From the NCBI GenBank assembly GCA_014762505.1, contig JABURS010000041.1, positions 62,001-126,000 on the forward strand: a stretch of 64,000 nt of DNA, in the 5' to 3' direction. The stretch is from Chromatiales bacterium. GTDB taxonomy: Bacteria > Pseudomonadota > Gammaproteobacteria > SpSt-1174. Positions 1 to 64,000 of this stretch are shown piece by piece. Each line of letters opens with the position of its first letter. Within the stretch, counting starts at the first letter, position 1. The position numbers were made by a program, and so were the translations under genes. The notes below the pieces were generated by a model. That model saw only the letters and a list, made by a program, of their open reading frames with translations. It did not search any database and was not told the origin of the DNA.

Positions 1-2
1 CC

Positions 3-593
3 TACGAGCTGGGTGCGGAGTACGCCGGTGCCCGCCTGTCCGGCAAGCTGGTGGCCTACCGCATCGACCTCGAGGACGAGATCGCCTACGACTCCGCCGT
101 GGGCGTGTTCGGTGGGAACACGAACCTCGAGGAGACGCGCCGCCTGGGCGTGATGGCCGAGGGTGGCCTGAATCTCGGTGCGGGACGGCGTCTCGGTCTG
201 AGCTATACGTATACGGACAGCGAAATCACCGACGGGAGCTTCGAGGGCAACGATGTCCCGCTGGTGCCCGAGCACATGGTGTCACTGTTCGCGGACTACC
301 GCCTGAGCGAGCGCTGGGACCTGCATGGCGAGATCCTGTCCGTGAGCAAGCGTCGCTTCGGTGGGGACTTCGACAACCAGTTCGGGTATCTGGACGGCTA
401 CGAGGTCGTCAACCTGCGCGTCGGCTATGCCGCCGGCGCGGCCGAGTTCGACGTGCGTGTCAACAACCTGCTGGACGAGGAATACAGCGAGGACGGGGCG
501 GTCGGCTGGAACCCCGCCATCTTCGACAACAGTCCCGCCTATTTCCCGTCCCCCGAGCGCAACGTCTGGGTGACATCGACGATTCGTTTCTGA
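3..593 (+). CDS. TonB-dependent outer-membrane receptor, C-terminal part (start lies outside window)
   Basis: The reading frame is open from base 3, so the window holds only the last 196 or so residues of a longer protein. The segment is rich in alternating beta-strand sequence. It has the late-barrel motif VNNLLDEEYSE and ends in the strand TSTIRF with a terminal Phe, the signature of an outer-membrane beta barrel recognised by the Bam machinery. TonB-dependent receptors import scarce ligands across the outer membrane. The ligand cannot be read from the barrel end, but the next gene, 15 bp downstream, is a cobalamin adenosyltransferase, so a BtuB-type vitamin B12 receptor is a reasonable inference. 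The plug domain and TonB box are not visible. Confidence 0.85.
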   Translation, partial: YELGAEYAGARLSGKLVAYRIDLEDEIAYDSAVGVFGGNTNLEETRRLGVMAEGGLNLGAGRRLGLSYTYTDSEITDGSFEGNDVPLVPEHMVSLFADYRLSERWDLHGEILSVSKRRFGGDFDNQFGYLDGYEVVNLRVGYAAGAAEFDVRVNNLLDEEYSEDGAVGWNPAIFDNSPAYFPSPERNVWVTSTIRF

Positions 594-608
594 ACGAGGA
601 CGCGATCC

Positions 609-1172
609 ATGGGTAACCGTCTATCGAAGATCTACACCCGCACCGGCGACGAGGGCATGACCGGCCTCTCCACCGGCGAGCGAGTGCGCAAGGACAGCCT
701 GCGCATCGAGGCGATGGGCGACGTCGACGAACTGAACAGCGTCATCGGCATGGTGCTCGCGATCGAGTTGCCGGAGGCGGTGGCCGATTGTCTCGTCGAC
801 GTGCAGCACGACCTCTTCAATCTCGGTGCCGAGATCAGCATGCCGGGCGAGCAGTTGCTCGTCCCGGCGCGCATCGACTGGCTGGAGGCCACGCTCGACA
901 GCTTCAACGACGAACTGCCGCCGTTGATGGAGTTCATCCTCCCGGGCGGCGGTCTCGCTGCCGCCACCTGCCATCTCGCCCGCAGCGTCTGCCGGCGGGC
1001 GGAGCGTCACCTGGTGGCGCTGGCCGCCGAGGAGCCGGTGACCGGGGCGGCGCGTACCTATCTCAACCGTCTCTCCGACCTGCTGTTCGTGCTCGCGCGC
1101 ATCATCGCGCGCGAGGCGGGCGAAGGCGAGGTGTTCTGGCAGTCCGCCCGGCTGGGCGGCAACGCCGACTGA
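609..1172 (+). CDS. pduO: ATP:cob(I)alamin adenosyltransferase, PduO type
   Basis: This 187-aa protein transfers the adenosyl group of ATP to cob(I)alamin to make adenosylcobalamin in the cytosol. It carries the PduO-family ATP-binding motif YTRTGDEGMT at residues 9-18, VDELNS at 39-44, the RSVCRRAER helix, and the late segment YLNRLSDLLFVLAR. Length is normal for the family. The ATG is preceded by a GAGGA ribosome site. It follows the receptor by 15 bp and is probably in the same operon. PduO, CobA and EutT are unrelated folds; the TRTGD motif decides for PduO. Confidence 0.93.
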   Translation: MGNRLSKIYTRTGDEGMTGLSTGERVRKDSLRIEAMGDVDELNSVIGMVLAIELPEAVADCLVDVQHDLFNLGAEISMPGEQLLVPARIDWLEATLDSFNDELPPLMEFILPGGGLAAATCHLARSVCRRAERHLVALAAEEPVTGAARTYLNRLSDLLFVLARIIAREAGEGEVFWQSARLGGNAD

Positions 1173-1229
1173 AGCGCGGCGGGCCGCATGGTATCCTGAT
1201 CGACGCACGCACAGGTTCGGGAGGGACGG

Positions 1230-2129
1230 ATGCGCCTGGGTATCGATCTGGGAGGCACCAAAATCGAGATCATCGCGCTGGACGCCTCCGGCACGGAGCG
1301 CCTGCGCGAACGCATCGACACCCCGCAGGGTGACTACGCCGCTACCCTCGAGGCCGTGGCGGGGCTCGTCGCGCGGGCCGAGCAGCGGCTGGGCGTCACC
1401 GGCACCATCGGCATCGGCACGCCCGGGGCGATCTCGCCGGCCACGGGCCTGCTCAAGAACTCCAACTCCACCTGTCTGAACGGCCAGCCCTTCCAGCGCG
1501 ATCTCGAGGCCCGTCTCGGACGCGGGATCCGCATGATGAACGATGCCAACTGCTTCGCGCTCTCGGAGGCCACCGACGGGGCGGCCGCCGATGTCGAGGT
1601 GGTGTTCGGCGTCATCATCGGCACGGGGGTGGGCGCGGGTGTGGTGGTGCGTCGCCATCCCCTGGTGGGGCCCAATGCAATCGCCGGCGAATGGGGGCAT
1701 AATCCCCTGCCATGGCCACGAGACGAGGAGCGCCCGGGGCCGGCCTGCTATTGCGGCAAGTCGGGCTGCGTCGAGACCTTCCTCTCCGGGCCGTCCATGG
1801 CGCGCGATCATGCGGCCGTGACCGGCGAGTCGCTGGACACCCGCACCATCGTCGAGCGGGCGGCGGCCGGTGACGCGGCCTGCGAGGCCACGCTGGCGCG
1901 TTATGAGGACCGTCTCGCACGCGGGCTGGCCCACGTGATCAACGTGCTCGACCCCGATGCCATCGTGCTCGGCGGCGGCATGTCCAATATCGAGCGGCTG
2001 TACCGGAACGTGCCGCGCCTGTGGGGGCGCTACGTGTTCTCGGATACGGTCGCCACCCGGCTGCTTGCGCCACGCTTCGGCGATTCCAGCGGCGTGCGCG
2101 GGGCGGCCTGGCTGTGGAACGACAACTGA
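1230..2129 (+). CDS. mak: ROK-family sugar kinase, fructokinase (Mak-like)
   Basis: This 299-aa cytosolic kinase probably phosphorylates a hexose, fructose being the best guess. The ATP site DLGGTK is at residues 6-11. The catalytic Asp is D105 in NDANC. The ROK zinc site is H157 (GEWGHNPLPW) with C173, C175 and C180 in CYCGKSGC. The phrases LNGQPF, AGEWGHNPLPW and GDSSGVRGAAWLW match E. coli Mak from memory better than NagK or Glk. A strong GGGAGG site precedes the ATG. It sits among probable cobalamin genes with 57 bp upstream and 32 bp downstream, so co-transcription is likely, though the metabolic link is not obvious. Confidence 0.85.
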   Translation: MRLGIDLGGTKIEIIALDASGTERLRERIDTPQGDYAATLEAVAGLVARAEQRLGVTGTIGIGTPGAISPATGLLKNSNSTCLNGQPFQRDLEARLGRGIRMMNDANCFALSEATDGAAADVEVVFGVIIGTGVGAGVVVRRHPLVGPNAIAGEWGHNPLPWPRDEERPGPACYCGKSGCVETFLSGPSMARDHAAVTGESLDTRTIVERAAAGDAACEATLARYEDRLARGLAHVINVLDPDAIVLGGGMSNIERLYRNVPRLWGRYVFSDTVATRLLAPRFGDSSGVRGAAWLWNDN

Positions 2130-2161
2130 CGACTCAAACCAAGACAGAAGGGCAACACGAC

Positions 2162-2686
2162 ATGAATCCGCGTTTGGCTACCCTCATCGGCATCCTCATC
2201 GTTGCGGCGCTGTTCCGCATCCTGCCGCATCCGCCCAATGTCGCGCCCATCGCGGCCATGGCCCTGTTCGCCGGTGCCTACTTCAGCGACCGCAAGCTGG
2301 CCTTCATCCTGCCGTTCGCCGCGCTGCTCGTCAGCGACCTCATCATCGGCTTCCATTCCACCATGCTGTTCGTCTACGCGGCCTTCGCCATCACCGTCGT
2401 GATGGGTGTCTGGCTGCAGGACCGTCGCCGTCCGCTGCCGATCCTCGGTGCCGCGCTGGGCAGTTCGGTGCTGTTCTTCCTGGTCACCAACTTCGGGGCC
2501 TGGCTGAGCCACGGCATGTATCCGCTGACGGCCGAGGGACTGATGGCGGCCTACACGGCGGGGATCCCGTTCTTCCGCAACACCCTGGTCGGCGACCTCC
2601 TGTTCGTGGCCCTGTTCTTCGGCGGCTTCAGTCTGGCCGAACGCTATCTCCCGGCCCTGCGCGAGCGGAAAGAGGCAACCGCCTGA
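2162..2686 (+). CDS. DUF6580-type small membrane protein, possible cobalamin-uptake S component
   Basis: This 174-aa protein has about five hydrophobic segments and the early conserved phrase RILPHPPNVAPIAAMALFAGAYF, typical of the DUF6580 family. The fold resembles ECF-transporter substrate-binding (S) components. Members often lie beside vitamin B12 receptors or adenosyltransferases, as here. It contains no Cys, unlike the BtuM solitary cobalamin transporters, so it is not simply BtuM. The ATG at 2162 is supported by AGAAGGG upstream; an in-frame ATG at 2021 lies inside mak and is rejected. A strong terminator follows. Transport of a corrinoid is inferred from context only. Confidence 0.7.
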   Translation: MNPRLATLIGILIVAALFRILPHPPNVAPIAAMALFAGAYFSDRKLAFILPFAALLVSDLIIGFHSTMLFVYAAFAITVVMGVWLQDRRRPLPILGAALGSSVLFFLVTNFGAWLSHGMYPLTAEGLMAAYTAGIPFFRNTLVGDLLFVALFFGGFSLAERYLPALRERKEATA

Positions 2687-2712
2687 TTCGATTCGGCTTT
2701 TATGCGTGACTG

Positions 2713-2744
2713 GCAGGGCCGGCCATGTGCCGGCCCTGCTTTTT
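2713..2744 (+). terminator. Rho-independent terminator of the receptor-pduO-mak-DUF6580 group
   Basis: A perfect 11-bp stem (GCAGGGCCGGC with its complement) and a 5-base loop are followed by TTTTTG. It lies 26 bp after the DUF6580 stop. Confidence 0.9.
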
Positions 2745-2799
2745 GTGCGGGCGGAAGCGAGGCGTTGTGACGCGGGTATGACGCTAATCTAACATTTCC

Positions 2800-2828
2800 T
2801 TGACAAAGTCAGACGGGTGTCTTAGGTT
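2800..2828 (+). promoter_or_regulatory. Candidate sigma-70 promoter of dsrE2
   Basis: A perfect -35 TTGACA (2800-2805) is spaced 17 bp from TAGGTT (2823-2828), a weak -10. It leaves a leader of about 35 nt before the dsrE2 ATG. Confidence 0.5.
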
Positions 2829-2868
2829 CGGCCTGCTGATTACGCATCCACAGGCAGGAGATAAGCCG

Positions 2869-3336
2869 ATGAGCGAAAAGAAACTCGCAATTATTGCTAC
2901 CAAGGGCACGCTGGACTGGGCTTACCCCCCGTTCATCCTGGCCTCCACCGCCGCCGCGCTGGGCTATGAAACCGAAGTCTTCTTTACCTTCTATGGTCTG
3001 CAGCTGCTGAAGAAGAAGCTGGACCTCAAGGTCACCTCGCTGGGCAACCCGGGCATGCCGATGCCGATGCCGATGCCGGTGCTCGTGCAGGCGCTGCCGG
3101 GCATGCAGAGCATGATGACCATGATGATGAAGAAGAAGATGGCGTCCAAGGGCGTTGCCAGCCTGGAAGACCTGCGCGAGCTGTGCGTGGAAGCCGAAGT
3201 CCGCATGGTGGCCTGTCAGATGACTGTCGACCTGTTCGAGATGAACCCGAGCGAGTTCATCGACGGCATCGAATTCGGTGGCGCCGCCACCTTCTTCGAG
3301 TTTGCCGGCGAATCCGACATCTGCTTGTACATCTGA
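2869..3336 (+). CDS. dsrE2: DsrE2-family sulfur-transfer protein
   Basis: This 155-aa DsrE/DsrF-fold protein matches the DsrE2 type known from purple and chemolithotrophic sulfur bacteria. There it works with rhodanese and TusA to pass sulfane sulfur toward the cytoplasmic oxidation machinery. Visible landmarks are KLAIIATKGTLDWAYPPFILAS at the N-terminus, a Met-Pro run GMPMPMPMP (62-70), a Met/Lys stretch (83-91), and Cys at 106, 116 (VACQMTVDLF) and 152. C116 is the likely sulfur carrier. GGCAGGAG precedes the ATG at 2869. It is a single-gene unit with its own promoter and terminator; no tusA or rhodanese gene is adjacent. The substrate role is inferred from the family. Confidence 0.85.
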   Translation: MSEKKLAIIATKGTLDWAYPPFILASTAAALGYETEVFFTFYGLQLLKKKLDLKVTSLGNPGMPMPMPMPVLVQALPGMQSMMTMMMKKKMASKGVASLEDLRELCVEAEVRMVACQMTVDLFEMNPSEFIDGIEFGGAATFFEFAGESDICLYI

Positions 3337-3344
3337 TGCAGCGC

Positions 3345-3372
3345 ATGACGGCCACCTTCGGGTGGCCGTCAT
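3345..3372 (+). terminator. Terminator after dsrE2
   Basis: A perfect 12-bp stem (ATGACGGCCACC and complement) is closed by a TTCG tetraloop, followed by CGTTTCG. The U-tract is short but the hairpin is very stable. Confidence 0.75.
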
Positions 3373-3408
3373 CGTTTCGGCCTGTCGTCAGGCCATCGAG
3401 GTGTGGCC

Positions 3409-4005
3409 ATGGAAACACTCCGTGAAAAGGGTGCCCTGAACCGCCAGCGCATCGTCGAGGCGGCCGATCGCCTCTTCTACCACCAGGGCTACAACGCCAC
3501 CTCCTTCAGCGACATCGCCCAGGCCGCCGAGATCCCACGCGGCAACTTCTACTACTACTTCAAGAGCAAGGACGAGATCCTCGAGAACGTCATCCACTGC
3601 CGCATGGACGGCGTGGCCGGCATGCTCGACGGTCTGGATGCCCGGCTGGACTCACCCCGCGAGCGCCTGCTCGCACTCACCGACATCATCGCCGGTCGTG
3701 GCGACGACATCTCCCGCTATGGCTGCCGTTTCGGCACGCTCAATGCCGAGCTCGGCAAGCGCCAGCAGGAGCTGCAGCAGAAGGCCTCGGGCATGTTCGA
3801 CGTGTTCCGCGACTGGATGGAGCGGCAGTTCCGCGGTCTCGGTCTCGAAGACGAGGCGCATATGCTGGCCATGCACATGCTGGCCTGTATCCAGGGCACC
3901 ACGCTGCTCGTCTACACCTACAAGGACAAGGAATTCCTGCGCTACGAAGTGGCCCGTCTGCAGGAATGGATCCACAGTCTGGCTGCCCGGGAGGTTACCG
4001 CATGA
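3409..4005 (+). CDS. TetR/AcrR-family transcriptional regulator
   Basis: This 198-aa repressor-type protein has an N-terminal helix-turn-helix (about residues 8-55) with the TetR signature SFSDIAQAAEIPRGNFYYYFKSKDEIL. The ligand domain contains GCRFGTLNAELGKRQQELQ and VFRDWMERQFRGLG. ATG 3409 is chosen over GTG 3403 because GAGG lies 7 bases before it. Its stop overlaps the start of the next gene (ATGA), so the two are translationally coupled. It is clearly related to the TetR at 27560-28168 (shared NAELGK and FRDW segments). The effector is unknown; dsrE2 upstream or the coupled gene are candidate targets. Confidence 0.88.
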   Translation: METLREKGALNRQRIVEAADRLFYHQGYNATSFSDIAQAAEIPRGNFYYYFKSKDEILENVIHCRMDGVAGMLDGLDARLDSPRERLLALTDIIAGRGDDISRYGCRFGTLNAELGKRQQELQQKASGMFDVFRDWMERQFRGLGLEDEAHMLAMHMLACIQGTTLLVYTYKDKEFLRYEVARLQEWIHSLAAREVTA

Positions 4006-4445
4006 GCGCCATGCCGGAGGGCTCGCCCTTTCTCGCCGACTTTCGCGGTGTCTTCTACGGCATCCGCAGCTGGGAGCAGCTGGACGCCTTCTGGGCGCGC
4101 CTGCGGGCCGATGCCGCCGGGGGGTGGTATGTCTATGCCGTGGGCGAGCCGCCGCCCGGGACGGTGGCCAGGGCCGATCAGCTGCTGCAGTTCGTCGAGG
4201 AGATCGATCGTCTGCTGCGCGCCGAGCACGACGAGGATTACTGTGGCATCGTCTACGCGGATGATCGCGAACGGCCGGGCTTCGTGAAGATCTTCGATCC
4301 CAACAACCTGGGGACCTCCTGCGGTTCCAGCGAGATCCCGCCCCTGCCGGGCTGGATACTCTCCAAGATCCCGCCGGTGGATCTGCCGGCCGCCCTGCCG
4401 CAGCCCGGCAACCGCCGTCGCTGGTGGCGCCGCCTGTTCGGTTGA
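4002..4445 (+). CDS. Conserved hypothetical protein coupled to TetR
   Basis: This 147-aa protein was not recognised. It has no signal peptide or membrane segment. Residues 10-50 are aromatic-rich (FRGVFYGIRSWEQLDAFW, GGWYVYAVGE). The middle is acidic (EEIDRLLRAEHDEDYCGIVYADD). A C-terminal conserved-looking block FDPNNLGTSCGSSEIPPLPGW is followed by an Arg/Trp tail. Two Cys are present. The start overlaps the TetR stop by 4 bases, implying a shared function or co-regulation. Nothing in the sequence gives an enzymatic role. Confidence 0.7.
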   Translation: MSAMPEGSPFLADFRGVFYGIRSWEQLDAFWARLRADAAGGWYVYAVGEPPPGTVARADQLLQFVEEIDRLLRAEHDEDYCGIVYADDRERPGFVKIFDPNNLGTSCGSSEIPPLPGWILSKIPPVDLPAALPQPGNRRRWWRRLFG

Positions 4446-4455
4446 CGCCGGCCGG

Positions 4456-5247
4456 TCAGCCGGTCCGGGTGCCGAGGATGGCGCCGCGATCGCGCAGGTC
4501 CTCCAGCAGGGCCAGCCCCCCCTGCATCACGGTCTCCGGCTTCGGGTGACCGAGTTCGCCCGCGATCTGTTCCAGCAAGTCCCGACCACTGCGAGCCGTG
4601 TTCCCGGTGTTCTCGCCGAGCAGGGACAGCAGGCGCGCGCTCACCGCATTGAGTTCCACGAAGTGGACGATATCTTCCGCGTCCCGATAGACCAGCAGGT
4701 GGGTGGGGGCGGCGGGCGCCTCGGTCGGGATGTGCGCAGGACCGACGCGCTGTACCGGCCAGGCGTAGGTGAGCGGCCAGGCCAGCGGCGACAGTACGGG
4801 GGCGCCGGCGGCCAGGTCACCCCGGGCATCGATGCCGGCCATGCCCTCCGTCCCGGCCTCGCTCACCGAGAGCGCCAGCTCCACCCATTCGTAATGTGCC
4901 AGTTCCTGCAGGAAGGGGGGATCATCGGCCTGCGGGGCGTGTTCGTGCCGGAGGTAGTCCAGGAACTCGCGCCCGATCGCCAGGAAATAGGGGGTCCTGG
5001 CACGATGCCGGGCGAAGAAGTCGCGGGTGAGGCGGTCCCAGGCGTCGCGACAGCCCTTTGCCGCGTAGACGGCACGCAGCACCGGAAAGCCGCTGTCGAT
5101 GAAGCTGCGGGTGTTGTTGTACAGCAGCTCACGATATACCGCGAGGCGGCGCTCCTCGATACCCTCCGGTGCCGGCTGATTCGCCGGGTCGCGGATATGG
5201 GCAGTGAAGCGGTACTGCAGCGCCCGGAAGTCTGGTCGTTCAGCCAT
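4456..5247 (-). CDS. hvfC: DUF2063 partner protein of the MNIO enzyme (HvfC/BufC/MbnC-like)
   Basis: This 263-aa protein belongs to DUF2063, whose members bind the leader of a RiPP precursor and hand it to the MNIO oxidase. The N-terminal domain shows [27 protein letters not shown] and the central [15 protein letters not shown], both family landmarks. The C-terminal half ([26 protein letters not shown]) resembles a winged-helix-like recognition domain. The start ATG at 5247 overlaps the MNIO stop by 8 bases, so the partners are coupled. A longer in-frame start lies inside the MNIO gene and is rejected. The copper-buffer role is inferred from hvf and bufferin operons. Confidence 0.88.
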
Positions 5248-6088
5248 GACTGACCCTGGGCGTCTGTGTGGCCTGACGGGTCTGGGCCTCGCGGATCCGT
5301 TCCACCTCGTGCAGCAGCTCGCCAAGTGGGGGCAGGTTGAAGTCGCGCTCCAGCAGCACGGGGAAGACCCCGTGCGTGGCATAGGCGTGATCCAGCAGCC
5401 GCCAGACCGGATCGATCACCACGGCGCCGTGGGTGTCAATGAGCAGGTCCTCGGCCTCGGTGTAGTGGCCGGCGATGTGGCCGTAGGCGATACGTTCGCC
5501 CGGCAGGGCACGGATGAAGGCCTCCGGGTCATAGCCGTGGTTCACCGAGTTGACGTAGACGTTGTTCACGTCGAGCAGCAGGTCGCAATCGGCCTCTTCC
5601 AGCACCGCCCGGGTGAACTCCAGTTCGCTCATCTCCTGTCCGGGGGCGGCATAGGTCGAGACGTTCTCGATGGCGATCCGTCGCTCCAGGATCTCCTGGG
5701 TACGGCGGATACGCGCCGCAACGTGATGTACCGCCGCCTCGGTAAAGGGGATGGGCAGCAGGTCGTAGAGGTGTCCGTCGTCCGAGCAGTAGCTCAGGTG
5801 CTCGCTGTAACAGCGCACCTGGTGACGTTCCAGGAATACACTGATCTCGCGCAGCAGCGCTTCGTCGAGCGGTGCCGGGCCACCCAGTGACAGTGACAGC
5901 CCGTGACAGACAAACGGGTAGCGCTCGGTCAGGGCGCGGAATCGCCGTCCCAGTCGCCCGCCCACACCGATCCAGTTCTCGGGTGCGACCTCGAGAAAGT
6001 CCACGGCGACCGGCCCTGCCTCGAACGCATCGAGCAGCGGGCGACGCAGGCCGAGGCCGGCACCCTGGATGGGGTGTTTGTCAGGCAT
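5240..6088 (-). CDS. hvfB: MNIO (DUF692) multinuclear iron oxidase modifying a Cys-rich peptide
   Basis: This 282-aa TIM-barrel enzyme belongs to the family of MbnB, HvfB and ChrH. These use two or three iron ions and oxygen to convert peptide Cys, in HvfA-type substrates to thiooxazole copper ligands. Candidate metal ligands are all present: H62 (CHGLSL), E96 and H97 (YSEHLSYC), E141 and N142 (IENVSTY), D173 and N175 (DVNNVYVN), H184, H204 and H208 (GHIAGH), D218 and H220, and E247. GGAG precedes the ATG. It lies 218 bp downstream of the precursor gene and overlaps hvfC. The exact chemistry is inferred from the precursor type. Confidence 0.93.
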
Positions 6089-6185
6089 GGTCTGTCTCCG
6101 TGAAGTATCTCATGGCAGTCGTATTGACCCCTTAATCGAGCGGAATATCCCCGGCTTCGTCGTCGCGGGACGGTGGTCTGAAGAC

Positions 6186-6213
6186 ATGATAGCCCGACAC
6201 GGGGCACGGGCAA
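6186..6213 (-). promoter_or_regulatory. Candidate internal sigma-70 promoter for hvfB-hvfC
   Basis: On the minus strand TTGCCC (6208-6213) and TATCAT (6186-6191) are spaced by 16 bp, about 100 bp before the MNIO start. It could supply the enzymes independently of the precursor transcript. Confidence 0.4.
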
Positions 6214-6273
6214 GCCCCCGTGGCGCCGGGGTGAACAATGCGGATTTGCTGGAGGTAATAATGCCTGGCACAG

Positions 6274-6295
6274 GCGGGGAGGCGTGCCTCCCCGC
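6274..6295 (-). promoter_or_regulatory. Stem-loop between precursor and MNIO genes
   Basis: A perfect 9-bp GC stem (GCGGGGAGG and complement) with loop CACG on the minus strand begins 12 bases after the hvfA stop. There is no U-tract. It may protect or partly terminate the precursor mRNA, so that peptide is made in excess over enzyme. Confidence 0.5.
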
Positions 6296-6306
6296 ATGCT
6301 GTACGG

Positions 6307-6603
6307 CTAGCGGCTGCCGCCGCACTTGCCTTCGCCACATTTTCCTTCGGCGGAATCCTTCTTGCTGCCGCCGCATTTTCCTTCCCCGCACTTGCCTTCA
6401 GTCGCATCTTTCTTCGCACCGCTGGCGCCACCACACTTGCCTTCGCCGCATTTTCCTTCGGCGGCGGCCACCATGTAGCCGCTCTGCAGCGAGGTGATGG
6501 CGAAGGGGTTGGTATCGGTAGCGGCATAGGCCGGCGCGGAAAGGGTGGCGACAACCAGGGCGCCCGTGGCGGCACTGATAAAGGTCGAGGTCTGCTTGCT
6601 CAT
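6307..6603 (-). CDS. hvfA: HvfA/bufferin-type RiPP precursor with six EGKCG motifs
   Basis: This 98-aa secreted precursor is the likely MNIO substrate. Residues 1-27 form a signal peptide ending APAYA. A short spacer follows. The core (49-95) holds three copies of EGKCGEGKCG, giving six Cys at 52, 57, 72, 77, 89 and 94, separated by Lys/Ala/Ser linkers. Modified EGKCG Cys bind copper in the Haemophilus HvfA system. ATG 6603 is chosen over the upstream in-frame start because AAGGAG precedes it. An ECF-type promoter lies about 85 bp upstream. Linkers differ in length, which suggests repeat expansion. Metal identity is inferred from the family. Confidence 0.92.
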   Translation of the reverse strand: MSKQTSTFISAATGALVVATLSAPAYAATDTNPFAITSLQSGYMVAAAEGKCGEGKCGGASGAKKDATEGKCGEGKCGGSKKDSAEGKCGEGKCGGSR

Positions 6604-6688
6604 GATGGTTCTCCTTGGATGTGATCCCATGCAACTGGTGCAACTGGGGTGGTTGTTCTGAAGGCCCGAAATGACGGCCTCGCAGGTA

Positions 6689-6716
6689 TAGACGACCCAG
6701 GCGGGAAATCCTTACA
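6689..6716 (-). promoter_or_regulatory. Candidate ECF-sigma promoter of hvfA
   Basis: The minus strand carries TGTAAGG (6710-6716), 15 bp, then CGTCTA (6689-6694). The same arrangement with identical spacing occurs upstream of doxX at 8339-8366. The shared motif is probably recognised by the ECF sigma factor of this locus. Confidence 0.75.
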
Positions 6717-6770
6717 CGGTATTTTCTGCTGCCTGGATCAGGGGGCGATATCGATGGTCCGTGCCGGGCG

Positions 6771-6965
6771 TCATGTCTTCTCCCGGGAGTTGTCCAGTTC
6801 CCGCAGTGACCGGCAGGCCTGACTCAGAAACAGGATGTTCCTGGCGTAGTTACGACATCCGGTACAGATGCCGAGGTGCAGTGTGAGCTCGATGCGTTCC
6901 GGCAGGCTCAGCGGGGTGTCCTGCCGTTTTGACAGAAGTTTCGTTATCTCTTCGCAATTTCTCAT
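6771..6965 (-). CDS. Small soluble zinc-type anti-sigma factor (ZAS-like)
   Basis: This 64-aa protein has the zinc anti-sigma motif H-x3-C-x2-C in HLGICTGC, preceded by a helix (EEITKLLSKRQDTPLSLPERIELTLHL). No membrane segment follows, so it is predicted to be cytosolic. It would hold the ECF sigma factor inactive and release it on metal or thiol stress. The ATG at 6965 fits the GGAAGGG site 8 bases upstream and lies 5 bases past the sigma stop; two earlier in-frame starts are too close to that site. The gene order sigma then anti-sigma is the usual one. Similar in size and layout to MseR of Neisseria. Confidence 0.85.
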   Translation of the reverse strand: MRNCEEITKLLSKRQDTPLSLPERIELTLHLGICTGCRNYARNILFLSQACRSLRELDNSREKT

Positions 6966-6970
6966 GATCA

Positions 6971-7549
6971 TCACCCTTCCTGCTGCCAGCTTTTTTCCAG
7001 GCAGAGTCGTAGTCGTGAGCGTGCCCGATGAAGAATCACCCAGCAGTTGTTCTCACTGATGCCAAGATCGTCGGCAATCTCACGTGTTTCCAGGCCGAGC
7101 AGCTCACGCATCGAAAAAACTCTGGCGGTGTTCTCCGGCAGTGCAGTGAGGCAGAGCTCGAAGATTTCCCAGAATTGCTCGTCGATCAGTGCCTGCTCCG
7201 GGCTTTCCCAGTCCCTGGGACGACACTCCCTGCGCCAATGCCCCCTCTGATCGAAGAGACCGTTCACCATCACATCACCTTCGTCTCCCGGCGCCAGGTC
7301 CAGACTGGCATGCCTGGTGCGCTGGCGTATCTGGTCGATGATCTTGTTTTTCAGGATGGATGCCACCCATGTCCGGGTGCTTGCCTCGCCGCGGAAATTG
7401 TTGCGTGCGGCAAAGGCAGCAGACAGTGTGTCCTGCACCACGTCCTCGGCAAGCACAGGGTCTCGAAGCTGCAGGCGGGCAAAGCGCAGGAGGTCTTCCC
7501 GTAAACCCTTCAGGGCATCCTGGTCAGCCCATGTTGTATCGACATTCAT
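6971..7549 (-). CDS. ECF-family RNA polymerase sigma factor
   Basis: This 192-aa factor has sigma region 2 (AEDVVQDTLSAAFAARNNFRGEASTRTWVASILKNKIID, about residues 34-75) and region 4 (LTALPENTARVFSMRELLGLETREIADDLGISENNCWVILHRARSRLR, about 137-183). The linker is longer than usual. It lies 45 bp after doxX and is followed at once by its anti-sigma, forming doxX-sigma-anti-sigma. It probably directs transcription from the two TGTAAGG-N15-CG(T/A)CTA elements, thus controlling itself and the precursor peptide. The inducing signal, likely copper or oxidative stress, is inferred from related loci. Confidence 0.93.
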   Translation of the reverse strand: MNVDTTWADQDALKGLREDLLRFARLQLRDPVLAEDVVQDTLSAAFAARNNFRGEASTRTWVASILKNKIIDQIRQRTRHASLDLAPGDEGDVMVNGLFDQRGHWRRECRPRDWESPEQALIDEQFWEIFELCLTALPENTARVFSMRELLGLETREIADDLGISENNCWVILHRARSRLRLCLEKSWQQEG

Positions 7550-7594
7550 CAGTCGTTGATCGCTTCGGTCATGTAACAGTGTGTGGCGTCATTC

Positions 7595-8215
7595 TCATCG
7601 GGGGCTGCCATGCCTCTGTCTGGCTGAGGCCAGCCGGTTTATCCAGTGGTCCAGGCTGGCGTATCGGCCGGAACCGACGAAGAACAGAACGAGTAGCATG
7701 ATGAAATAGGTGGCGGCAAACTCCATCCCGTTGTTGAGGATAACCAGGCTGCCGTTCTCGGTGAGCCAGGCATAGTCTCCGTGCTCACGCAGAATCGACT
7801 TTGCCCGGTCGAGGCGTTCGATTGCGCCGATGGTGCGTTCGCTCGCGAACAGGCTGCCCGACCCTTCGGCAATCGCCAGCCAGCCGTTCTGCCAGTGTAC
7901 GGTAATCGCCGCGACGATCATCGTTGCCATGAGTGGGATCGAGATCCACCGGGTGGCCAGGCCGATGAGCAGTAGCACCGCGCCAATGGTTTCCGTCAAT
8001 GCGGCCAGCCATGCCAGGAGTGCCGGCAACGGCAGACCCAGGCCCCATTCCGCGTTGCCGAACCATTCGATGGTCGAGTCCATATTCGCGAGCTTGCTGG
8101 TCCCTGCCATCCAGAACACGGGCGCCAGGTAGAGGCGTAACAGCAGTGGTGCAAGAAAGTCGGCCCGCCGTGTCGCGTCGAGCAGGGTGTGCAGTCGTGT
8201 CATGAATCGCAGCAT
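7595..8215 (-). CDS. hvfX: DoxX-family membrane protein of the MNIO peptide locus (HvfX-like)
   Basis: This 206-aa inner-membrane protein has four hydrophobic helices. The DoxX signature LLRLYLAPVFWMAGTSKLANM sits at about residues 24-45, followed by LAALTETIGAVLLLIGLATRW. Between helices three and four there is a soluble stretch of about 45 residues (ASERTIGAIERLDRAKSILREHGDYAWLTENG), which distinguishes it from short DoxX proteins. Homologues accompany hvfABC and bufferin operons; their role is unproven. GGAG lies 7 bases before the ATG at 8215. It is first in the ECF-driven operon. Confidence 0.87.
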   Translation of the reverse strand: MLRFMTRLHTLLDATRRADFLAPLLLRLYLAPVFWMAGTSKLANMDSTIEWFGNAEWGLGLPLPALLAWLAALTETIGAVLLLIGLATRWISIPLMATMIVAAITVHWQNGWLAIAEGSGSLFASERTIGAIERLDRAKSILREHGDYAWLTENGSLVILNNGMEFAATYFIMLLVLFFVGSGRYASLDHWINRLASARQRHGSPR

Positions 8216-8338
8216 CTGTGTTCTCCGTCAAGGCGTCCCCCCTGCCTGTTCCCGGTTGCACAGGCCGGTTCGCACCAGCCTGGATTGCCGAGCGAGCATG
8301 CTGGGTTCCCTGGGAATGATTTCTGGGTATCAACGATG

Positions 8339-8366
8339 TAGTCGTGATACTGCGCCAAACCTTACA
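8339..8366 (-). promoter_or_regulatory. Candidate ECF-sigma promoter of doxX-sigma-anti-sigma
   Basis: The minus strand carries TGTAAGG (8360-8366), 15 bp, then CGACTA (8339-8344), the same spacing as the hvfA element. It implies autoregulation of the sigma operon, with a leader of about 115 nt. Confidence 0.72.
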
Positions 8367-8569
8367 GCCGTCCTGCATCACGGTCCGATGATTCAGGCAT
8401 GGGCCTGCATGGGCTCGTCCAGAGGCGTGGCTGCGAGGTGATTGGTGAGGCCGCTGAGGGGCTGCCCGGTGGCAGCGGACAGGGGCTCCAGCAGTGGGTC
8501 GTTTGGGACTGTCGACATCGGCGAGTGGAGGGCTGAGCGCCGTCACCGACGACCGGGTGCGTACGGCGC
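8367..8569. other. Intergenic stretch between the ECF promoter and the PilU-like gene
   Basis: Together with the doxX leader this makes a 354-bp gene-free stretch (8216-8569). Apart from the ECF promoter I see no credible gene, RNA or clear U-tailed terminator for the PilT operon that ends at 8570. Confidence 0.5.
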
Positions 8570-9634
8570 TTACCCGGCGGCTCCGCGATACTTCTCGAAC
8601 TCGGCCTTGCGAAAGGCCTTGTCGTAGGCCTCCTCCCCCTTGACCTGGCCGCTGTCGACCAGGCGGCGCAGGGCATTGTCCATGCTCTGCATGCCCTGCA
8701 ACGAGCCGCCGGTGAGGATGTTTTCGAGCTGCTCTGTCTTGCCTTCACGCAGGATGTTGGAAACCGCGGAATTGTTGATCAGGATCTCGATGGCGGCCAG
8801 GCGGCCGCTGCGGTCCGCCTTGGTGACGAGCTGCTGGGAGACCACGGCGCGCAGTGAGGTGGCCAGCATGGAGCGCACTTGATTCTGCTTGTTCAGCGGG
8901 AAGGTGTTGACCAGGCGGTCCACGGTGGAGATGGCGCCGTTGGTGTGCAGGGTGCCGAGCACCATGATGCCGGTCTCGGCAGCGGTGACCGCGAGGCTGG
9001 TGGTCTCGAGATCACGCAGCTCGCCGATGAGGATGACGTCCGGGTCCTCGCGCAGGGCCGAGCGCAGGGCGCTGGCGAAGGTGCGGGTATGCTGGCCGAC
9101 CTCGCGCTGGCTGATGAGGCTGCGCTTGCGGCTGTGTACGAATTCGATCGGGTCCTCGATGGTGATGATGTGTGCCTTGCGCCGGCTGTTGATGTAATCG
9201 ACCATCGCCGCCAGCGTGGTGGATTTGCCCGATCCGGTCTTGCCGGTCACGAGCAGCAGGCCGTTGGTCTGCATGCACAGGCTGGCGATGACCTCGGGCA
9301 GGCCGAGTTCTTCCAGCGAGAAGGCCGAGGCGGGGATGCCGCGGAATACGGCGCCCATGCCGGCGATGTGGCGGAAGACGTTGACGCGAAAGCGGGCCAG
9401 TCCCTCCATTGACAGGGCGAAGTCGGCATGGTCGTGTGATTCGAACTGGGCGCGGATCTCGGGCGGCATGACCTTGTAGATCTCGTTCTGCACGAACTCG
9501 GGCTCCAGTTCCGTATCACCCTCGGTTTCGAGTTCGCCCAGCCGGCGTACGCGTGCCGGTTCGCCGGCAATGAAGTGCAGGTCCGACCCCTTGGTCCGGA
9601 TCATCATCTCCAGCAGTTCTTCGATGCTTGCCAC
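8570..9634 (-). CDS. PilT-family retraction ATPase, second paralogue (PilU-like)
   Basis: This 354-aa hexameric ATPase of type IV pili probably powers or assists pilus retraction at the inner membrane. Visible are the N-terminal GSDLHFIAGEPARVRRLGELE, Walker A GKTGSGKST, the Asp box IITIEDPIEFVH, Walker B DVILIGELRD and the His box GTLHTNGAISTVDR. The PilT late motif is altered (NNSAVSNILREGKT). It lies 24 bp after the other PilT-like gene and ends the operon led by the small protein and the HEAT kinase. It is diverged from canonical PilT and could serve a specialised pilus or signalling role. Confidence 0.85.
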   Translation of the reverse strand: MASIEELLEMMIRTKGSDLHFIAGEPARVRRLGELETEGDTELEPEFVQNEIYKVMPPEIRAQFESHDHADFALSMEGLARFRVNVFRHIAGMGAVFRGIPASAFSLEELGLPEVIASLCMQTNGLLLVTGKTGSGKSTTLAAMVDYINSRRKAHIITIEDPIEFVHSRKRSLISQREVGQHTRTFASALRSALREDPDVILIGELRDLETTSLAVTAAETGIMVLGTLHTNGAISTVDRLVNTFPLNKQNQVRSMLATSLRAVVSQQLVTKADRSGRLAAIEILINNSAVSNILREGKTEQLENILTGGSLQGMQSMDNALRRLVDSGQVKGEEAYDKAFRKAEFEKYRGAAG

Positions 9635-9658
9635 GCGTGGATCTCCGGTTGTCTGGGC

Positions 9659-10753
9659 TCAGCCGCCGGCCAGGTCGACCTTGGGCAGCAGGGACGGATC
9701 ACTGACGAAACGCTGGAACTGCTTCTTGTCGTGTGCGTGCAGGTAGGCGTCGTCGGGGTCGATCTCGCCCTTCTGCAGCGCCTCCATCAGCGCCTGGTCG
9801 AGCAGCTGCATGCCCTGGGCCTTGCCCGTCTGGATCTGGGTCGGGATCTGGAACAGCTTGTCGGTGGCGATGAGCCGGGCGATGGCGGTGTTCATGGTCA
9901 GGATCTCGAGCATGGCCTTGCGGCCGCGGCCATCGGCGGTCTTGACCAGCACCTGGGTGATGACCGCATGCAGGTTCTGCGCAAGAAAGATCTTGGCCTG
10001 TTCGCGCTGCTCGGCGGGCAGTGCGTCGATGATGCGGTCCAGGGTCTTGGTGGCCGAGGTGGTATGCAGGGTGCCGAGCACCAGGTGCCCGGTCTCGGCG
10101 GCCATCATCGCCATGCTGATGGTCTCCATGTCGCGCAGCTCGCCCACCAGGATGATGTCCGGGTCTTCACGCAGAGCGGCGCGCAGCCCGTTGGCGAAGT
10201 TGTCGACGTGGGTGCCGACCTCGCGCTGGATCACCTGGGAGTTCTTGCTGCGATGCACGAACTCCACCGGGTCTTCGAGGGTGATGATGTTGGCGCGGCG
10301 GGTCGTGTTGATGTGGTCGATCATCGCCGCCAGCGTGGTGGACTTGCCGGTGCCGGTGGCGCCGGTGACCAGGATCATGCCCTGGTGATGATGGGTGACC
10401 TTCTCCACCACCGCTGGCAGCTTGAGTTCCTGCAGGGTGGGCACGTTCGAGGGGATGTGCCGGAAGGTGGCACCCACGCCGCCCAGTTTGCGAAAGATGT
10501 TGGCGCGGAACCGGCCGACATCGCGCGCCATGTAGGAGAAGTCCAGGTCTTCGCCCTCGCGAAGCCGCTTGCGCTGCGTCTCGGTGAGGATCTCGTTGAC
10601 GTAGCCCTCGAGTTCGGCCTCGCCGAGGTCGCGGAACTTGATCGGCATGATGTCGCCGTGCATGCGCAGCATCGGCGGCACGCCCACGGCGAGGTGGATG
10701 TCGGAGCAGCCCTGTTCGCGGCCGAGTTTCAGGAAGGCATCGATACGTGCCAT
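9659..10753 (-). CDS. PilT-family retraction ATPase, first paralogue
   Basis: This 364-aa ATPase has the PilT N-domain (GCSDIHLAVGVPPMLRMHGDI), Walker A GATGTGKST, IITLEDPVEFVHRSKNSQVIQREVG, Walker B DIILVGELRD and the His box GTLHTTSATKTLDR. The usual AIRNLIR motif of PilT is replaced by TAIARLIATDKL. Only 6 bp separates it from the kinase stop, so expression and probably function are linked. Both PilT-like genes here differ enough from textbook PilT and PilU that a second, canonical pair elsewhere in the genome is likely. Which of the two is the active motor cannot be told from sequence. Confidence 0.85.
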   Translation of the reverse strand: MARIDAFLKLGREQGCSDIHLAVGVPPMLRMHGDIMPIKFRDLGEAELEGYVNEILTETQRKRLREGEDLDFSYMARDVGRFRANIFRKLGGVGATFRHIPSNVPTLQELKLPAVVEKVTHHHQGMILVTGATGTGKSTTLAAMIDHINTTRRANIITLEDPVEFVHRSKNSQVIQREVGTHVDNFANGLRAALREDPDIILVGELRDMETISMAMMAAETGHLVLGTLHTTSATKTLDRIIDALPAEQREQAKIFLAQNLHAVITQVLVKTADGRGRKAMLEILTMNTAIARLIATDKLFQIPTQIQTGKAQGMQLLDQALMEALQKGEIDPDDAYLHAHDKKQFQRFVSDPSLLPKVDLAGG

Positions 10754-10759
10754 GGGGTG

Positions 10760-13183
10760 CTATTCCTCGGGAATCATCGCCAGTCGTTCATGGAGCTCGT
10801 CCATGGACTGATAGCGCTTGTCCGGGTCCCTGGCCATGGCCTTCATGATGATGGCGCTCAGCGTCCTGGAGATCTTCGGGTTGACCTTGTAGAGCGGCTC
10901 GGCCTCACCCTGTACGTGCTGGTACATGAGTGACATGGCATCTTCCCCGGTGTAGGGCGGCTTGCCGGCGAACATCTGGTACATGATGATGCCGAGGCTG
11001 TAGATGTCGGTGCGATGGTCCACCGGCTTGCCCAGCACCTGCTCCGGGGCGAGGTAGGTGGGGGTGCCCACCACCATGCCGGTGCGGGTGAGGCGCGTCT
11101 CAGCATTGCCGGAGGCGGCCGCGATGCCGAAGTCCACCAGTTTCACCAGGCCGTCCTGGTTGATGAGGATGTTGGCCGGCTTGATGTCGCGGTGCACGAC
11201 CTGCTCGCGATGGGCGGCCGCGAGTGCGGCCGTGATCTGCAGCAGGATGTGGCGGGCATGGTTCCAGGCGAGCACGCCATCCTGCTTGAGCTCGTCACCC
11301 AGGGTGTGCCCCGGGAAGTACTCCATCGAGATGGCGGCCGCATCGCCGAAGCTGAGAAAGTCGTGGATACGGATCACGTTCGGATGCGTGACCTTGCGCG
11401 CGTAGCGGATCTCGTGGATGAAGCGGCGGCGGACGTTCTCGTCGGTGGCGAACTGCGGGTTGATGAATTTCATGATCACCCGCTCGTCGAGCACCTTGTC
11501 CTCGAACAGCAGGACGGTGCCGAAGGCGCCTTTGCCGATCTGCCGGATCATGTGATAGCGGTTGTTCAGCACCGTACCGGGGGCGAGCTTCTCCGGCTGG
11601 GCGAGGTTTACCGCCTCACCGGTGGCGGCCGGCGATTCGGTGCTGGACGGCGGGGGCGTGTTGCCGGGGCTGGTGGGCCGGGCGCCGGGTTCGGCTCGAC
11701 GCAGCATCTGGGTCTCCGGGGCGTGGGTGCTGAACACGCCGCCGCTGCTGCCGCCCGCGCGCTGCTCGATCGCCCGCAGGGCCTCGCCGGCCAGCTCGCG
11801 CAGCGCCTCGCCATACTCCGGCATGGCCGCCTCGATGGCCTTGCAGATGGGATGGGCGTGGGCCTCGGAGGCGAGTCTGGCCAGTGCCTGCAGCGTCTCC
11901 TTGCGTACCGTCTCGTCCGGGTCTTTCAATAGCGGCAGCAGCTCCTTGATGGCGCCGCGGTTGCCGATCTGTCCCAGGGCGCGCACCGCGGCCCGGCGGG
12001 TGTATGCGTCCTTTGCCAGGGCCTTGTAGAGCAGGGGCAGGGACTTGTCGCTGCCCATGGTGGCCAGTGCGTCGATGGCGCGTTCGCGCACCCACCAGTC
12101 GGCGTCCTCCAGGGCCTCCAGCACCTGATCGAAGGCGCGCTCGTCACCACTGGCGTTGATCACCTCGATGGCCGTGCGGCGGATGTACTCGTCGTCGTCC
12201 TTGATGAGGCCGAGCATGGCGTCGACCACGCGCGGGCCGCCGATCTTGATCAGCGCATCCGAGGCGCGCTCGCGCACCCACCAGTCGCTGTCCTTGATGG
12301 CGCCGAGCAGCTGTTTGATGGAGCGGGTGTCGGCGATGGCATTGAGCACCTCCACCGCGCCGCGGCGGATGTACTCGGAGTCGTCCTGCAGCAGGGTCAG
12401 GAGCTCGGTGAGGGTATCCGGGTGTCTCCACTGCACCAGGGCGTCGATGGCCTGGTGCTGGACGTTGAGGTCCGGGTCCCTGAGCAGCTTGACGACGGGC
12501 TTGATGTCCGGCGGCGAGTCCATTTGCGCAACGCCCGCCAGCGCCGACATGCGTACCAGCTTCTGCGGGTCATCGAGCAGCTTCCACAGGGCCTCGCGTG
12601 CCCTGGGCCGATCGAGGAACCGGCCCAGCACGCGCGCCACGTTCGCGCGCACATGCGGCTCCTTGGCGGAGGCGCGGACGACCAGGTCGGGGATCAGGGC
12701 CTCGTTGGCCAGCTCGCGGATCATGTTGAACAGCGGCACCTGGCGGGTACGGTCCAGTTTGACCGCCTGCACCAGCAGGGTCTTGGGGTTCACGCGCTGC
12801 TTGTGGCTCTCGAGGATCTTGATCAGCGCCGCCTCGGGGATATCCGGGTTGCCGAAATGCGGGATCAGGCGGTTGGGGTCGTAGGCACCGGCCTGCTGCA
12901 ACAGCACCGTGATGGCGTTGACGATGCGCGGGTTCTTGTCGGCGAGGGTCTTGATGAAGACAGAGAGCGTGCTATTGTCCAGCAGCGTGATGAGGATCTG
13001 CAGCAGGGCGTCGCGCTGGTCCTTGTTGGCAGTGGACAGTGCCTCGATGATCTGCGGGATGGCTGGCTTGCCCGCCTCTCGCAGCTTGGTCAGGGCCTCG
13101 ACGGTCTTTTCCGCATGCAGGTCTTCGGCGGCGAGCACGCGCTCCACCAGCCGACCCACACGAAAGTCCGAAATAAGCCCCAT
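10760..13183 (-). CDS. HEAT-repeat Ser/Thr protein kinase
   Basis: This 807-aa cytosolic protein has about 470 residues of HEAT repeats, a Pro/Ser-rich linker (about 475-535), and a C-terminal Hanks-type kinase (about 540-800). The kinase looks active: IGKGAFGTV (549-557), the ATP Lys K572, HRD with D666 and N671, DFG at 684-686, and APE at 712-714. The HEAT part contains near-repeated modules reading DDxEYIRRxAxEV then DxDWWVRERAxDAL. There is no membrane segment or PASTA domain. The following PilT-like gene is 6 bp away, so this kinase may regulate pilus retraction by phosphorylation. That link is inference from the operon. Confidence 0.88.
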   Translation of the reverse strand: MGLISDFRVGRLVERVLAAEDLHAEKTVEALTKLREAGKPAIPQIIEALSTANKDQRDALLQILITLLDNSTLSVFIKTLADKNPRIVNAITVLLQQAGAYDPNRLIPHFGNPDIPEAALIKILESHKQRVNPKTLLVQAVKLDRTRQVPLFNMIRELANEALIPDLVVRASAKEPHVRANVARVLGRFLDRPRAREALWKLLDDPQKLVRMSALAGVAQMDSPPDIKPVVKLLRDPDLNVQHQAIDALVQWRHPDTLTELLTLLQDDSEYIRRGAVEVLNAIADTRSIKQLLGAIKDSDWWVRERASDALIKIGGPRVVDAMLGLIKDDDEYIRRTAIEVINASGDERAFDQVLEALEDADWWVRERAIDALATMGSDKSLPLLYKALAKDAYTRRAAVRALGQIGNRGAIKELLPLLKDPDETVRKETLQALARLASEAHAHPICKAIEAAMPEYGEALRELAGEALRAIEQRAGGSSGGVFSTHAPETQMLRRAEPGARPTSPGNTPPPSSTESPAATGEAVNLAQPEKLAPGTVLNNRYHMIRQIGKGAFGTVLLFEDKVLDERVIMKFINPQFATDENVRRRFIHEIRYARKVTHPNVIRIHDFLSFGDAAAISMEYFPGHTLGDELKQDGVLAWNHARHILLQITAALAAAHREQVVHRDIKPANILINQDGLVKLVDFGIAAASGNAETRLTRTGMVVGTPTYLAPEQVLGKPVDHRTDIYSLGIIMYQMFAGKPPYTGEDAMSLMYQHVQGEAEPLYKVNPKISRTLSAIIMKAMARDPDKRYQSMDELHERLAMIPEE

Positions 13184-13210
13184 ATCCTCCTCGTCCCCGC
13201 GGGTGGCGCT

Positions 13211-13678
13211 TCAGTCGAGCTGGGCGATGTGGACGATGTAGGCCTTGTTCACCAGGTAGGTGCGGCCGTCGTCCACGTGCAGCTTGATGAAACGCTCGCC
13301 CGTCTGGTTGATGTAGTCATAGAGCCGGCGATGCTGCGGATCGAGAAATTCGCGGATCTCGCCCTCGAACATGCTCCCGTCCATCATGTGCAGGCGGCAG
13401 CGCAGGGTGGTGAGGTCCTGCGAATCGGCAGGTTCCTCGGCCTGGAATTCCACCCGTACGATGGAGCGCTTGTTGTAGAAGCGCGCCTCGTCGAGGTCTT
13501 CGCGCTGCAGGACGAGGAAAGGTGCCTCGTTGTTCAGCACCTCTACCGGCTGTTCTTCACCCGAGTGGTATTCGCTCTGCTCGTAGAGGTACATCGAGCC
13601 GATCACACGGCCTTCCGGGTGTACCCAGAGCGTAACGAGTTTCTGCCGTTTGGGAATCTTCAGCGCTTCGCTATCCAC
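13211..13678 (-). CDS. Small conserved protein leading the kinase-PilT operon
   Basis: This 155-aa protein was not recognised with certainty. It is soluble, rich in beta structure (KLVTLWVHPEGRVIGSMYLYEQSEYHSG, FLVLQREDLDEARFYNKRSIVRVEF, RLHMMDGSMFEGEIREFL), and ends in KLHVDDGRTYLVNKAYIVHIAQLD, reminiscent of a small barrel such as an Sm-like or PilZ-like fold. A GTG start at 13678 is chosen because AAAGGG lies 7 bases upstream and conservation-like sequence begins there; an in-frame start 138 bases further up is less likely. It is 27 bp before the kinase gene and may be its partner or substrate. Confidence 0.7.
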   Translation of the reverse strand: MDSEALKIPKRQKLVTLWVHPEGRVIGSMYLYEQSEYHSGEEQPVEVLNNEAPFLVLQREDLDEARFYNKRSIVRVEFQAEEPADSQDLTTLRCRLHMMDGSMFEGEIREFLDPQHRRLYDYINQTGERFIKLHVDDGRTYLVNKAYIVHIAQLD

Positions 13679-13959
13679 GATCCAGCCCTTTGCTGTTCTT
13701 GTTAGTGACGGCCCCCACCACACTGTCCCGTGTGTCCCGGGCCCGTGCCACCGCGAACCGGCCGCGGCGGATGATCGTTCTCCAACGACTCGCGTGTTGA
13801 TCTGTGAGGCGCGCACGACAGGGCATGCCCCGGATCCCTGTCATTGCCAGACTGAAGGCACCCCGCCAGAAGGCGGTATCCCTCAAGGGTTATGAAAGCA
13901 GATCGACCGGGCAGGTACAAGCCCGCAGTGTCAAATACTGACTATCCTGACGGTCCCGA
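13679..13959. other. Intergenic region upstream of the kinase-PilT operon
   Basis: This 281-bp stretch must hold the operon promoter. The only recognisable element is a minus-strand TTGACA (13929-13934) without a convincing -10 at 16-18 bp. I see no gene. Confidence 0.4.
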
Positions 13960-14385
13960 TCAGCCGACGAGCTGCCGGATGCACTCGAGGTATTGCTGTT
14001 CGTCCGGTTCGCGCTGGCTGCGTTGCGCCTCCCACAGAGCGCGTCCGAGGCATTCCATGATGCGATGCTCCGCCTCGTGTTCGCCCAGCCGACCGGTCAG
14101 CGTCTGCCAGGCGGCGCGGATGCCGGCAGGCCGGTCGGTGCCAACCTGTTCGCGGATGGCCAGGTGCATGCCCATGTGCAGGAAGGGATTGGACTGCCCC
14201 ATCTCCGGGGTGTACTCGGCGCCGAGGGCGGCCTCGGGGTCGTCCAGCAGGGGGTGGTACTCCGGGTGGGCCTCGATCACGTCGGCGATCTGCCGGGCCA
14301 GCGGGTCCAGCGTCTCGCCGCGTCGGCGGCGTGCCCAGGCGTCGCAGTAGAGTCGTCGCAGCTGGTTGCGGTCGTTGCCGAACAT
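13960..14385 (-). CDS. DUF1841 family protein
   Basis: This 141-aa soluble protein belongs to DUF1841, a family common in beta- and gammaproteobacteria with no known function. Landmarks are the N-terminal FGNDRNQLRRLYCDAWARRR, IADVIEAHPEYHPLLDDP, NPFLHMGMHLAIREQ and AEHRIMECLGRALWEAQR. Two conserved-looking His (HMGMH) could bind metal. It starts 3 bp after the nth stop and is probably translated from the same message. The coupling with nth is frequent in this group. Confidence 0.85.
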   Translation of the reverse strand: MFGNDRNQLRRLYCDAWARRRRGETLDPLARQIADVIEAHPEYHPLLDDPEAALGAEYTPEMGQSNPFLHMGMHLAIREQVGTDRPAGIRAAWQTLTGRLGEHEAEHRIMECLGRALWEAQRSQREPDEQQYLECIRQLVG

Positions 14386-14388
14386 GGC

Positions 14389-15087
14389 TCAGGTCCTCCG
14401 GCGGGCGGCCTTCTTCCTAGCCGGGCTGCGTTTCCCGGGGGCGGGCGTGGCCTGTTCCCCCGTCTTGTGGCGGTATTCGCAAAGGTCGCGGATCGGGCAC
14501 TCGGGGCACTTGGGCGTGCGTGCCACGCAGATGTAGCGACCCAGCAGGATCAGCCAGTGATGGGCGTCGATGAGAAATTCCTCGGGCACCACCTTGAGCA
14601 GCTTCTTTTCCACCGCCAGCACGGTCTTTCCCGGGGCGAGGCCGGTGCGGTTGGAGACGCGGAAGATATGGGTGTCGACGGCCATGGTGGGCTGGCCGAA
14701 GGCGGTGTTGAGGATGACGTTGGCGGTCTTGCGGCCGACGCCGGGCAGGGCCTCCAGGGCCTCGCGTTCGGCCGGTACCTCGCCCCCGTGCCGTTCGACC
14801 AGCAGGCGGCAGGTCTCGATGATGTTCTTCGCCTTGCTGTTGAACAGGCCGATGGTCTTTATGTAGCGCTTGAGCCCGTCCTCGCCCAGCTCCAGGATGG
14901 CCTGCGGAGTGTTGGCGACGGGAAACAGCTTCGCCGTGGCCTTGTTCACGCCCCTGTCGGTGGCCTGGGCGGAGAGGATCACGGCCACCAGCAGCTCGAA
15001 GGGCGTGGAATATTCGAGCTCGGTGGTTGGATGCGGATTCTCGGCCCGCAGGCGGGCGAAGATCTCGTAGCGCTTGGCGGCGTTCAT
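14389..15087 (-). CDS. nth: Endonuclease III, DNA glycosylase/AP lyase
   Basis: This 232-aa base-excision repair enzyme removes oxidised pyrimidines and nicks the backbone. The catalytic Lys is K120 in the hairpin-helix-hairpin LPGVGRKTANV and the catalytic Asp is D138 in AVDTH, the same numbers as in E. coli. A [4Fe-4S] site is formed by C187, C194, C197 and C203 (C-x6-C-x2-C-x5-C). The basic tail (KRSPARKKAARRR) is longer than usual. ATG 15087 (MNAAKRYEIF) is the family start. It follows rnf genes as in E. coli, but here a 145-aa gene and a hairpin lie between. Confidence 0.96.
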   Translation of the reverse strand: MNAAKRYEIFARLRAENPHPTTELEYSTPFELLVAVILSAQATDRGVNKATAKLFPVANTPQAILELGEDGLKRYIKTIGLFNSKAKNIIETCRLLVERHGGEVPAEREALEALPGVGRKTANVILNTAFGQPTMAVDTHIFRVSNRTGLAPGKTVLAVEKKLLKVVPEEFLIDAHHWLILLGRYICVARTPKCPECPIRDLCEYRHKTGEQATPAPGKRSPARKKAARRRT

Positions 15088-15104
15088 GGCAGGGTCCGGA
15101 AACG

Positions 15105-15131
15105 CGAGAGCCCCGCAGGGCGGGGCTCTCG
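15105..15131 (-). terminator. Hairpin terminator between the 145-aa gene and nth
   Basis: A perfect 12-bp GC-rich stem with a 3-base loop. In the minus direction it is followed by GTTTCC, a weak U-tract, so it probably attenuates rather than fully stops transcription into nth. Confidence 0.6.
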
Positions 15132-15156
15132 ATACAGGCAACGGAGAGCCGCGGCC

Positions 15157-15594
15157 TCAGACGTGGCGGAAGAGGCCGACGTCCGGAGCTTCCTCACGCG
15201 GGTTCTTCTCGGCTTCCTTGCGCAGCTCCTCGAGCAGGTGGTGGTGCTTTTCCTCCAGTTCGTGCATGCCCTTCTCACCCAGCTTGGGGAAGATCAGATT
15301 GCTGATGAACGAGCCCAGCTCGTCCATGGTCATGCACCAGAACTTGTCGTTCAGGTGGAAGGCATGCTCGGAGTGCTGACCCATCGGGTAGCTGTTGAAG
15401 CGCACGCCGACGGTGGCGCTCAGATCCGCGTCGTTGTCGACGAAGTTCTTGGCCCAGTCGTACCACCACTTGTAGTACTTTTCCTGGAGCTCGTTGTTGA
15501 AGCCTTCCTTCTCATAGAAGGCGGCCAGGGTGCCGCGCGGGGCCAGACCGTAGCGGGAGCCACGCTTCATGCCGAATGGGAAATGACCAGCCAT
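15157..15594 (-). CDS. Conserved hypothetical 145-aa protein between rnfE and nth
   Basis: This soluble protein was not recognised. It has no signal peptide, is rich in aromatic residues (YYKWWYDWAKNF, FWCMTMDELGSF) and ends in a charged helix (GMHELEEKHHHLLEELRKEAEKNPREE) that could bind metal through its His cluster. A single Cys sits in FWCMTM. A strong AGAGGAG site precedes the ATG. It is 68 bp after rnfE and is followed by a hairpin, so it looks like a separate, well-translated unit inserted into the conserved rnf-nth neighbourhood. No function can be assigned. Confidence 0.75.
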   Translation of the reverse strand: MAGHFPFGMKRGSRYGLAPRGTLAAFYEKEGFNNELQEKYYKWWYDWAKNFVDNDADLSATVGVRFNSYPMGQHSEHAFHLNDKFWCMTMDELGSFISNLIFPKLGEKGMHELEEKHHHLLEELRKEAEKNPREEAPDVGLFRHV

Positions 15595-15662
15595 TCTCGA
15601 TTACTCCTCTAGCAAGCTTGAAACTCGATGCGAACCGGTTGATACGATTGGCGCCATCCGCC

Positions 15663-16352
15663 TCAGGCGGCCTCGGGGGCCTCGGTGAGCGGGCTCTGGG
15701 CGGCCTGTCGTCTTTCCATACGCGTATCGATCACGTTCTTGATGGCCACCAGGAAGCCCAGCCCGATGAAGGCACCGGGTGGCAGGATGGCCAGCAGGAA
15801 GCCGCGATAGTCTTCGACCAGTGTGATGGTCCAGGCGCGGGCCGTCTCGCCGAACATGAGATGGGCCTGCGCCAAGAGCGTGCCGGAACCGATGGCCTCG
15901 CGCATCCCGCCCAGTACGATCAGCACCAGGGTGAAGCCCAGGCCCATGGTCAGGCCGTCAACAAAGGCCCGGGGCACGCTGTTCTTCGAGGCAAACGCCT
16001 CGGCGCGGCCGATAATAGCGCAATTTGTCACGATAAGGGGAATAAAAATCCCGAGGATCGTGTAGAGCTGATGGAAATAGGCGCTCATCAGCAGCTCGAT
16101 GGCGGTGACGGCCGAGGCGATCACCAGCACGAACACGGGGATGCGCACCTCGGGGCGGACCAGGTTGCGGATCAGCGCCACGATGACATTGGAGATGACG
16201 AAGGTGGCGGTGGTGGCCAGCCCGAGGCCCAGGCCGTTGACCACCGTGCCGGTGACGGCCAGCAGCGGGCACAGGCCCAGCAGCTGTACCAGCCCCGGGT
16301 TGTTGCGCCAGAGGCCGTCCAGTGCGATCGCCTTGTAGCCGTGATCACTCAT
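15663..16352 (-). CDS. rnfE: Rnf electron transport complex subunit E
   Basis: This 229-aa integral membrane subunit has six predicted helices and the RnfA/RnfE paired signature [17 protein letters not shown] and [18 protein letters not shown], whose Cys residues hold an iron-sulfur centre within the membrane. Rnf couples electron transfer between ferredoxin and NAD to ion movement, and in gammaproteobacteria also keeps SoxR reduced or feeds nitrogenase. ATG 16352 (MSDHGYKAI) overlaps the rnfG stop by 8 bases. It is the last of six rnf genes. Confidence 0.95.
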
Positions 16353-17019
16353 CGGGCTCCTCCTCGGATGGTTCGGTGGGCGCGTCCCCGGCGGGCGCGG
16401 CCAGGGACGGGAAGATCGTCTCGCCGTGGGCGGCAAAGTATACCAGAACCTCGCGCACCGCCCCGACCACGGCCCGCGGGCTGATGGTGGCGCCCGTGAA
16501 CTGGTCGAAGACGCCGCCGTCACGGGCCACGGCCCAGCGGGCCAGCGGTGGATCCCCGAGCGAGCGGCCGTCAAAGCCCAGGATCCAGTCGGAGCGGCTG
16601 GCCTCGATGGGGTCGCCCAGCCCCGGCGTCTCGCGGTGTCCGGTGACGCGCACGCCGGCCACGGTGCCGTCCACGTTCACGCCCACCAGCAGGCGGATGG
16701 GGCCGCCGTAGCCGTCCGGGGCGACGGTGGCGAAGACCGCGGCCACCGGCGATTCATCCCGGAAGGCGCGGTAGACGGTGACCGGCTGGCCGCCAGCCAG
16801 GGTCTCGTCCCGGATCACCCGCTGGTCGGCCAGGAGCTCGTTGTCGTAGCGTTCGTGCGGCAGGATGGCGTTGAGGTTGCGCAGGGTGGCCAGGCGCTCG
16901 TTCTCGATGATGCGCTCGGCGGTGCCGTCATGGATCAGTGCCACCAGGGTGGTGCCGATCAGGGCGAACAGGGCCAGCAGCACGGCGGAGGTGAGGATGT
17001 GTCGCACGCTCATGACCAT
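16345..17019 (-). CDS. rnfG: Rnf complex subunit G, covalent flavoprotein
   Basis: This 224-aa protein has one N-terminal membrane helix ([23 protein letters not shown]) and a periplasmic FMN domain. The flavinylation motif is [11 protein letters not shown] near residue 185, whose second Thr would carry phosphoester-linked FMN added by Apb[14 protein letters not shown] is also characteristic. The C-terminus has an acidic tail ([11 protein letters not shown]). It lies 3 bp after rnfD. No apbE gene is in the window. Confidence 0.95.
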
Positions 17020-17022
17020 CGC

Positions 17023-18072
17023 TCACTCCTGCCCCGGCGGGTGGCGTTCCTCGCCGAAGACCCTTGGCCGCGTGTAGTAGTCGATGGTGGGGGCGGCCAT
17101 GTTCATCAGCAGTACCGCGAAGGCTATGCCGTCCGGATAGCCCCCCCAGGTACGGATCACGTAGGTGAGCACGCCGATGCCGGCGCCGTAGATCAGGCGT
17201 CCGCGCGGAGTGGTGGCGGCGCTCACCGGGTCGGTGGCGATGAAGAAGGCGCCGATGATGGCCCCGCCGGAGAAGACGTGAAACAGCGGGCCGGCATGGG
17301 CGTCGGGGTCCATCCAGTAGAACAGGGTGGCGATGGCGAACAGCGAGCCGAGCATGGCCACCGGGATCTGCCAGGCGATGGTGCGGCGGAACAGCAGCCA
17401 GAAGCCGCCGATGGCATACCAGTTGGCGATCCACTCCCAGCCCTGGCCGGAGAAGTCGCCGAACAGCGGGCTCTGGCGGATCTCCTCGATGGTGCGGTTC
17501 AGCGACAGCTCGGTCTTCATCAGGTCGAGCGGCGTGGCCATGGTGATGGCGTCCCAGGACAGGCCGGCCGGCAGGCTGCCGGTGAAGACCACGGTCAGGG
17601 CCTGCAGGAAGTCGAAGCGGGTCTCGGCCAGCATCTCCGGCGGCAGCCACAGGGTCATCTCCCGGGGGAAGGACACCAGCACGACCACATAGCCGACCAT
17701 CGCCGGGTTGAAGGGGTTGTGGCCGAGTCCGCCGTAGAGCTGCTTGGCGATGACGATGGCGAAGACGATGCCGATGAGGGTGATCCACCACTCGGTGAGC
17801 GGCGGCAGGGCCAGGGCGAACAGCCAGGCGGTGAGCACGGCGCTGCCGTCGGTGAGGAAGGGCCGCAGCGGCCGCCCGCGCAGGGCGAGCATGGCGGCCT
17901 CCAGGGCGACGGCGAAGCCGGCCGCCAGCACCACGTTGATGAGCACGCCCCAGCCGAAGTACCAGGTGGCGGCGGCCGTGCCCGGCAGCAGGGCCAGCAT
18001 CACGGCGCCCATCACGCGCGAGACGCTCTTCGCCGGCGTGTGATGGGGTGAGCTGACGGTGGGGAAGCGCAT
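17023..18072 (-). CDS. rnfD: Rnf complex subunit D
   Basis: This 349-aa polytopic subunit begins MRFPTVSSPHHTPAKSVSRVM, a typical RnfD start with the HH element. It has about nine helices and the flavin-carrying segment ATDPVSAATTPRGRLIYGAGIG. Other landmarks are GLGHNPFNPAMVGYVVVLVSFP and the proximal loop with WEWIANWYAIGG. It is a membrane partner of RnfG. ATG 18072 is adjacent to the rnfC stop. A longer in-frame opening upstream runs antiparallel in style inside rnfC and is not used. Confidence 0.95.
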   Translation of the reverse strand: MRFPTVSSPHHTPAKSVSRVMGAVMLALLPGTAAATWYFGWGVLINVVLAAGFAVALEAAMLALRGRPLRPFLTDGSAVLTAWLFALALPPLTEWWITLIGIVFAIVIAKQLYGGLGHNPFNPAMVGYVVVLVSFPREMTLWLPPEMLAETRFDFLQALTVVFTGSLPAGLSWDAITMATPLDLMKTELSLNRTIEEIRQSPLFGDFSGQGWEWIANWYAIGGFWLLFRRTIAWQIPVAMLGSLFAIATLFYWMDPDAHAGPLFHVFSGGAIIGAFFIATDPVSAATTPRGRLIYGAGIGVLTYVIRTWGGYPDGIAFAVLLMNMAAPTIDYYTRPRVFGEERHPPGQE

Positions 18073-18074
18073 GC

Positions 18075-19742
18075 TCAGGCGTCCTTCTCGTCGGATGGGT
18101 TCCGGTCCGCACGGGCGGCACGGCGGCGGGCCTCGGCCTCCTCGATCTGGCGCTGCTGCGCCTCGGTGAGGTTGTCGATGTTCTTCGGCGCCGCCCCGGC
18201 GGCCGCCTTCTTCGCCTTGGCCCGCTCCAGCGCCGCCTTGATGGCCGCCTTCTTCGGGTCCTCTGCCTCGCCGTCCTCGGCGGTCTTGGCCAGGGCGGCC
18301 TTCTTCTTCGCCAGGCGCTCGGCCTTCTCGCGTTCTTCGCGCTCCAGGCGTTCCTGGCGGAACTCGTGGCGCTGGCGGGCGATGTCGGCCTTGCGCTTCT
18401 CGCGTTCCTGTTCCCAGATCTCGGTCTTGGCGAAGCGGAAGTACTGCACCAGCGGGATGTTGCTCGGACAGACATAGGAGCAGCAGCCGCACTCGATGCA
18501 GTCGAACAGGGCGAAGTCCTGGACCTTGTCGAAATCGCGGGCGTGGGCGTGCCAGTAGAGCTGCTGCGGCAGCAGCAGGGCGGGACAGGCGCGCTGGCAC
18601 TCGCCGCAGCGGATGCAGGGCATGGCCGGGCCCGGGCGGTCCACCTCGCCGCGGCCTGCCGCGAGGATGCAGTTGGTGCCCTTGATCACCGGCACCTCGT
18701 CATCCCCCAGGGCGAAGCCCATCATCGGGCCGCCCATGATGAGGCGCTCGACGGCCTGGCTGTAACCGCCGGTGAAGGCCACCACCTCGCTGATCGGTGT
18801 GCCGACCAGCACCTCGATGTTGCGCGGGTGCTGCACGCCCTGGCCGGTGACGGTGACCACGCGCGAGACCAGCGGGATGCCGTGGGCCACGGCCTTGTAG
18901 ACGGCCGCCGCGGTGCCGACGTTGTGGCAGACGATGCCGATGTCGCTGGGCAGGCCGTTGCTGGGCACCTCGCGGTTGGTGAGGACCTTGATGAGCTGCT
19001 TTTCGCCGCCGGTGGGGTAGCGCGTCGGGATCTTCACGATCGCGATGACGTCGTCCTCGCCCAGGGCCTCGCGCATGGCGGCGATGGCCTCGGGTTTGTT
19101 GTCCTCGATGCCGATCAGGCAGCGTTCGGCCTGCACGATGCGCTGGATGATGCGCACACCCTCGATCACCTCGCGCGCCCGTTCGCGCATGAGCATGTCG
19201 TCGCAGGTGATGTAGGGCTCGCATTCGGCGCCGTTGATGATGAGGGTCTCGATGCGGCGGCCCGGCGGCGGGTTGAGCTTGACCGAGGCCGGGAAGGCGG
19301 CGCCGCCCAGGCCGACGATGCCGGCCTCGCGCACGCGGTTGCGCAGGGTGACGGCATCCAGGCCGGCGTAGTCGGGCAGGGCCGGCATGCGGTCGGCCAG
19401 CCACTCGTCGCGCCCGTCGGTCTCGATCACCACGCAGGGGGCGCTGAGCCCGGAGGGATGGGGGACCGGGCGTTCCTCCACGGCCGCGACCACGCCCGAG
19501 GTGGAGGCATGCACGGGGGCGCTGATATAGCCCCCTGCACGGGCGACCAGCTGCCCCTTCTTCACGTGATCGCCCGGCTTCACCAGGACCTCGGCCGGCT
19601 CGCCGATGTGCTGCTGTACGGGCAGTATGATCCAGCGCGGGATGCGCATGTCCAGGATCGGCTCGCGCGTGGAGAGGTCCTTGTGACCCTCCAGGCGCAG
19701 GCCGCCGTGGAAATGCCAGAGATGGGGCGCGCGATCGTGCAT
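18075..19742 (-). CDS. rnfC: Rnf complex subunit C, NADH/FMN and iron-sulfur subunit
   Basis: This 555-aa peripheral subunit resembles the NuoF fold. It has an N-terminal biotinyl-like domain (EPAEVLVKPGDHVKKGQLVA), the Gly-rich nucleotide/FMN region GLGGAAFPASVKL and INGAECEPYITCDDMLM, and two [4Fe-4S] motifs, CIRCGECQRACP and CIECGCCSYVCP. The last 110 residues form a Lys/Ala/Glu-rich coiled-coil tail, as is usual in gammaproteobacterial RnfC. It is 52 bp from rnfB and 2 bp from rnfD. Confidence 0.95.
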   Translation of the reverse strand: MHDRAPHLWHFHGGLRLEGHKDLSTREPILDMRIPRWIILPVQQHIGEPAEVLVKPGDHVKKGQLVARAGGYISAPVHASTSGVVAAVEERPVPHPSGLSAPCVVIETDGRDEWLADRMPALPDYAGLDAVTLRNRVREAGIVGLGGAAFPASVKLNPPPGRRIETLIINGAECEPYITCDDMLMRERAREVIEGVRIIQRIVQAERCLIGIEDNKPEAIAAMREALGEDDVIAIVKIPTRYPTGGEKQLIKVLTNREVPSNGLPSDIGIVCHNVGTAAAVYKAVAHGIPLVSRVVTVTGQGVQHPRNIEVLVGTPISEVVAFTGGYSQAVERLIMGGPMMGFALGDDEVPVIKGTNCILAAGRGEVDRPGPAMPCIRCGECQRACPALLLPQQLYWHAHARDFDKVQDFALFDCIECGCCSYVCPSNIPLVQYFRFAKTEIWEQEREKRKADIARQRHEFRQERLEREEREKAERLAKKKAALAKTAEDGEAEDPKKAAIKAALERAKAKKAAAGAAPKNIDNLTEAQQRQIEEAEARRRAARADRNPSDEKDA

Positions 19743-19794
19743 GGGGCGGGATTGTATCAGTTTTCCTCAGGCGGCCATGGGGTGGACAGGGCGT

Positions 19795-20391
19795 TCAGGC
19801 GGCATGCTTGTCGTCGTCCTGACCGGCATCGCTGGCGTCCTCCGCCTCCTGCAGATAGGGCCTGTCCGGGTAGGGCCACTTCCAGTCCTTCAGCTCGCGT
19901 TGGAGCGGCTCCATGGTGATGCAGTCCACCGGGCAGGGCTCGATGCAGAGCTTGCAGCCGGTGCACTCGCTCTCGATCACCGTGTGCATCTGCTTGGCCG
20001 CCCCCAGGATGGCATCCACCGGGCAGGCCTGGATACACAGCGTGCAGCCGATACAGATGTTCTCGTCGATGACGGCCACCATGGGCTCGGTGTGCTCGCC
20101 GTGCTCGTCGTTGAGCGGCTTGGGGTCGCGGCCCAGCAGGTCGGCCAGGGCGAGTATGGTCGCCTCGCCGCCCGGCGGGCACTGGTTGATGTCCGCCTCG
20201 CCGCGGGCGATGGCCTCGGCGTAGGGGCGGCAGCCGGCGAAGCCGCACTGGCCGCACTGGGTCTGCGGCAGCAGGGCATCGATCTGCTCGACGATGGGCT
20301 CGCCCTCGACGTGGAACCGGATGGCGGCAAAGCCCAGCACCAGCCCGAAGAAGGCGGCGAGCGAGACGATGACGAGGATGGCGGCCAGCAT
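19795..20391 (-). CDS. rnfB: Rnf complex subunit B, ferredoxin-like
   Basis: This 198-aa subunit has an N-terminal membrane helix, a [4Fe-4S] cluster motif [14 protein letters not shown] at about 46-60, and two ferredoxin motifs, [12 protein letters not shown] and [12 protein letters not shown]. It relays electrons to the membrane subunits. The acidic C-tail is short. It starts 4 bp after rnfA. Confidence 0.95.
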
Positions 20392-20395
20392 GCGC

Positions 20396-20977
20396 CTAGC
20401 CCTTCACCAGTCCGACGAAGCCCATGAAGGCCAGCGACATGAGGCCGGCGGTGATGAAGGCGATGGCGCTGCCGCGAAACGGCACCGGCACGTCGGCCGC
20501 CGCCACGCGCTCGCGAATGGCGGCGAACAGCACCAGCACCAGGGTGAAGCCGACGGCGGCGCCGAAGCCGTAGAGCACGGATTCGACGAAGCCGTGGCTC
20601 TCCTGCACGTTCAGCAGGGCCACGCCCAGCACCGCGCAGTTGGTGGTGATCAGCGGCAGGAAGATGCCGAGCACGTTGTAGAGCAGGGGGCTGGTCTTGT
20701 GCACCACCATCTCGGTGAACTGCACCACGGCCGCGATCACCAGGATGAAGCTGATGGTGCGCAGGTACTCGATGCCGAAGGGCACCAGCAGGTATTCGTT
20801 GACCAGGTAGCTGCACACCGAGGAGAGCGTGAGCACGAAGGTGGTGGCCAGCCCCATGCCGGTGGCGGTCTCCAGCTTGCGCGACACGCCCATGAACGGG
20901 CACAGGCCGAGGAACTTCACCAGCACGAAGTTGTTGACGAGCACGGTGCCCACGAGGATGAGCGCGTATTCGGTCAT
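20396..20977 (-). CDS. rnfA: Rnf complex subunit A
   Basis: This 193-aa membrane subunit has six helices and pairs with RnfE. Signatures are [19 protein letters not shown] and [20 protein letters not shown], each holding a Cys of the intramembrane iron-sulfur centre. It is the first gene of the operon and lies 87 bp from the metG stop, so its promoter must be in or near the end of metG. Confidence 0.96.
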
Positions 20978-21064
20978 GCCTTGGGTTCCTCGGTGTTGCG
21001 CGTGTTGTCCAGTATGGAAGGCGCCGGGTGGGGCTTCAACCCGACAGGCAGCGTGGAAAGCGCG

Positions 21065-23122
21065 TTATTTCACGCGCATGCCGGGGGCCGCACCCTCGTC
21101 CGGGTTGAGGATGAACAGGTCCTTGCCGCCCGGGCCGGCCGCCAGCACCATGCCCTCGGACAGGCCGAAACGCATCTTGCGCGGGGCGAGGTTGGCCACC
21201 ATCACGGTGAGACGGCCTTCCAGGTCCTCGGGCGCATAGGCCGACTTGATGCCGGCGAAGACGTTGCGGGTCTCACCGCCCAGGTCCAGCGTGAGCTGCA
21301 GGAGCTTGTCGGCCCCCTCCACGTGCTCGGCCTTCACGATTCTTGCCACGCGCAGATCGATCTTCGCGAAGTCATCGAAGGCGATCTCGGCGGCGATGGG
21401 GGCGTCGGCCAGCGGGCCGGTGGGGCTCGCGGCCGCCTCGGCGGCCGCCAGCGTGGTCTTGGATTCGTCGGTCATGGCGTCGATGGCGTCCTTCTCGATA
21501 CGGGTCATGAGGGCCTTGAACGGGTTGATCCGGGTGGCGAGCAGCGGCTCCCCGATGCTGTCCCAGGCGAGTTCGCCGGCGCCCAGGAAGGCCTCGGCGT
21601 CGGCGGCGAGCTTCGGCACCACGGGCTTGAGGAAGCTGATGAGCACGCGGAACAGGTTCAGTCCCATGGTGCAGATGGCCTGTACCTCGGCCTCGCGGCC
21701 GGCCTCTTTCGCCAGCACCCAGGGCTTGCGCTCGTCGATGTACTGGTTGGCCACGTCGGCCAGGGCCATGATCTGGCGCATGGCCTGGCCGTATTCGCGG
21801 CGCTCGTAGCGCTGCGCGATCTCGTCGGCGCTGCGACGGAAGCTGTCGTACAGCCCCTCGTCGGCCAGCGTGTCGGCGAGCCGGCCGTTGGACTGCTTGT
21901 GGATGAAGCCCGCGCAGCGGCTGGCGATGTTCACCACCTTGCCCACCAGGTCGCTGTTCACCCGCTGCATGAAGTCGTCGAGGCTGAGGTCGATGTCGTC
22001 CACGCCCGGGCCGAGCTTGGCGGCGAAGTAGTAGCGCAGCGCCTCGGGGTTGAGGTGGTTGAGGTAGCTGCGCGCCATGATGAAGGTGCCGCGCGACTTG
22101 GACATCTTCTGCCCGTTGACGGTGAGAAAGCCGTGGCAGTAGACGGCCGTGGGCTTGCGCAGACCCGCCGCGTCGAGCATGGCCGGCCAGAACAGGGTGT
22201 GGAAGTAGGCGATGTCCTTGCCGATGAAGTGATACAGCTCGGCCGTGGAGTCGGGGCCCCAGTAGGCGTCGAAATCCGTGCCGGTGCGCGCGCAGTAGTT
22301 CTGGAAGCTCGCCATGTAGCCGATGGGGGCGTCCAGCCAGACATAGAAATACTTGCCGGGGGCGCCCGGGATCTCGAAGCCCCAGTAGGGGGCGTCGCGG
22401 GAGATGTCCCAGTCCTGCAGGCCGGTGTCGAACCATTCCCGCAGCTTGTTGCGGATCTCCGGCTGCAGCTGCTCGCCCTTGATCCAGTCGCGCAGCATGG
22501 CCTCGAAGTCACCCAGCCGGAAGAAGTAGTGCTCGGACTCCTTCTCTATGGGGGTGGCCCCGGAGATGGCGGAGACCGGGTTCTTCAGGTCGGTGGGCGC
22601 GTAGGTGGCGCCGCACTTCTCGCAGGAATCCCCGTACTGGTCCTCGGCGCCGCACCTGGGGCAGCTGCCCTTGATGAAGCGGTCGGGCAGGAACATCTTC
22701 GCCTCGGGGTCGTAGGCTTGGCGGATGGTGCGCACGGCGATGTGCCCGGCCTCGCGCGCCCGCTCGTACACCATCGCCGCCAGCTCGCGGTTCTCTTCCG
22801 AGTGGGTGGAGTGGTAGTTGTCGAAGGAGATCAGGAAGTCGGCGAAGTCCGCCTGGTGTTCCTGGCCGACACGGGCGATGAGCGCCTCCGGCGTGATGCC
22901 GTCCTGCCGGGCGCGCAGCATGATGGGCGTGCCGTGGGCGTCGTCGGCGCAGACGTAGATGCACTGGTGGCCGCGCATGCGCTGGAAGCGCACCCAGATG
23001 TCGGTCTGGATGTATTCCACCAGGTGGCCGAGGTGGATGGGCCCGTTGGCGTAGGGCAGGGCGCTGGTGACCAGGATCTGTCGGGGCGTCTGCGTCATGT
23101 CGGCATGATGTTGGTGAGTCAT
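21065..23122 (-). CDS. metG: Methionyl-tRNA synthetase
   Basis: This 685-aa class I synthetase charges tRNA-Met. It has the HIGH-type motif GPIHLGHL, a zinc knuckle [14 protein letters not shown] plus CEKC, the KMSKS loop [10 protein letters not shown], and a C-terminal EMAP/OB tRNA-binding dimerisation domain ([24 protein letters not shown] to the end). The length matches the long proteobacterial form. The first ATG at 23122 and an internal one at 23098 ([19 protein letters not shown]) are both possible; the shorter start fits the family better, and neither has a clear ribosome site. It is divergent from mrp, as in E. coli. Confidence 0.97.
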
Positions 23123-23289
23123 AAAGGCCGCATAAGTTATCAGGTCGGCGGCTTTTCCGCCATAAATCGCGCCGTATCAGCGGCTTAACCGCATCTGCGC
23201 TGTGTTTTTTCGCCACCCCCGACCTGGTGTAGAATGCGCGGTCTCGCCACATGCGGCGGACACCGAATTCTCAGAGGACACGCAAACCC

Positions 23290-24381
23290 ATGGCTGACGT
23301 ATCGCAATTGCAGGTTGAAACGGCACTGAGGGAGCTCGACGATCCCTACCTGGAAAAGGACCTGGTCTCCGCCGGCGCGGTGAAGAACATCGCCGTGGAG
23401 GGCGGCAAGGTGGCTGTGCAGATCGAACTCGGTTACCCCTGTGACGGCATCAAGCAGCGGCTGGCGGACGATGTGCGCCGCAAGGTCGAGGCCATCAAGG
23501 GCGTTGCCGGGGTGGACGTGAGTGTGGGCTGGAAGATCACCCCGCATGCCGTGCAGAAGGGGCTCAAGCCCATGCAGGGCATCAAGAACATCATCGCCGT
23601 GGCCTCCGGCAAGGGCGGCGTGGGCAAGTCCACCACCTCGGTGAACCTGGCCCTGGCCCTGGCCGCCGAGGGCGCCAGCGTCGGCATACTCGACGCCGAC
23701 ATCTACGGCCCCAGCCAGCCGCGCATGCTGGGCGTGCACGGCAAGCCGGAATCCAAGGACGGCAAGAGCCTGGAGCCGATGGAGGCCTACGGCGTGCAGG
23801 CCATGTCCATCGGTTTCCTCATCGACGAGGACACGCCGATGATCTGGCGCGGCCCCATGGTCACCCAGGCCCTGGAGCAGCTCCTCAACGATACCCGCTG
23901 GCGCGAGCTCGACTACCTCATCATCGACATGCCCCCGGGCACCGGCGACATCCAGCTCACCCTGGCCCAGCGCATCCCGGTGAGCGGTGCCGTGATCGTC
24001 ACCACCCCCCAGGACATCGCCCTGCTGGACGCGCGCAAGGGCCTGAAGATGTTCGAGAAGGTGGAGGTGCCGATCCTCGGTATCGTCGAGAACATGAGCA
24101 TCCACATCTGCTCCAAGTGCGGCCACGAGGAGCACATCTTCGGCGAGGGCGGCGGGCAGAAGATGTCGGACGACTACGGCGTGGACTTCCTCGGCGCGCT
24201 GCCGCTGGACATCCACATCCGCGAGGAGGCCGACAGCGGCAAGCCCACCGTGGTGGCCCAGCCCGACAGCCGCATCACCGAGATCTACCGCGAGATCGCC
24301 CGGCGCATGGCCGCCAGGCTCGCGCTCAAGGCCCGGGACTACAGCTCCAAGTTCCCGAACATCGTCATCCAGAACAACTAG
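23290..24381 (+). CDS. mrp: Mrp/ApbC iron-sulfur cluster carrier ATPase
   Basis: This 363-aa P-loop NTPase carries [4Fe-4S] clusters to target apoproteins. An N-terminal MIP18/DUF59 domain (residues 5-85) is followed by the deviant Walker A ASGKGGVGKST, the switch DADIYGPSQPRMLG, and the bridging cluster ligands C-x2-C in HICSKCGHEEH. ATG 23290 (MADVSQLQV) is preferred over an upstream in-frame start. The divergent metG/mrp pair is classical. The iron-sulfur-rich Rnf and Rieske proteins nearby are plausible clients. Confidence 0.96.
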   Translation: MADVSQLQVETALRELDDPYLEKDLVSAGAVKNIAVEGGKVAVQIELGYPCDGIKQRLADDVRRKVEAIKGVAGVDVSVGWKITPHAVQKGLKPMQGIKNIIAVASGKGGVGKSTTSVNLALALAAEGASVGILDADIYGPSQPRMLGVHGKPESKDGKSLEPMEAYGVQAMSIGFLIDEDTPMIWRGPMVTQALEQLLNDTRWRELDYLIIDMPPGTGDIQLTLAQRIPVSGAVIVTTPQDIALLDARKGLKMFEKVEVPILGIVENMSIHICSKCGHEEHIFGEGGGQKMSDDYGVDFLGALPLDIHIREEADSGKPTVVAQPDSRITEIYREIARRMAARLALKARDYSSKFPNIVIQNN

Positions 24382-24396
24382 CCTGGACTTAAAGCC

Positions 24397-24433
24397 GGCC
24401 GCGGGGCGCGCTATACTGGCGCGCTTCGCGGCC
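24397..24433 (+). promoter_or_regulatory. dcd promoter region inside a long imperfect palindrome
   Basis: Arms of 15 bases (24397-24411 and 24419-24433) pair with two mismatches around the 7-base loop TATACTG, which contains a -10-like TATACT (24412-24417). A weak -35 TTAAAG is 17 bp upstream. The palindrome could be an operator or simply a GC-rich hairpin at the end of mrp. Confidence 0.4.
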
Positions 24434-24470
24434 GCGACCGGCCGGCACGAGCGTGGAGCGTGACGTCAGC

Positions 24471-25037
24471 ATGAGTATCAAGTCCGACAAGTGGATCCGT
24501 CGCATGGCGGAAGAGCAGGGCATGATCGAGCCCTTCGAGGCCGGTCAGGTGCGTCATGCCGGCGAGGAGCGCATCGTCTCCTACGGCACCTCCAGCTACG
24601 GCTACGACGTGCGCTGTGCCGACGAGTTCAAGATCTTCACCAACATCAACTCCTCCATCGTCGATCCCAAGGCCTTCGACGAGAAGAGTTTCGTCGACGT
24701 GAAGTCCGACGTGTGCATCATCCCGCCGAACTCCTTCGCCCTGGCGCGTACCGTGGAGTACTTCCGCATCCCGCGCAGCGTGCTGACCATCTGCCTGGGC
24801 AAGTCCACCTATGCGCGCTGCGGCATCATCGTCAATGTCACGCCGCTGGAACCGGAGTGGGAAGGGCACGTGACCCTGGAGTTCTCCAATACCACGCCGT
24901 TGCCCGCCAAGATCTACGCCAACGAGGGCGTGGCGCAGATGCTGTTCCTCGAGTCCGACGAGGAATGCGATACCTCCTACCGCGATCGCGGTGGCAAGTA
25001 CCAGGGCCAGCGCGGCGTCACCCTCCCCAGGACCTGA
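24471..25037 (+). CDS. dcd: dCTP deaminase
   Basis: This 188-aa homotrimeric enzyme deaminates dCTP to dUTP for thymidylate synthesis. Landmarks are [13 protein letters not shown], the phosphate-binding [11 protein letters not shown], and the catalytic Glu region [26 protein letters not shown] 24471 (MSIKSDKWI) is the family start; an in-frame GTG 18 bases upstream lies within the only ribosome-site-like sequence. It follows mrp by 89 bp with its own likely promoter. Confidence 0.96.
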
Positions 25038-25066
25038 TCCGGTCCGTCGCACCAGGACGGCCAACC

Positions 25067-25303
25067 ATGTCGGGCCCCTATCATCCCCAGCCCGGTGACC
25101 GGTTCGAGACGCTCTCCCGCGCGGCCTTCGGCGGCGATCCCGAGGCGCAGTTCCGCCTGGCCGAGTCCCTGCGCCGCGGGCTCTTCGGCCTGCCGGTCGA
25201 CGAGGCCCAGGCACGTCACTGGTACGAACGGGCCGCGACGGGCGGTCATCCCACCGCCATCTTCCTGCTGAACAACTGGCGTAATCGCCGGCATTTCGCC
25301 TAG
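25067..25303 (+). CDS. Mini Sel1-repeat protein
   Basis: This 78-aa protein consists of little more than one and a half Sel1-like (TPR-related) repeats: GDPEAQFRLAESLRRGLFGLPVDEAQARHWYERAATGGHPTAIFLL. Sel1 repeats bind partner proteins. There is no signal peptide or membrane segment. AGGACGG lies about 9 bases before ATG 25067. It may be co-transcribed with dcd (29 bp apart). The single-repeat size is unusual and its role is unknown. Confidence 0.7.
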   Translation: MSGPYHPQPGDRFETLSRAAFGGDPEAQFRLAESLRRGLFGLPVDEAQARHWYERAATGGHPTAIFLLNNWRNRRHFA

Positions 25304-25327
25304 CCCACCCCTGGTCGCACCAAAATA

Positions 25328-25343
25328 TGGCGCGATTCCTGCA
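25328..25343 (+). promoter_or_regulatory. Sigma-54 promoter upstream of amt
   Basis: TGGCGCG (25328-25334), 4 bases, then CTGCA (25339-25343) keeps the invariant GG-N10-GC spacing of sigma-54 promoters. It lies about 140 bp before the amt start. A GGTGC-GCAT-GCACC hairpin (25350-25363) follows in the leader. Confidence 0.7.
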
Positions 25344-25479
25344 TTGAATGGTGCGCATGCACCGCTGCCGGTCATAAATCAAGGACTTGCCCGGTGCCCA
25401 CCAACAATGAACGCACCACGAAGAGGCGCATCTGTCTGGCGCGCTTCATGACGGTGCATTGCCTGGGGTTGATAACGCA

Positions 25480-26670
25480 ATGACATCTGCTGTGGATACC
25501 TTGTTCGTCCTGCTCGGCGCCATCATGGTGCTGGCCATGCACGCCGGCTTCGCCTTTCTCGAGGTCGGTACCGTCCGGCACAAGAATCAGGTCAATGCGC
25601 TGGTAAAGATCATCTCCGACTTCTCGGTCTCGACCATCGCCTATTTCTTCATCGGTTACACCATCGCCTACCAGACCGACTTCTTTGCCGGTGCGGCCTC
25701 GCTCAGCGAGGCCGCGGGCTATGCCCTGGTGAAGTTCTTCTTCCTGCTGACCTTCGCCGCTGCGATCCCGGCGATCGTCTCTGGTGGCATTGCCGAGCGC
25801 GCACGCTTTTATCCGCAGCTCGCCGCCACCTTTGCCCTGGTCGCGCTGGTCTATCCCTTCTTCGAGGGGCTGGTGTGGAACGGCATGTATGGTGTGCAGG
25901 ACTGGCTCGAGGCGAGTTTTGGCGCGCCCTTCAGCGACTTCGCGGGCTCGGTGGTCGTGCATGCCATGGGGGGCTGGATCGCACTCGCGGCGGTGCTGTG
26001 GCTCGGTCCACGCCGGGGACGCTACGGCAAGGGTGGCGAAATCTATGCGCACCCGCCCTCCAGCATTCCCTTTCTCGCACTGGGTGCCTGGATACTCACC
26101 GTCGGCTGGTTCGGTTTCAACGTGATGTCGGCACAGGAGGTCGGTGGTATCAGCGGCCTGGTCGCGGTCAATTCGCTCATGGCCATGGTCGGTGGTGTGC
26201 TCGCCGCGCTGTTCGTCGGTCGCAACGATCCCGGTTTCGTGCACAACGGACCGCTGGCCGGACTGGTTGCTGTCTGCGCCGGCTCCAACCTGATGCACCC
26301 GCTGGGTGCGCTGGTCACCGGACTCGTGGCGGGGGCATTGTTCGTCTGGACCTTCACGCTGGTGCAGAACCGCTGGCGTATCGATGACGTGCTTGGCGTC
26401 TGGCCGCTGCATGGTTTGTGCGGTGCCTGGGGCGGAATTGCCGCCGGCATCTTCGGCCTGGAGGCACTGGGTGGCATGGGGGGCGTGAGTTTCCTCTCGC
26501 AGCTCGTCGGTACCTTGATGGGTGTGGCTGTCGGCTTCCTCGGCGGTGCCGTCGTCTATGGCGCGCTCAGGCTGACGGTCGGCATACGCCTGTCCGACGA
26601 GGACGAGTTCAAGGGCGCCGACCTTGCCATTCATCGGATCAGCGCCGAACCGGATTACGGCAACCGCTGA
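25480..26670 (+). CDS. amt: Amt-family ammonium transporter
   Basis: This 396-aa inner-membrane channel has about eleven helices. The twin-His pore residues are present in VVVHAMGGWIAL and LHGLCGAWGG. The family phrases FAFLEVGTVRHKNQVN, IAERARFYPQL, WFGFNVMS and HNGPLAGLVAVCAGSNLM are present. ATG 25480 is chosen; a TTG 21 bases upstream is possible. There is no glnK next to it, unlike most amtB loci. The sigma-54 promoter suggests induction under nitrogen limitation. It belongs to a divergent Amt branch rather than the E. coli AmtB type. Confidence 0.93.
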   Translation: MTSAVDTLFVLLGAIMVLAMHAGFAFLEVGTVRHKNQVNALVKIISDFSVSTIAYFFIGYTIAYQTDFFAGAASLSEAAGYALVKFFFLLTFAAAIPAIVSGGIAERARFYPQLAATFALVALVYPFFEGLVWNGMYGVQDWLEASFGAPFSDFAGSVVVHAMGGWIALAAVLWLGPRRGRYGKGGEIYAHPPSSIPFLALGAWILTVGWFGFNVMSAQEVGGISGLVAVNSLMAMVGGVLAALFVGRNDPGFVHNGPLAGLVAVCAGSNLMHPLGALVTGLVAGALFVWTFTLVQNRWRIDDVLGVWPLHGLCGAWGGIAAGIFGLEALGGMGGVSFLSQLVGTLMGVAVGFLGGAVVYGALRLTVGIRLSDEDEFKGADLAIHRISAEPDYGNR

Positions 26671-26695
26671 TCCGGTACCGGTGTTTTCCTGCACG

Positions 26696-26722
26696 CAGAC
26701 GGCCCGTTCGACGGGCCGTCTG
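26696..26722 (+). terminator. Hairpin after amt
   Basis: A perfect 12-bp stem (CAGACGGCCCGT and complement) with loop TCG begins 26 bp after the amt stop. No strong U-tract follows. Confidence 0.65.
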
Positions 26723-26947
26723 CCGTTAGTGCGGATGATGTCAGTCTCATGCGCATCCCTTGCTTGGCATGTCCTGATCAATCCCTTGTCGACGTCCGGC
26801 CGGCATGGCGAGTCAATCGATCATCCGTTGGTCCGGGAAGAGATACGGCCTGTTATTGCCGTTGAGAAACGTATCCGGTGAGGCGAAAGTGTGCAGCAGG
26901 AAACAACACGAATGCAGTTGCACTGGTTTCATGCAGTGGCTGCAAAG

Positions 26948-26976
26948 TTGATTTGTCGGCCGAGACACGTTAAATC
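26948..26976 (+). promoter_or_regulatory. Candidate promoter of the histone-H1-like gene
   Basis: TTGATT (26948-26953) and TAAATC (26971-26976) are spaced 17 bp, about 45 bp before the gene. The rest of the 351-bp gap (26671-27021) is AT-richer than its surroundings and, apart from the amt hairpin, shows no gene. Confidence 0.45.
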
Positions 26977-27021
26977 TACTTCGCGAGTTTTCTGAAAAAA
27001 GCACACAACGGGAGTTTTTTG

Positions 27022-27489
27022 ATGGCAGCAAAGAAGAAAGCGAAACAGGCACAGCCGCGTTCGGTTGTTGCAATCAAGGCGATGAATGATGCGGAAAAGG
27101 CCCTGGCCAAGGCGCAGGACGATCTGTCCCGCAGCGTGGAGCGTGCCGTGACCGCCGCGAGCAAGGATGTCGATGCCGCCAAGCGCAAACTGGACGCGCA
27201 GGGCAACAAGGCGAAGAAGGCGCTGGAACGCTCGCGCAAGGCCAAAACCCCGGCCGCCAAGCAAAAGGCCGTGGATGCGCGTAACGCCATCCTGGAAGAG
27301 CGGCATGCTGCCCGTGCGGAATACGATGCCGCCAAGGCGCGCCTGGTCGAGGCAAAGGCGGCCGAGGCCCGCCACAAGCTGGTCCAGAAGGGCATGGACA
27401 AGGTGATGAAGGCGGCCGAGAAGGCGCTGGCGAAGAAGTCGCGCACGCGCCGCAAGAAGACGCGCCGCCGCAAGCCGGCAGCTGCCTGA
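27022..27489 (+). CDS. Histone-H1-like, Lys/Ala-rich DNA-binding protein
   Basis: This 155-aa protein is low-complexity, rich in Ala, Lys and Arg, with a long predicted helix (about 20-135) and a strongly basic tail (KKSRTRRKKTRRRKPAAA). It resembles AlgP/AlgR3 and H1-like bacterial proteins that bind DNA without sequence preference, although the KPAA repeats of AlgP are nearly absent. ATG 27022 follows GGGAG by 7 bases. It stands alone between a promoter and a strong terminator. A nucleoid-compacting or coiled-coil structural role is inferred. Confidence 0.75.
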   Translation: MAAKKKAKQAQPRSVVAIKAMNDAEKALAKAQDDLSRSVERAVTAASKDVDAAKRKLDAQGNKAKKALERSRKAKTPAAKQKAVDARNAILEERHAARAEYDAAKARLVEAKAAEARHKLVQKGMDKVMKAAEKALAKKSRTRRKKTRRRKPAAA

Positions 27490-27503
27490 TCGTATTCGGC
27501 GTA

Positions 27504-27537
27504 AACGACAAAGGGGCCTTCGGGCCCCTTTGTCGTT
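27504..27537. terminator. Bidirectional terminator between the H1-like and TetR genes
   Basis: A perfect 15-bp stem with a TTCG loop (AACGACAAAGGGGCC and complement). The A- and T-containing outer stem can serve both converging genes. Confidence 0.85.
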
Positions 27538-27559
27538 ACCTGGTACTCGGCGACAATCG

Positions 27560-28168
27560 CTATTTGATGGCGTCCGTCGTCTTGCGCAGCCAGGCCTCGA
27601 ATTTGGGTATTTCGCGCTCGATGACGTCCCCGTCCTCGTAGACATGCGCCACCATGGTAATGCCCTGGGCGCGGGCCAGGGTCTCCATGGCGAGTTCGTC
27701 GGCCAGCCGCGAGTTGGCGCCCAGTTGCCGGTATTGTGCGATCAGCCAGTCGCGGAAGGTATCGAACATGGCGCGCGTGATGCGCTGCAGGTCGCGCTGG
27801 CCCTTGCCGAGTTCGGCATTGATGGTGCCCATGGGGCAGCCGAAGCGGGTCAGGTCGTTGCTGTTCTCCAGCAGCATGCGGGCAAAGTTGCGCAGCCGGA
27901 CCCGCGGGTCCTTTTCCTCGCGATTCCAGCCGTTGAGCATGTCGGTGATCACCTCGAGTCGGTGATCGATGACGGCGCGCAGGATATCGTCCTTGGTCTT
28001 GAAGTAGTAATAGATGTTGCCACGCTGCACGTCCGTGGCGTCGACGATGTCGGTGAAGGAGGTGTGGTTATAGCCACCCTCGTAGAACAGCCGGTTGGCG
28101 GTCTCGACGATCAGGTGACGGACCTGGTCGCCCTTGCTGCGCGTGTTCTTGTTGTTGTCATCGGACAT
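27560..28168 (-). CDS. TetR-family transcriptional regulator
   Basis: This 202-aa regulator has the N-terminal HTH with SFTDIVDATDVQRGNIYYYFKTKDDIL (about residues 38-64). Its ligand domain contains FGCPMGTINAELGKGQRDLQ and MFDTFRDWLIAQYRQLG, closely paralleling the TetR at 3409-4005, so the two are paralogues. It is preceded by a Ser/Asp/Asn-rich head. No operator was identified. It converges on the H1-like gene and is back-to-back with nothing obvious, as mgtE lies 49 bp upstream on the same strand. Confidence 0.88.
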   Translation of the reverse strand: MSDDNNKNTRSKGDQVRHLIVETANRLFYEGGYNHTSFTDIVDATDVQRGNIYYYFKTKDDILRAVIDHRLEVITDMLNGWNREEKDPRVRLRNFARMLLENSNDLTRFGCPMGTINAELGKGQRDLQRITRAMFDTFRDWLIAQYRQLGANSRLADELAMETLARAQGITMVAHVYEDGDVIEREIPKFEAWLRKTTDAIK

Positions 28169-28217
28169 GGCGTCAGTATACCCCAGAGGTTCGCAACGTC
28201 ATGACTACTCCCGGCAT

Positions 28218-29573
28218 TCAGATGAGGAGCAGGGTGGCGAGGCCGAGGAAGGCGAGGAAGCCGACCACGTCGGTGACGGTGGTGAGCACCACGGAACCGG
28301 CCAGCGCGGGGTCGATGCCGAAGCGTTTCATGATCACGGGGATGGTGACGCCGGCAAGGGCCGCGGCGATCAGGTTGAGCACCAGGGCAATGGCGATGAT
28401 GCCGCCAATCTGCCAGTCGCCGAACCAGATGACGGCGACGATGGCGACGATGGCAGCCCAGGTGAGGCCGTTGATCGCGCCGACCATGAGTTCCTTGGTC
28501 ATCAGCCAGCGGGTGTTGGTCTTGCCGACCTGGCCGAGCGCCAGGCCGCGGATCACCAGGGTGAGGGTCTGGCTGCCGGCGATGCCGCCCATGCTGGCGA
28601 CGATGGGCATGAGTACGGCCAGTGCCACCACCTTTTCGAGCGTGCCCTGGAACTGGCCGATGACCCAGGAGGCGAGGAAGGCGGTGATGAGGTTGGTGCC
28701 GAGCCAGAAGGCGCGGCGCTTCGCGCTGGCCATCACGGGGGCGAAGATGTCGTCTTCCTCGTTGAGGCCGGCCATGCTCATCACGGAGTGGTCGGCCTGG
28801 TCACGGATGACGTCGACCACGTCATCGATGGTGATGCGGCCGAGCAGCCGGCCGTCGTCGTTCACCACGGCCGCCGAGATCAGGTCGCGGTCCTGGAAGC
28901 GCTTGGCCACGTCGGTGGCCGGCATGGCGGCGGGGATCGCCTCGCGCGAGCTGTCCATGACCTCGGCTACGGTGTGGTCCAGCTCGGCGGTGAGCAGGAC
29001 GGTGAGCGGCAGCATGCCGCGGTACATCTCGTCGCGATTGACCACGATGAGGCTGTCGGTATCCTCCGGCACCTCGCCACGGCGGCGCAGGTAACGCAGC
29101 ACCACGTCCAGGGTGACGTCGGCGCGCACGGTCACCGTGTCGACGTTCATCAGGCCGCCGGCGGTGTCCTCGTCGTAGAACAGCACCTGTTCCAGGCGGT
29201 CGCGGTCGGCCTTGTCCATGGACCGCAGGACCTCGCCGATGACGGTGCCCGGCAGGTCCTGGATGAGGTCGGCGAGGTCGTCGGTGTCCAGCGTGCCGGC
29301 GGCGGCGAGCAGCTCGTGCGGCTCCATGGCGTCGATCAGGCCGGCCCGGACCTCGTCGCCCACGTGCACCAGGGTCTCGCCGCGGTTCTCGGGCTCCACC
29401 AGCTCCCAGACGAACTCGCGCTGGGAAGGCGGCAGGGACTCGATGAGATGCGCGATCTCGGCGGCATGCAGGGCATTGAGCATGCGCCGGACCTTGCTCA
29501 GCGTACCCGACTGCAGGGCCTCCGTGAGGGCCTGCAGGCGGTCGCCACTGTCTTCGCGCAGTTCTTCGCTCAT
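28218..29573 (-). CDS. mgtE: MgtE magnesium transporter
   Basis: This 451-aa protein has an N-terminal superhelical domain (ALHAAEIAHLIESLPPSQRE), two CBS domains (about 135-255) that sense Mg2+, a connecting helix and five C-terminal membrane helices with the pore motif PIVASMGGIAGSQTLTLVIRGLALGQV and VVLTTVTDVVGFLAFLGLAT. It imports Mg2+ down its gradient and closes when internal Mg2+ is high. ATG 29573 is chosen by family length; ATG 29591 is also in frame, and neither has a clear ribosome site. It is separated from ptsI by a terminator. Confidence 0.95.
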   Translation of the reverse strand: MSEELREDSGDRLQALTEALQSGTLSKVRRMLNALHAAEIAHLIESLPPSQREFVWELVEPENRGETLVHVGDEVRAGLIDAMEPHELLAAAGTLDTDDLADLIQDLPGTVIGEVLRSMDKADRDRLEQVLFYDEDTAGGLMNVDTVTVRADVTLDVVLRYLRRRGEVPEDTDSLIVVNRDEMYRGMLPLTVLLTAELDHTVAEVMDSSREAIPAAMPATDVAKRFQDRDLISAAVVNDDGRLLGRITIDDVVDVIRDQADHSVMSMAGLNEEDDIFAPVMASAKRRAFWLGTNLITAFLASWVIGQFQGTLEKVVALAVLMPIVASMGGIAGSQTLTLVIRGLALGQVGKTNTRWLMTKELMVGAINGLTWAAIVAIVAVIWFGDWQIGGIIAIALVLNLIAAALAGVTIPVIMKRFGIDPALAGSVVLTTVTDVVGFLAFLGLATLLLI

Positions 29574-29635
29574 CTGGTCTGCAGCCGGCATGGGGTGATG
29601 GGGATGGTCGCCCCAGTGTATCAGGGCGGGGCGGG

Positions 29636-29672
29636 CTAAAAAATCGCGTGATGCGCGTTTTTGCGCATCACG
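29636..29672 (-). terminator. Terminator after ptsI
   Basis: In the minus direction a perfect 10-bp stem (CGTGATGCGC, loop AAAAAC) is followed by CGATTTTTTAG. It ends the long rpoN-PTS transcript before mgtE. Confidence 0.92.
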
Positions 29673-29674
29673 GC

Positions 29675-31399
<1,725 letters not shown>

Positions 31400-31454
31400 G
31401 CCATGTCATCCTCGGGGGTTTCCCTGAGGATAGACGGCATGGGGCTGTTGCGGG

Positions 31455-31724
31455 TTATTCGTCCTCGCCGAAGCGGTTGTTGATGAGGGCCTCGAGATCG
31501 GCCAGGGCCTGCTCGGCGTCGGCGCCATCGGCGTGGATGGTGATCTGGCTGCCCCTGGCGGCGGCCAGCATCATGACGCCCATGATGCTCTTGCCGTTGA
31601 CGCGACGGGTGCCTTTCTCGATCTCGACCTCGCTGTCGAAGGTGGAGGCGAGGTTGACGAACTTGGCAGCGGCACGTGCGTGCATGCCTAGCTTGTTGAT
31701 GATGTTGACCTGTCTGCTGGGCAT
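31455..31724 (-). CDS. ptsH: HPr phosphocarrier protein
   Basis: This 89-aa protein carries phosphate on H15 (KLGMHARAAAKFV). It also has the regulatory Ser at position 46 (GKSIMGVMML), the residue targeted by HPr kinase, whose gene lies 1.3 kb upstream. It may therefore integrate two phosphorylation inputs. It lies 11 bp after the EIIA gene and 55 bp before ptsI. Confidence 0.96.
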   Translation of the reverse strand: MPSRQVNIINKLGMHARAAAKFVNLASTFDSEVEIEKGTRRVNGKSIMGVMMLAAARGSQITIHADGADAEQALADLEALINNRFGEDE

Positions 31725-31735
31725 GCGGGTGAGGC

Positions 31736-32134
31736 TCAGGTGTTGTCGGCGTCGGCCAGCATGATGCCGTCGTGGCCTCCGCTAATGGCCTTGTCGCTCA
31801 GTTGATCGAGGGGAAGCTGGGCGTAGTTGAACACGCGTACCAGCATGGGCAGGTTGAGTCCCGCCACCACGCGGATGTGGGTGCGCCGCATCAGGCGGGT
31901 GGCGATGTTGCTCGGCGTGGAGCCGAACATGTCGGTGATCACCAGCACGCCCTCGCCGCTGTCGAGCTGTTCGCACATGGCCAGCGCCCGGGCCAGTACC
32001 TCGTCGGGATCGTCATTCTGCGAGACCGCCAGCGCAGCTGCCGGCAGCGGGTGAGAGCCGAGCATGGAGGTGGCGGTGGCAAGCAGGTCGTCGCCGATGC
32101 GGTTATGCGTTACCAGTAGTAGTCCTGCCGACAT
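31736..32134 (-). CDS. PTS EIIA of the mannose family, regulatory
   Basis: This 132-aa EIIA-Man domain has the phospho-His H10 in LLLVTHNRIG and the family segment VLVITDMFGSTPSNIA. No EIIB, EIIC or EIID follows, so sugar transport is unlikely. Such lone EIIA-Man proteins sit in proteobacterial rpoN clusters beside HPr and are thought to be regulatory. ATG 32134 was chosen because the family begins there; upstream in-frame sequence is antisense to rapZ reading. Confidence 0.92.
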   Translation of the reverse strand: MSAGLLLVTHNRIGDDLLATATSMLGSHPLPAAALAVSQNDDPDEVLARALAMCEQLDSGEGVLVITDMFGSTPSNIATRLMRRTHIRVVAGLNLPMLVRVFNYAQLPLDQLSDKAISGGHDGIMLADADNT

Positions 32135-32148
32135 CTTGAGTCCTGTGT

Positions 32149-33009
32149 TCAGGAGAGTTCGCGGTGTCTGGTGCTGACGTCGTTCTCCGGGCGTTGCCGG
32201 AAATGCCGGGCCAGCCGTTCTACCATGTAAACCGAGCGGTGTTGCCCCCCGGTGCAGCCGACCGAGACCGTCAGGTAGCAGCGGTTCTCGGCGACGAAGC
32301 GCGGAATCCAGGTCTCGAGGAAGTCGCGCAGCATGCCGTACATCTCTTCCACCAGCGGGTGACCCTCGAGGTATTCCACCACCCCGGGGTCGCGACCGGT
32401 CTGTTGCCGGAGCCTCGGCTCCCAGTGCGGGTTGGGCAGGCAACGGATGTCGAAGACGTAGTCCGAGTCGGCCGGGGCCCCGTGCTTGTAGCCGAAGGAC
32501 TGGAATAATAAAGACAGTGCACCGTCATTGCTACCGGCAACGCGCTCGCGCACCATCGCCGTGAGTTCGTGGACATTGGTACGGGTGGTGTCGATGATCA
32601 GGTCGGCCTCGTTGGCGACCTGCCCGAGCAGGGTCTTTTCGACCTGTATGGCCTCGATCAGGGGGATGCCCTTGCGGGCCAGCGGGTGCTTGCGCCGGGT
32701 CTCGCTGAAGCGTTTGAGCAGGGTGTTGATCTCGGCCTGGAAATAGACCACCTGCACGTCGATGCCCATGGTCCGCAGTTCGGCCAGGATCTGCGGGAAA
32801 CGCTCGAGTTCGTCCACGCCGCTGCGGGCGTCGATGCCCACGGCCGCGCGGTCGTAGAGTTTCAGGCGCGGACTCATGAGCTGCTGCACCACGGCCGTCA
32901 CCAGTCCGAGGTGCAGATTGTCGATACAGTAATAGCCCTGGTCTTCCAGGGCATGCAGGGCGACGGTCTTGCCGGAGCCCGACAGTCCGCTGACGATGAC
33001 GAGTTTCAT
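32149..33009 (-). CDS. rapZ: RapZ RNase adapter / nucleotide-binding protein
   Basis: This 286-aa protein has a Walker A site SGLSGSGKT (7-15) and a C-terminal RNA-binding domain with GCTGGQHRSVYMVERLA. In E. coli it senses glucosamine-6-phosphate and guides RNase E to the GlmZ small RNA, controlling glmS. The glmYZ RNAs are not in the window. It overlaps the hprK stop by 4 bases. In rpoN loci it commonly sits between ptsN and HPr, as here. Confidence 0.95.
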   Translation of the reverse strand: MKLVIVSGLSGSGKTVALHALEDQGYYCIDNLHLGLVTAVVQQLMSPRLKLYDRAAVGIDARSGVDELERFPQILAELRTMGIDVQVVYFQAEINTLLKRFSETRRKHPLARKGIPLIEAIQVEKTLLGQVANEADLIIDTTRTNVHELTAMVRERVAGSNDGALSLLFQSFGYKHGAPADSDYVFDIRCLPNPHWEPRLRQQTGRDPGVVEYLEGHPLVEEMYGMLRDFLETWIPRFVAENRCYLTVSVGCTGGQHRSVYMVERLARHFRQRPENDVSTRHRELS

Positions 33010-33950
33010 TGATCCTGGGTGATGAGGCGTTGTTGTTTGCGGGCGAAGTCGTCTCCCGCATTGTAGCCGCTCATGCGCAGCAGGTGGTTACGCACGGCCA
33101 CCTCCACCAGTACGGCGAGGTTACGGCCCGGCGCCACCGGCAGGGTGATCTCGGGGATCTCGATGCCGAGGATGTTGCGGCTGCGGATGTCGCCGTGCAG
33201 GCGGTCGATGGCATCGATATCGAGGTCGCGGAAGTGCTGCAGGTTGATGATGAGCCGCAGGTACTTGCTCGCCTTGATGGCGTTGTCGCCATACATGGAG
33301 CGGATGTTGAGTACGCCCAGTCCGCGCACCTCGATGAAGCCCTGCAGCAGCGGCGGGCAGGTGCCCTGCAGGATGTCGGGGGCGATGCGCGCGAACTCCG
33401 GGGCGTCGTCCGCAACCAGACGGTGACCGCGGGTGATGAGGTCCAGCGCCAGCTCGCTCTTGCCCACGTTGCTGCCGCCGGCCAGCAGTACGCCGATCCC
33501 GAGTACCTCCATGAACACGCCGTGGATGGTGGTCTGCTCGGCGAGCCGGTTGGTGAAGAAGTAGCGCAGGATGTTGATGATTTCGTGGCTGGAGCGTGGC
33601 GAGCGAAAGATCGGTGTGTTGTGCTCGTCGCCGAGTCTGAGCAGGTCTTCGGGTACCTCTCCCTGGTCCGAGACCACGATGGCCAGAGCATCCCCGTTGA
33701 ACAGTAGATCCAGGGCGTCGTGGCGGGCATCACCCTGCAGGCGGCTGAGGTAGTCGAGCTCGCGCTGGCCCACCACCTGCACCTGGTTGGCATGGATGAG
33801 GTTGAGATGGCCGAGCAGGGAGGGGCCACCGCGGCGGGCGAGATCCCGCTTGATGGTGCGTTGCGCGCCACGCCTGCCGGCCAGCCACTCCAGCTCCAGC
33901 CCCGAGCGCATGGCATCGAAGAGGGAGCGGACGGTGAGTGGCTGGGACAT
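33006..33950 (-). CDS. hprK: HPr kinase/phosphorylase
   Basis: This 314-aa bifunctional enzyme phosphorylates and dephosphorylates Ser46 of HPr. It has H143 (TIHGVFMEVLGIGVLLAG), the P-loop GGSNVGKS (158-165) and the signature EVRGLGVLNIRSMYG. Both the N-domain and the catalytic domain are present, unlike the truncated alphaproteobacterial form. ATG 33950 (MSQPLTVRSLF) is chosen over an upstream in-frame start inside ptsN. E. coli lacks this gene, so the cluster differs from the enteric one here. Confidence 0.95.
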   Translation of the reverse strand: MSQPLTVRSLFDAMRSGLELEWLAGRRGAQRTIKRDLARRGGPSLLGHLNLIHANQVQVVGQRELDYLSRLQGDARHDALDLLFNGDALAIVVSDQGEVPEDLLRLGDEHNTPIFRSPRSSHEIINILRYFFTNRLAEQTTIHGVFMEVLGIGVLLAGGSNVGKSELALDLITRGHRLVADDAPEFARIAPDILQGTCPPLLQGFIEVRGLGVLNIRSMYGDNAIKASKYLRLIINLQHFRDLDIDAIDRLHGDIRSRNILGIEIPEITLPVAPGRNLAVLVEVAVRNHLLRMSGYNAGDDFARKQQRLITQDQ

Positions 33951-33955
33951 GCGAA

Positions 33956-34423
33956 TCAGGCCGCCTGACGTGCTTCCCATTTGCCGATCAGCGACAGCAG
34001 GCAGTGCGCATCGCGGCAGTCACGGATGTCTCCGGTCATCTTTTCGTCACTGAACATCTGCGCGAGCTGGGCCAGCGTCTGCAGGTGTTCGTCGGTGCTG
34101 GCCTCCGGCACCACCAGGGCGAACAGGATGTCCACCGGCTTGTGGTCGGGGGCGTCGTAGTCCACGCCGCCATCCAGCGTGACCAGGGCAGCCACGGCCT
34201 TGCTGGTGCCGGCCGTCCGGCCGTGGGGGATGGCAACGCCATGCCCCAGGCCGGTGCTGCCGAGCCGCTCGCGGCTCAGCAGGCTGTCGAAGATCTCGCT
34301 GGCGGTGAGACCATCGGTACCGCTGGCCAGCAGCTCACTGAGCTTCTCCAGCGCGCGCTTCTTGCTGGTCGATGCCGTGTGGCACTGCACGCGTTCGGGA
34401 CTGAGTAGGGCCTCGATGTTCAT
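33956..34423 (-). CDS. ptsN: Nitrogen-PTS EIIA (PtsN)
   Basis: This 155-aa EIIA-Ntr has the phospho-His H67 in GHGVAIPHGRT and the family start MNIEALLSPERV. It regulates potassium uptake and nitrogen or stress responses in other proteobacteria depending on phosphorylation. It lies between hpf and hprK, 5 bp from the latter. Confidence 0.95.
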   Translation of the reverse strand: MNIEALLSPERVQCHTASTSKKRALEKLSELLASGTDGLTASEIFDSLLSRERLGSTGLGHGVAIPHGRTAGTSKAVAALVTLDGGVDYDAPDHKPVDILFALVVPEASTDEHLQTLAQLAQMFSDEKMTGDIRDCRDAHCLLSLIGKWEARQAA

Positions 34424-34441
34424 AAGCTTGCTGTTGCAACC

Positions 34442-34765
34442 TCACTCGGCTTGCGTCTTGATGGAGCCTTCGCTGCGGTGATGATCCGTGACCTTTTCCT
34501 TGTGCTTCACCACCTGACGGTCCAGCTTGTCGATCAGGGCATCGATGGCGGCGTACATGTCCTCTTCGACGGCCTCGGCATGGATTCTGTTCCCGGAGAG
34601 CAGCAGGGTGCCTTCGGCCTTGTGGCGCTGTTTTTCGACTTCGAGCACGACGTTCACGTCGATCACGTTGTCGAAGTGGCGCTCGAGGCGGTCCATCTTT
34701 TCGTTGACGTAGTCGCGCAGCGGTTCGGTGATGTCGACGTGATGACCGGTCAGATGAATTTGCAT
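34442..34765 (-). CDS. hpf: Ribosome hibernation promoting factor, short form
   Basis: This 107-aa protein of the HPF/YfiA family begins MQIHLTGHHVDITEPLRDYV and shows the fold-defining EEDMYAAIDALIDKLDRQVVKHKEK. It binds the ribosome decoding centre in stationary phase and promotes 100S dimers. It is the short form without the long C-terminal domain. It is 29 bp after rpoN. Confidence 0.95.
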   Translation of the reverse strand: MQIHLTGHHVDITEPLRDYVNEKMDRLERHFDNVIDVNVVLEVEKQRHKAEGTLLLSGNRIHAEAVEEDMYAAIDALIDKLDRQVVKHKEKVTDHHRSEGSIKTQAE

Positions 34766-34794
34766 GGTATAGGACTCCGTTTGCTGTGAATGGA

Positions 34795-36306
34795 TCAGGC
34801 CAGGCGCTTGCGCTCATTGCTGGGCGGGATCGTCATGGCCTCCCGGTATTTCGCGACCGTGCGCCGGGCGACATTGATACCGCGTTCCACCAGGATGGCG
34901 GCGAGCTTGCTGTCGCTCAGGGGCTTGGCCGGATTTTCTTCCTCGATGAGCTTGCGAATCATGGCGCGGATGGCGGTGGCGGAACATTCGCCGCCGTCGG
35001 CCGTCGCCACATGGCTGGAGAAGAAGTACTTGAACTCGTAGATCCCGCGAGGCGTGTGCATGTATTTTTGCGTGGTCACGCGCGAGATGGTCGACTCGTG
35101 CATGTCGAGCTGTTCGGCGATGTCACGCAGCACCAGTGGTTTCATGGCCTCGTCGCCGTATTCGAGAAAACCGCGCTGGCGTTCGACGATGGCCGTGGCC
35201 ACCCGCAGCAGGGTCTCGTTGCGGCTCTGCAGGCTCTTGATGAACCAGCGGGCCTCCTGCAGGTTTTCCTTGAGATAGGTGTTGTCGGCACTCTGGTCCG
35301 CGCGCTTGATCAGGCTCGCATAGAGCTGGTTGATGCGCAAACGCGGGGCGATGTCCGGGTTGAGTTCCACCTGCCAGCTGCCGTTGTGGCGGCGTACGAA
35401 CACGTCCGGCACGATATACTCGGCCCGCGAGGCGGTGACGACTTCGCCCGGCCGCGGGTTGAGGGTCTGGATCAGGCCGATCACCTGCTGCAGCTGCCCC
35501 TCGTCGAGTTTCATCTTGCGCATGATCTGTTTGTAGTCGCGATTGCCCAGAAGTTCGAGAAAATCGCGGACCAGCACCCGGGCCTCCGCCAGCCAGGGGG
35601 TGTCGGGCGGCAGGTGGTCGAGCTGGATGCCGAGGCAGTCGCGCAGGTCGGCTGCGCCGCAGCCCTGCGGGTCGAGCTGCTGGATCAGGTGCAGCACGGC
35701 CATCACCTCGTCGAGCTCCACGTCCAGGTCGTCGGCGAGGCTGGCGTGGATGGACTCGATGGGTTCGCCGAGATAGCCGTCCTCGCCGATGGCGTCGACG
35801 ATGGCCGCGGCGATGGCGCGGTCCACGTCGCTCATCGTCGTCAGGTCGAGCTGCCAGGCGAGGTGTTCCTGCAGGGTCTCCTCCCCGCCGCTCTGGTTCT
35901 CGAAGATGTCACGGCCGTCATCCGGGGCGCTGCCGGTGTGCGGGGCGGGGATGTCGTAGATGTCGTCCCACTGGGTGTCCACCGGCAGGTCTTCCGGGAT
36001 GTGCTCCTGGTCCTGTGCGCCGCGCTCGTACTCCGCCTCGCTGCCCGTCGGCGTGGCGTCCTCGGCCCCGGTCTCGCGCCCTGCCTCCGCGCCCTCGCGC
36101 GCGGGGGCCTCGTAGCCTTCCTCGTCGTAATCCCCGTCGTCGACCCCGTCGTCGGCTGTCTCGAGCATGGGGTTCTGTTCCAGGGTCTCCTGGATCTGGG
36201 CCTGCAGCTCCAGCGTCGACAGCTGCAGCAGGCGGATGGCCTGCTGCAGTTGCGGGGTCATGGTCAGCTGCTGACCGAGACGGAGCTGGACCGAGGGTTT
36301 CAGCAT
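34795..36306 (-). CDS. rpoN: RNA polymerase sigma-54 factor
   Basis: This 503-aa sigma factor has the Gln-rich activator-interacting region I ([42 protein letters not shown]), an unusually acidic region II (about 50-130), the core-binding region, and the C-terminal RpoN box [10 protein letters not shown]. It reads -24/-12 promoters with enhancer-binding activators; one such promoter is seen before amt in this window. It is 162 bp after lptB. Confidence 0.97.
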
Positions 36307-36468
36307 CGGGGAAGGTGTCTGTGGGCTGATGAACTGGCGCGGATTCTACTGCATATCGGTACGACATGCAGGAGTTGTTCCAGCCGGGCCCGGGCCCTGG
36401 GGTATGCGGGGTTTCTGGTCATTCCATGGGAATTATAGGGTAGATCGGCCCGCGGATGGCAGCCGTTT

Positions 36469-37194
36469 CTACAGCCGGAAGTGTTCGCCGAGATACACCT
36501 TGCGTACCTGGGGATCCGCCAGGATCGCCTCGGGGGCGCCGTCGGCGATGATCTGGCCATTGCTGAGGATGTAGGCGCGGTCGCAGATGCCCAGGGTCTC
36601 GCGCACGTTGTGGTCGGTGATGAGCACGCCGATGTTGCGCTCGGTGAGGTGGGCGACGATGCGCTGGATGTCCAGTACCGAGATGGGGTCCACGCCGGCG
36701 AAGGGCTCGTCGAGCAGGATGAAGGCGGGTTCCATGGCCAGGGCCCGCCCGATCTCCACGCGCCGGCGCTCGCCGCCCGACAGGCTCATGCCCTGGCTGT
36801 CACGCAGGTGGCTGATCTGCAGTTCGTAGAGCAGGCCGTTGAGCTTGTCCTCGCGGTCCTGGCGGCTGAGCTCCCGGCGCGTCTCCAGCACGGCCATGAT
36901 GTTCTGCGCCACCGTGAGGCTGCGAAACACCGAGGCCTCCTGCGGCAGGTAACCCACACCCAGGCGCGCGCGCCCGTGCATGGGGAGCCGGGTGAGGTCC
37001 TGGTCATCGAGGGTGATACTGCCTTCGTCGCAGGGCACCAGGCCCACCACCATGTAGAAGGAGGTGGTCTTGCCGGCGCCATTGGGGCCGAGCAGCCCCA
37101 CCACCTCGCCGCTGTCGACGTGGAAGGAGACCCCGTCGAGGATGACGCGGCCACGGTAGCGCTTTTTCAGGTCGTCGGCACCCAGGCGGCTCAT
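36469..37194 (-). CDS. lptB: LPS export ABC ATPase LptB
   Basis: This 241-aa ATPase powers LPS extraction with LptF/G. It has Walker [11 protein letters not shown], signature [15 protein letters not shown], Walker [13 protein letters not shown] and the LptB start [16 protein letters not shown]. It overlaps lptA by 4 bases. lptFG are not in the window. Confidence 0.96.
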
Positions 37195-37742
37195 GGCGCA
37201 GGTTCCCCCGTGGGCGCGTCCCCGGCCGGCGTCTCTTCCGGGTGGTAGATGATCTCCACCCGTTCGTTCGGCGCCTGCGTGCCGGCCAGTACCTGTTCGG
37301 TCTTCAGGTCGTATTCGATGCGCGCACTGTCGAGACGGTTGCCGGCCTGGATGAGGAAGGCCTCGCCCTCCAGCAGCATGGTGCGGGTGCGGGCATCATA
37401 GGTCATCTGCAGGGCCTCGGCGTGGACCTCGCGGCCGTCGTCCATGGTCTGGTCGAAGGTGGCGCGCTGCCCCCGGGCGACCACGGTCTGCAGGGTCTTG
37501 TTCGGTGAGTACACCTCGACGTCGTCGGCGGTGATGCGCATGCTGCCCTGGGTGATGATCACATTGCCCTGGTAACGGCTGGTGCCGGCACGTTCGCGCA
37601 GTGCGGCGCGGTCGGCGGTGACATGCACCGGCTTCTGGGTGTCGCCGCTGCGGGCCATGGCAGCACCGCTGCCCAGCAGCAGGGCCAGGGCGAGGCCGGC
37701 CAGCAGGTGGCAGGAGAGGCTAGGGTTCCTGACGGGGCTCAT
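37191..37742 (-). CDS. lptA: Periplasmic LPS-binding protein LptA
   Basis: This 183-aa protein has a signal peptide ending near GAAMA and the OstA/LptA beta-jellyroll segments [40 protein letters not shown]. It forms the bridge that passes LPS from LptC to LptD. The Pro/Ala tail is short. Its start overlaps the lptC end by 23 bases. Confidence 0.93.
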
Positions 37743-38277
37743 GGCGGCCTCTCACCTCCGACAGTAGCAAGACGGTCTGTTCATCCAGGTCCATGCGCAT
37801 GCCTATGCCTTCTATCCTGTAACCCGGGGCCGTGGCAACCGCGTGGGCCTCTGTCTCGGCGTGCTGGCGCTGCGGGAAGACCGTCAGGTCCCGCGTGACC
37901 AGGTGCAGCGGGCCGTCCGGGTGCTCCCCCGGGCGGTCCATGGTGACCTCGCCGAGCAGGCGCACCTCGTCGCCGCTGCGCGCGATCCAGCCGGTCTCCG
38001 ATTCCAGGCGCAGGGGCGGCAGTCGGGGCTCGTGCATGTGGATCACGGGGGTGGTCACCTCGCTGTAGCCGGCGCTCAGCAGCCGGGCGGCCCGTGCCTC
38101 CGGCGACTCGTCCACCAGGGTGAGGGGGGAGGGTGCCTCCAGGCCGTCGAACCCCGGGATCTCTGCCGACAGGGTCTGTACCAGCTCGGGGCGCTGGTCG
38201 ATTTCGCGCTGCATCCACCAGCTGCCCGTGGCGATCAGGGCCAGCAGCAGGATGAGTGTGGCGCGGCGCGTGATCAT
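37720..38277 (-). CDS. lptC: LptC, LPS transport inner-membrane anchor
   Basis: This 185-aa protein has a single N-terminal membrane helix (ATLILLLALIATGSWWM) and a periplasmic jellyroll with HMHEPRLPPLRLESETGWI and EVTMDRPGEH. It receives LPS from LptB2FG and passes it to LptA. It overlaps kdsC by 4 bases. Confidence 0.92.
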   Translation of the reverse strand: MITRRATLILLLALIATGSWWMQREIDQRPELVQTLSAEIPGFDGLEAPSPLTLVDESPEARAARLLSAGYSEVTTPVIHMHEPRLPPLRLESETGWIARSGDEVRLLGEVTMDRPGEHPDGPLHLVTRDLTVFPQRQHAETEAHAVATAPGYRIEGIGMRMDLDEQTVLLLSEVRGRHEPRQEP

Positions 38278-38798
38278 TGCAGGTAGCGGTCGAGGGCTGC
38301 ATCCAGCGTGCCCTGGGCCTCCATGATGAGCTCGCAGACCTCGCGGGCGGCGCCGCGGCCGCCCGGATTGGCGGTGGTCCAGTGGGCGTGACGCTGTACC
38401 AGGTGGTGGGCATCGCCCACGGCGATGGCCAGTCCCACGCGGGTCATCACCGGCAGGTCGACGATGTCGTCGCCCACATAGGCGATCTGCTCGGGCGGCA
38501 GGCCGGTCTGTTCGCGCAGCTGCTCGAAGGCGGGCAGCTTCTCGCGGTGGCCCTGCAGCACGCGCTCGATGCCGAGATCCTGCATGCGCAGCTTGACCAC
38601 GTTGGACTGGCGCCCGGTGAGGATGCCGACCTCCACACCGGAATCCTGCAGCATGCGCAGGCCGTGGCCGTCCTTGGAGTTGAAGGCCTTGTATTCCTGG
38701 CCGTCGTCACCGATGAACAGGCTGCCGTCGGTGAGCACGCCGTCCACGTCGAAGATGACGAGCCGGATCTGGCGGGCCTTGTCGATGATGTCCTGCAT
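38274..38798 (-). CDS. kdsC: 3-deoxy-manno-octulosonate-8-phosphatase
   Basis: This 174-aa HAD phosphatase releases Kdo from Kdo-8-phosphate. The nucleophile motif FDVDGVLTDG (D17, D19), LTGRQSNVV and the late YVGDDIVDLPVM are clear. It is a tetrameric C0-type HAD without a cap. It lies 16 bp after kdsD. Confidence 0.95.
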   Translation of the reverse strand: MQDIIDKARQIRLVIFDVDGVLTDGSLFIGDDGQEYKAFNSKDGHGLRMLQDSGVEVGILTGRQSNVVKLRMQDLGIERVLQGHREKLPAFEQLREQTGLPPEQIAYVGDDIVDLPVMTRVGLAIAVGDAHHLVQRHAHWTTANPGGRGAAREVCELIMEAQGTLDAALDRYLQ

Positions 38799-38814
38799 GT
38801 CGTCTCCCGTCGTC

Positions 38815-39795
38815 TCAGACCACGCCGGCGCGCAGCAGGTCGTGCATGTTGAGGGCGCCGATCAGCCGGCCCGTCTCGTCGACGACGGGCAGGGCGTTGA
38901 TGCGGTTCTCCTCCATCATGTGCAGGGCCTCCACGGCGAGCATGGATTCGCGGGCCGTGCGGCAGTCGCGCGTCATCAGTTCGCCCACGCTGGTGCCGTG
39001 CACGTCGATGCCGTGGTCGAGCACGCGGCGCAGGTCGCCGTCGGTGAAGACGCCGAGCAGCTTGCCGGCCTCGTCGGTCACGGTGGTCATGCCCAGGCCC
39101 TTGCGGGTGATCTCGAGCAGGGCCTCGGCCAGCATCACGCCCTCGCGGGTGGCCGGGATCTCCCCGCCCTTGTGCATGATGTCGCCCACGTGCAGCAACA
39201 GGCGGCGGCCGAGGCGTCCGCCCGGGTGCGAGCGGGCGAAGTCGTCGGCGGTGAAGCCGCGCGCCTCCAGCAGGGCCACGGCCAGGGCGTCGCCCATGGC
39301 GAGCGTGGCGGTGGTGCTGGCGGTGGGGGCCAGGCCCAGCGGGCAGGCCTCCTTCTCCACGCTGATGTCGATGTGCACGTCGGATTCGCGGGCCAGGGTG
39401 GAGTTCGGGTTGCCGGTCATGGAGATGAGCGGCACGCCGATGCGCTTGATCAGCGGCACGATGGTGAGGATCTCGTCGGTCTCGCCGGAATTCGACAGGG
39501 CGATGACCACGTCCCGGGGGGTGATCATGCCCAGGTCGCCGTGGCTGGCCTCGCCCGGATGCATGAAGAAGGAGGGCGTGCCGGTGCTGGCCATGGTGGC
39601 GGCGATCTTGTCGCCGATGTGGCCGGACTTGCCCATGCCGGTGATCACCACGCGGCCCTCGCAGGCCAGCATGTGGCGGCAGGCGGTGACGAAGGCCTCG
39701 TCCACGCGGTCGCGCAGCGCCCGCACGGCGTCGGCCTCGGTGTCCAGCACGGCGATGGCCAGCGTCTTGAGCTTGTCGGGGTGCATCTCGGTCAT
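38815..39795 (-). CDS. kdsD: Arabinose-5-phosphate isomerase
   Basis: This 326-aa enzyme converts ribulose-5-phosphate to arabinose-5-phosphate, the first step to Kdo. It has a SIS domain (VVITGMGKSGHIGDKIAATMASTGTPSFFMHPGEASHGDLGM) and two C-terminal CBS domains. The order yrbG-kdsD-kdsC-lptCAB is conserved. Confidence 0.96.
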   Translation of the reverse strand: MTEMHPDKLKTLAIAVLDTEADAVRALRDRVDEAFVTACRHMLACEGRVVITGMGKSGHIGDKIAATMASTGTPSFFMHPGEASHGDLGMITPRDVVIALSNSGETDEILTIVPLIKRIGVPLISMTGNPNSTLARESDVHIDISVEKEACPLGLAPTASTTATLAMGDALAVALLEARGFTADDFARSHPGGRLGRRLLLHVGDIMHKGGEIPATREGVMLAEALLEITRKGLGMTTVTDEAGKLLGVFTDGDLRRVLDHGIDVHGTSVGELMTRDCRTARESMLAVEALHMMEENRINALPVVDETGRLIGALNMHDLLRAGVV

Positions 39796-39833
39796 GTCGT
39801 GGTCCTTGGTATCCAGTATGTCGTGGCGTCCGC

Positions 39834-40805
39834 TCAGCCCGGGTTGACGCTCATGAACAGCAGCGCCTGATAGCCGACGAAACAGGCCAACAGTATGCCG
39901 CCTTCCAGGCGGTTGATGCGCCCCGGTCCGCGAAAGCCATAGGCCATCAACAGCAGGGCGACGGTCAGACCCAGCATCACCGGGTAGTCGCGGCTGAGCA
40001 CGGCGGGCTCGAAGATGCCGGGGGCGATGAGGCCGGGCAGGGCCAGTACGCCGAGGATATTGAACATGTTGGAGCCGATAACGTTCCCGATGGCGATGTC
40101 GGCCTCGTTCTTCAGCGCACTCACTAGGCTCGCCGCCAGTTCCGGCAGGCTGGTGCCGATGGCGATGATGGTCAGGCCGATGATGAGGTCGCTCACGCCC
40201 AGGGCCTGGGCCACCTCCACCGCGCCCCAGACGGCCAGGCGCGAGCTGGCCAGCAGCAGGACGAGCCCCAGCACCAGCCAGAAGACGGCCTTGCCCATGG
40301 GCAGCACCGGTACCTCGGCCTCGTATTCGGCCTCCATGGGGTCGCTGGTATCGCGCGACTGGAGTCCCGTGCGGATCACCCAGATCATCACCACCAGCAG
40401 GCCGCCCATCAGCAGGAGGCCGTCGAGTAGCGAGAGATCGCCGTCATACAGCAGCGCCAGCACCAGCAGGGTGATGAGGATCAGCAGCGGCATCTCCCGG
40501 CGCAGGGTCTGGGAGTGCACGGCCAGTGGTGCGACCAGGGCGGTGACGCCGAGGATCAGGGCGATGTTGGTGATGTTGGAGCCGATGGCGTTGCCGATGG
40601 CCATGCCCGGGCTGCCTTCAAAGGCGGAGAAGCCGGCGATCAGCATCTCCGGCGCCGAGGTGCCGAAGCCGACGATGGTCAGGCCGATCACCATGGGCGA
40701 GACGCCGAGGTTGCGGGCCAGGCCGGCGGCGCCGGCGATGAAGCGGTCGGCGCTCCAGATGACGATGGCAAAGCCCAGGATGATGGCGGTCAGCGGTAGC
40801 AGCAT
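39834..40805 (-). CDS. yrbG: Calcium/sodium antiporter, YrbG family
   Basis: This 323-aa CaCA-family exchanger has ten helices and two inverted alpha repeats, VGFGTSAPEMLIAG with IGNAIGSNITNIALILG, and IAIGTSLPELAASL with IGNVIGSNMFNILGVLA. The acidic ion-binding Glu are present in both. ATG 40805 (MLLPLTAIILGF) is taken as the start. Confidence 0.94.
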   Translation of the reverse strand: MLLPLTAIILGFAIVIWSADRFIAGAAGLARNLGVSPMVIGLTIVGFGTSAPEMLIAGFSAFEGSPGMAIGNAIGSNITNIALILGVTALVAPLAVHSQTLRREMPLLILITLLVLALLYDGDLSLLDGLLLMGGLLVVMIWVIRTGLQSRDTSDPMEAEYEAEVPVLPMGKAVFWLVLGLVLLLASSRLAVWGAVEVAQALGVSDLIIGLTIIAIGTSLPELAASLVSALKNEADIAIGNVIGSNMFNILGVLALPGLIAPGIFEPAVLSRDYPVMLGLTVALLLMAYGFRGPGRINRLEGGILLACFVGYQALLFMSVNPG

Positions 40806-40853
40806 GTTCGGTTCGGGTGGTTGCGTTGACGGGTTTCGGCCCAAAGTCGGCGA

Positions 40854-41798
40854 TTATACATGGCGCGCGCCGGCAATCTGCAGTACGCATTCGCTGAGAC
40901 TGTGCCGGGGGCTCCAGCCGAGCTGCTCGCGGGCGCGGGTCGAGTTCACGGCCAGGTCGTGCTGCATGCCCTGCACCCAGCCCGGCTCGCCCACCTCCGG
41001 CAGCAGCCACCAGGCCAGCCGATGGGCGAGCGCGGCCAGCCCCAGTGGCAGGGGCAGGGCGTGGCGGTGGGTGAGCCGGATCATGTCGCGAAAGCTCATG
41101 GCCCCGTCGGCGGCGAGGTTGTAGGCCCCGGCCGGACCGCCGCGCGCGGCCAGCACGATGGCCTCGGCGACATCGTCCTCCCACACGCACTGGGTGAGCG
41201 CCGGGCGCGGCAGGCGGGGGTAGAAGGGCTGGCGCAGCAGCGCCTTCAGCAGCGGATGGGCCTGGGGTCCGAGGATGACATGGGGCCGCAGGCGGATCAC
41301 GCGGGTTTCGGGGTGCGCGGCCTCGAGGCCGTCCAGCCACTGCTCCACCGCCACCTTGTCCTCCGCGTAGGCAAAGCCCGGCATGGCGCGCAGGGGCTGG
41401 GTCTCGTCCATCAGCGGCGGGTTGTCGGGCCAGGCCCCATACACCGAGGCGCTGGAGACGAAGACGAGGCGCGGCACCCCGGTGGCCACGGCCTGCGTGA
41501 AGACGTTGCGACTGCCCTCGACGTTGACCTCGCGCACGGTCTCGCGCCGGTGGCGGGCCCGGCCGAGACGGCCGCCCATGAGAACGAAGGCCATGTGGAC
41601 CAGGGCATCGGCGCCTTGCAGCAGGGTGCCGATGCCCGGGTCGCGCACGTCGGCAATCACGGCGCGAAAGCGGGGATCGGGGTAGTCGTGGGCGGCATGG
41701 TCGATGCCGATGACCTCCGTGACCCCGGGCTCGCGCAGTAGCCGCGGGACGAGGACCCGGGCGAGGTGGCCGGCGCTGCCGGTGACGACCAGCCGCAT
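40854..41798 (-). CDS. NAD-dependent epimerase/dehydratase family protein (extended SDR)
   Basis: This 314-aa protein has an N-terminal nucleotide motif VTGSAGHLARVL, a Gly-x2-Gly-x2 variant, and the extended-SDR core VSSASVYGAW with YAEDKVAVEQ, giving the Ser/Tyr/Lys triad. The Tyr-x3-Lys is present. The substrate is unknown; nucleotide sugars are typical. It sits 6 bp from an LLM oxidoreductase gene and 48 bp from yrbG on the same strand. Confidence 0.87.
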   Translation of the reverse strand: MRLVVTGSAGHLARVLVPRLLREPGVTEVIGIDHAAHDYPDPRFRAVIADVRDPGIGTLLQGADALVHMAFVLMGGRLGRARHRRETVREVNVEGSRNVFTQAVATGVPRLVFVSSASVYGAWPDNPPLMDETQPLRAMPGFAYAEDKVAVEQWLDGLEAAHPETRVIRLRPHVILGPQAHPLLKALLRQPFYPRLPRPALTQCVWEDDVAEAIVLAARGGPAGAYNLAADGAMSFRDMIRLTHRHALPLPLGLAALAHRLAWWLLPEVGEPGWVQGMQHDLAVNSTRAREQLGWSPRHSLSECVLQIAGARHV

Positions 41799-41804
41799 CG
41801 CGTG

Positions 41805-42890
41805 TCAGTCGCTGCCGTTCACGGCCGGCATGACGGTGTCGGCGAACAGCTGCATGGTCTCGCGCACCGCCCCGGTGGGCATGGCGCCCGCGCCGAAGGC
41901 GCAGAGCAGGTGATCGACGCCTTCGGCCCGCAGGGCCTCTACACGCTTGAGGCAGTGCTCGGGGTCGCCCACCGCGGCCATGCCCAGGGTGTCGAGCAGG
42001 GTGAGGTTCACGGCCTTGTTGATGAGCCCGCGGAACTTGCCCATCTTGCGGTAGTACTCGTAGCCCTCGTAGAGCTTCTCCAGCACCGGCCGGGTCTGGT
42101 TGAGGAGCTGGCCGTAGAACCACTCGAAGGGTTCGCGGGCGCGCTCGCGGGCGACCTTGCCCGACGCGTGGCAGTACACGCCCAGCGTCATGGCCACGCG
42201 CGGGTTCTGTCCGCTGGCGGCCGGCCCGTCGCCGTGGTGGCGCCGCCAGGCCTCGCGGTAGTGGCGGATGTCCTCGCGCACCATGAACCAGGGCTTGAAG
42301 GGGCCCACCAGCACGCCGATGCCCAGGCGTGCGGCCATCTCGAAGCTGTCGGGGCTGACCGCCGCGGTCCACAGCGGCGGATGCGGCCGCTGGACGACCT
42401 TGGGCAGGATCTCCAGGTCTTCGAAATGGAAATGCCGGCCGGCGTAGGACAGCGGCTCGCCGCTGAAGGAGCGGCGCACGATGTCCAGGGCCTCCTCCGT
42501 GTAGCTGCGGCTGTCGGCCATGGAGACGCCGAAGGTGGCGTATTCCTGGGGTGAAAAGCCGCGGCCGAAGCCGAACTCGGCGCGCCCGTTCGAGAGCACG
42601 TCCAGGGTCGCGACCCGTTCGGCCACCCGCACGGGGTGGTGGTAGGGCAGGGGGAAGATGGCATTGCCCAGGCGCAGGCGGGAGGTGCGCTGCGAGGCGG
42701 CGGCCAGGAACATGTCGGGCGCGGTGCTGTGCGAGTAGCCGGGCATGAAGTGGTGTTCCACCAGCCAGGCGGTGCGAAAGCCGAGCGTCTCGGCCAGCGC
42801 GAGTTCCTCCAGGGTCTCGGCGTAGACCTGCGCCTCCGGCCGCGGCAGGAAGGGCGGAACCGACAGTTCATGAAAGAGATCGAAGTGCAT
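41805..42890 (-). CDS. LLM-class (luciferase-like) flavin oxidoreductase
   Basis: This 361-aa TIM-barrel enzyme of the bacterial luciferase family uses FMN or F420. Landmarks are MHFDLFHELSVPPF, AWLVEHHFMPGYSHSTAPDMFLAAASQRTSRLRLGNAIFPLPYHHPVRVAERVATLDVLSNGRAEFGFGRGFSPQEYATFG and the C-terminal GDPEHCLKRVEALRAEGVDHLLC. The substrate is not known. ATG 42890 is chosen; an earlier in-frame ATG 18 bases up is possible. It begins the minus-strand run shared with the epimerase. Confidence 0.9.
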   Translation of the reverse strand: MHFDLFHELSVPPFLPRPEAQVYAETLEELALAETLGFRTAWLVEHHFMPGYSHSTAPDMFLAAASQRTSRLRLGNAIFPLPYHHPVRVAERVATLDVLSNGRAEFGFGRGFSPQEYATFGVSMADSRSYTEEALDIVRRSFSGEPLSYAGRHFHFEDLEILPKVVQRPHPPLWTAAVSPDSFEMAARLGIGVLVGPFKPWFMVREDIRHYREAWRRHHGDGPAASGQNPRVAMTLGVYCHASGKVARERAREPFEWFYGQLLNQTRPVLEKLYEGYEYYRKMGKFRGLINKAVNLTLLDTLGMAAVGDPEHCLKRVEALRAEGVDHLLCAFGAGAMPTGAVRETMQLFADTVMPAVNGSD

Positions 42891-43029
42891 GGCCGGCATT
42901 CTACTCATCCCGGCCCGACCCTGGCCACAGAAACGCCGGGGTGTGCGCCTGCCGGGGCGCTCTGGCGCTGTCAGCCTGTGTTAAGCTGCGCCACCTTAGT
43001 GTGGCCGCAGCCTGGAGAACGGAGCACCC

Positions 43030-43614
43030 ATGACGCAGCAGCTCGTCCGACACATCACCCTCGGCGCCCTGGGCTGGGATCGCGACGATCCCGTCTATCC
43101 GGAGGATCTGCCGGTGGAGTGGCGGCTCGCGTACTACGCCAACAACCGGGCGGCGGTGTGGGTGCCGGCCGAGACCTGGCTGGGCGGGACCACGCCGAAT
43201 ACCGCCGCCTGGCGCGAGGACGTGAACGAGGGTTTTCGCTTCGTGGTGGCCCTGGACGAGCGGCATGCCGATGCCCCGGGACGGGCGGCGATCGCGGCGG
43301 CGATTGGTGCGCTGGGCGAGCAGCTCGCAGCGGTGGTGGCGACGGCCGGCGTGCACTCGGCCGTGCTCGGGGACCGCCATGCCGGGCTGCGCGTCGACCC
43401 GGCAGCGGTATGGCGGGGCGTGGCGGTGCCCGCCGCCGAGGTGCGGCTGGGCATCGTGCCGGCCGACCGGCTGGACTCGCCGCGCGCCATGCGCGAGGTG
43501 CTCGAGGCCTTTGCCGCTGCCGCCACCGTGCCGGCGCCCTGCCTGTTCGTCGACGGGCCGCTGGGCCTGCTCGAGGACCTCGATACACTGGGCCGCCTCA
43601 TGGGCGTTTGTTGA
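43030..43614 (+). CDS. Hypothetical protein with DUF72-like start
   Basis: This 194-aa protein was not firmly recognised. Residues 8-45 (ITLGALGWDRDDPVYPEDLPVEWRLAYYANNRAAVWVP) resemble the opening of DUF72 (YecE-like) TIM-barrel proteins, but the rest is only about two thirds of their length and rich in Ala. There is no signal peptide or membrane segment. A Cys closes the chain. It precedes mlaF by 76 bp with a possible promoter upstream at 42960-43020, and may be first in the mla transcript. It could be a degenerate or specialised DUF72 relative. Confidence 0.65.
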   Translation: MTQQLVRHITLGALGWDRDDPVYPEDLPVEWRLAYYANNRAAVWVPAETWLGGTTPNTAAWREDVNEGFRFVVALDERHADAPGRAAIAAAIGALGEQLAAVVATAGVHSAVLGDRHAGLRVDPAAVWRGVAVPAAEVRLGIVPADRLDSPRAMREVLEAFAAAATVPAPCLFVDGPLGLLEDLDTLGRLMGVC

Positions 43615-43690
43615 CACCCGTCACAACAGCAAAGAAACTGCGGGGCTTGATCCAGGCGGGTTGCCGGAGATCCGGACTATCACGACACAC

Positions 43691-44524
43691 ATGACAAGCG
43701 GAACGGGACAGGGCGGTCAGCCACTCATCGAGGTGCGTGGCCTGCATTTTGCGCGCGGCAGGCGGAAGATCTTCGACGGCCTGGACCTGGACATCCACGC
43801 CGGTCGCATCACGGCCATCATGGGCCCGAGCGGCACCGGCAAGACCACCCTGCTCAAGCTCATCGGCGGCCAGCTGCGCCCGCAGCGCGGCACGATCCGC
43901 GTGGACGGGCAGGACGTGCACCGTCTCGGTCGCGGCGATCTCTACCGCCTGCGCCGGCGCATGGGCATGCTGTTCCAGACCGGGGCGCTGCTCACCGATC
44001 TGAGCGTGTTCGACAACGTCGCCTTTCCGCTGCGGGAGCACACCCGTCTGCCCGAGCGCATGATGCGCGACCTGGTACTGATGAAGCTCGAGGCCGTGGG
44101 GCTGCGCGGGGCGCGCGACCTGATGCCGGCCGAGCTCTCCGGCGGCATGGCCCGACGCGTGGCCCTGGCCCGCGCCATTGCCCTGGACCCGATGATGATC
44201 ATGTACGACGAGCCCTTCACCGGGCTCGATCCCATCACCATGGGCACCATCGTCACCCTGATCAAGCGGCTCAACGACGCCATCCAGCTGACCAGTATCG
44301 TGGTCTCGCACGATGTGCCGGAGACGCTGTCCATCGCCGATGACGTCTACCTGATCGCCGACGGCAAGGTGGTGGAGCACGGCAGCCCCGACGCCCTGGC
44401 GAAGACCGCCTCGGCCTGGGCCGACCAGTTCCTCAAGGGCCTGCCGGACGGCCCGGTGCCCTTCCACTACCCGGCCGCCGACTACCGCGAGGACCTGATG
44501 AACGGAGGACGTGATGCTCGATAG
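43691..44524 (+). CDS. mlaF: Phospholipid ABC transporter ATPase MlaF
   Basis: This 277-aa ATPase energises lipid movement between outer and inner membrane for outer-membrane asymmetry. Walker A is [10 protein letters not shown], signature [15 protein letters not shown], Walker [14 protein letters not shown]. The C-terminus is longer than in ordinary ABC subunits, as known for MlaF, which binds MlaB there. ATG 43691 (MTSGTGQGG) was chosen; upstream in-frame sequence is the shadow of the previous gene. It overlaps mlaE. Confidence 0.95.
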
Positions 44525-45296
44525 CCTGGCACGTCTGGGTCGCTGGGGCCTCGGGATGTTCGAGCGCCTGGGGCGCGGACACCTGTTCCTGTTGTCCACG
44601 CTCGGCGGGCTGCACGTGCTCTTCAGCCGCCCCCGGCTGGTGATTCGCGAGGTCTACGCCGTCGGCGTGCTGTCGCTGCTGATCATCGTGGTCTCCGGCG
44701 GCTTCGTGGGCATGGTGCTGGGCCTGCAGGGCTATAACACCCTGGTGGACTTCGGTGCCGAGCAGTCGCTGGGCTCGGTGGTGGCCCTGTCGCTGCTGCG
44801 TGAGCTGGGACCGGTGGTCACGGCCCTGCTGTTCGCCGGGCGGGCCGGCTCGGCACTCACCGCGGAGATCGGCCTGATGAAGTCCACCGAGCAGCTCTCG
44901 GGCATGGAGATGATGGCCGTCGACCCGATGCGCCGCGTGATCGCGCCGCGCTTCCTGGCCGGGTTCTTCTCCATGCCCTTGCTCGCCACCATCTTCAGCG
45001 CCGTGGGCGTGATGGGAGGCTACTTCGTCGGTGTGGGCCTGCTCGGCGTCGACGCCGGGGCCTTCTGGTCGCAGATGCAGGACAGCGTCGATTTCAACGA
45101 GGACGTGATGAACGGGGTGATCAAGAGCGTGGTCTTCGGCCTGGTGGTCACCTGGATCGCCCTGTTCGAGGGCTACGACGCCACGCCCACCTCCGAGGGC
45201 GTGAGCCGTGCCACCACCCGTACCGTGGTGCATTCCTCGCTCGCGGTGCTGGGGCTGGACTTCATCCTCACGGGCCTGATGTTCAACAAGATCTGA
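44514..45296 (+). CDS. mlaE: Phospholipid ABC transporter permease MlaE
   Basis: This 260-aa permease has five to six helices and family motifs [79 protein letters not shown] and [13 protein letters not shown] 44514 is preceded by GGAG, 6 bases away, within the end of mlaF. Confidence 0.96.
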
Positions 45297-45313
45297 ACGC
45301 GGATAGAGCTGTC

Positions 45314-45775
45314 ATGGAAACCACAAGAAAAATCGAGATCCTGGTCGGGTTGTTCATTGCCGCGGGTTTCGCCGCCCTGTTCATGCTGGCCATGCAGGTG
45401 AGCAACCTGAGCAGCTTCAACAGCGCCACCGGCTACCAGGTGACGGCCCAGTTCGACAACATCGGCGGCCTCAAGGTGCGTTCTCCCGTGACCGTCTCCG
45501 GGGTGCGCATCGGGCGCGTCACCGAGATCCGTTACGACCCGCAGAGCTTTCGCGCCGAGGCCACACTGACGCTGGACGCCCAGCACGACTATCTGCCGGC
45601 GGACACCATCGCCTCCATCTACACGGCGGGTCTGCTCGGCGAGCAGTACGTGGCGCTGGAACCCGGTGCCGATACCGAGGTCCTGAAGGATGGGGATCGC
45701 ATCGAGTTCACCCAGTCCGCACTGGTACTGGAGGAGATGGTGAGCCGCGTCCTCAACCGGCTGACCACCAACTGA
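45314..45775 (+). CDS. mlaD: Phospholipid transporter MCE protein MlaD
   Basis: This 153-aa protein has an N-terminal membrane helix (EILVGLFIAAGFAALFMLAM) and one MCE domain (QFDNIGGLKVRSPVTVSGVRIGRV to LGEQYVALEPG). Six copies form a ring on MlaE that binds phospholipid. It is a compact single-MCE form. Confidence 0.95.
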   Translation: METTRKIEILVGLFIAAGFAALFMLAMQVSNLSSFNSATGYQVTAQFDNIGGLKVRSPVTVSGVRIGRVTEIRYDPQSFRAEATLTLDAQHDYLPADTIASIYTAGLLGEQYVALEPGADTEVLKDGDRIEFTQSALVLEEMVSRVLNRLTTN

Positions 45776-45786
45776 GAGGACAGGTC

Positions 45787-46416
45787 ATGAAATTCCTGAA
45801 CACACTCATCGCCGCCTTGCTGTCCCTCGGCCTGATGAATGCGGCCGTGGCGGTGGCCGCGCAGTCGCCGGAAGACATGATCCGCGACGCCTCCGAACGC
45901 GTGATGAAGATCCTCGACGAGGACAGCCAGCGCATCGCCAACGACCCGGAGTATGCGCTCAAGCTGGTCGACGAGATCATCATGCCGCTGATCGATTTCG
46001 ACGCCATCAGCAAGCTCACCCTCGGGCGGCACTGGCGCGATGCCACGCCGGCGCAACGCGAGCGCTTCATGAACGAGTTCAAGGTGATGCTGGTGCGCAC
46101 CTACACCCGTTCGCTGGTCGACTATACCGGCGCCAGTGTCATCTATCTGCCGGCCCGCGGTGACGCCAGCAGCGGGCGTACCACGGTATACACCGAGGTG
46201 GACGTGGGCGGCGGCAAGCCGCGCGTGCCCGTCAACTACAGCCTGCGCCAGGTCGGCGAGGAGTGGCTGGTCTACGACGTGACCATCGACGGACTGAGCC
46301 TGGTGAAGAACTACCGCACCAGTTTCAACGAGGAGATCGCCCAGACCGGCCTGCAGGCCCTCATCGATCGCCTGGCCCAGGCCAACCGCGATGGCGAGGT
46401 CGACCCGGTCCAATGA
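45787..46416 (+). CDS. mlaC: Periplasmic phospholipid shuttle MlaC
   Basis: This 209-aa protein has a signal peptide (cleaved near VAVAA-QSPED) and the lipid-binding MlaC fold with IDFDAISKLTLGRHWRDATPAQRERFMNEFKVML and the late VYDVTIDGLSLVKNYRTSFNEEI. It carries phospholipids across the periplasm. It overlaps mlaB by 4 bases. Confidence 0.95.
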   Translation: MKFLNTLIAALLSLGLMNAAVAVAAQSPEDMIRDASERVMKILDEDSQRIANDPEYALKLVDEIIMPLIDFDAISKLTLGRHWRDATPAQRERFMNEFKVMLVRTYTRSLVDYTGASVIYLPARGDASSGRTTVYTEVDVGGGKPRVPVNYSLRQVGEEWLVYDVTIDGLSLVKNYRTSFNEEIAQTGLQALIDRLAQANRDGEVDPVQ

Positions 46417-46712
46417 CCGCGCCGCGTCTGGAACGTACGGCCGAGGGTCGTTACCGGCTGATCGGCTCGCTCACGGTCGAGTCGGTGCCGGCCCTGCTCG
46501 CGGCCTCGACCGGCATGCTCGGGGCCGGGCAGGCGGAGATCGACTGCGCCGGCATCGAGCATGCCGACAGTGCCGCCGTGGCGCTGATGCTGGAGTGGCT
46601 GCGCCAGGCCGAGGCCGCCGGTGGCCAGGTCGTGTTTCGTGACATGCCCGAACGCCTGCGTGCCATCGTCGCACTCAGCGACCTCGACGAGGTCATCCCC
46701 CTCGCGCACTGA
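46413..46712 (+). CDS. mlaB: STAS-domain protein MlaB
   Basis: This 99-aa STAS-domain protein binds MlaF and stabilises the transporter. It reads RYRLIGSLTVESVPALLA and IDCAGIEHADSAAVALMLEWLRQA, with the typical D-S-A-A-V element. The start overlaps the mlaC stop. Confidence 0.9.
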   Translation: MTAPRLERTAEGRYRLIGSLTVESVPALLAASTGMLGAGQAEIDCAGIEHADSAAVALMLEWLRQAEAAGGQVVFRDMPERLRAIVALSDLDEVIPLAH

Positions 46713-46722
46713 ACGACGGTGA

Positions 46723-48108
<1,386 letters not shown>

Positions 48109-48135
48109 GGCCGGCGAACAGAACAGAGGCAGACC

Positions 48136-48768
48136 ATGACCGAGACATTGACCATCGCCCTGTCCAAGGGGCGCATCTTCAAGGAAACCGTGCCGCTGCT
48201 GGCGGCCGCCGGCATCGAGCCGCTGGACGATCCGGAGAAGAGCCGCAAGCTCATCCTCGACACCAACCGCGAGGACGTGAAGCTCGTCATCATCCGCGCC
48301 TCCGACGTGCCGACCTATGTGCAGTACGGGGCGGCCGACATCGGCGTGGCGGGCAAGGACGTGCTGATGGAGCACGGCGGGGCCGGGATCTACGAGCCGC
48401 TGGACCTGAAGATCGCCCAGTGCCGGCTGATGGTGGCCGGGCGCCCCGATGCGAAGCCGCGCGGCGGGCGCCTGCGTATCGCCACCAAGTTCGTGGACAG
48501 CACCCGCCGCTTCTACGCCGCGCAGGGCAAGCAGGTGGAGATCATCAAGCTCTACGGCTCCATGGAGCTGGCGCCCATCGTCGGCCTGGCCGACTATATT
48601 GTGGATCTGGTCGATACCGGCAACACGCTCCGGGCCAACGGCCTGGAGCCGCTGGAGCACATCGCCCACATCAGCTCGCGGCTGATCGTGAACAAGGCGG
48701 CGATGAAGATGAAGCACGCCCGCGTGAAGGCGCTGATCGAGCAATTGAAAAGCGCGGTGGAAAAGTAG
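48136..48768 (+). CDS. hisG: ATP phosphoribosyltransferase, short form HisG
   Basis: This 210-aa enzyme performs the first histidine-pathway step. It starts [19 protein letters not shown] and has [14 protein letters not shown] and the PRPP motif [17 protein letters not shown]. It lacks the C-terminal regulatory ACT-like domain, so it belongs to the short type that needs HisZ as regulatory subunit; hisZ is not in the window. It follows murA by 27 bp and precedes a DAHP synthase gene rather than hisD. Confidence 0.95.
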
Positions 48769-48778
48769 TTTAATGCAG

Positions 48779-48799
48779 TTTTTAGACTGAATCTAAAAA
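48779..48799 (+). promoter_or_regulatory. AT-rich perfect palindrome before the DAHP synthase gene
   Basis: TTTTTAGA-CTGAA-TCTAAAAA forms an 8-bp inverted repeat just 8 bases from the start codon. It may be an operator or a translation-controlling hairpin; the expected ribosome site is weak (AGACAG). Confidence 0.5.
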
Positions 48800-48807
48800 G
48801 ACAGCCG

Positions 48808-49875
48808 ATGACCTATCAGACAGACGACCTGCGTATCGCCGGCATCCAGGAGGTGCTCCCGCCCGTCCAGGTGCACGAGGCCTTCCCGATCACCGAGCGG
48901 GCGGCGGCCACCGTGCACGACGCCCGCAGCGCCATACACGACATCCTGACCCTGGCGGATGACCGCCTGCTGGTGATCGTCGGCCCCTGCTCGATCCACG
49001 ACCCGCAGGCCGCCCGCGAGTACGCCTCGCGCCTGCTGACCATGCGCGAGGAGCTGGGCGACGCGCTGGAGATCGTCATGCGCGTCTACTTCGAGAAGCC
49101 GCGCACCACGGTGGGCTGGAAGGGGCTGATCAACGACCCGAACATCGACGGCACCTACCAGATCAACCATGGCCTGCAGCTCGCGCGCAGTCTGTTGCTG
49201 GACCTGGCCGACATGGGTATCCCGGCGGGCACGGAGTACCTCGACCTCATCAGCCCGCAGTACATCTCGGACCTGGTGAGCTGGGGCGCCATCGGCGCAC
49301 GCACCACCGAGAGCCAGGTGCACCGCGAGCTGGCCTCGGGTCTGTCCTGTCCGGTGGGCTTCAAGAACGGCACCGACGGCGGGCTGCAGATCGCCATCGA
49401 CGCCATCCGCGCCGCCTCCATGCCGCATCACTTCATGTCGCTGACCAAGGCGGGGCACTCGGCCATCTTCTCCACCACGGGCAACGAGGACTGCCACATC
49501 ATCCTGCGTGGCGGCCGCGAGCCCAACTACGACAGCAAGCACGTGAAGGAGGCCGCCGCCAAGCTGGAGCAGGCCGGCCTGCCGCCGCGCGTGATGGTGG
49601 ACTGCAGCCACGCCAACAGCCGCAAGCAGCACATGCGCCAGATCGAGGTGGGCGAGGACGTCGCCGACCAGCTGGCCGCCGGCGAGCGCCACATCATCGG
49701 CGTGATGATCGAGAGCCACCTGGTGGGCGGGAACCAGCCCGCGGAGGCGCCCGAGCGCGTCTACGGGCAGAGCATCACCGACGCCTGCCTCGCCTGGGAC
49801 GACACCACGCCGCTGCTGCGCGAACTCGCCGAGGGCGTGCGCCAGCGCCGGGAAGTGCTGGCCGCCAGCGCCTGA
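48808..49875 (+). CDS. aroG: 3-deoxy-7-phosphoheptulonate (DAHP) synthase, class I
   Basis: This 355-aa enzyme condenses PEP and erythrose-4-phosphate, the entry to aromatic amino acids. It shows VIVGPCSIHDPQAAREYASRL, MRVYFEKPRTTVGWKGLINDPNIDGTYQINHGL, GTEYLDLISPQYISDLVSWGAIGARTTESQVHRELASGLSCPVGFKNGTDG and DCSHANSRKQHMRQ, which are AroF/G/H type. Which allosteric inhibitor it senses cannot be read safely. Its placement between hisG and hisD is unusual. It is flanked by a palindrome upstream and a hairpin downstream, as if it has its own regulation. Confidence 0.95.
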   Translation: MTYQTDDLRIAGIQEVLPPVQVHEAFPITERAAATVHDARSAIHDILTLADDRLLVIVGPCSIHDPQAAREYASRLLTMREELGDALEIVMRVYFEKPRTTVGWKGLINDPNIDGTYQINHGLQLARSLLLDLADMGIPAGTEYLDLISPQYISDLVSWGAIGARTTESQVHRELASGLSCPVGFKNGTDGGLQIAIDAIRAASMPHHFMSLTKAGHSAIFSTTGNEDCHIILRGGREPNYDSKHVKEAAAKLEQAGLPPRVMVDCSHANSRKQHMRQIEVGEDVADQLAAGERHIIGVMIESHLVGGNQPAEAPERVYGQSITDACLAWDDTTPLLRELAEGVRQRREVLAASA

Positions 49876-49923
49876 GCCGGGCCGGGCCCCGGGCCCGTTC
49901 CCGTGTAGAATGGATAGCTGTCG

Positions 49924-49945
49924 TCAGGGCGCCGCTGCGCCCTGA
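49924..49945 (+). terminator. Hairpin between the DAHP synthase gene and hisD
   Basis: A perfect 9-bp stem (TCAGGGCGC and complement, loop CGCT) is followed by CCTGTCTTT, a weak U-tract. TAGAAT at 49906-49911 before it could be a -10. It may separate aroG from hisD expression. Confidence 0.5.
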
Positions 49946-49972
49946 CCTGTCTTTGAACGAGAGAGAGTCGAC

Positions 49973-51274
49973 ATGTCGCTGATCACCCGTCTGAATGCCG
50001 CCGATGCCGATTTCCGCGCCCGCCTGGACGCCCTGCTGGCCTGGGAGAGCGTGTCCGACGATCACGTCTTCAAGGCCGTGATGGAGATCCTGCACGCGGT
50101 GAAGACGCGGGGTGACGCCGCCGTCGTCGAGTACACCAACCGCTTCGACCGCATGAGCGTGGCCTCCATGGCGGAGCTCGAGATCCCGCTCGCGCGGCTG
50201 GCCCAGGCGGCCGAAGGGCTGTCGCCGGCCCGCCGCCAGGCGCTGGAACAGGCCGCCGCGCGCATCCGCGCCTACCACGAGCGTCAGCGCATGGAGTCCT
50301 GGAGCTACACCGAGGCCGACGGCACGGTGCTGGGCCAGCAGGTCACCCCGCTGGACCGGGCCGGGCTGTACGTGCCGGGCGGCAAGGCGGCGTATCCGTC
50401 CTCGGTGCTGATGAACGCCATCCCCGCCAAGGTCGCCGGCGTGCCCGAGCTCATCATGGTGGTGCCCACCCCGGACGGCGAGGTGAACGAGCTGGTGCTG
50501 GCCGCCGCCCACATCGCAGGCGTGGACCGCGTCTTCGCCGTCGGCGGCGCCCAGGCCGTGGCCGCCCTGGCCTACGGCACCGAGACGGTGCCGCAGGTGG
50601 ACAAGATCGTCGGTCCCGGCAACATCTATGTGGCCACCGCCAAGCGCATGGTGTTCGGCGCCGTGGGCATCGACATGATCGCCGGCCCCTCCGAGATCCT
50701 GGTGGTCTGCGACGGCAAGACCGACCCGGACTGGATCGCCATGGACCTCTTCTCCCAGGCCGAGCACGACGAGGATGCGCAGTCCATCCTGGTCTGCCCG
50801 GACGCCGGCTATCTCGACCAGGTCGAGGCCAGCATCGAGAGGCTGCTGCACGACATGCCGCGCGCCGAGATCATCCGCACCTCGCTGAAGGACCGCGGCG
50901 CCCTGATCCAGGTCGCCGACATGGACCAGGCCGTGGAGGTCGCCAACCACATCGCCCCCGAGCACCTGGAGCTCTCGGTGGAGGACGCCGAGGCGATGGC
51001 CAAGCGTATTCGCCACGCCGGGGCCATCTTCATGGGCCGCTACACGGCCGAGGCCCTGGGCGACTACTGCGCCGGCCCCAACCACGTGCTGCCCACCTCG
51101 CGCACGGCGCGCTTCTCCTCGCCACTCGGCGTGTACGACTTCCAGAAGCGCTCGAGCCTCATCGGCTGCTCGGCCGACGGGGCCTCGGAATTGGGGAAGA
51201 TCGCCGCCGAGCTCGCCCATGGCGAGGGCCTGACCGCGCACGCGCGTTCCGCCGAATACCGCATCAAGGACTGA
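49973..51274 (+). CDS. hisD: Histidinol dehydrogenase
   Basis: This 433-aa zinc enzyme oxidises histidinol to histidine in two NAD steps. Typical phrases are [62 protein letters not shown], and [15 protein letters not shown] holding zinc-binding Gln/His. The late [28 protein letters not shown] is present. It is 7 bp before hisC. Confidence 0.97.
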
Positions 51275-51281
51275 GGTCGGG

Positions 51282-52367
51282 ATGGCCTCACGCATCGCAC
51301 AATGGGTGCGCCCGGAGATCCGGGCGCTGTCCGCCTATCACGTCCCGGACCCGGGCAGGCTGATCAAGCTGGACGCCATGGAAAACCCGTATACCCTGCC
51401 GGAGGACCTCGTCGAGGGCTGGCTCGACGCCCTGCGCGGCGTCGACATGAACCGCTACCCCGATCCGGGTGCGCGCATCATCAAGGAGCGTCTGCGCCGG
51501 GGGATGGGCGTGCCGGCGGGGCAGGAGATCCTGCTCGGCAACGGCTCCGACGAGCTCATCCAGATCCTGGCCATGGCCGTCGGCGGGGCGGGGCGCACGA
51601 TCCTGGCCCCGGAGCCGGGCTTCGTCATGTACCGCATGATCGCCACCTTCGTCGGCATGGAGTACGTGGGGGTGCCGGTGAGCCCGGCGGACTTCTCGCT
51701 GGATGCAGAGGTCATGCTCGCGGCCATCGAGGCGCACCAGCCGGCCCTGGTGTTCCTGGCCTATCCGAACAACCCCACCGGCAACCTCTGGGATCGTCAG
51801 GCCCTGGAGGCCATCATCGAGGCCGCGCCGGGACTGGTGGTGGTGGACGAGGCCTATGCGCCGTTCGCCGACGACAGCTTCCTCCCGGATCTCGGGCGCT
51901 GGGACAACCTGCTGGTGATGCGCACCGTCTCGAAGATGGGGCTGGCCGGCCTGCGGCTGGGGTATCTCTGCGGGCCGGCGGACTGGCTTGCGGAGTTCGA
52001 CAAGCTGCGCCTGCCGTACAACATCAACATCCTCACCCAGGCCAGCGCCGCCTTCGCGCTGGACCATCACGAGGTCTTCGACGCCCAGGCCGCGCAGATC
52101 CGCGCGGCACGTGCCGCGCTCGATGCCGGCCTGCGTGCCCTGGATGGCCTCACGGTCTACCCGAGTGCGGCCAACTTCATCCTGTTCCGTGCCCCGGCCG
52201 GTCGGGCCACGGCCCTGTTCGAGTCGCTGAAGCGTGACGGGGTGCTGATCAAGAACCTGAGCGCTTCCGGCGGCATGCTCGAAGACTGCCTGCGCGTCAC
52301 CGTGGGCACGCCCGAGGAGAATGCGGCCTTCCTGGCGGCACTCGGGCGGGCCCTGGCCGGGGCCTGA
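51282..52367 (+). CDS. hisC: Histidinol-phosphate aminotransferase
   Basis: This 361-aa PLP enzyme converts imidazole acetol phosphate to histidinol phosphate. The PLP Lys is K218 (TVSKMGLAGLRLGY), with NENPY-type substrate loop KLDAMENPYTLPE and YPNNPTGN. It converges with the protease gene, only 9 bp apart. No hisB or other his genes follow, so the rest of the pathway is elsewhere. Confidence 0.96.
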   Translation: MASRIAQWVRPEIRALSAYHVPDPGRLIKLDAMENPYTLPEDLVEGWLDALRGVDMNRYPDPGARIIKERLRRGMGVPAGQEILLGNGSDELIQILAMAVGGAGRTILAPEPGFVMYRMIATFVGMEYVGVPVSPADFSLDAEVMLAAIEAHQPALVFLAYPNNPTGNLWDRQALEAIIEAAPGLVVVDEAYAPFADDSFLPDLGRWDNLLVMRTVSKMGLAGLRLGYLCGPADWLAEFDKLRLPYNINILTQASAAFALDHHEVFDAQAAQIRAARAALDAGLRALDGLTVYPSAANFILFRAPAGRATALFESLKRDGVLIKNLSASGGMLEDCLRVTVGTPEENAAFLAALGRALAGA

Positions 52368-52376
52368 GCAGGCCTC

Positions 52377-53528
<1,152 letters not shown>

Positions 53529-53668
53529 TGGCTCCCCAGTCGTGTAGTGTTGCGCTCCGGGTGGCGCGGCATGCGCCGCCCCTCGCATACACTCGCACGG
53601 AGTTCGTGCCGCATTATCGCCCGGCGGCGTGGCCGCGGGCAAAGAAAACGCCTACCGGGGGTATCGCC

Positions 53669-54418
53669 ATGGTCTCGCTCGATAAGCTCGTCGACTACTG
53701 CAACCGGCTGCTGGAGGCCGGACGCTTTCGTGACTATGCCCCCAATGGGCTGCAGGTGCAGGGTCGCGACCGGGTGACGCGCATCGTCAGCGGTGTGACC
53801 GCCTCCCGGGCACTGATCGAGCAGGCCATTGCCCTTGAGGCCGACGCCATTCTGGTGCACCACGGCTATTTCTGGAAGGGGGAGGACCCCTGTCTCACCG
53901 GCATGAAGCGGGCGCGCATCGCCCTGCTGCTGGAGCACGGCATCAGCCTCATCGCCTATCACCTGCCGCTGGACGCCCACCCCGAGCTCGGCAACAACGC
54001 CGTGCTGGCGCGCGAGCTGGAACTCGAGGTGGATGGTCCGCTGAATGCCGAGGGCATCGGCCTGCACGGACGGCTGGCCGAGGCGCTGGAACCCGGGCTG
54101 TTCGCCGAGCGCCTGCGACGGGTGCTGCGACACGCGCCGCTGCATATCCCGGGCGGCCCCGAGGTCATCCAGCGTGTCGGCTGGTGTACCGGCGCTGCGC
54201 AGGACTACATCGAGCAGGCCGTCGCCCTGGGCCTGCACGCCTTTGTCTCCGGGGAGATCTCAGAGCGTACCACCCACACCGCGCGGGAGGCGGGCATCCA
54301 TTACTTCGCGGCCGGCCACCACGCCACCGAGCGCGGGGGCGTACAGGCGCTGGGTACACACCTGGCCGCGCATTTCGGTCTCGAGCACCGTTTCGTGGAT
54401 GACCCGAATCCCGTCTGA
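53669..54418 (+). CDS. Nif3-like dinuclear metal-centre protein
   Basis: This 249-aa NIF3/DUF34 protein has the metal-ligand motifs LVHHGYFWKG, AYHLPLDAHPELGNN and GHHATERGGVQALG that bind two metal ions. E. coli YbgI is the best known relative. It may be a GTP cyclohydrolase-like or detoxifying hydrolase, but no function is proven. ATG 53669 is chosen over an upstream in-frame start. Confidence 0.93.
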   Translation: MVSLDKLVDYCNRLLEAGRFRDYAPNGLQVQGRDRVTRIVSGVTASRALIEQAIALEADAILVHHGYFWKGEDPCLTGMKRARIALLLEHGISLIAYHLPLDAHPELGNNAVLARELELEVDGPLNAEGIGLHGRLAEALEPGLFAERLRRVLRHAPLHIPGGPEVIQRVGWCTGAAQDYIEQAVALGLHAFVSGEISERTTHTAREAGIHYFAAGHHATERGGVQALGTHLAAHFGLEHRFVDDPNPV

Positions 54419-54462
54419 AAGACTCGGATTTCATTGGAAAAATCCCCTTTCGGGTTGACCTT

Positions 54463-54481
54463 TTTGGCGAGTTACGCCAAA
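54463..54481 (+). promoter_or_regulatory. Operator-like palindrome upstream of petABC
   Basis: TTTGGCG-AGTTA-CGCCAAA has 7-bp perfect arms and lies 2 bases past a TTGACC (54455-54460), a -35-like sequence, with 142 bp to the petA start. It could be a repressor or activator site in the petABC promoter region (54419-54623). Confidence 0.5.
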
Positions 54482-54623
54482 GTACGCGGATTTTTACGGC
54501 CCCTTTTTTGTCGGGCAGAGTTCCGCCAGCGTCGACCATTCGGGGGAGAGGTCGGGCGCACGAATACGCGGTTCTTACAGCGCGTAACGCATTTTTTCTT
54601 CAAGTCCATTTGGGAGAGTGAAG

Positions 54624-55211
54624 ATGGCAGTAGATAAGAGTCGACGCCGCTTCCTTGTCGGCGCCACCTCGGTGGTCGGAGCCGTGGGTACTGCAGCCGT
54701 CCTCGTGCCCTTCGTCAGGTCGATGAATCCGAGCGAACGCGCCAAGGCCGCGGGCGCGCCGGTGGAAGTCGATCTGAGCCAGCTGGAGCCTGGTCAGAAG
54801 GTCAACGTGGAATGGCGTGGCAAGCCGGTGTGGGTGGTGCGCCGCACCGAGCAGATGATCGATGATCTGGCCGTGATCGAGGATCGTCTGCGCGATCCGA
54901 AGTCCGAAGTCGTGACCCAGCAGCCGGCCTATGCCCAGAACGACACCCGTGCGATCAAGCCGGAGTTCCTGGTGCTCGTCGGCATCTGCACCCACCTGGG
55001 TTGTTCGCCGACCTTCCGTCCGGAAGTCGCCCCGGCCGACCTCGGCCAGGACTGGAAGGGTGGTTTCTTCTGCCCCTGCCACGGGTCCCGTTTCGACATG
55101 GCCGGCCGTGTTTACAAGAACGTCCCGGCTGCCAAGAACCTCGTGGTTCCGCCGTACACCTACCTGAGCGACAACCGCATCCTCGTCGGTGTCGATGAAG
55201 GAGCTGCCTGA
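54624..55211 (+). CDS. petA: Ubiquinol-cytochrome c reductase Rieske iron-sulfur subunit
   Basis: This 195-aa subunit of cytochrome bc1 has a twin-arginine-type start (KSRRRFLVG), one membrane anchor, and a [2Fe-2S] domain with C122-T-H124-L-G-C127 and C150-P-C-H153-G-S. It accepts electrons from ubiquinol and passes them to cytochrome c1. ATG 54624 follows GGGAG by 7 bases; the earlier GTG in the same frame is not used. It overlaps petB by one base. Confidence 0.97.
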   Translation: MAVDKSRRRFLVGATSVVGAVGTAAVLVPFVRSMNPSERAKAAGAPVEVDLSQLEPGQKVNVEWRGKPVWVVRRTEQMIDDLAVIEDRLRDPKSEVVTQQPAYAQNDTRAIKPEFLVLVGICTHLGCSPTFRPEVAPADLGQDWKGGFFCPCHGSRFDMAGRVYKNVPAAKNLVVPPYTYLSDNRILVGVDEGAA

Positions 55212-56605
55212 TGAATAAGCTGTTGACTGGCCTGCTCGGCTGGGTGGATGCCCGTTTCCCGCTGACCAAGATGTGGGAAGAGCACCTGTCCAAGTACTAC
55301 GCGCCGAAGAACTTCAACTTCTGGTACTTCTTCGGCTCCCTCGCGCTGCTCGTTCTGGTCATCCAGATCGTCAGCGGCATCTTCCTCACCATGAACTACA
55401 AGCCGGATGCGACGCTCGCCTTCGCCTCCGTCGAGTACATCATGCGCGACGTCGACATGGGGTGGCTGATCCGTTACATCCATTCCACCGGCGCGTCCGC
55501 GTTCTTCATCGTGGTGTACCTGCACATGTTCCGTGCGCTCATGTACGGTTCCTACAAGGGCCCGCGCGAGCTCATCTGGATCTTCGGCATGACCATCTAC
55601 CTGGTGCTCATGGCCGAGGCCTTCATGGGCTACCTGCTGCCCTGGGGTCAGATGTCCTTCTGGGGTGCCCAGGTTATCGTCAACCTGTTCGCCGCCATCC
55701 CGGGCATCGGCGAGGCCCTGTCGGTGTGGATCCGTGGTGACTACGTCATCTCCGACGCCACCCTGAACCGCTTCTTTGCCCTGCACGTCATCGCGCTGCC
55801 GCTGGTACTGGTCGGCCTGGTGGTCGCCCATATCATCGCGCTGCACGAAGTGGGTTCCAACAACCCGGACGGCGTGGAAATCAAGAAGAAGAAGGACGAG
55901 AACGGTATCCCGCTGGACGGCATCCCGTTCCATCCCTACTACACCGTCAAGGACATCGTCGGCGTGGTGGTCTTCCTGATGCTGTTCTCCGTGGTCATGT
56001 TCTTCATCCCGGAGATGGGCGGTTACTTCCTGGAGCACGCCAACTTCATCCCGGCCGATCCGCTGAAGACGCCCGAGCACATCGCCCCGGTGTGGTACTT
56101 CACGCCGTTCTACACCGTGCTGCGTGCAGTGCCGGATCCGTTCCTGGGCGTGGTGGCCATGGGCCTTGCGGTGGTGATCCTGTTCTTCCTGCCGTGGATC
56201 GACCGTAACCCGATCAAGTCCTGGCGCTATCGCAGCTTCCTGCACAAGCTGAACCTGCTGCTGTTCGTGGTCGCTTTCGTCATCCTGGGCTACCTCGGCG
56301 TGAAGCCGGTACAGCCGGCCCTGGCCGAGCTCGGCCTGCGCATGACCGAGATGTACTTCCTGTTCTTCTTCGTCCTGTGGTTCCACAGCAAGGCGCGGTC
56401 GGCGAAGTACAACATCATCTGGTTCGTGATCACGGTGGGTGCTGTCACCCTCTATGACATCAGCCGTGTCGGTTCGCTGGGTGACGAGAAGGACTTCATG
56501 TGGATGTGGGTGTTCCCGGCCGGTTACATGTTCCTCATGAACCTGCTGCCCATCTTCACCAAACTGAACAATGAAAAGCCCGTTCCGGAAAGGGTGACGT
56601 CATGA
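55211..56605 (+). CDS. petB: Cytochrome b subunit of bc1 complex
   Basis: This 464-aa membrane protein binds two b-type haems through His pairs in YIHSTGASAFFIVVYLHMFR and ALHVIALPLVLVGLVVAHIIALHEVGSN, and has the Q-site PVWYFTPFYTVLRAVP (PEWY-like, with PVWY). The length exceeds the usual 400-430 residues: residues after about 400 hold an additional hydrophobic helix (IIWFVITVGAVTLYD) and a linker before the terminal helix. It overlaps petC by 4 bases. Confidence 0.96.
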   Translation: MNKLLTGLLGWVDARFPLTKMWEEHLSKYYAPKNFNFWYFFGSLALLVLVIQIVSGIFLTMNYKPDATLAFASVEYIMRDVDMGWLIRYIHSTGASAFFIVVYLHMFRALMYGSYKGPRELIWIFGMTIYLVLMAEAFMGYLLPWGQMSFWGAQVIVNLFAAIPGIGEALSVWIRGDYVISDATLNRFFALHVIALPLVLVGLVVAHIIALHEVGSNNPDGVEIKKKKDENGIPLDGIPFHPYYTVKDIVGVVVFLMLFSVVMFFIPEMGGYFLEHANFIPADPLKTPEHIAPVWYFTPFYTVLRAVPDPFLGVVAMGLAVVILFFLPWIDRNPIKSWRYRSFLHKLNLLLFVVAFVILGYLGVKPVQPALAELGLRMTEMYFLFFFVLWFHSKARSAKYNIIWFVITVGAVTLYDISRVGSLGDEKDFMWMWVFPAGYMFLMNLLPIFTKLNNEKPVPERVTS

Positions 56606-57357
56606 AGAAACTGATTGCCGTTGTTTTTGCGCTGATGGTCCCGGGTGCGGCGCTGGCCGCCGGTGCCTCGGTCCCGCTCGACGAGGCGCATGTGGACGTG
56701 ACCAACGAGGCCTCGCTGCAGCGTGGTGCCAAGCTGTTCACCAACTACTGTCTGAGCTGCCATTCGGCCGGTTTCGCGCGTTACAACCGCGTGGGGCGTG
56801 ATCTCGGGCTGACCGACGAACAGGTGCAGAAGTACCTGATCAACACCACCGGCGCCGACGGCGAACCGACCAAGATCGGTGAGCTGATGAAGATTGCCAT
56901 GACCAAGGAATACGGTAGCGAGGCCTTCGGCGCCGCCGCGCCGGATCTCACCCTGGTCGCTCGCGTGCGTGGTGCGGACTGGCTCTACACCTATCTGCGT
57001 TCCTTCTACAAGGACGATTCGCGTCCCTTCGGTGTGAACAACACCGTGTTCCCCAACGTCGGCATGCCGCACGTTCTGTGGCAGTTGCAGGGTCGTCAGG
57101 AGAAGGTCGTGCGCACCGAGGTGGATGCGCACGGTCACGAGCACGAGGTCACCGAGCTCAAGCTGGTCGAATCCGGCACCATGACGCCGGCCGAGTACAA
57201 CCAAGCCGTGCTGGACCTGGTCACCTTCCTGGTCTACCTGGGCGAACCGGCCCAGACCGATCGCAAGGTGCTCGGTGTGTGGGTACTGATCTTCCTGTTT
57301 GTCCTCTTCGTGTTTGCGTATTTCCTGAAGAAGGAATACTGGAAAGACGTACACTGA
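56602..57357 (+). CDS. petC: Cytochrome c1
   Basis: This 251-aa protein has a signal peptide (cleaved near ALA-AGASV), a haem c site CLSCH at 50-54, the late segment NNTVFPNVGMPHVLW for the axial Met region, and a C-terminal membrane anchor (VLGVWVLIFLFVLFVFAYFLKKEYW). It ends the bc1 operon, 80 bp before sspA. Confidence 0.96.
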   Translation: MKKLIAVVFALMVPGAALAAGASVPLDEAHVDVTNEASLQRGAKLFTNYCLSCHSAGFARYNRVGRDLGLTDEQVQKYLINTTGADGEPTKIGELMKIAMTKEYGSEAFGAAAPDLTLVARVRGADWLYTYLRSFYKDDSRPFGVNNTVFPNVGMPHVLWQLQGRQEKVVRTEVDAHGHEHEVTELKLVESGTMTPAEYNQAVLDLVTFLVYLGEPAQTDRKVLGVWVLIFLFVLFVFAYFLKKEYWKDVH

Positions 57358-57437
57358 CAGGTTGCGGTATGATCGGGGCATGGACGCCCCGCAGCCGCAT
57401 TATTCCTTTTTCATGATTCAACGAACGGAGTGGACGT

Positions 57438-58064
57438 ATGGCGTTGGTCGCCAATAGAAGATCCGTCATGACTCTGTTCTCTGCGCCTGCTGATGCGCAG
57501 AGCCATCGTACCCGGATCGTCCTTGCAGAGAAGGACATTACCGTCGATATCATCGATGTGGATCCGGACAACCTGCCGGAAGACCTTTCCGACCTGAATC
57601 CCTATAACACCGTGCCGACGCTGGTCGATCGCGAGCTCACGCTCTACGATCCGCGCGTCATCATGGAGTATCTGGACGAGCGCTTCCCGCACCCGCCGCT
57701 GATGCCGGTGGACCCGGTCTCGCGCGCCAAGTCGCGCATGGCCCTGCATCGCATCGAGACCGACTGGTACTCGCTGCTGGGCGAGCTGGAGTCGGGCAAC
57801 GACAAGCGCATGAACAAGGCGGCCAAGCTGCTGCGTGAAAGCATCATCGCGGCCGACCCGCTGTTCGGTGCCTTCCCGTACTTCCTCAGCGAGGAGTTCA
57901 CGCTTGTGGACTGCACCGTTGCGCCGGTCCTGTGGCGTCTGCCGCGCTGGGGCATCGACCTGCCGAAGACGGCCAAGGCCGTGCAGGGCTACATGGCGCG
58001 CATGTTCGAGCGTCCGTCCTTCCAGCAAAGCCTCACCGAGGCCGAACTGGAGATGCGGGGCTGA
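57438..58064 (+). CDS. sspA: Stringent starvation protein A
   Basis: This 208-aa protein has the glutathione-transferase fold without the catalytic residues and binds RNA polymerase to change promoter use. Typical are MTLFSAPADAQSHRTRIVLAEK, NPYNTVPTLVDRELTLYDPRVIMEYLDERFPHPPLMP. sspA following petC is standard in gammaproteobacteria. Confidence 0.95.
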   Translation: MALVANRRSVMTLFSAPADAQSHRTRIVLAEKDITVDIIDVDPDNLPEDLSDLNPYNTVPTLVDRELTLYDPRVIMEYLDERFPHPPLMPVDPVSRAKSRMALHRIETDWYSLLGELESGNDKRMNKAAKLLRESIIAADPLFGAFPYFLSEEFTLVDCTVAPVLWRLPRWGIDLPKTAKAVQGYMARMFERPSFQQSLTEAELEMRG

Positions 58065-58097
58065 GGCCCCGCATCTGTTTCGGCACACCGACAGCCC

Positions 58098-58499
58098 ATG
58101 GCGCAAGGCATGACCTCAAGCCGTCCTTATCTGTTGCGGGCCATCTACCAGTGGATCGTGGACAACGGCCTGACCCCGCACATCCTCGTCAACGCGGAAG
58201 ACGAGCAGGTGCAGGTGCCGCGCCAGTACGTGGAGCAGGGCAAGATCATCCTCAATATCGCGCCGATGGCCGTGCATGGTCTGACGCTCGGCAACGAGGA
58301 CGTGACCTTCAATGCACGCTTCGGCGGCACACCCATGGACATCTACGTGCCAATGGGCCGGGTGCTGGCCATCTATGCCCGCGAGAATGGCCAGGGGATG
58401 ATGTTCGGCGAGGAAGAGGACGGTGATGAGCCGCCGCCGGACGACACGGGCGGCGATGAGTCCGGGTCGTCACGCCCGCATCTCAAGGTCGTGAAGTAA
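58098..58499 (+). CDS. sspB: ClpXP specificity-enhancing factor SspB
   Basis: This 133-aa adaptor delivers ssrA-tagged proteins to ClpXP. It has the SspB core [33 protein letters not shown] and FNARFGG, an acidic linker and the C-terminal ClpX-binding tail ending HLKVVK. It lies 33 bp after sspA. Confidence 0.96.
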
Positions 58500-58510
58500 G
58501 CGAAGAAATA

Positions 58511-58545
58511 CAACGGGCCCGGCAATGCCGGGCCCGTTGTCGTTT
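58511..58545 (+). terminator. Terminator after sspB
   Basis: A perfect 13-bp stem (CAACGGGCCCGGC and complement) with loop AAT is followed by TCGTTT, ending the petABC-sspAB unit. Confidence 0.85.
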
Positions 58546-58618
58546 ACGGTGTCTGCCGGGTCGCCAGCAACAAGCCACGCCTGTTATGCTTGGCTGCGGT
58601 GCGAAACGGGGACGGAGC

Positions 58619-59110
<492 letters not shown>

Positions 59111-59115
59111 GTTGC

Positions 59116-59664
59116 ATGCAAAAAGAATCGACCACGAGAAAGACAGCCGAGGCCCTGCTGATACAGCGACTGTATCTGTCCGCCGTCGTCGCCCTGGTCT
59201 GGCTGGTCTGCTATCTCTCGATCGCCGCCCCCGCACCGCATGTCGGCGCGCCGTTCTCCATGGCCGTATTCGCCCCCGTGGCCATCGCCCTCAACAACCT
59301 CGGTCTCGCCTTGCCCGTGGCCGTGTTCTTCGGCACCCTGCTGATTGCCGTCGCCTTCCTGCTCTGGTCCCTGCCCCTGTGGCGCGGCGAGGCCGGCATT
59401 CCGAAGCGCAGTCGCAACCTCGCCATCGCCATCTTCGTCCTTTCGGTGCTCTGGCTGATGTTCGTCGGACAGGCCGGGGTGAAGGTGCAGGGCCTGTTCC
59501 ATGTGATCATGATGCAGGGCTACAACGTCCTGATCGCATCGCTGCTGTTGCTGTTCTACCGGCTCCACCGGGCCGAACCGAAGTTCGGCATCAGCCTCGC
59601 CTATCACGGCCTGCTGTTCGCCTGGATCGGCTGGTGCGCCTTCCCCTGGCTGGGGCCGGTGTGA
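59116..59664 (+). CDS. Small polytopic membrane protein, function unknown
   Basis: This 182-aa protein has five predicted helices (about 18-38, 48-80, 101-118, 123-146 and 158-175) and a Lys/Arg-rich loop after the second. No domain was recognised. It probably shares a transcript with the macrodomain gene and converges with a FAD oxidase gene 7 bp away. The positive-inside rule places the N-terminus in the cytosol. Confidence 0.65.
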   Translation: MQKESTTRKTAEALLIQRLYLSAVVALVWLVCYLSIAAPAPHVGAPFSMAVFAPVAIALNNLGLALPVAVFFGTLLIAVAFLLWSLPLWRGEAGIPKRSRNLAIAIFVLSVLWLMFVGQAGVKVQGLFHVIMMQGYNVLIASLLLLFYRLHRAEPKFGISLAYHGLLFAWIGWCAFPWLGPV

Positions 59665-59671
59665 ATCGGCG

Positions 59672-61051
59672 TTAGTCCGGCAGGCCCTTTCCTGCATTGA
59701 GCAGGCCCAGCGGATCGAACTGCTGTTTGATCCGCCGCATGAGATCGAGCGTCACCGGGTCGATCTCGCGCGCGACGAACTCGCGTTTCACCAGTCCCAC
59801 CCCATGTTCCCCCGAGATCGTGCCCTCGAGCTCGAGTACGAGCTTGAATACCTCGTCCAGGCAGTTTTCGGCCGCTTCCAGCTGCAGCGGGTCATCCGGA
59901 TCGACCAGCAGGTTGACGTGGATGTTGCCGTTGCCGGCGTGGCCGAAGTTGACGATGGTGATGCCGTGGTCCTTCGCCAGTTGCTGCAGCCCCTCGATGA
60001 GCTCCGGGATGCGCGAGACGGGGGCGACCACGTCCTCGTTGATCTTCTTCGGGGCGACATTGCGCAGGGCGGGGGATAGGGCCTTGCGGGTCCGCCAGAG
60101 CGCCTGGACTTCCTCCTGCGTCTTTGCCAGCACACAGCTCAGGCAGCCGTCGACCTCCGCGGCCTGCTGCACCGCTCCGGCGGCCGAGTCGAGGCAGGAC
60201 TCGGGGCCGTCGACCTCGATCATCAACATGCCGCCGGCGTTTTCGGGCAACGTCGCCTCCGAGTAGCTGCGGATCATCTCGATGGCGGTGCCGTCGATGA
60301 ATTCCAGCGCGCAGGGGATGACGGGCTGGGACATGATGGCGGAGACGGCGCGCGCGGCCGCGCCCATGTCCCGGTACACCGCCTGTAGCGTGCGCCTGCC
60401 CTCGGCGAGCGGCGTGAGCCTGAGCGTCGCCTCGGTGATGATGGCGAGCGTGCCTTCCGAGCCAATGAGCAGGCGCGTGAAGTCGTAGCCGACCACGCCC
60501 TTGGTGGTCATTACCCCCGTCTTGATCTCCTCGCCCGCGCCGGTGACGGCGCGCAGGCCCAGCGTGTTGTCGCGCGGCGTGCCGTACTTCACTGCACGCG
60601 GGCCGGCCGAGTTGTAGGCGAGGTTGCCGCCGACGGGGCAGAAGGCGGCGCTGGTCGGGTCGGGCGGCCAGAAGAAGCCGTGCTCGCCGGCGGCGTCCTG
60701 CACGGCCTGGTTGGTCACGCCGGGCTCAACCACCATCAGCCGGTTGTCCGGGTCGACACGCAGGATCCGGTCCATGCGTTCCAGCGAGAGCACCAGGCCG
60801 CCGTGCGTGGGTACGGTGGCACCGGTGGTGCCGGTGCCGCGGCCGCGCGGGGTGAGTGGCACCCGGTGCGTGTTGCACAGGCGAGTGATCTCGCGCACCT
60901 GTTCGTGGCTGGTGGCAAAGGCCACGGCCTCGGGGGGCCGGTGCTGGCGCGAGTTGTCGTAGCCGTAGGGCCAGCAGTCGGCGGGGTCGGTGAGCAGGGC
61001 GTCGTCACCGACCAGGGCGCGAATGGCGTCGAGAAAGGCGGGGCTGAGCAT
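59672..61051 (-). CDS. FAD-binding oxidase, GlcD/D-lactate dehydrogenase type
   Basis: This 459-aa flavoprotein has an N-terminal PCMH-type FAD domain (PLTPRGRGTGTTGATVPTHGGLVLSLERM; VGGNLAYNSAGPRAVKYG) and a C-terminal oxidase domain with FGHAGNGNIHVNLLVDPDDPLQ and GTISGEHGVGLVKREF. It oxidises a D-2-hydroxy acid such as glycolate, D-lactate or 2-hydroxyglutarate; which one cannot be told. GlcE/GlcF partners are absent, so a single-subunit D-lactate dehydrogenase-like role is possible. Confidence 0.9.
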   Translation of the reverse strand: MLSPAFLDAIRALVGDDALLTDPADCWPYGYDNSRQHRPPEAVAFATSHEQVREITRLCNTHRVPLTPRGRGTGTTGATVPTHGGLVLSLERMDRILRVDPDNRLMVVEPGVTNQAVQDAAGEHGFFWPPDPTSAAFCPVGGNLAYNSAGPRAVKYGTPRDNTLGLRAVTGAGEEIKTGVMTTKGVVGYDFTRLLIGSEGTLAIITEATLRLTPLAEGRRTLQAVYRDMGAAARAVSAIMSQPVIPCALEFIDGTAIEMIRSYSEATLPENAGGMLMIEVDGPESCLDSAAGAVQQAAEVDGCLSCVLAKTQEEVQALWRTRKALSPALRNVAPKKINEDVVAPVSRIPELIEGLQQLAKDHGITIVNFGHAGNGNIHVNLLVDPDDPLQLEAAENCLDEVFKLVLELEGTISGEHGVGLVKREFVAREIDPVTLDLMRRIKQQFDPLGLLNAGKGLPD

Positions 61052-61121
61052 GGTGGATGTCTCGAAGCGGGGCTTGTTGGCCGACCAGTGTAACGCCTGC
61101 CACGCGACGGGGCACGCGGGG

Positions 61122-61736
<615 letters not shown>

Positions 61737-62081
61737 TCAGGCGGCGTCGAAGGCATTGCGTATCCAGTCTATCGCAGAGCCGCCCGCCATGGCGATGACG
61801 TCGAAACGGGCGGGGCCGTCGTGCGGGTGCCGTTGCAGGTAGTGCTGGGCCGCGGCGATGAGCTTCTGCTGCTTGCGCCAGTCGATGCTGGCCGCCGCAC
61901 CGCCGTAGCGCGCGTTCTGCCGCAGGCGCACCTCGACGAAGACCAGGGTCTCGCCGTCGCGCATCACGAGGTCGATCTCGCCGCGACGGCACTGGTAGTT
62001 GGCCGTGACGAACCTCAGCCCCTCGCCGGCGAGGAAGGTCCGTGCCGCCTGCTCGGCCTCCGTGCCGCGTGTCCCGGTCAT
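61737..62081 (-). CDS. yraN: UPF0102 family protein YraN
   Basis: This 114-aa protein has an endonuclease-like fold with GTEAEQAARTFLAGEGLRFVTANYQCRRGEIDLVMRDGETLVFVEVRLR, holding the Glu/Asp/x-Glu-x-Lys-like PD-(D/E)XK arrangement, here with Arg where many relatives have Lys. It is 1 bp past lpoA. Function is unproven. Confidence 0.93.
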   Translation of the reverse strand: MTGTRGTEAEQAARTFLAGEGLRFVTANYQCRRGEIDLVMRDGETLVFVEVRLRQNARYGGAAASIDWRKQQKLIAAAQHYLQRHPHDGPARFDVIAMAGGSAIDWIRNAFDAA

Positions 62082-62082
62082 G

Positions 62083-63981
62083 CTATTCGTCGACGGGTTT
62101 TGTCTCTTCCGGCGCCTCGCTGGCGGCCAGCGTGCGGGGGCGGCCCTTGCTGAACTGGGCCCACTTGAGTTCGCGGTGCATGCGCCCCTGGGCGTCGATG
62201 TAGAGGTTGCCGGTCAGGCCCTCGTAGCGCTCGTAGTCGCGCTCCTTGAGGCGGCGCAGGTAGGGGACGATGCGGTAGGCATCGATGCCCAGCGCGAGGA
62301 GACGCGGCTGCCGGGCGGCATAGGCGGGCACGGCCGCCTGGATGGCCTGGTAGCGTTCCGAGGGCTGCTCCAGGTTGTCGAGCAGCCAGGGGATGTCGCT
62401 GAAGATCACGCCGTTGAGGTCGCTGTCGGCACGCGGGTCGACGCGGCCGGAGAAGCTGTGCGAGGTGGCATAGACGGGCAGATCCGAGGCGCGCAGGAAG
62501 TCGAGCTGCGGGCGCAGCAGCCGGGCCTCGCGCGGCGTGGCGGCGATGAAGACCATGTCCACGTCGCGGCGGCGGCGCGGCTCGAAGTGCACGTCGCGCT
62601 TGATCACGTTGCGCACGGCGCGGTAGCGCGCCTGGCTCTCGTTGAGCCGCAGCGCCCGTTTGATGGCGGGCTGGAAGTCGGCCTCGCTGGGCAGGTAGGT
62701 CTCGGCCGCGAGCACGGTGCCGCCGAGCTCTTCCAGGCGCTCGCCAAAGGCCTGCTGCAGGCGCTCGCCCCATTCGCCCTGGGGCACCAGGCTGATGGCG
62801 TTGACGTGTCCGTCCAGCGAGGCGCGTTCGGCGGCCTGGCGGGCCTCGTCCTCCGGCAGCAGGCCGAACTGGTAGAAGTTCTCGGCGGTGGGCAGCTGCT
62901 CGTCGACGTAATTGAGGCCGAGCACCGGCACGGGCAGTCGCCGGTTGCGGCCGATGGCGGTCAGTGCCGCCTTGTCGAAGGGGCCGATGACGAATTCCGC
63001 GCCCTGTTCGATGGCCAGGTCGTAGAAGGCCATGGCCTCGTCGCCGCGTTCGGCGATGTCATAGACCCGTAGCAGCGGGCGTTCCTCGGGATTTTCTTCC
63101 TGGTACCAGGCCGCGAGCACCCCCTGCAGCAGGGTCTGGCCGACGACCTCGAAGCGCCCGGACAGGGGTAGCACCAGGGCGATCTGTTTCGGGTAGGTGG
63201 CGTATTCCTGCCACTGGGTACGCAGCCCCGGCAGGATGGCGCCCAGTGCCGCATGCCCGGGGTAGGCGGCCTGCCAGCGCAGCAGCTGTGCCTCCAGGGC
63301 GGCGGGTTTGGGCGGCGTGGTGCGGGAGATGTAGGCGAGGTGCAGCCAGCCGCGGATGGCGCGGTCGTCGGTCTCGTTGGCCCAGTTGTAGAGATCGAAG
63401 CTCGAGGCCAGGTTGAGGTCTTCCCACAGCAGTTCGAGGTTTGCCTGCTGCTGCTCGGGGGTGGTCAGGCGCTCCTGCAGCGTCAGGCGGGTGCGGGTGG
63501 CCTCGATGCCCTGGCCGGCGGCAAACAGGGCGTCGGCGCGGGTGCCGAGGATGTCGATCTGCAGCCGGCTGGGCAGGGCGTCGATGGCGCCCGGCAGTTT
63601 TTCCAGGGCCTCGTGGGGACGGCGCTCCACCAGCAGCAGGCGTGCCTCGATGAGGCGCAGGCGGGCGAGGCCGGCGGCATCGAGTTTCCGCTCGTCCACC
63701 TGGCTCAGGTATGCTCTGGCCTGGGCGAGCAGCTCGGGGGTGGCGGCCGCATCGGCGGCCAGCATCAGGTATTCCTCGCGCTGTGGCGAGCGGCTGCCTT
63801 CGGCCAGCCGTGCATAGTGGCGGGCGGCGCGTTCGTATTCACCGAGGGCCAGCAGGCGATCGCCCTCCTCGCGGGCGGTCTCGGGATCGGCGCCGCGCTG
63901 GGGCATGGTCTCGCAGCCGGTCACGGCGAAGGCGAGCACCAGCAGCAGGAGCAAGCGGGATATCAGTCGGGCAGAAATCAT
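62083..63981 (-). CDS. lpoA: Penicillin-binding-protein activator lipoprotein LpoA
   Basis: This 632-aa outer-membrane lipoprotein activates PBP1a. The signal ends with the lipobox AVTGC (Cys23). An N-terminal TPR-like domain (about 30-270) is followed by a periplasmic-binding-protein-like domain (QIALVLPLSGRFEVVGQTLLQGVLAAWYQEE onward). The whole gene appears present; ATG 63981 is used rather than a TTG 18 bases up. Divergent rsmI would be expected beyond the window edge. Confidence 0.93.
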   Translation of the reverse strand: MISARLISRLLLLLVLAFAVTGCETMPQRGADPETAREEGDRLLALGEYERAARHYARLAEGSRSPQREEYLMLAADAAATPELLAQARAYLSQVDERKLDAAGLARLRLIEARLLLVERRPHEALEKLPGAIDALPSRLQIDILGTRADALFAAGQGIEATRTRLTLQERLTTPEQQQANLELLWEDLNLASSFDLYNWANETDDRAIRGWLHLAYISRTTPPKPAALEAQLLRWQAAYPGHAALGAILPGLRTQWQEYATYPKQIALVLPLSGRFEVVGQTLLQGVLAAWYQEENPEERPLLRVYDIAERGDEAMAFYDLAIEQGAEFVIGPFDKAALTAIGRNRRLPVPVLGLNYVDEQLPTAENFYQFGLLPEDEARQAAERASLDGHVNAISLVPQGEWGERLQQAFGERLEELGGTVLAAETYLPSEADFQPAIKRALRLNESQARYRAVRNVIKRDVHFEPRRRRDVDMVFIAATPREARLLRPQLDFLRASDLPVYATSHSFSGRVDPRADSDLNGVIFSDIPWLLDNLEQPSERYQAIQAAVPAYAARQPRLLALGIDAYRIVPYLRRLKERDYERYEGLTGNLYIDAQGRMHRELKWAQFSKGRPRTLAASEAPEETKPVDE

Positions 63982-64000
63982 GCGATCAGATGAATGCAAT

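Follow-up and report, generated by a model that had tools for sequence, protein, structure and literature searches.

A HEAT-repeat Ser/Thr kinase gene kept in order with two PilT-type motor genes points to a possible phosphorylation switch on pilus motors

What does a Ser/Thr protein kinase (STPK) do when its gene stands directly before those of two PilT-type motor ATPases? This arrangement is found in a Chromatiales bacterium, within the 64,000-nt stretch of contig JABURS010000041.1 that was analysed here (the window). Four genes on the minus strand make up the locus, encoding a 155-aa small protein (13211–13678, GTG start), an 807-aa HEAT-repeat Ser/Thr protein kinase (10760–13183), and two PilT/PilU-family motor ATPases, pilTa (9659–10753, 364 aa) and pilTb (8570–9634, 354 aa, GTG start). 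They are separated by 27, 6 and 24 bp, to the base as given in a preliminary description made from the sequence alone, and this short spacing suggests that the four genes are co-transcribed. Positions 8200–14000 showed no sigma-70-like promoter and no terminator-like site. The locus follows metG-rnf-nth-DUF1841, and mrp-dcd lies divergently on the far side of metG.

HEAT repeats and a Pkinase domain (Pfam, 1.2e-56) are recognised in the 807-aa protein by Pfam/NCBIfam, and its AlphaFold model (mean pLDDT 88) consists of a HEAT solenoid (residues 1–477, 11753–13183, minus strand), a disordered linker (residues about 478–535, 11579–11752, minus strand) and a PknB-like kinase domain (residues 541–803, 10775–11563, minus strand), whose nearest solved folds are PknB, PknA and Stk1. 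The preliminary description held that all catalytic motifs are kept, and the comparison of 52 orthologues bears this out: G550/G552, K572, E591, H664-R665-D666 (D666, codon 11186–11188, is the HRD aspartate), K668, N671, D684, G686 and P713-E714 are invariant, and the Hanks-type hallmarks (glycine loop, catalytic Lys, Glu, HRD, DFG and APE) are all present, invariant or nearly so. Both DWW turns of the HEAT repeats (residues 300–302 and 362–364) are likewise invariant. The kinase domain resembles PASTA/PknB-type kinases (30–35% identity to the PknB and PknA structures), but the protein differs from them in its N-terminal HEAT solenoid and has no PASTA match; the PASTA kinase model NF033483 reaches 309.9 bits through the kinase part only, below the cut-off of 450, which leaves the protein outside that family. 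The linker contains ETQML, a T-x-hydrophobic-hydrophobic sequence, and a T-x-hydrophobic motif occurs in the linkers of 21 of the 52 orthologues as compared to a mean of 1.7 after shuffling; with a pattern picked post hoc and related sequences, the motif is no more than suggestive. HEAT-repeat proteins with 25–29% identity to the kinase's HEAT part were also seen at L031–L035 and L030 (mostly Desulfobacterota-type MAGs); these have no kinase domain at the match, and no PilT gene was found in the fetched stretches.

The two motors score 428.1 (pilTa) and 432.3 bits (pilTb) with TIGR01420, the PilT/PilU type IVa model (cut-off 319.1), matching model positions 2–342 of 343, so that both belong to this family at full length and with a margin of about 110 bits. 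Both retain an intact Walker A, Asp box, Walker B Glu and His box, and the two genes stand in tandem as pilT and pilU do. The AIRNLIR segment of canonical PilT, which had been described as lacking in both proteins, is indeed replaced in pilTa (AIARLIA), but in pilTb it is only partly diverged (AVSNILR, retaining N and R). In a maximum-likelihood tree that included PilT, PilU and PilB/GspE, pilTa and pilTb form two separate clades (supports of 100/100 and 99/97); PilU forms a clade of its own (100/100) that excludes both, and the PilT clade has lower support (92/91). With separate clades and no canonical AIRNLIR, neither protein is an orthologue of canonical PilT, and neither is one of PilU. 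Judged by family membership, pilTa and pilTb are probably type IV pilus motors. One could suppose instead that they serve something other than pilus retraction, such as secretion (as DotB-like ATPases) or anti-phage defence together with a kinase; pilTa does give secondary matches to DotB/TraJ models (174–179 bits), and the kinase domain matches the PD-T4-6 kinase models of PADLOC. We consider this very improbable: TIGR01420 scores are far higher, the best solved relatives of both motors are PilT, no relatives turned up in plasmid and viral scans, and the PADLOC matches are generic. A defence-system identity (PD-T4-6 kinase) was rejected, as the match covers only the kinase domain and not the full length.

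Whether the gene order is kept in other genomes, the check proposed with the preliminary description, was examined in two ways. A kinase scan using one genome per species found about 20 proteobacterial loci, all of which have kinase, pilTa and pilTb in this order where the sequence is long enough. In a sample of 369 Gammaproteobacteria genomes from 272 genera (the window's own included; an even but not complete sample), a pilTa orthologue is found in 44 genomes of 35 genera, and gene neighbourhoods were fetched for 40 genomes. Every scorable locus (about 57 in total, L026 and L133 being one locus) has the order kinase-pilTa-pilTb on the same strand, with protein identities of 35–53% for the kinase and 59–77% for pilTa. 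A gene order confined to this one genome, which would have refuted the preliminary description, is therefore not what is seen. Median gaps among relatives are 13 bp (kinase/pilTa) and 8 bp (pilTa/pilTb), and start and stop codons overlap in many. Incomplete loci are explained by cut contigs, frameshifts (L027, L028) and one run of N (L117). Two candidate irregularities were rejected: an in-frame TGA in pilTa of three genomes is the regular stop codon at the C-terminal end, which had been read through, and a truncated kinase in genome G285 is due to Ns (from an assembly gap or masking) that interrupt the gene. The window's own genus and family include two genomes without a match (one of them only 75% complete), and no further carriers were found in a phylum-wide sample at the strict threshold of E <= 1e-115.

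The unit is found in at least four genomic settings, including mrp-dcd/unit/metG-rsxB-nth, thiL-pgpA-(small)-unit, and the placing after nth-DUF1841 seen in the window. Since the order is kept in 35 genera, at 35–77% protein identity and in these different settings, it is conserved far above chance. The distance matrices of the kinase domain, the HEAT part, pilTa and pilTb are correlated (0.85–0.91, with 0 of 500 permutations as high), as expected under joint inheritance. A minor observation from the neighbourhoods is that dcd (dCTP deaminase) is split by an intein with splicing and LAGLIDADG domains at L010 (4985–6775, minus strand), and similarly at L024 (4956–6743) and L011 (5107–6594).

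The small protein is less constant. Its gene is present in 36 of the 369 sampled genomes (28 genera) and lies upstream of the kinase in 29 loci, about half, with a median gap of 45 bp. Two tandem Sm/SH3-like beta-barrels are predicted for it (pLDDT 91.5), the C-terminal half being DUF6812-related. The DUF6812 score (21.1 bits) is below the Pfam gathering cut-off of 27.1, leaving the protein outside the family, though 23 of 28 homologues match DUF6812 weakly and one matches Hfq. A PDB fold search returned no match at E <= 0.001, only partial SH3/Sm-like matches (DUF903, Hfq); the protein is akin to DUF6812/Sm-like small barrels through weak matches, and differs from them in having two barrels in tandem.

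The preliminary description spoke of a pilus-retraction operon. It is not the main one: in the window's genome the canonical pilT-pilU pair is on another contig, and among the 44 carriers a canonical PilT (identity of at least 80%) is encoded elsewhere in 42, with one more at 63%. For this reason pilTa and pilTb are an addition to the main retraction motor and not its replacement. Carriers do have pilus machinery: besides the canonical pilT-pilU of the window's genome, PilM is found above cut-off in 38 of 44 of them as compared to 272 of 369 genomes overall, a modest association. At L036 (3929–7440, plus strand, contig C43) pilT-pilU is followed by a third PilU-like gene, whose 419-aa product has a long acidic tail.

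A conserved order could mean only that a kinase module and extra motors share a transcript and are co-expressed, neither acting on the other. The absence of the 155-aa gene from about half of the loci and the modest PilM association would fit such an arrangement, which we nevertheless hold to be quite unlikely, since the genes co-occur strictly and in fixed order in 35 genera and in several genomic settings; the correlated divergence also speaks against it, though co-inheritance alone gives such a correlation too.

The genes around the unit say more about function. Flanking ORFs of all loci were clustered and the recurrent families identified by Pfam. A gene for an FHA-domain (phosphothreonine-binding) protein lies directly 3' of pilTb on the same strand in 16 loci, and an adenylate cyclase-FHA fusion takes this place in 5 distinct loci; an FHA gene, in one of two unrelated architectures, is found at most 0.8 kb after pilTb in 21 of the 50 distinct loci that have at least 1.2 kb of downstream sequence. 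Upstream of the unit there is a divergent PP2C phosphatase gene in 9 loci and a gene for an FHA-GAF-HD protein in 6. STPK, PP2C and FHA genes are all together in 9 relatives. No locus of the mrp/metG setting has FHA or PP2C neighbours, and no FHA or PP2C gene is near the operon in the window. The window's genome (2.77 Mb) contains only 6 FHA and 2 PP2C matches, and so the adjacency seen in relatives is not expected by chance.

The homologues of these neighbours in the window's genome are on other contigs, from which they may serve the operon. A homologue of the pilTb-linked FHA protein (35–42% identical) is encoded on contig C28 beside a homologue of the PP2C neighbour and behind a CHASE2-kinase gene, and a relative of the cyclase-FHA protein is near the second PP2C gene on contig C18. 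The C28 genes form one cassette of CHASE2-domain Ser/Thr kinase, PP2C phosphatase and FHA protein (L174, 6095–10355, minus strand); because the cassette has its own kinase, a link to the operon is a guess.

With FHA, PP2C and FHA-cyclase genes recurring next to the unit, phospho-regulation becomes much more likely than it was from the adjacency of kinase and PilT genes alone. Phosphorylation control of pilus dynamics, as suggested in the preliminary description, is plausible and has been strengthened by them; the substrate and the effect on pili are the conjectural part. Our preferred reading, with a probability of roughly 0.58, is that the operon encodes a Ser/Thr-phosphorylation module dedicated to a second, paralogous motor ATPase pair of the type IV pilus. 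As a scaffold, the HEAT solenoid would dock the kinase on its targets, of which pilTa and pilTb themselves or the base of the pilus are the most likely. Threonines in the linker of the kinase and in partner proteins would be phosphorylated by the PknB-like domain; FHA-domain proteins would read the phosphate mark, and the PP2C phosphatase would remove it. The outcome would be to determine at what times pilTa and pilTb engage the pilus machine, with canonical PilT/PilU working alongside them. That the kinase is active, that FHA reads the mark and that PP2C removes it follow from the protein families, whereas we infer that kinase and motors act jointly, which sites are phosphorylated and in which direction pili are affected. 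Candidate phosphosites are the Thr of the linker (that of ETQML in the window) and the clade-specific Ser/Thr of the motors, namely S351 in pilTa and S175, T185 and T259 in pilTb; as such sites in the motors are few, phosphorylation may be directed at the kinase linker or the FHA proteins instead. More tentatively, and as a possibility that we would not bet on, the system may be a self-contained phosphothreonine writer, reader and eraser dedicated to the pilus motors, in which the kinase switches the motor pair on and off and the FHA-cyclase and FHA-HD proteins couple motor state to cAMP/c-di-GMP.

The main rival reverses the roles of motors and kinase: engagement of pilTa/pilTb with retracting pili (surface contact, load) would control the HEAT-kinase, whose output would pass through FHA-cyclase/FHA-HD proteins to cAMP or c-di-GMP. 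In some relatives the FHA domain encoded downstream of pilTb is part of a fusion with an adenylate cyclase, and in others the one encoded upstream is fused to GAF-HD, which is in keeping with motors acting as sensors; canonical PilT is present anyway, so that the extra motors could have a signalling role. We regard it as unlikely, however, since pilTa and pilTb retain all ATPase motifs, as a working motor needs, and the most frequent FHA neighbour of pilTb has no enzymatic domain.

The preferred reading, a phosphorylation module acting on the motors, has its closest parallel in the threonine phosphorylation pathway that controls type VI secretion (T6SS), in which PpkA is the kinase, PppA the phosphatase and Fha the reader (PMC5995506, PMC3953482). 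Both have a logic of post-translational control, and in both, genes for an STPK, a PP2C phosphatase and an FHA protein accompany those of a cell-envelope machine (for the unit described here, in several relatives). Unlike in the T6SS pathway, the genes linked to the unit are those of PilT-type motors, its kinase has a HEAT scaffold, and FHA and PP2C are optional neighbours, found on other contigs in the window's genome. No T6SS locus was recognised among the recurrent neighbour families inspected. That STPKs can control motility by type IV pili has a precedent in Synechocystis, where SpkA and other STPKs are needed for pilus-dependent motility (PMC7076178); the precedent is cyanobacterial, and the excerpted sections of that report mention no pilT-linked STPK gene. 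In the open-access literature (subscription journals being mostly outside the scope of the search), we found no account of an STPK-PilT operon, none joining PilT with FHA and PP2C, and none joining a HEAT repeat with STPK and twitching. The HEAT-kinase/two-PilT unit suggests that pilus motors are under a phosphorylation switch not described so far, which would carry the T6SS threonine-phosphorylation logic over to them. Why many bacteria hold several PilT-like motors and how retraction switches quickly are open questions, to which a conserved kinase with two extra motors, found in 35 genera and adjoined in many by phosphothreonine readers and erasers, offers a concrete and testable answer.

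Next to the operon, the window also contains what looks like a copper-binding RiPP cluster of the bufferin type (5240–8215, minus strand), with genes for an MbnB/TglH/ChrH-type enzyme (5240–6088), a sigma factor (6971–7549) and HvfX (7595–8215), and a short ORF with EGKCGEGKCGG repeats (6307–6630), all on the minus strand.
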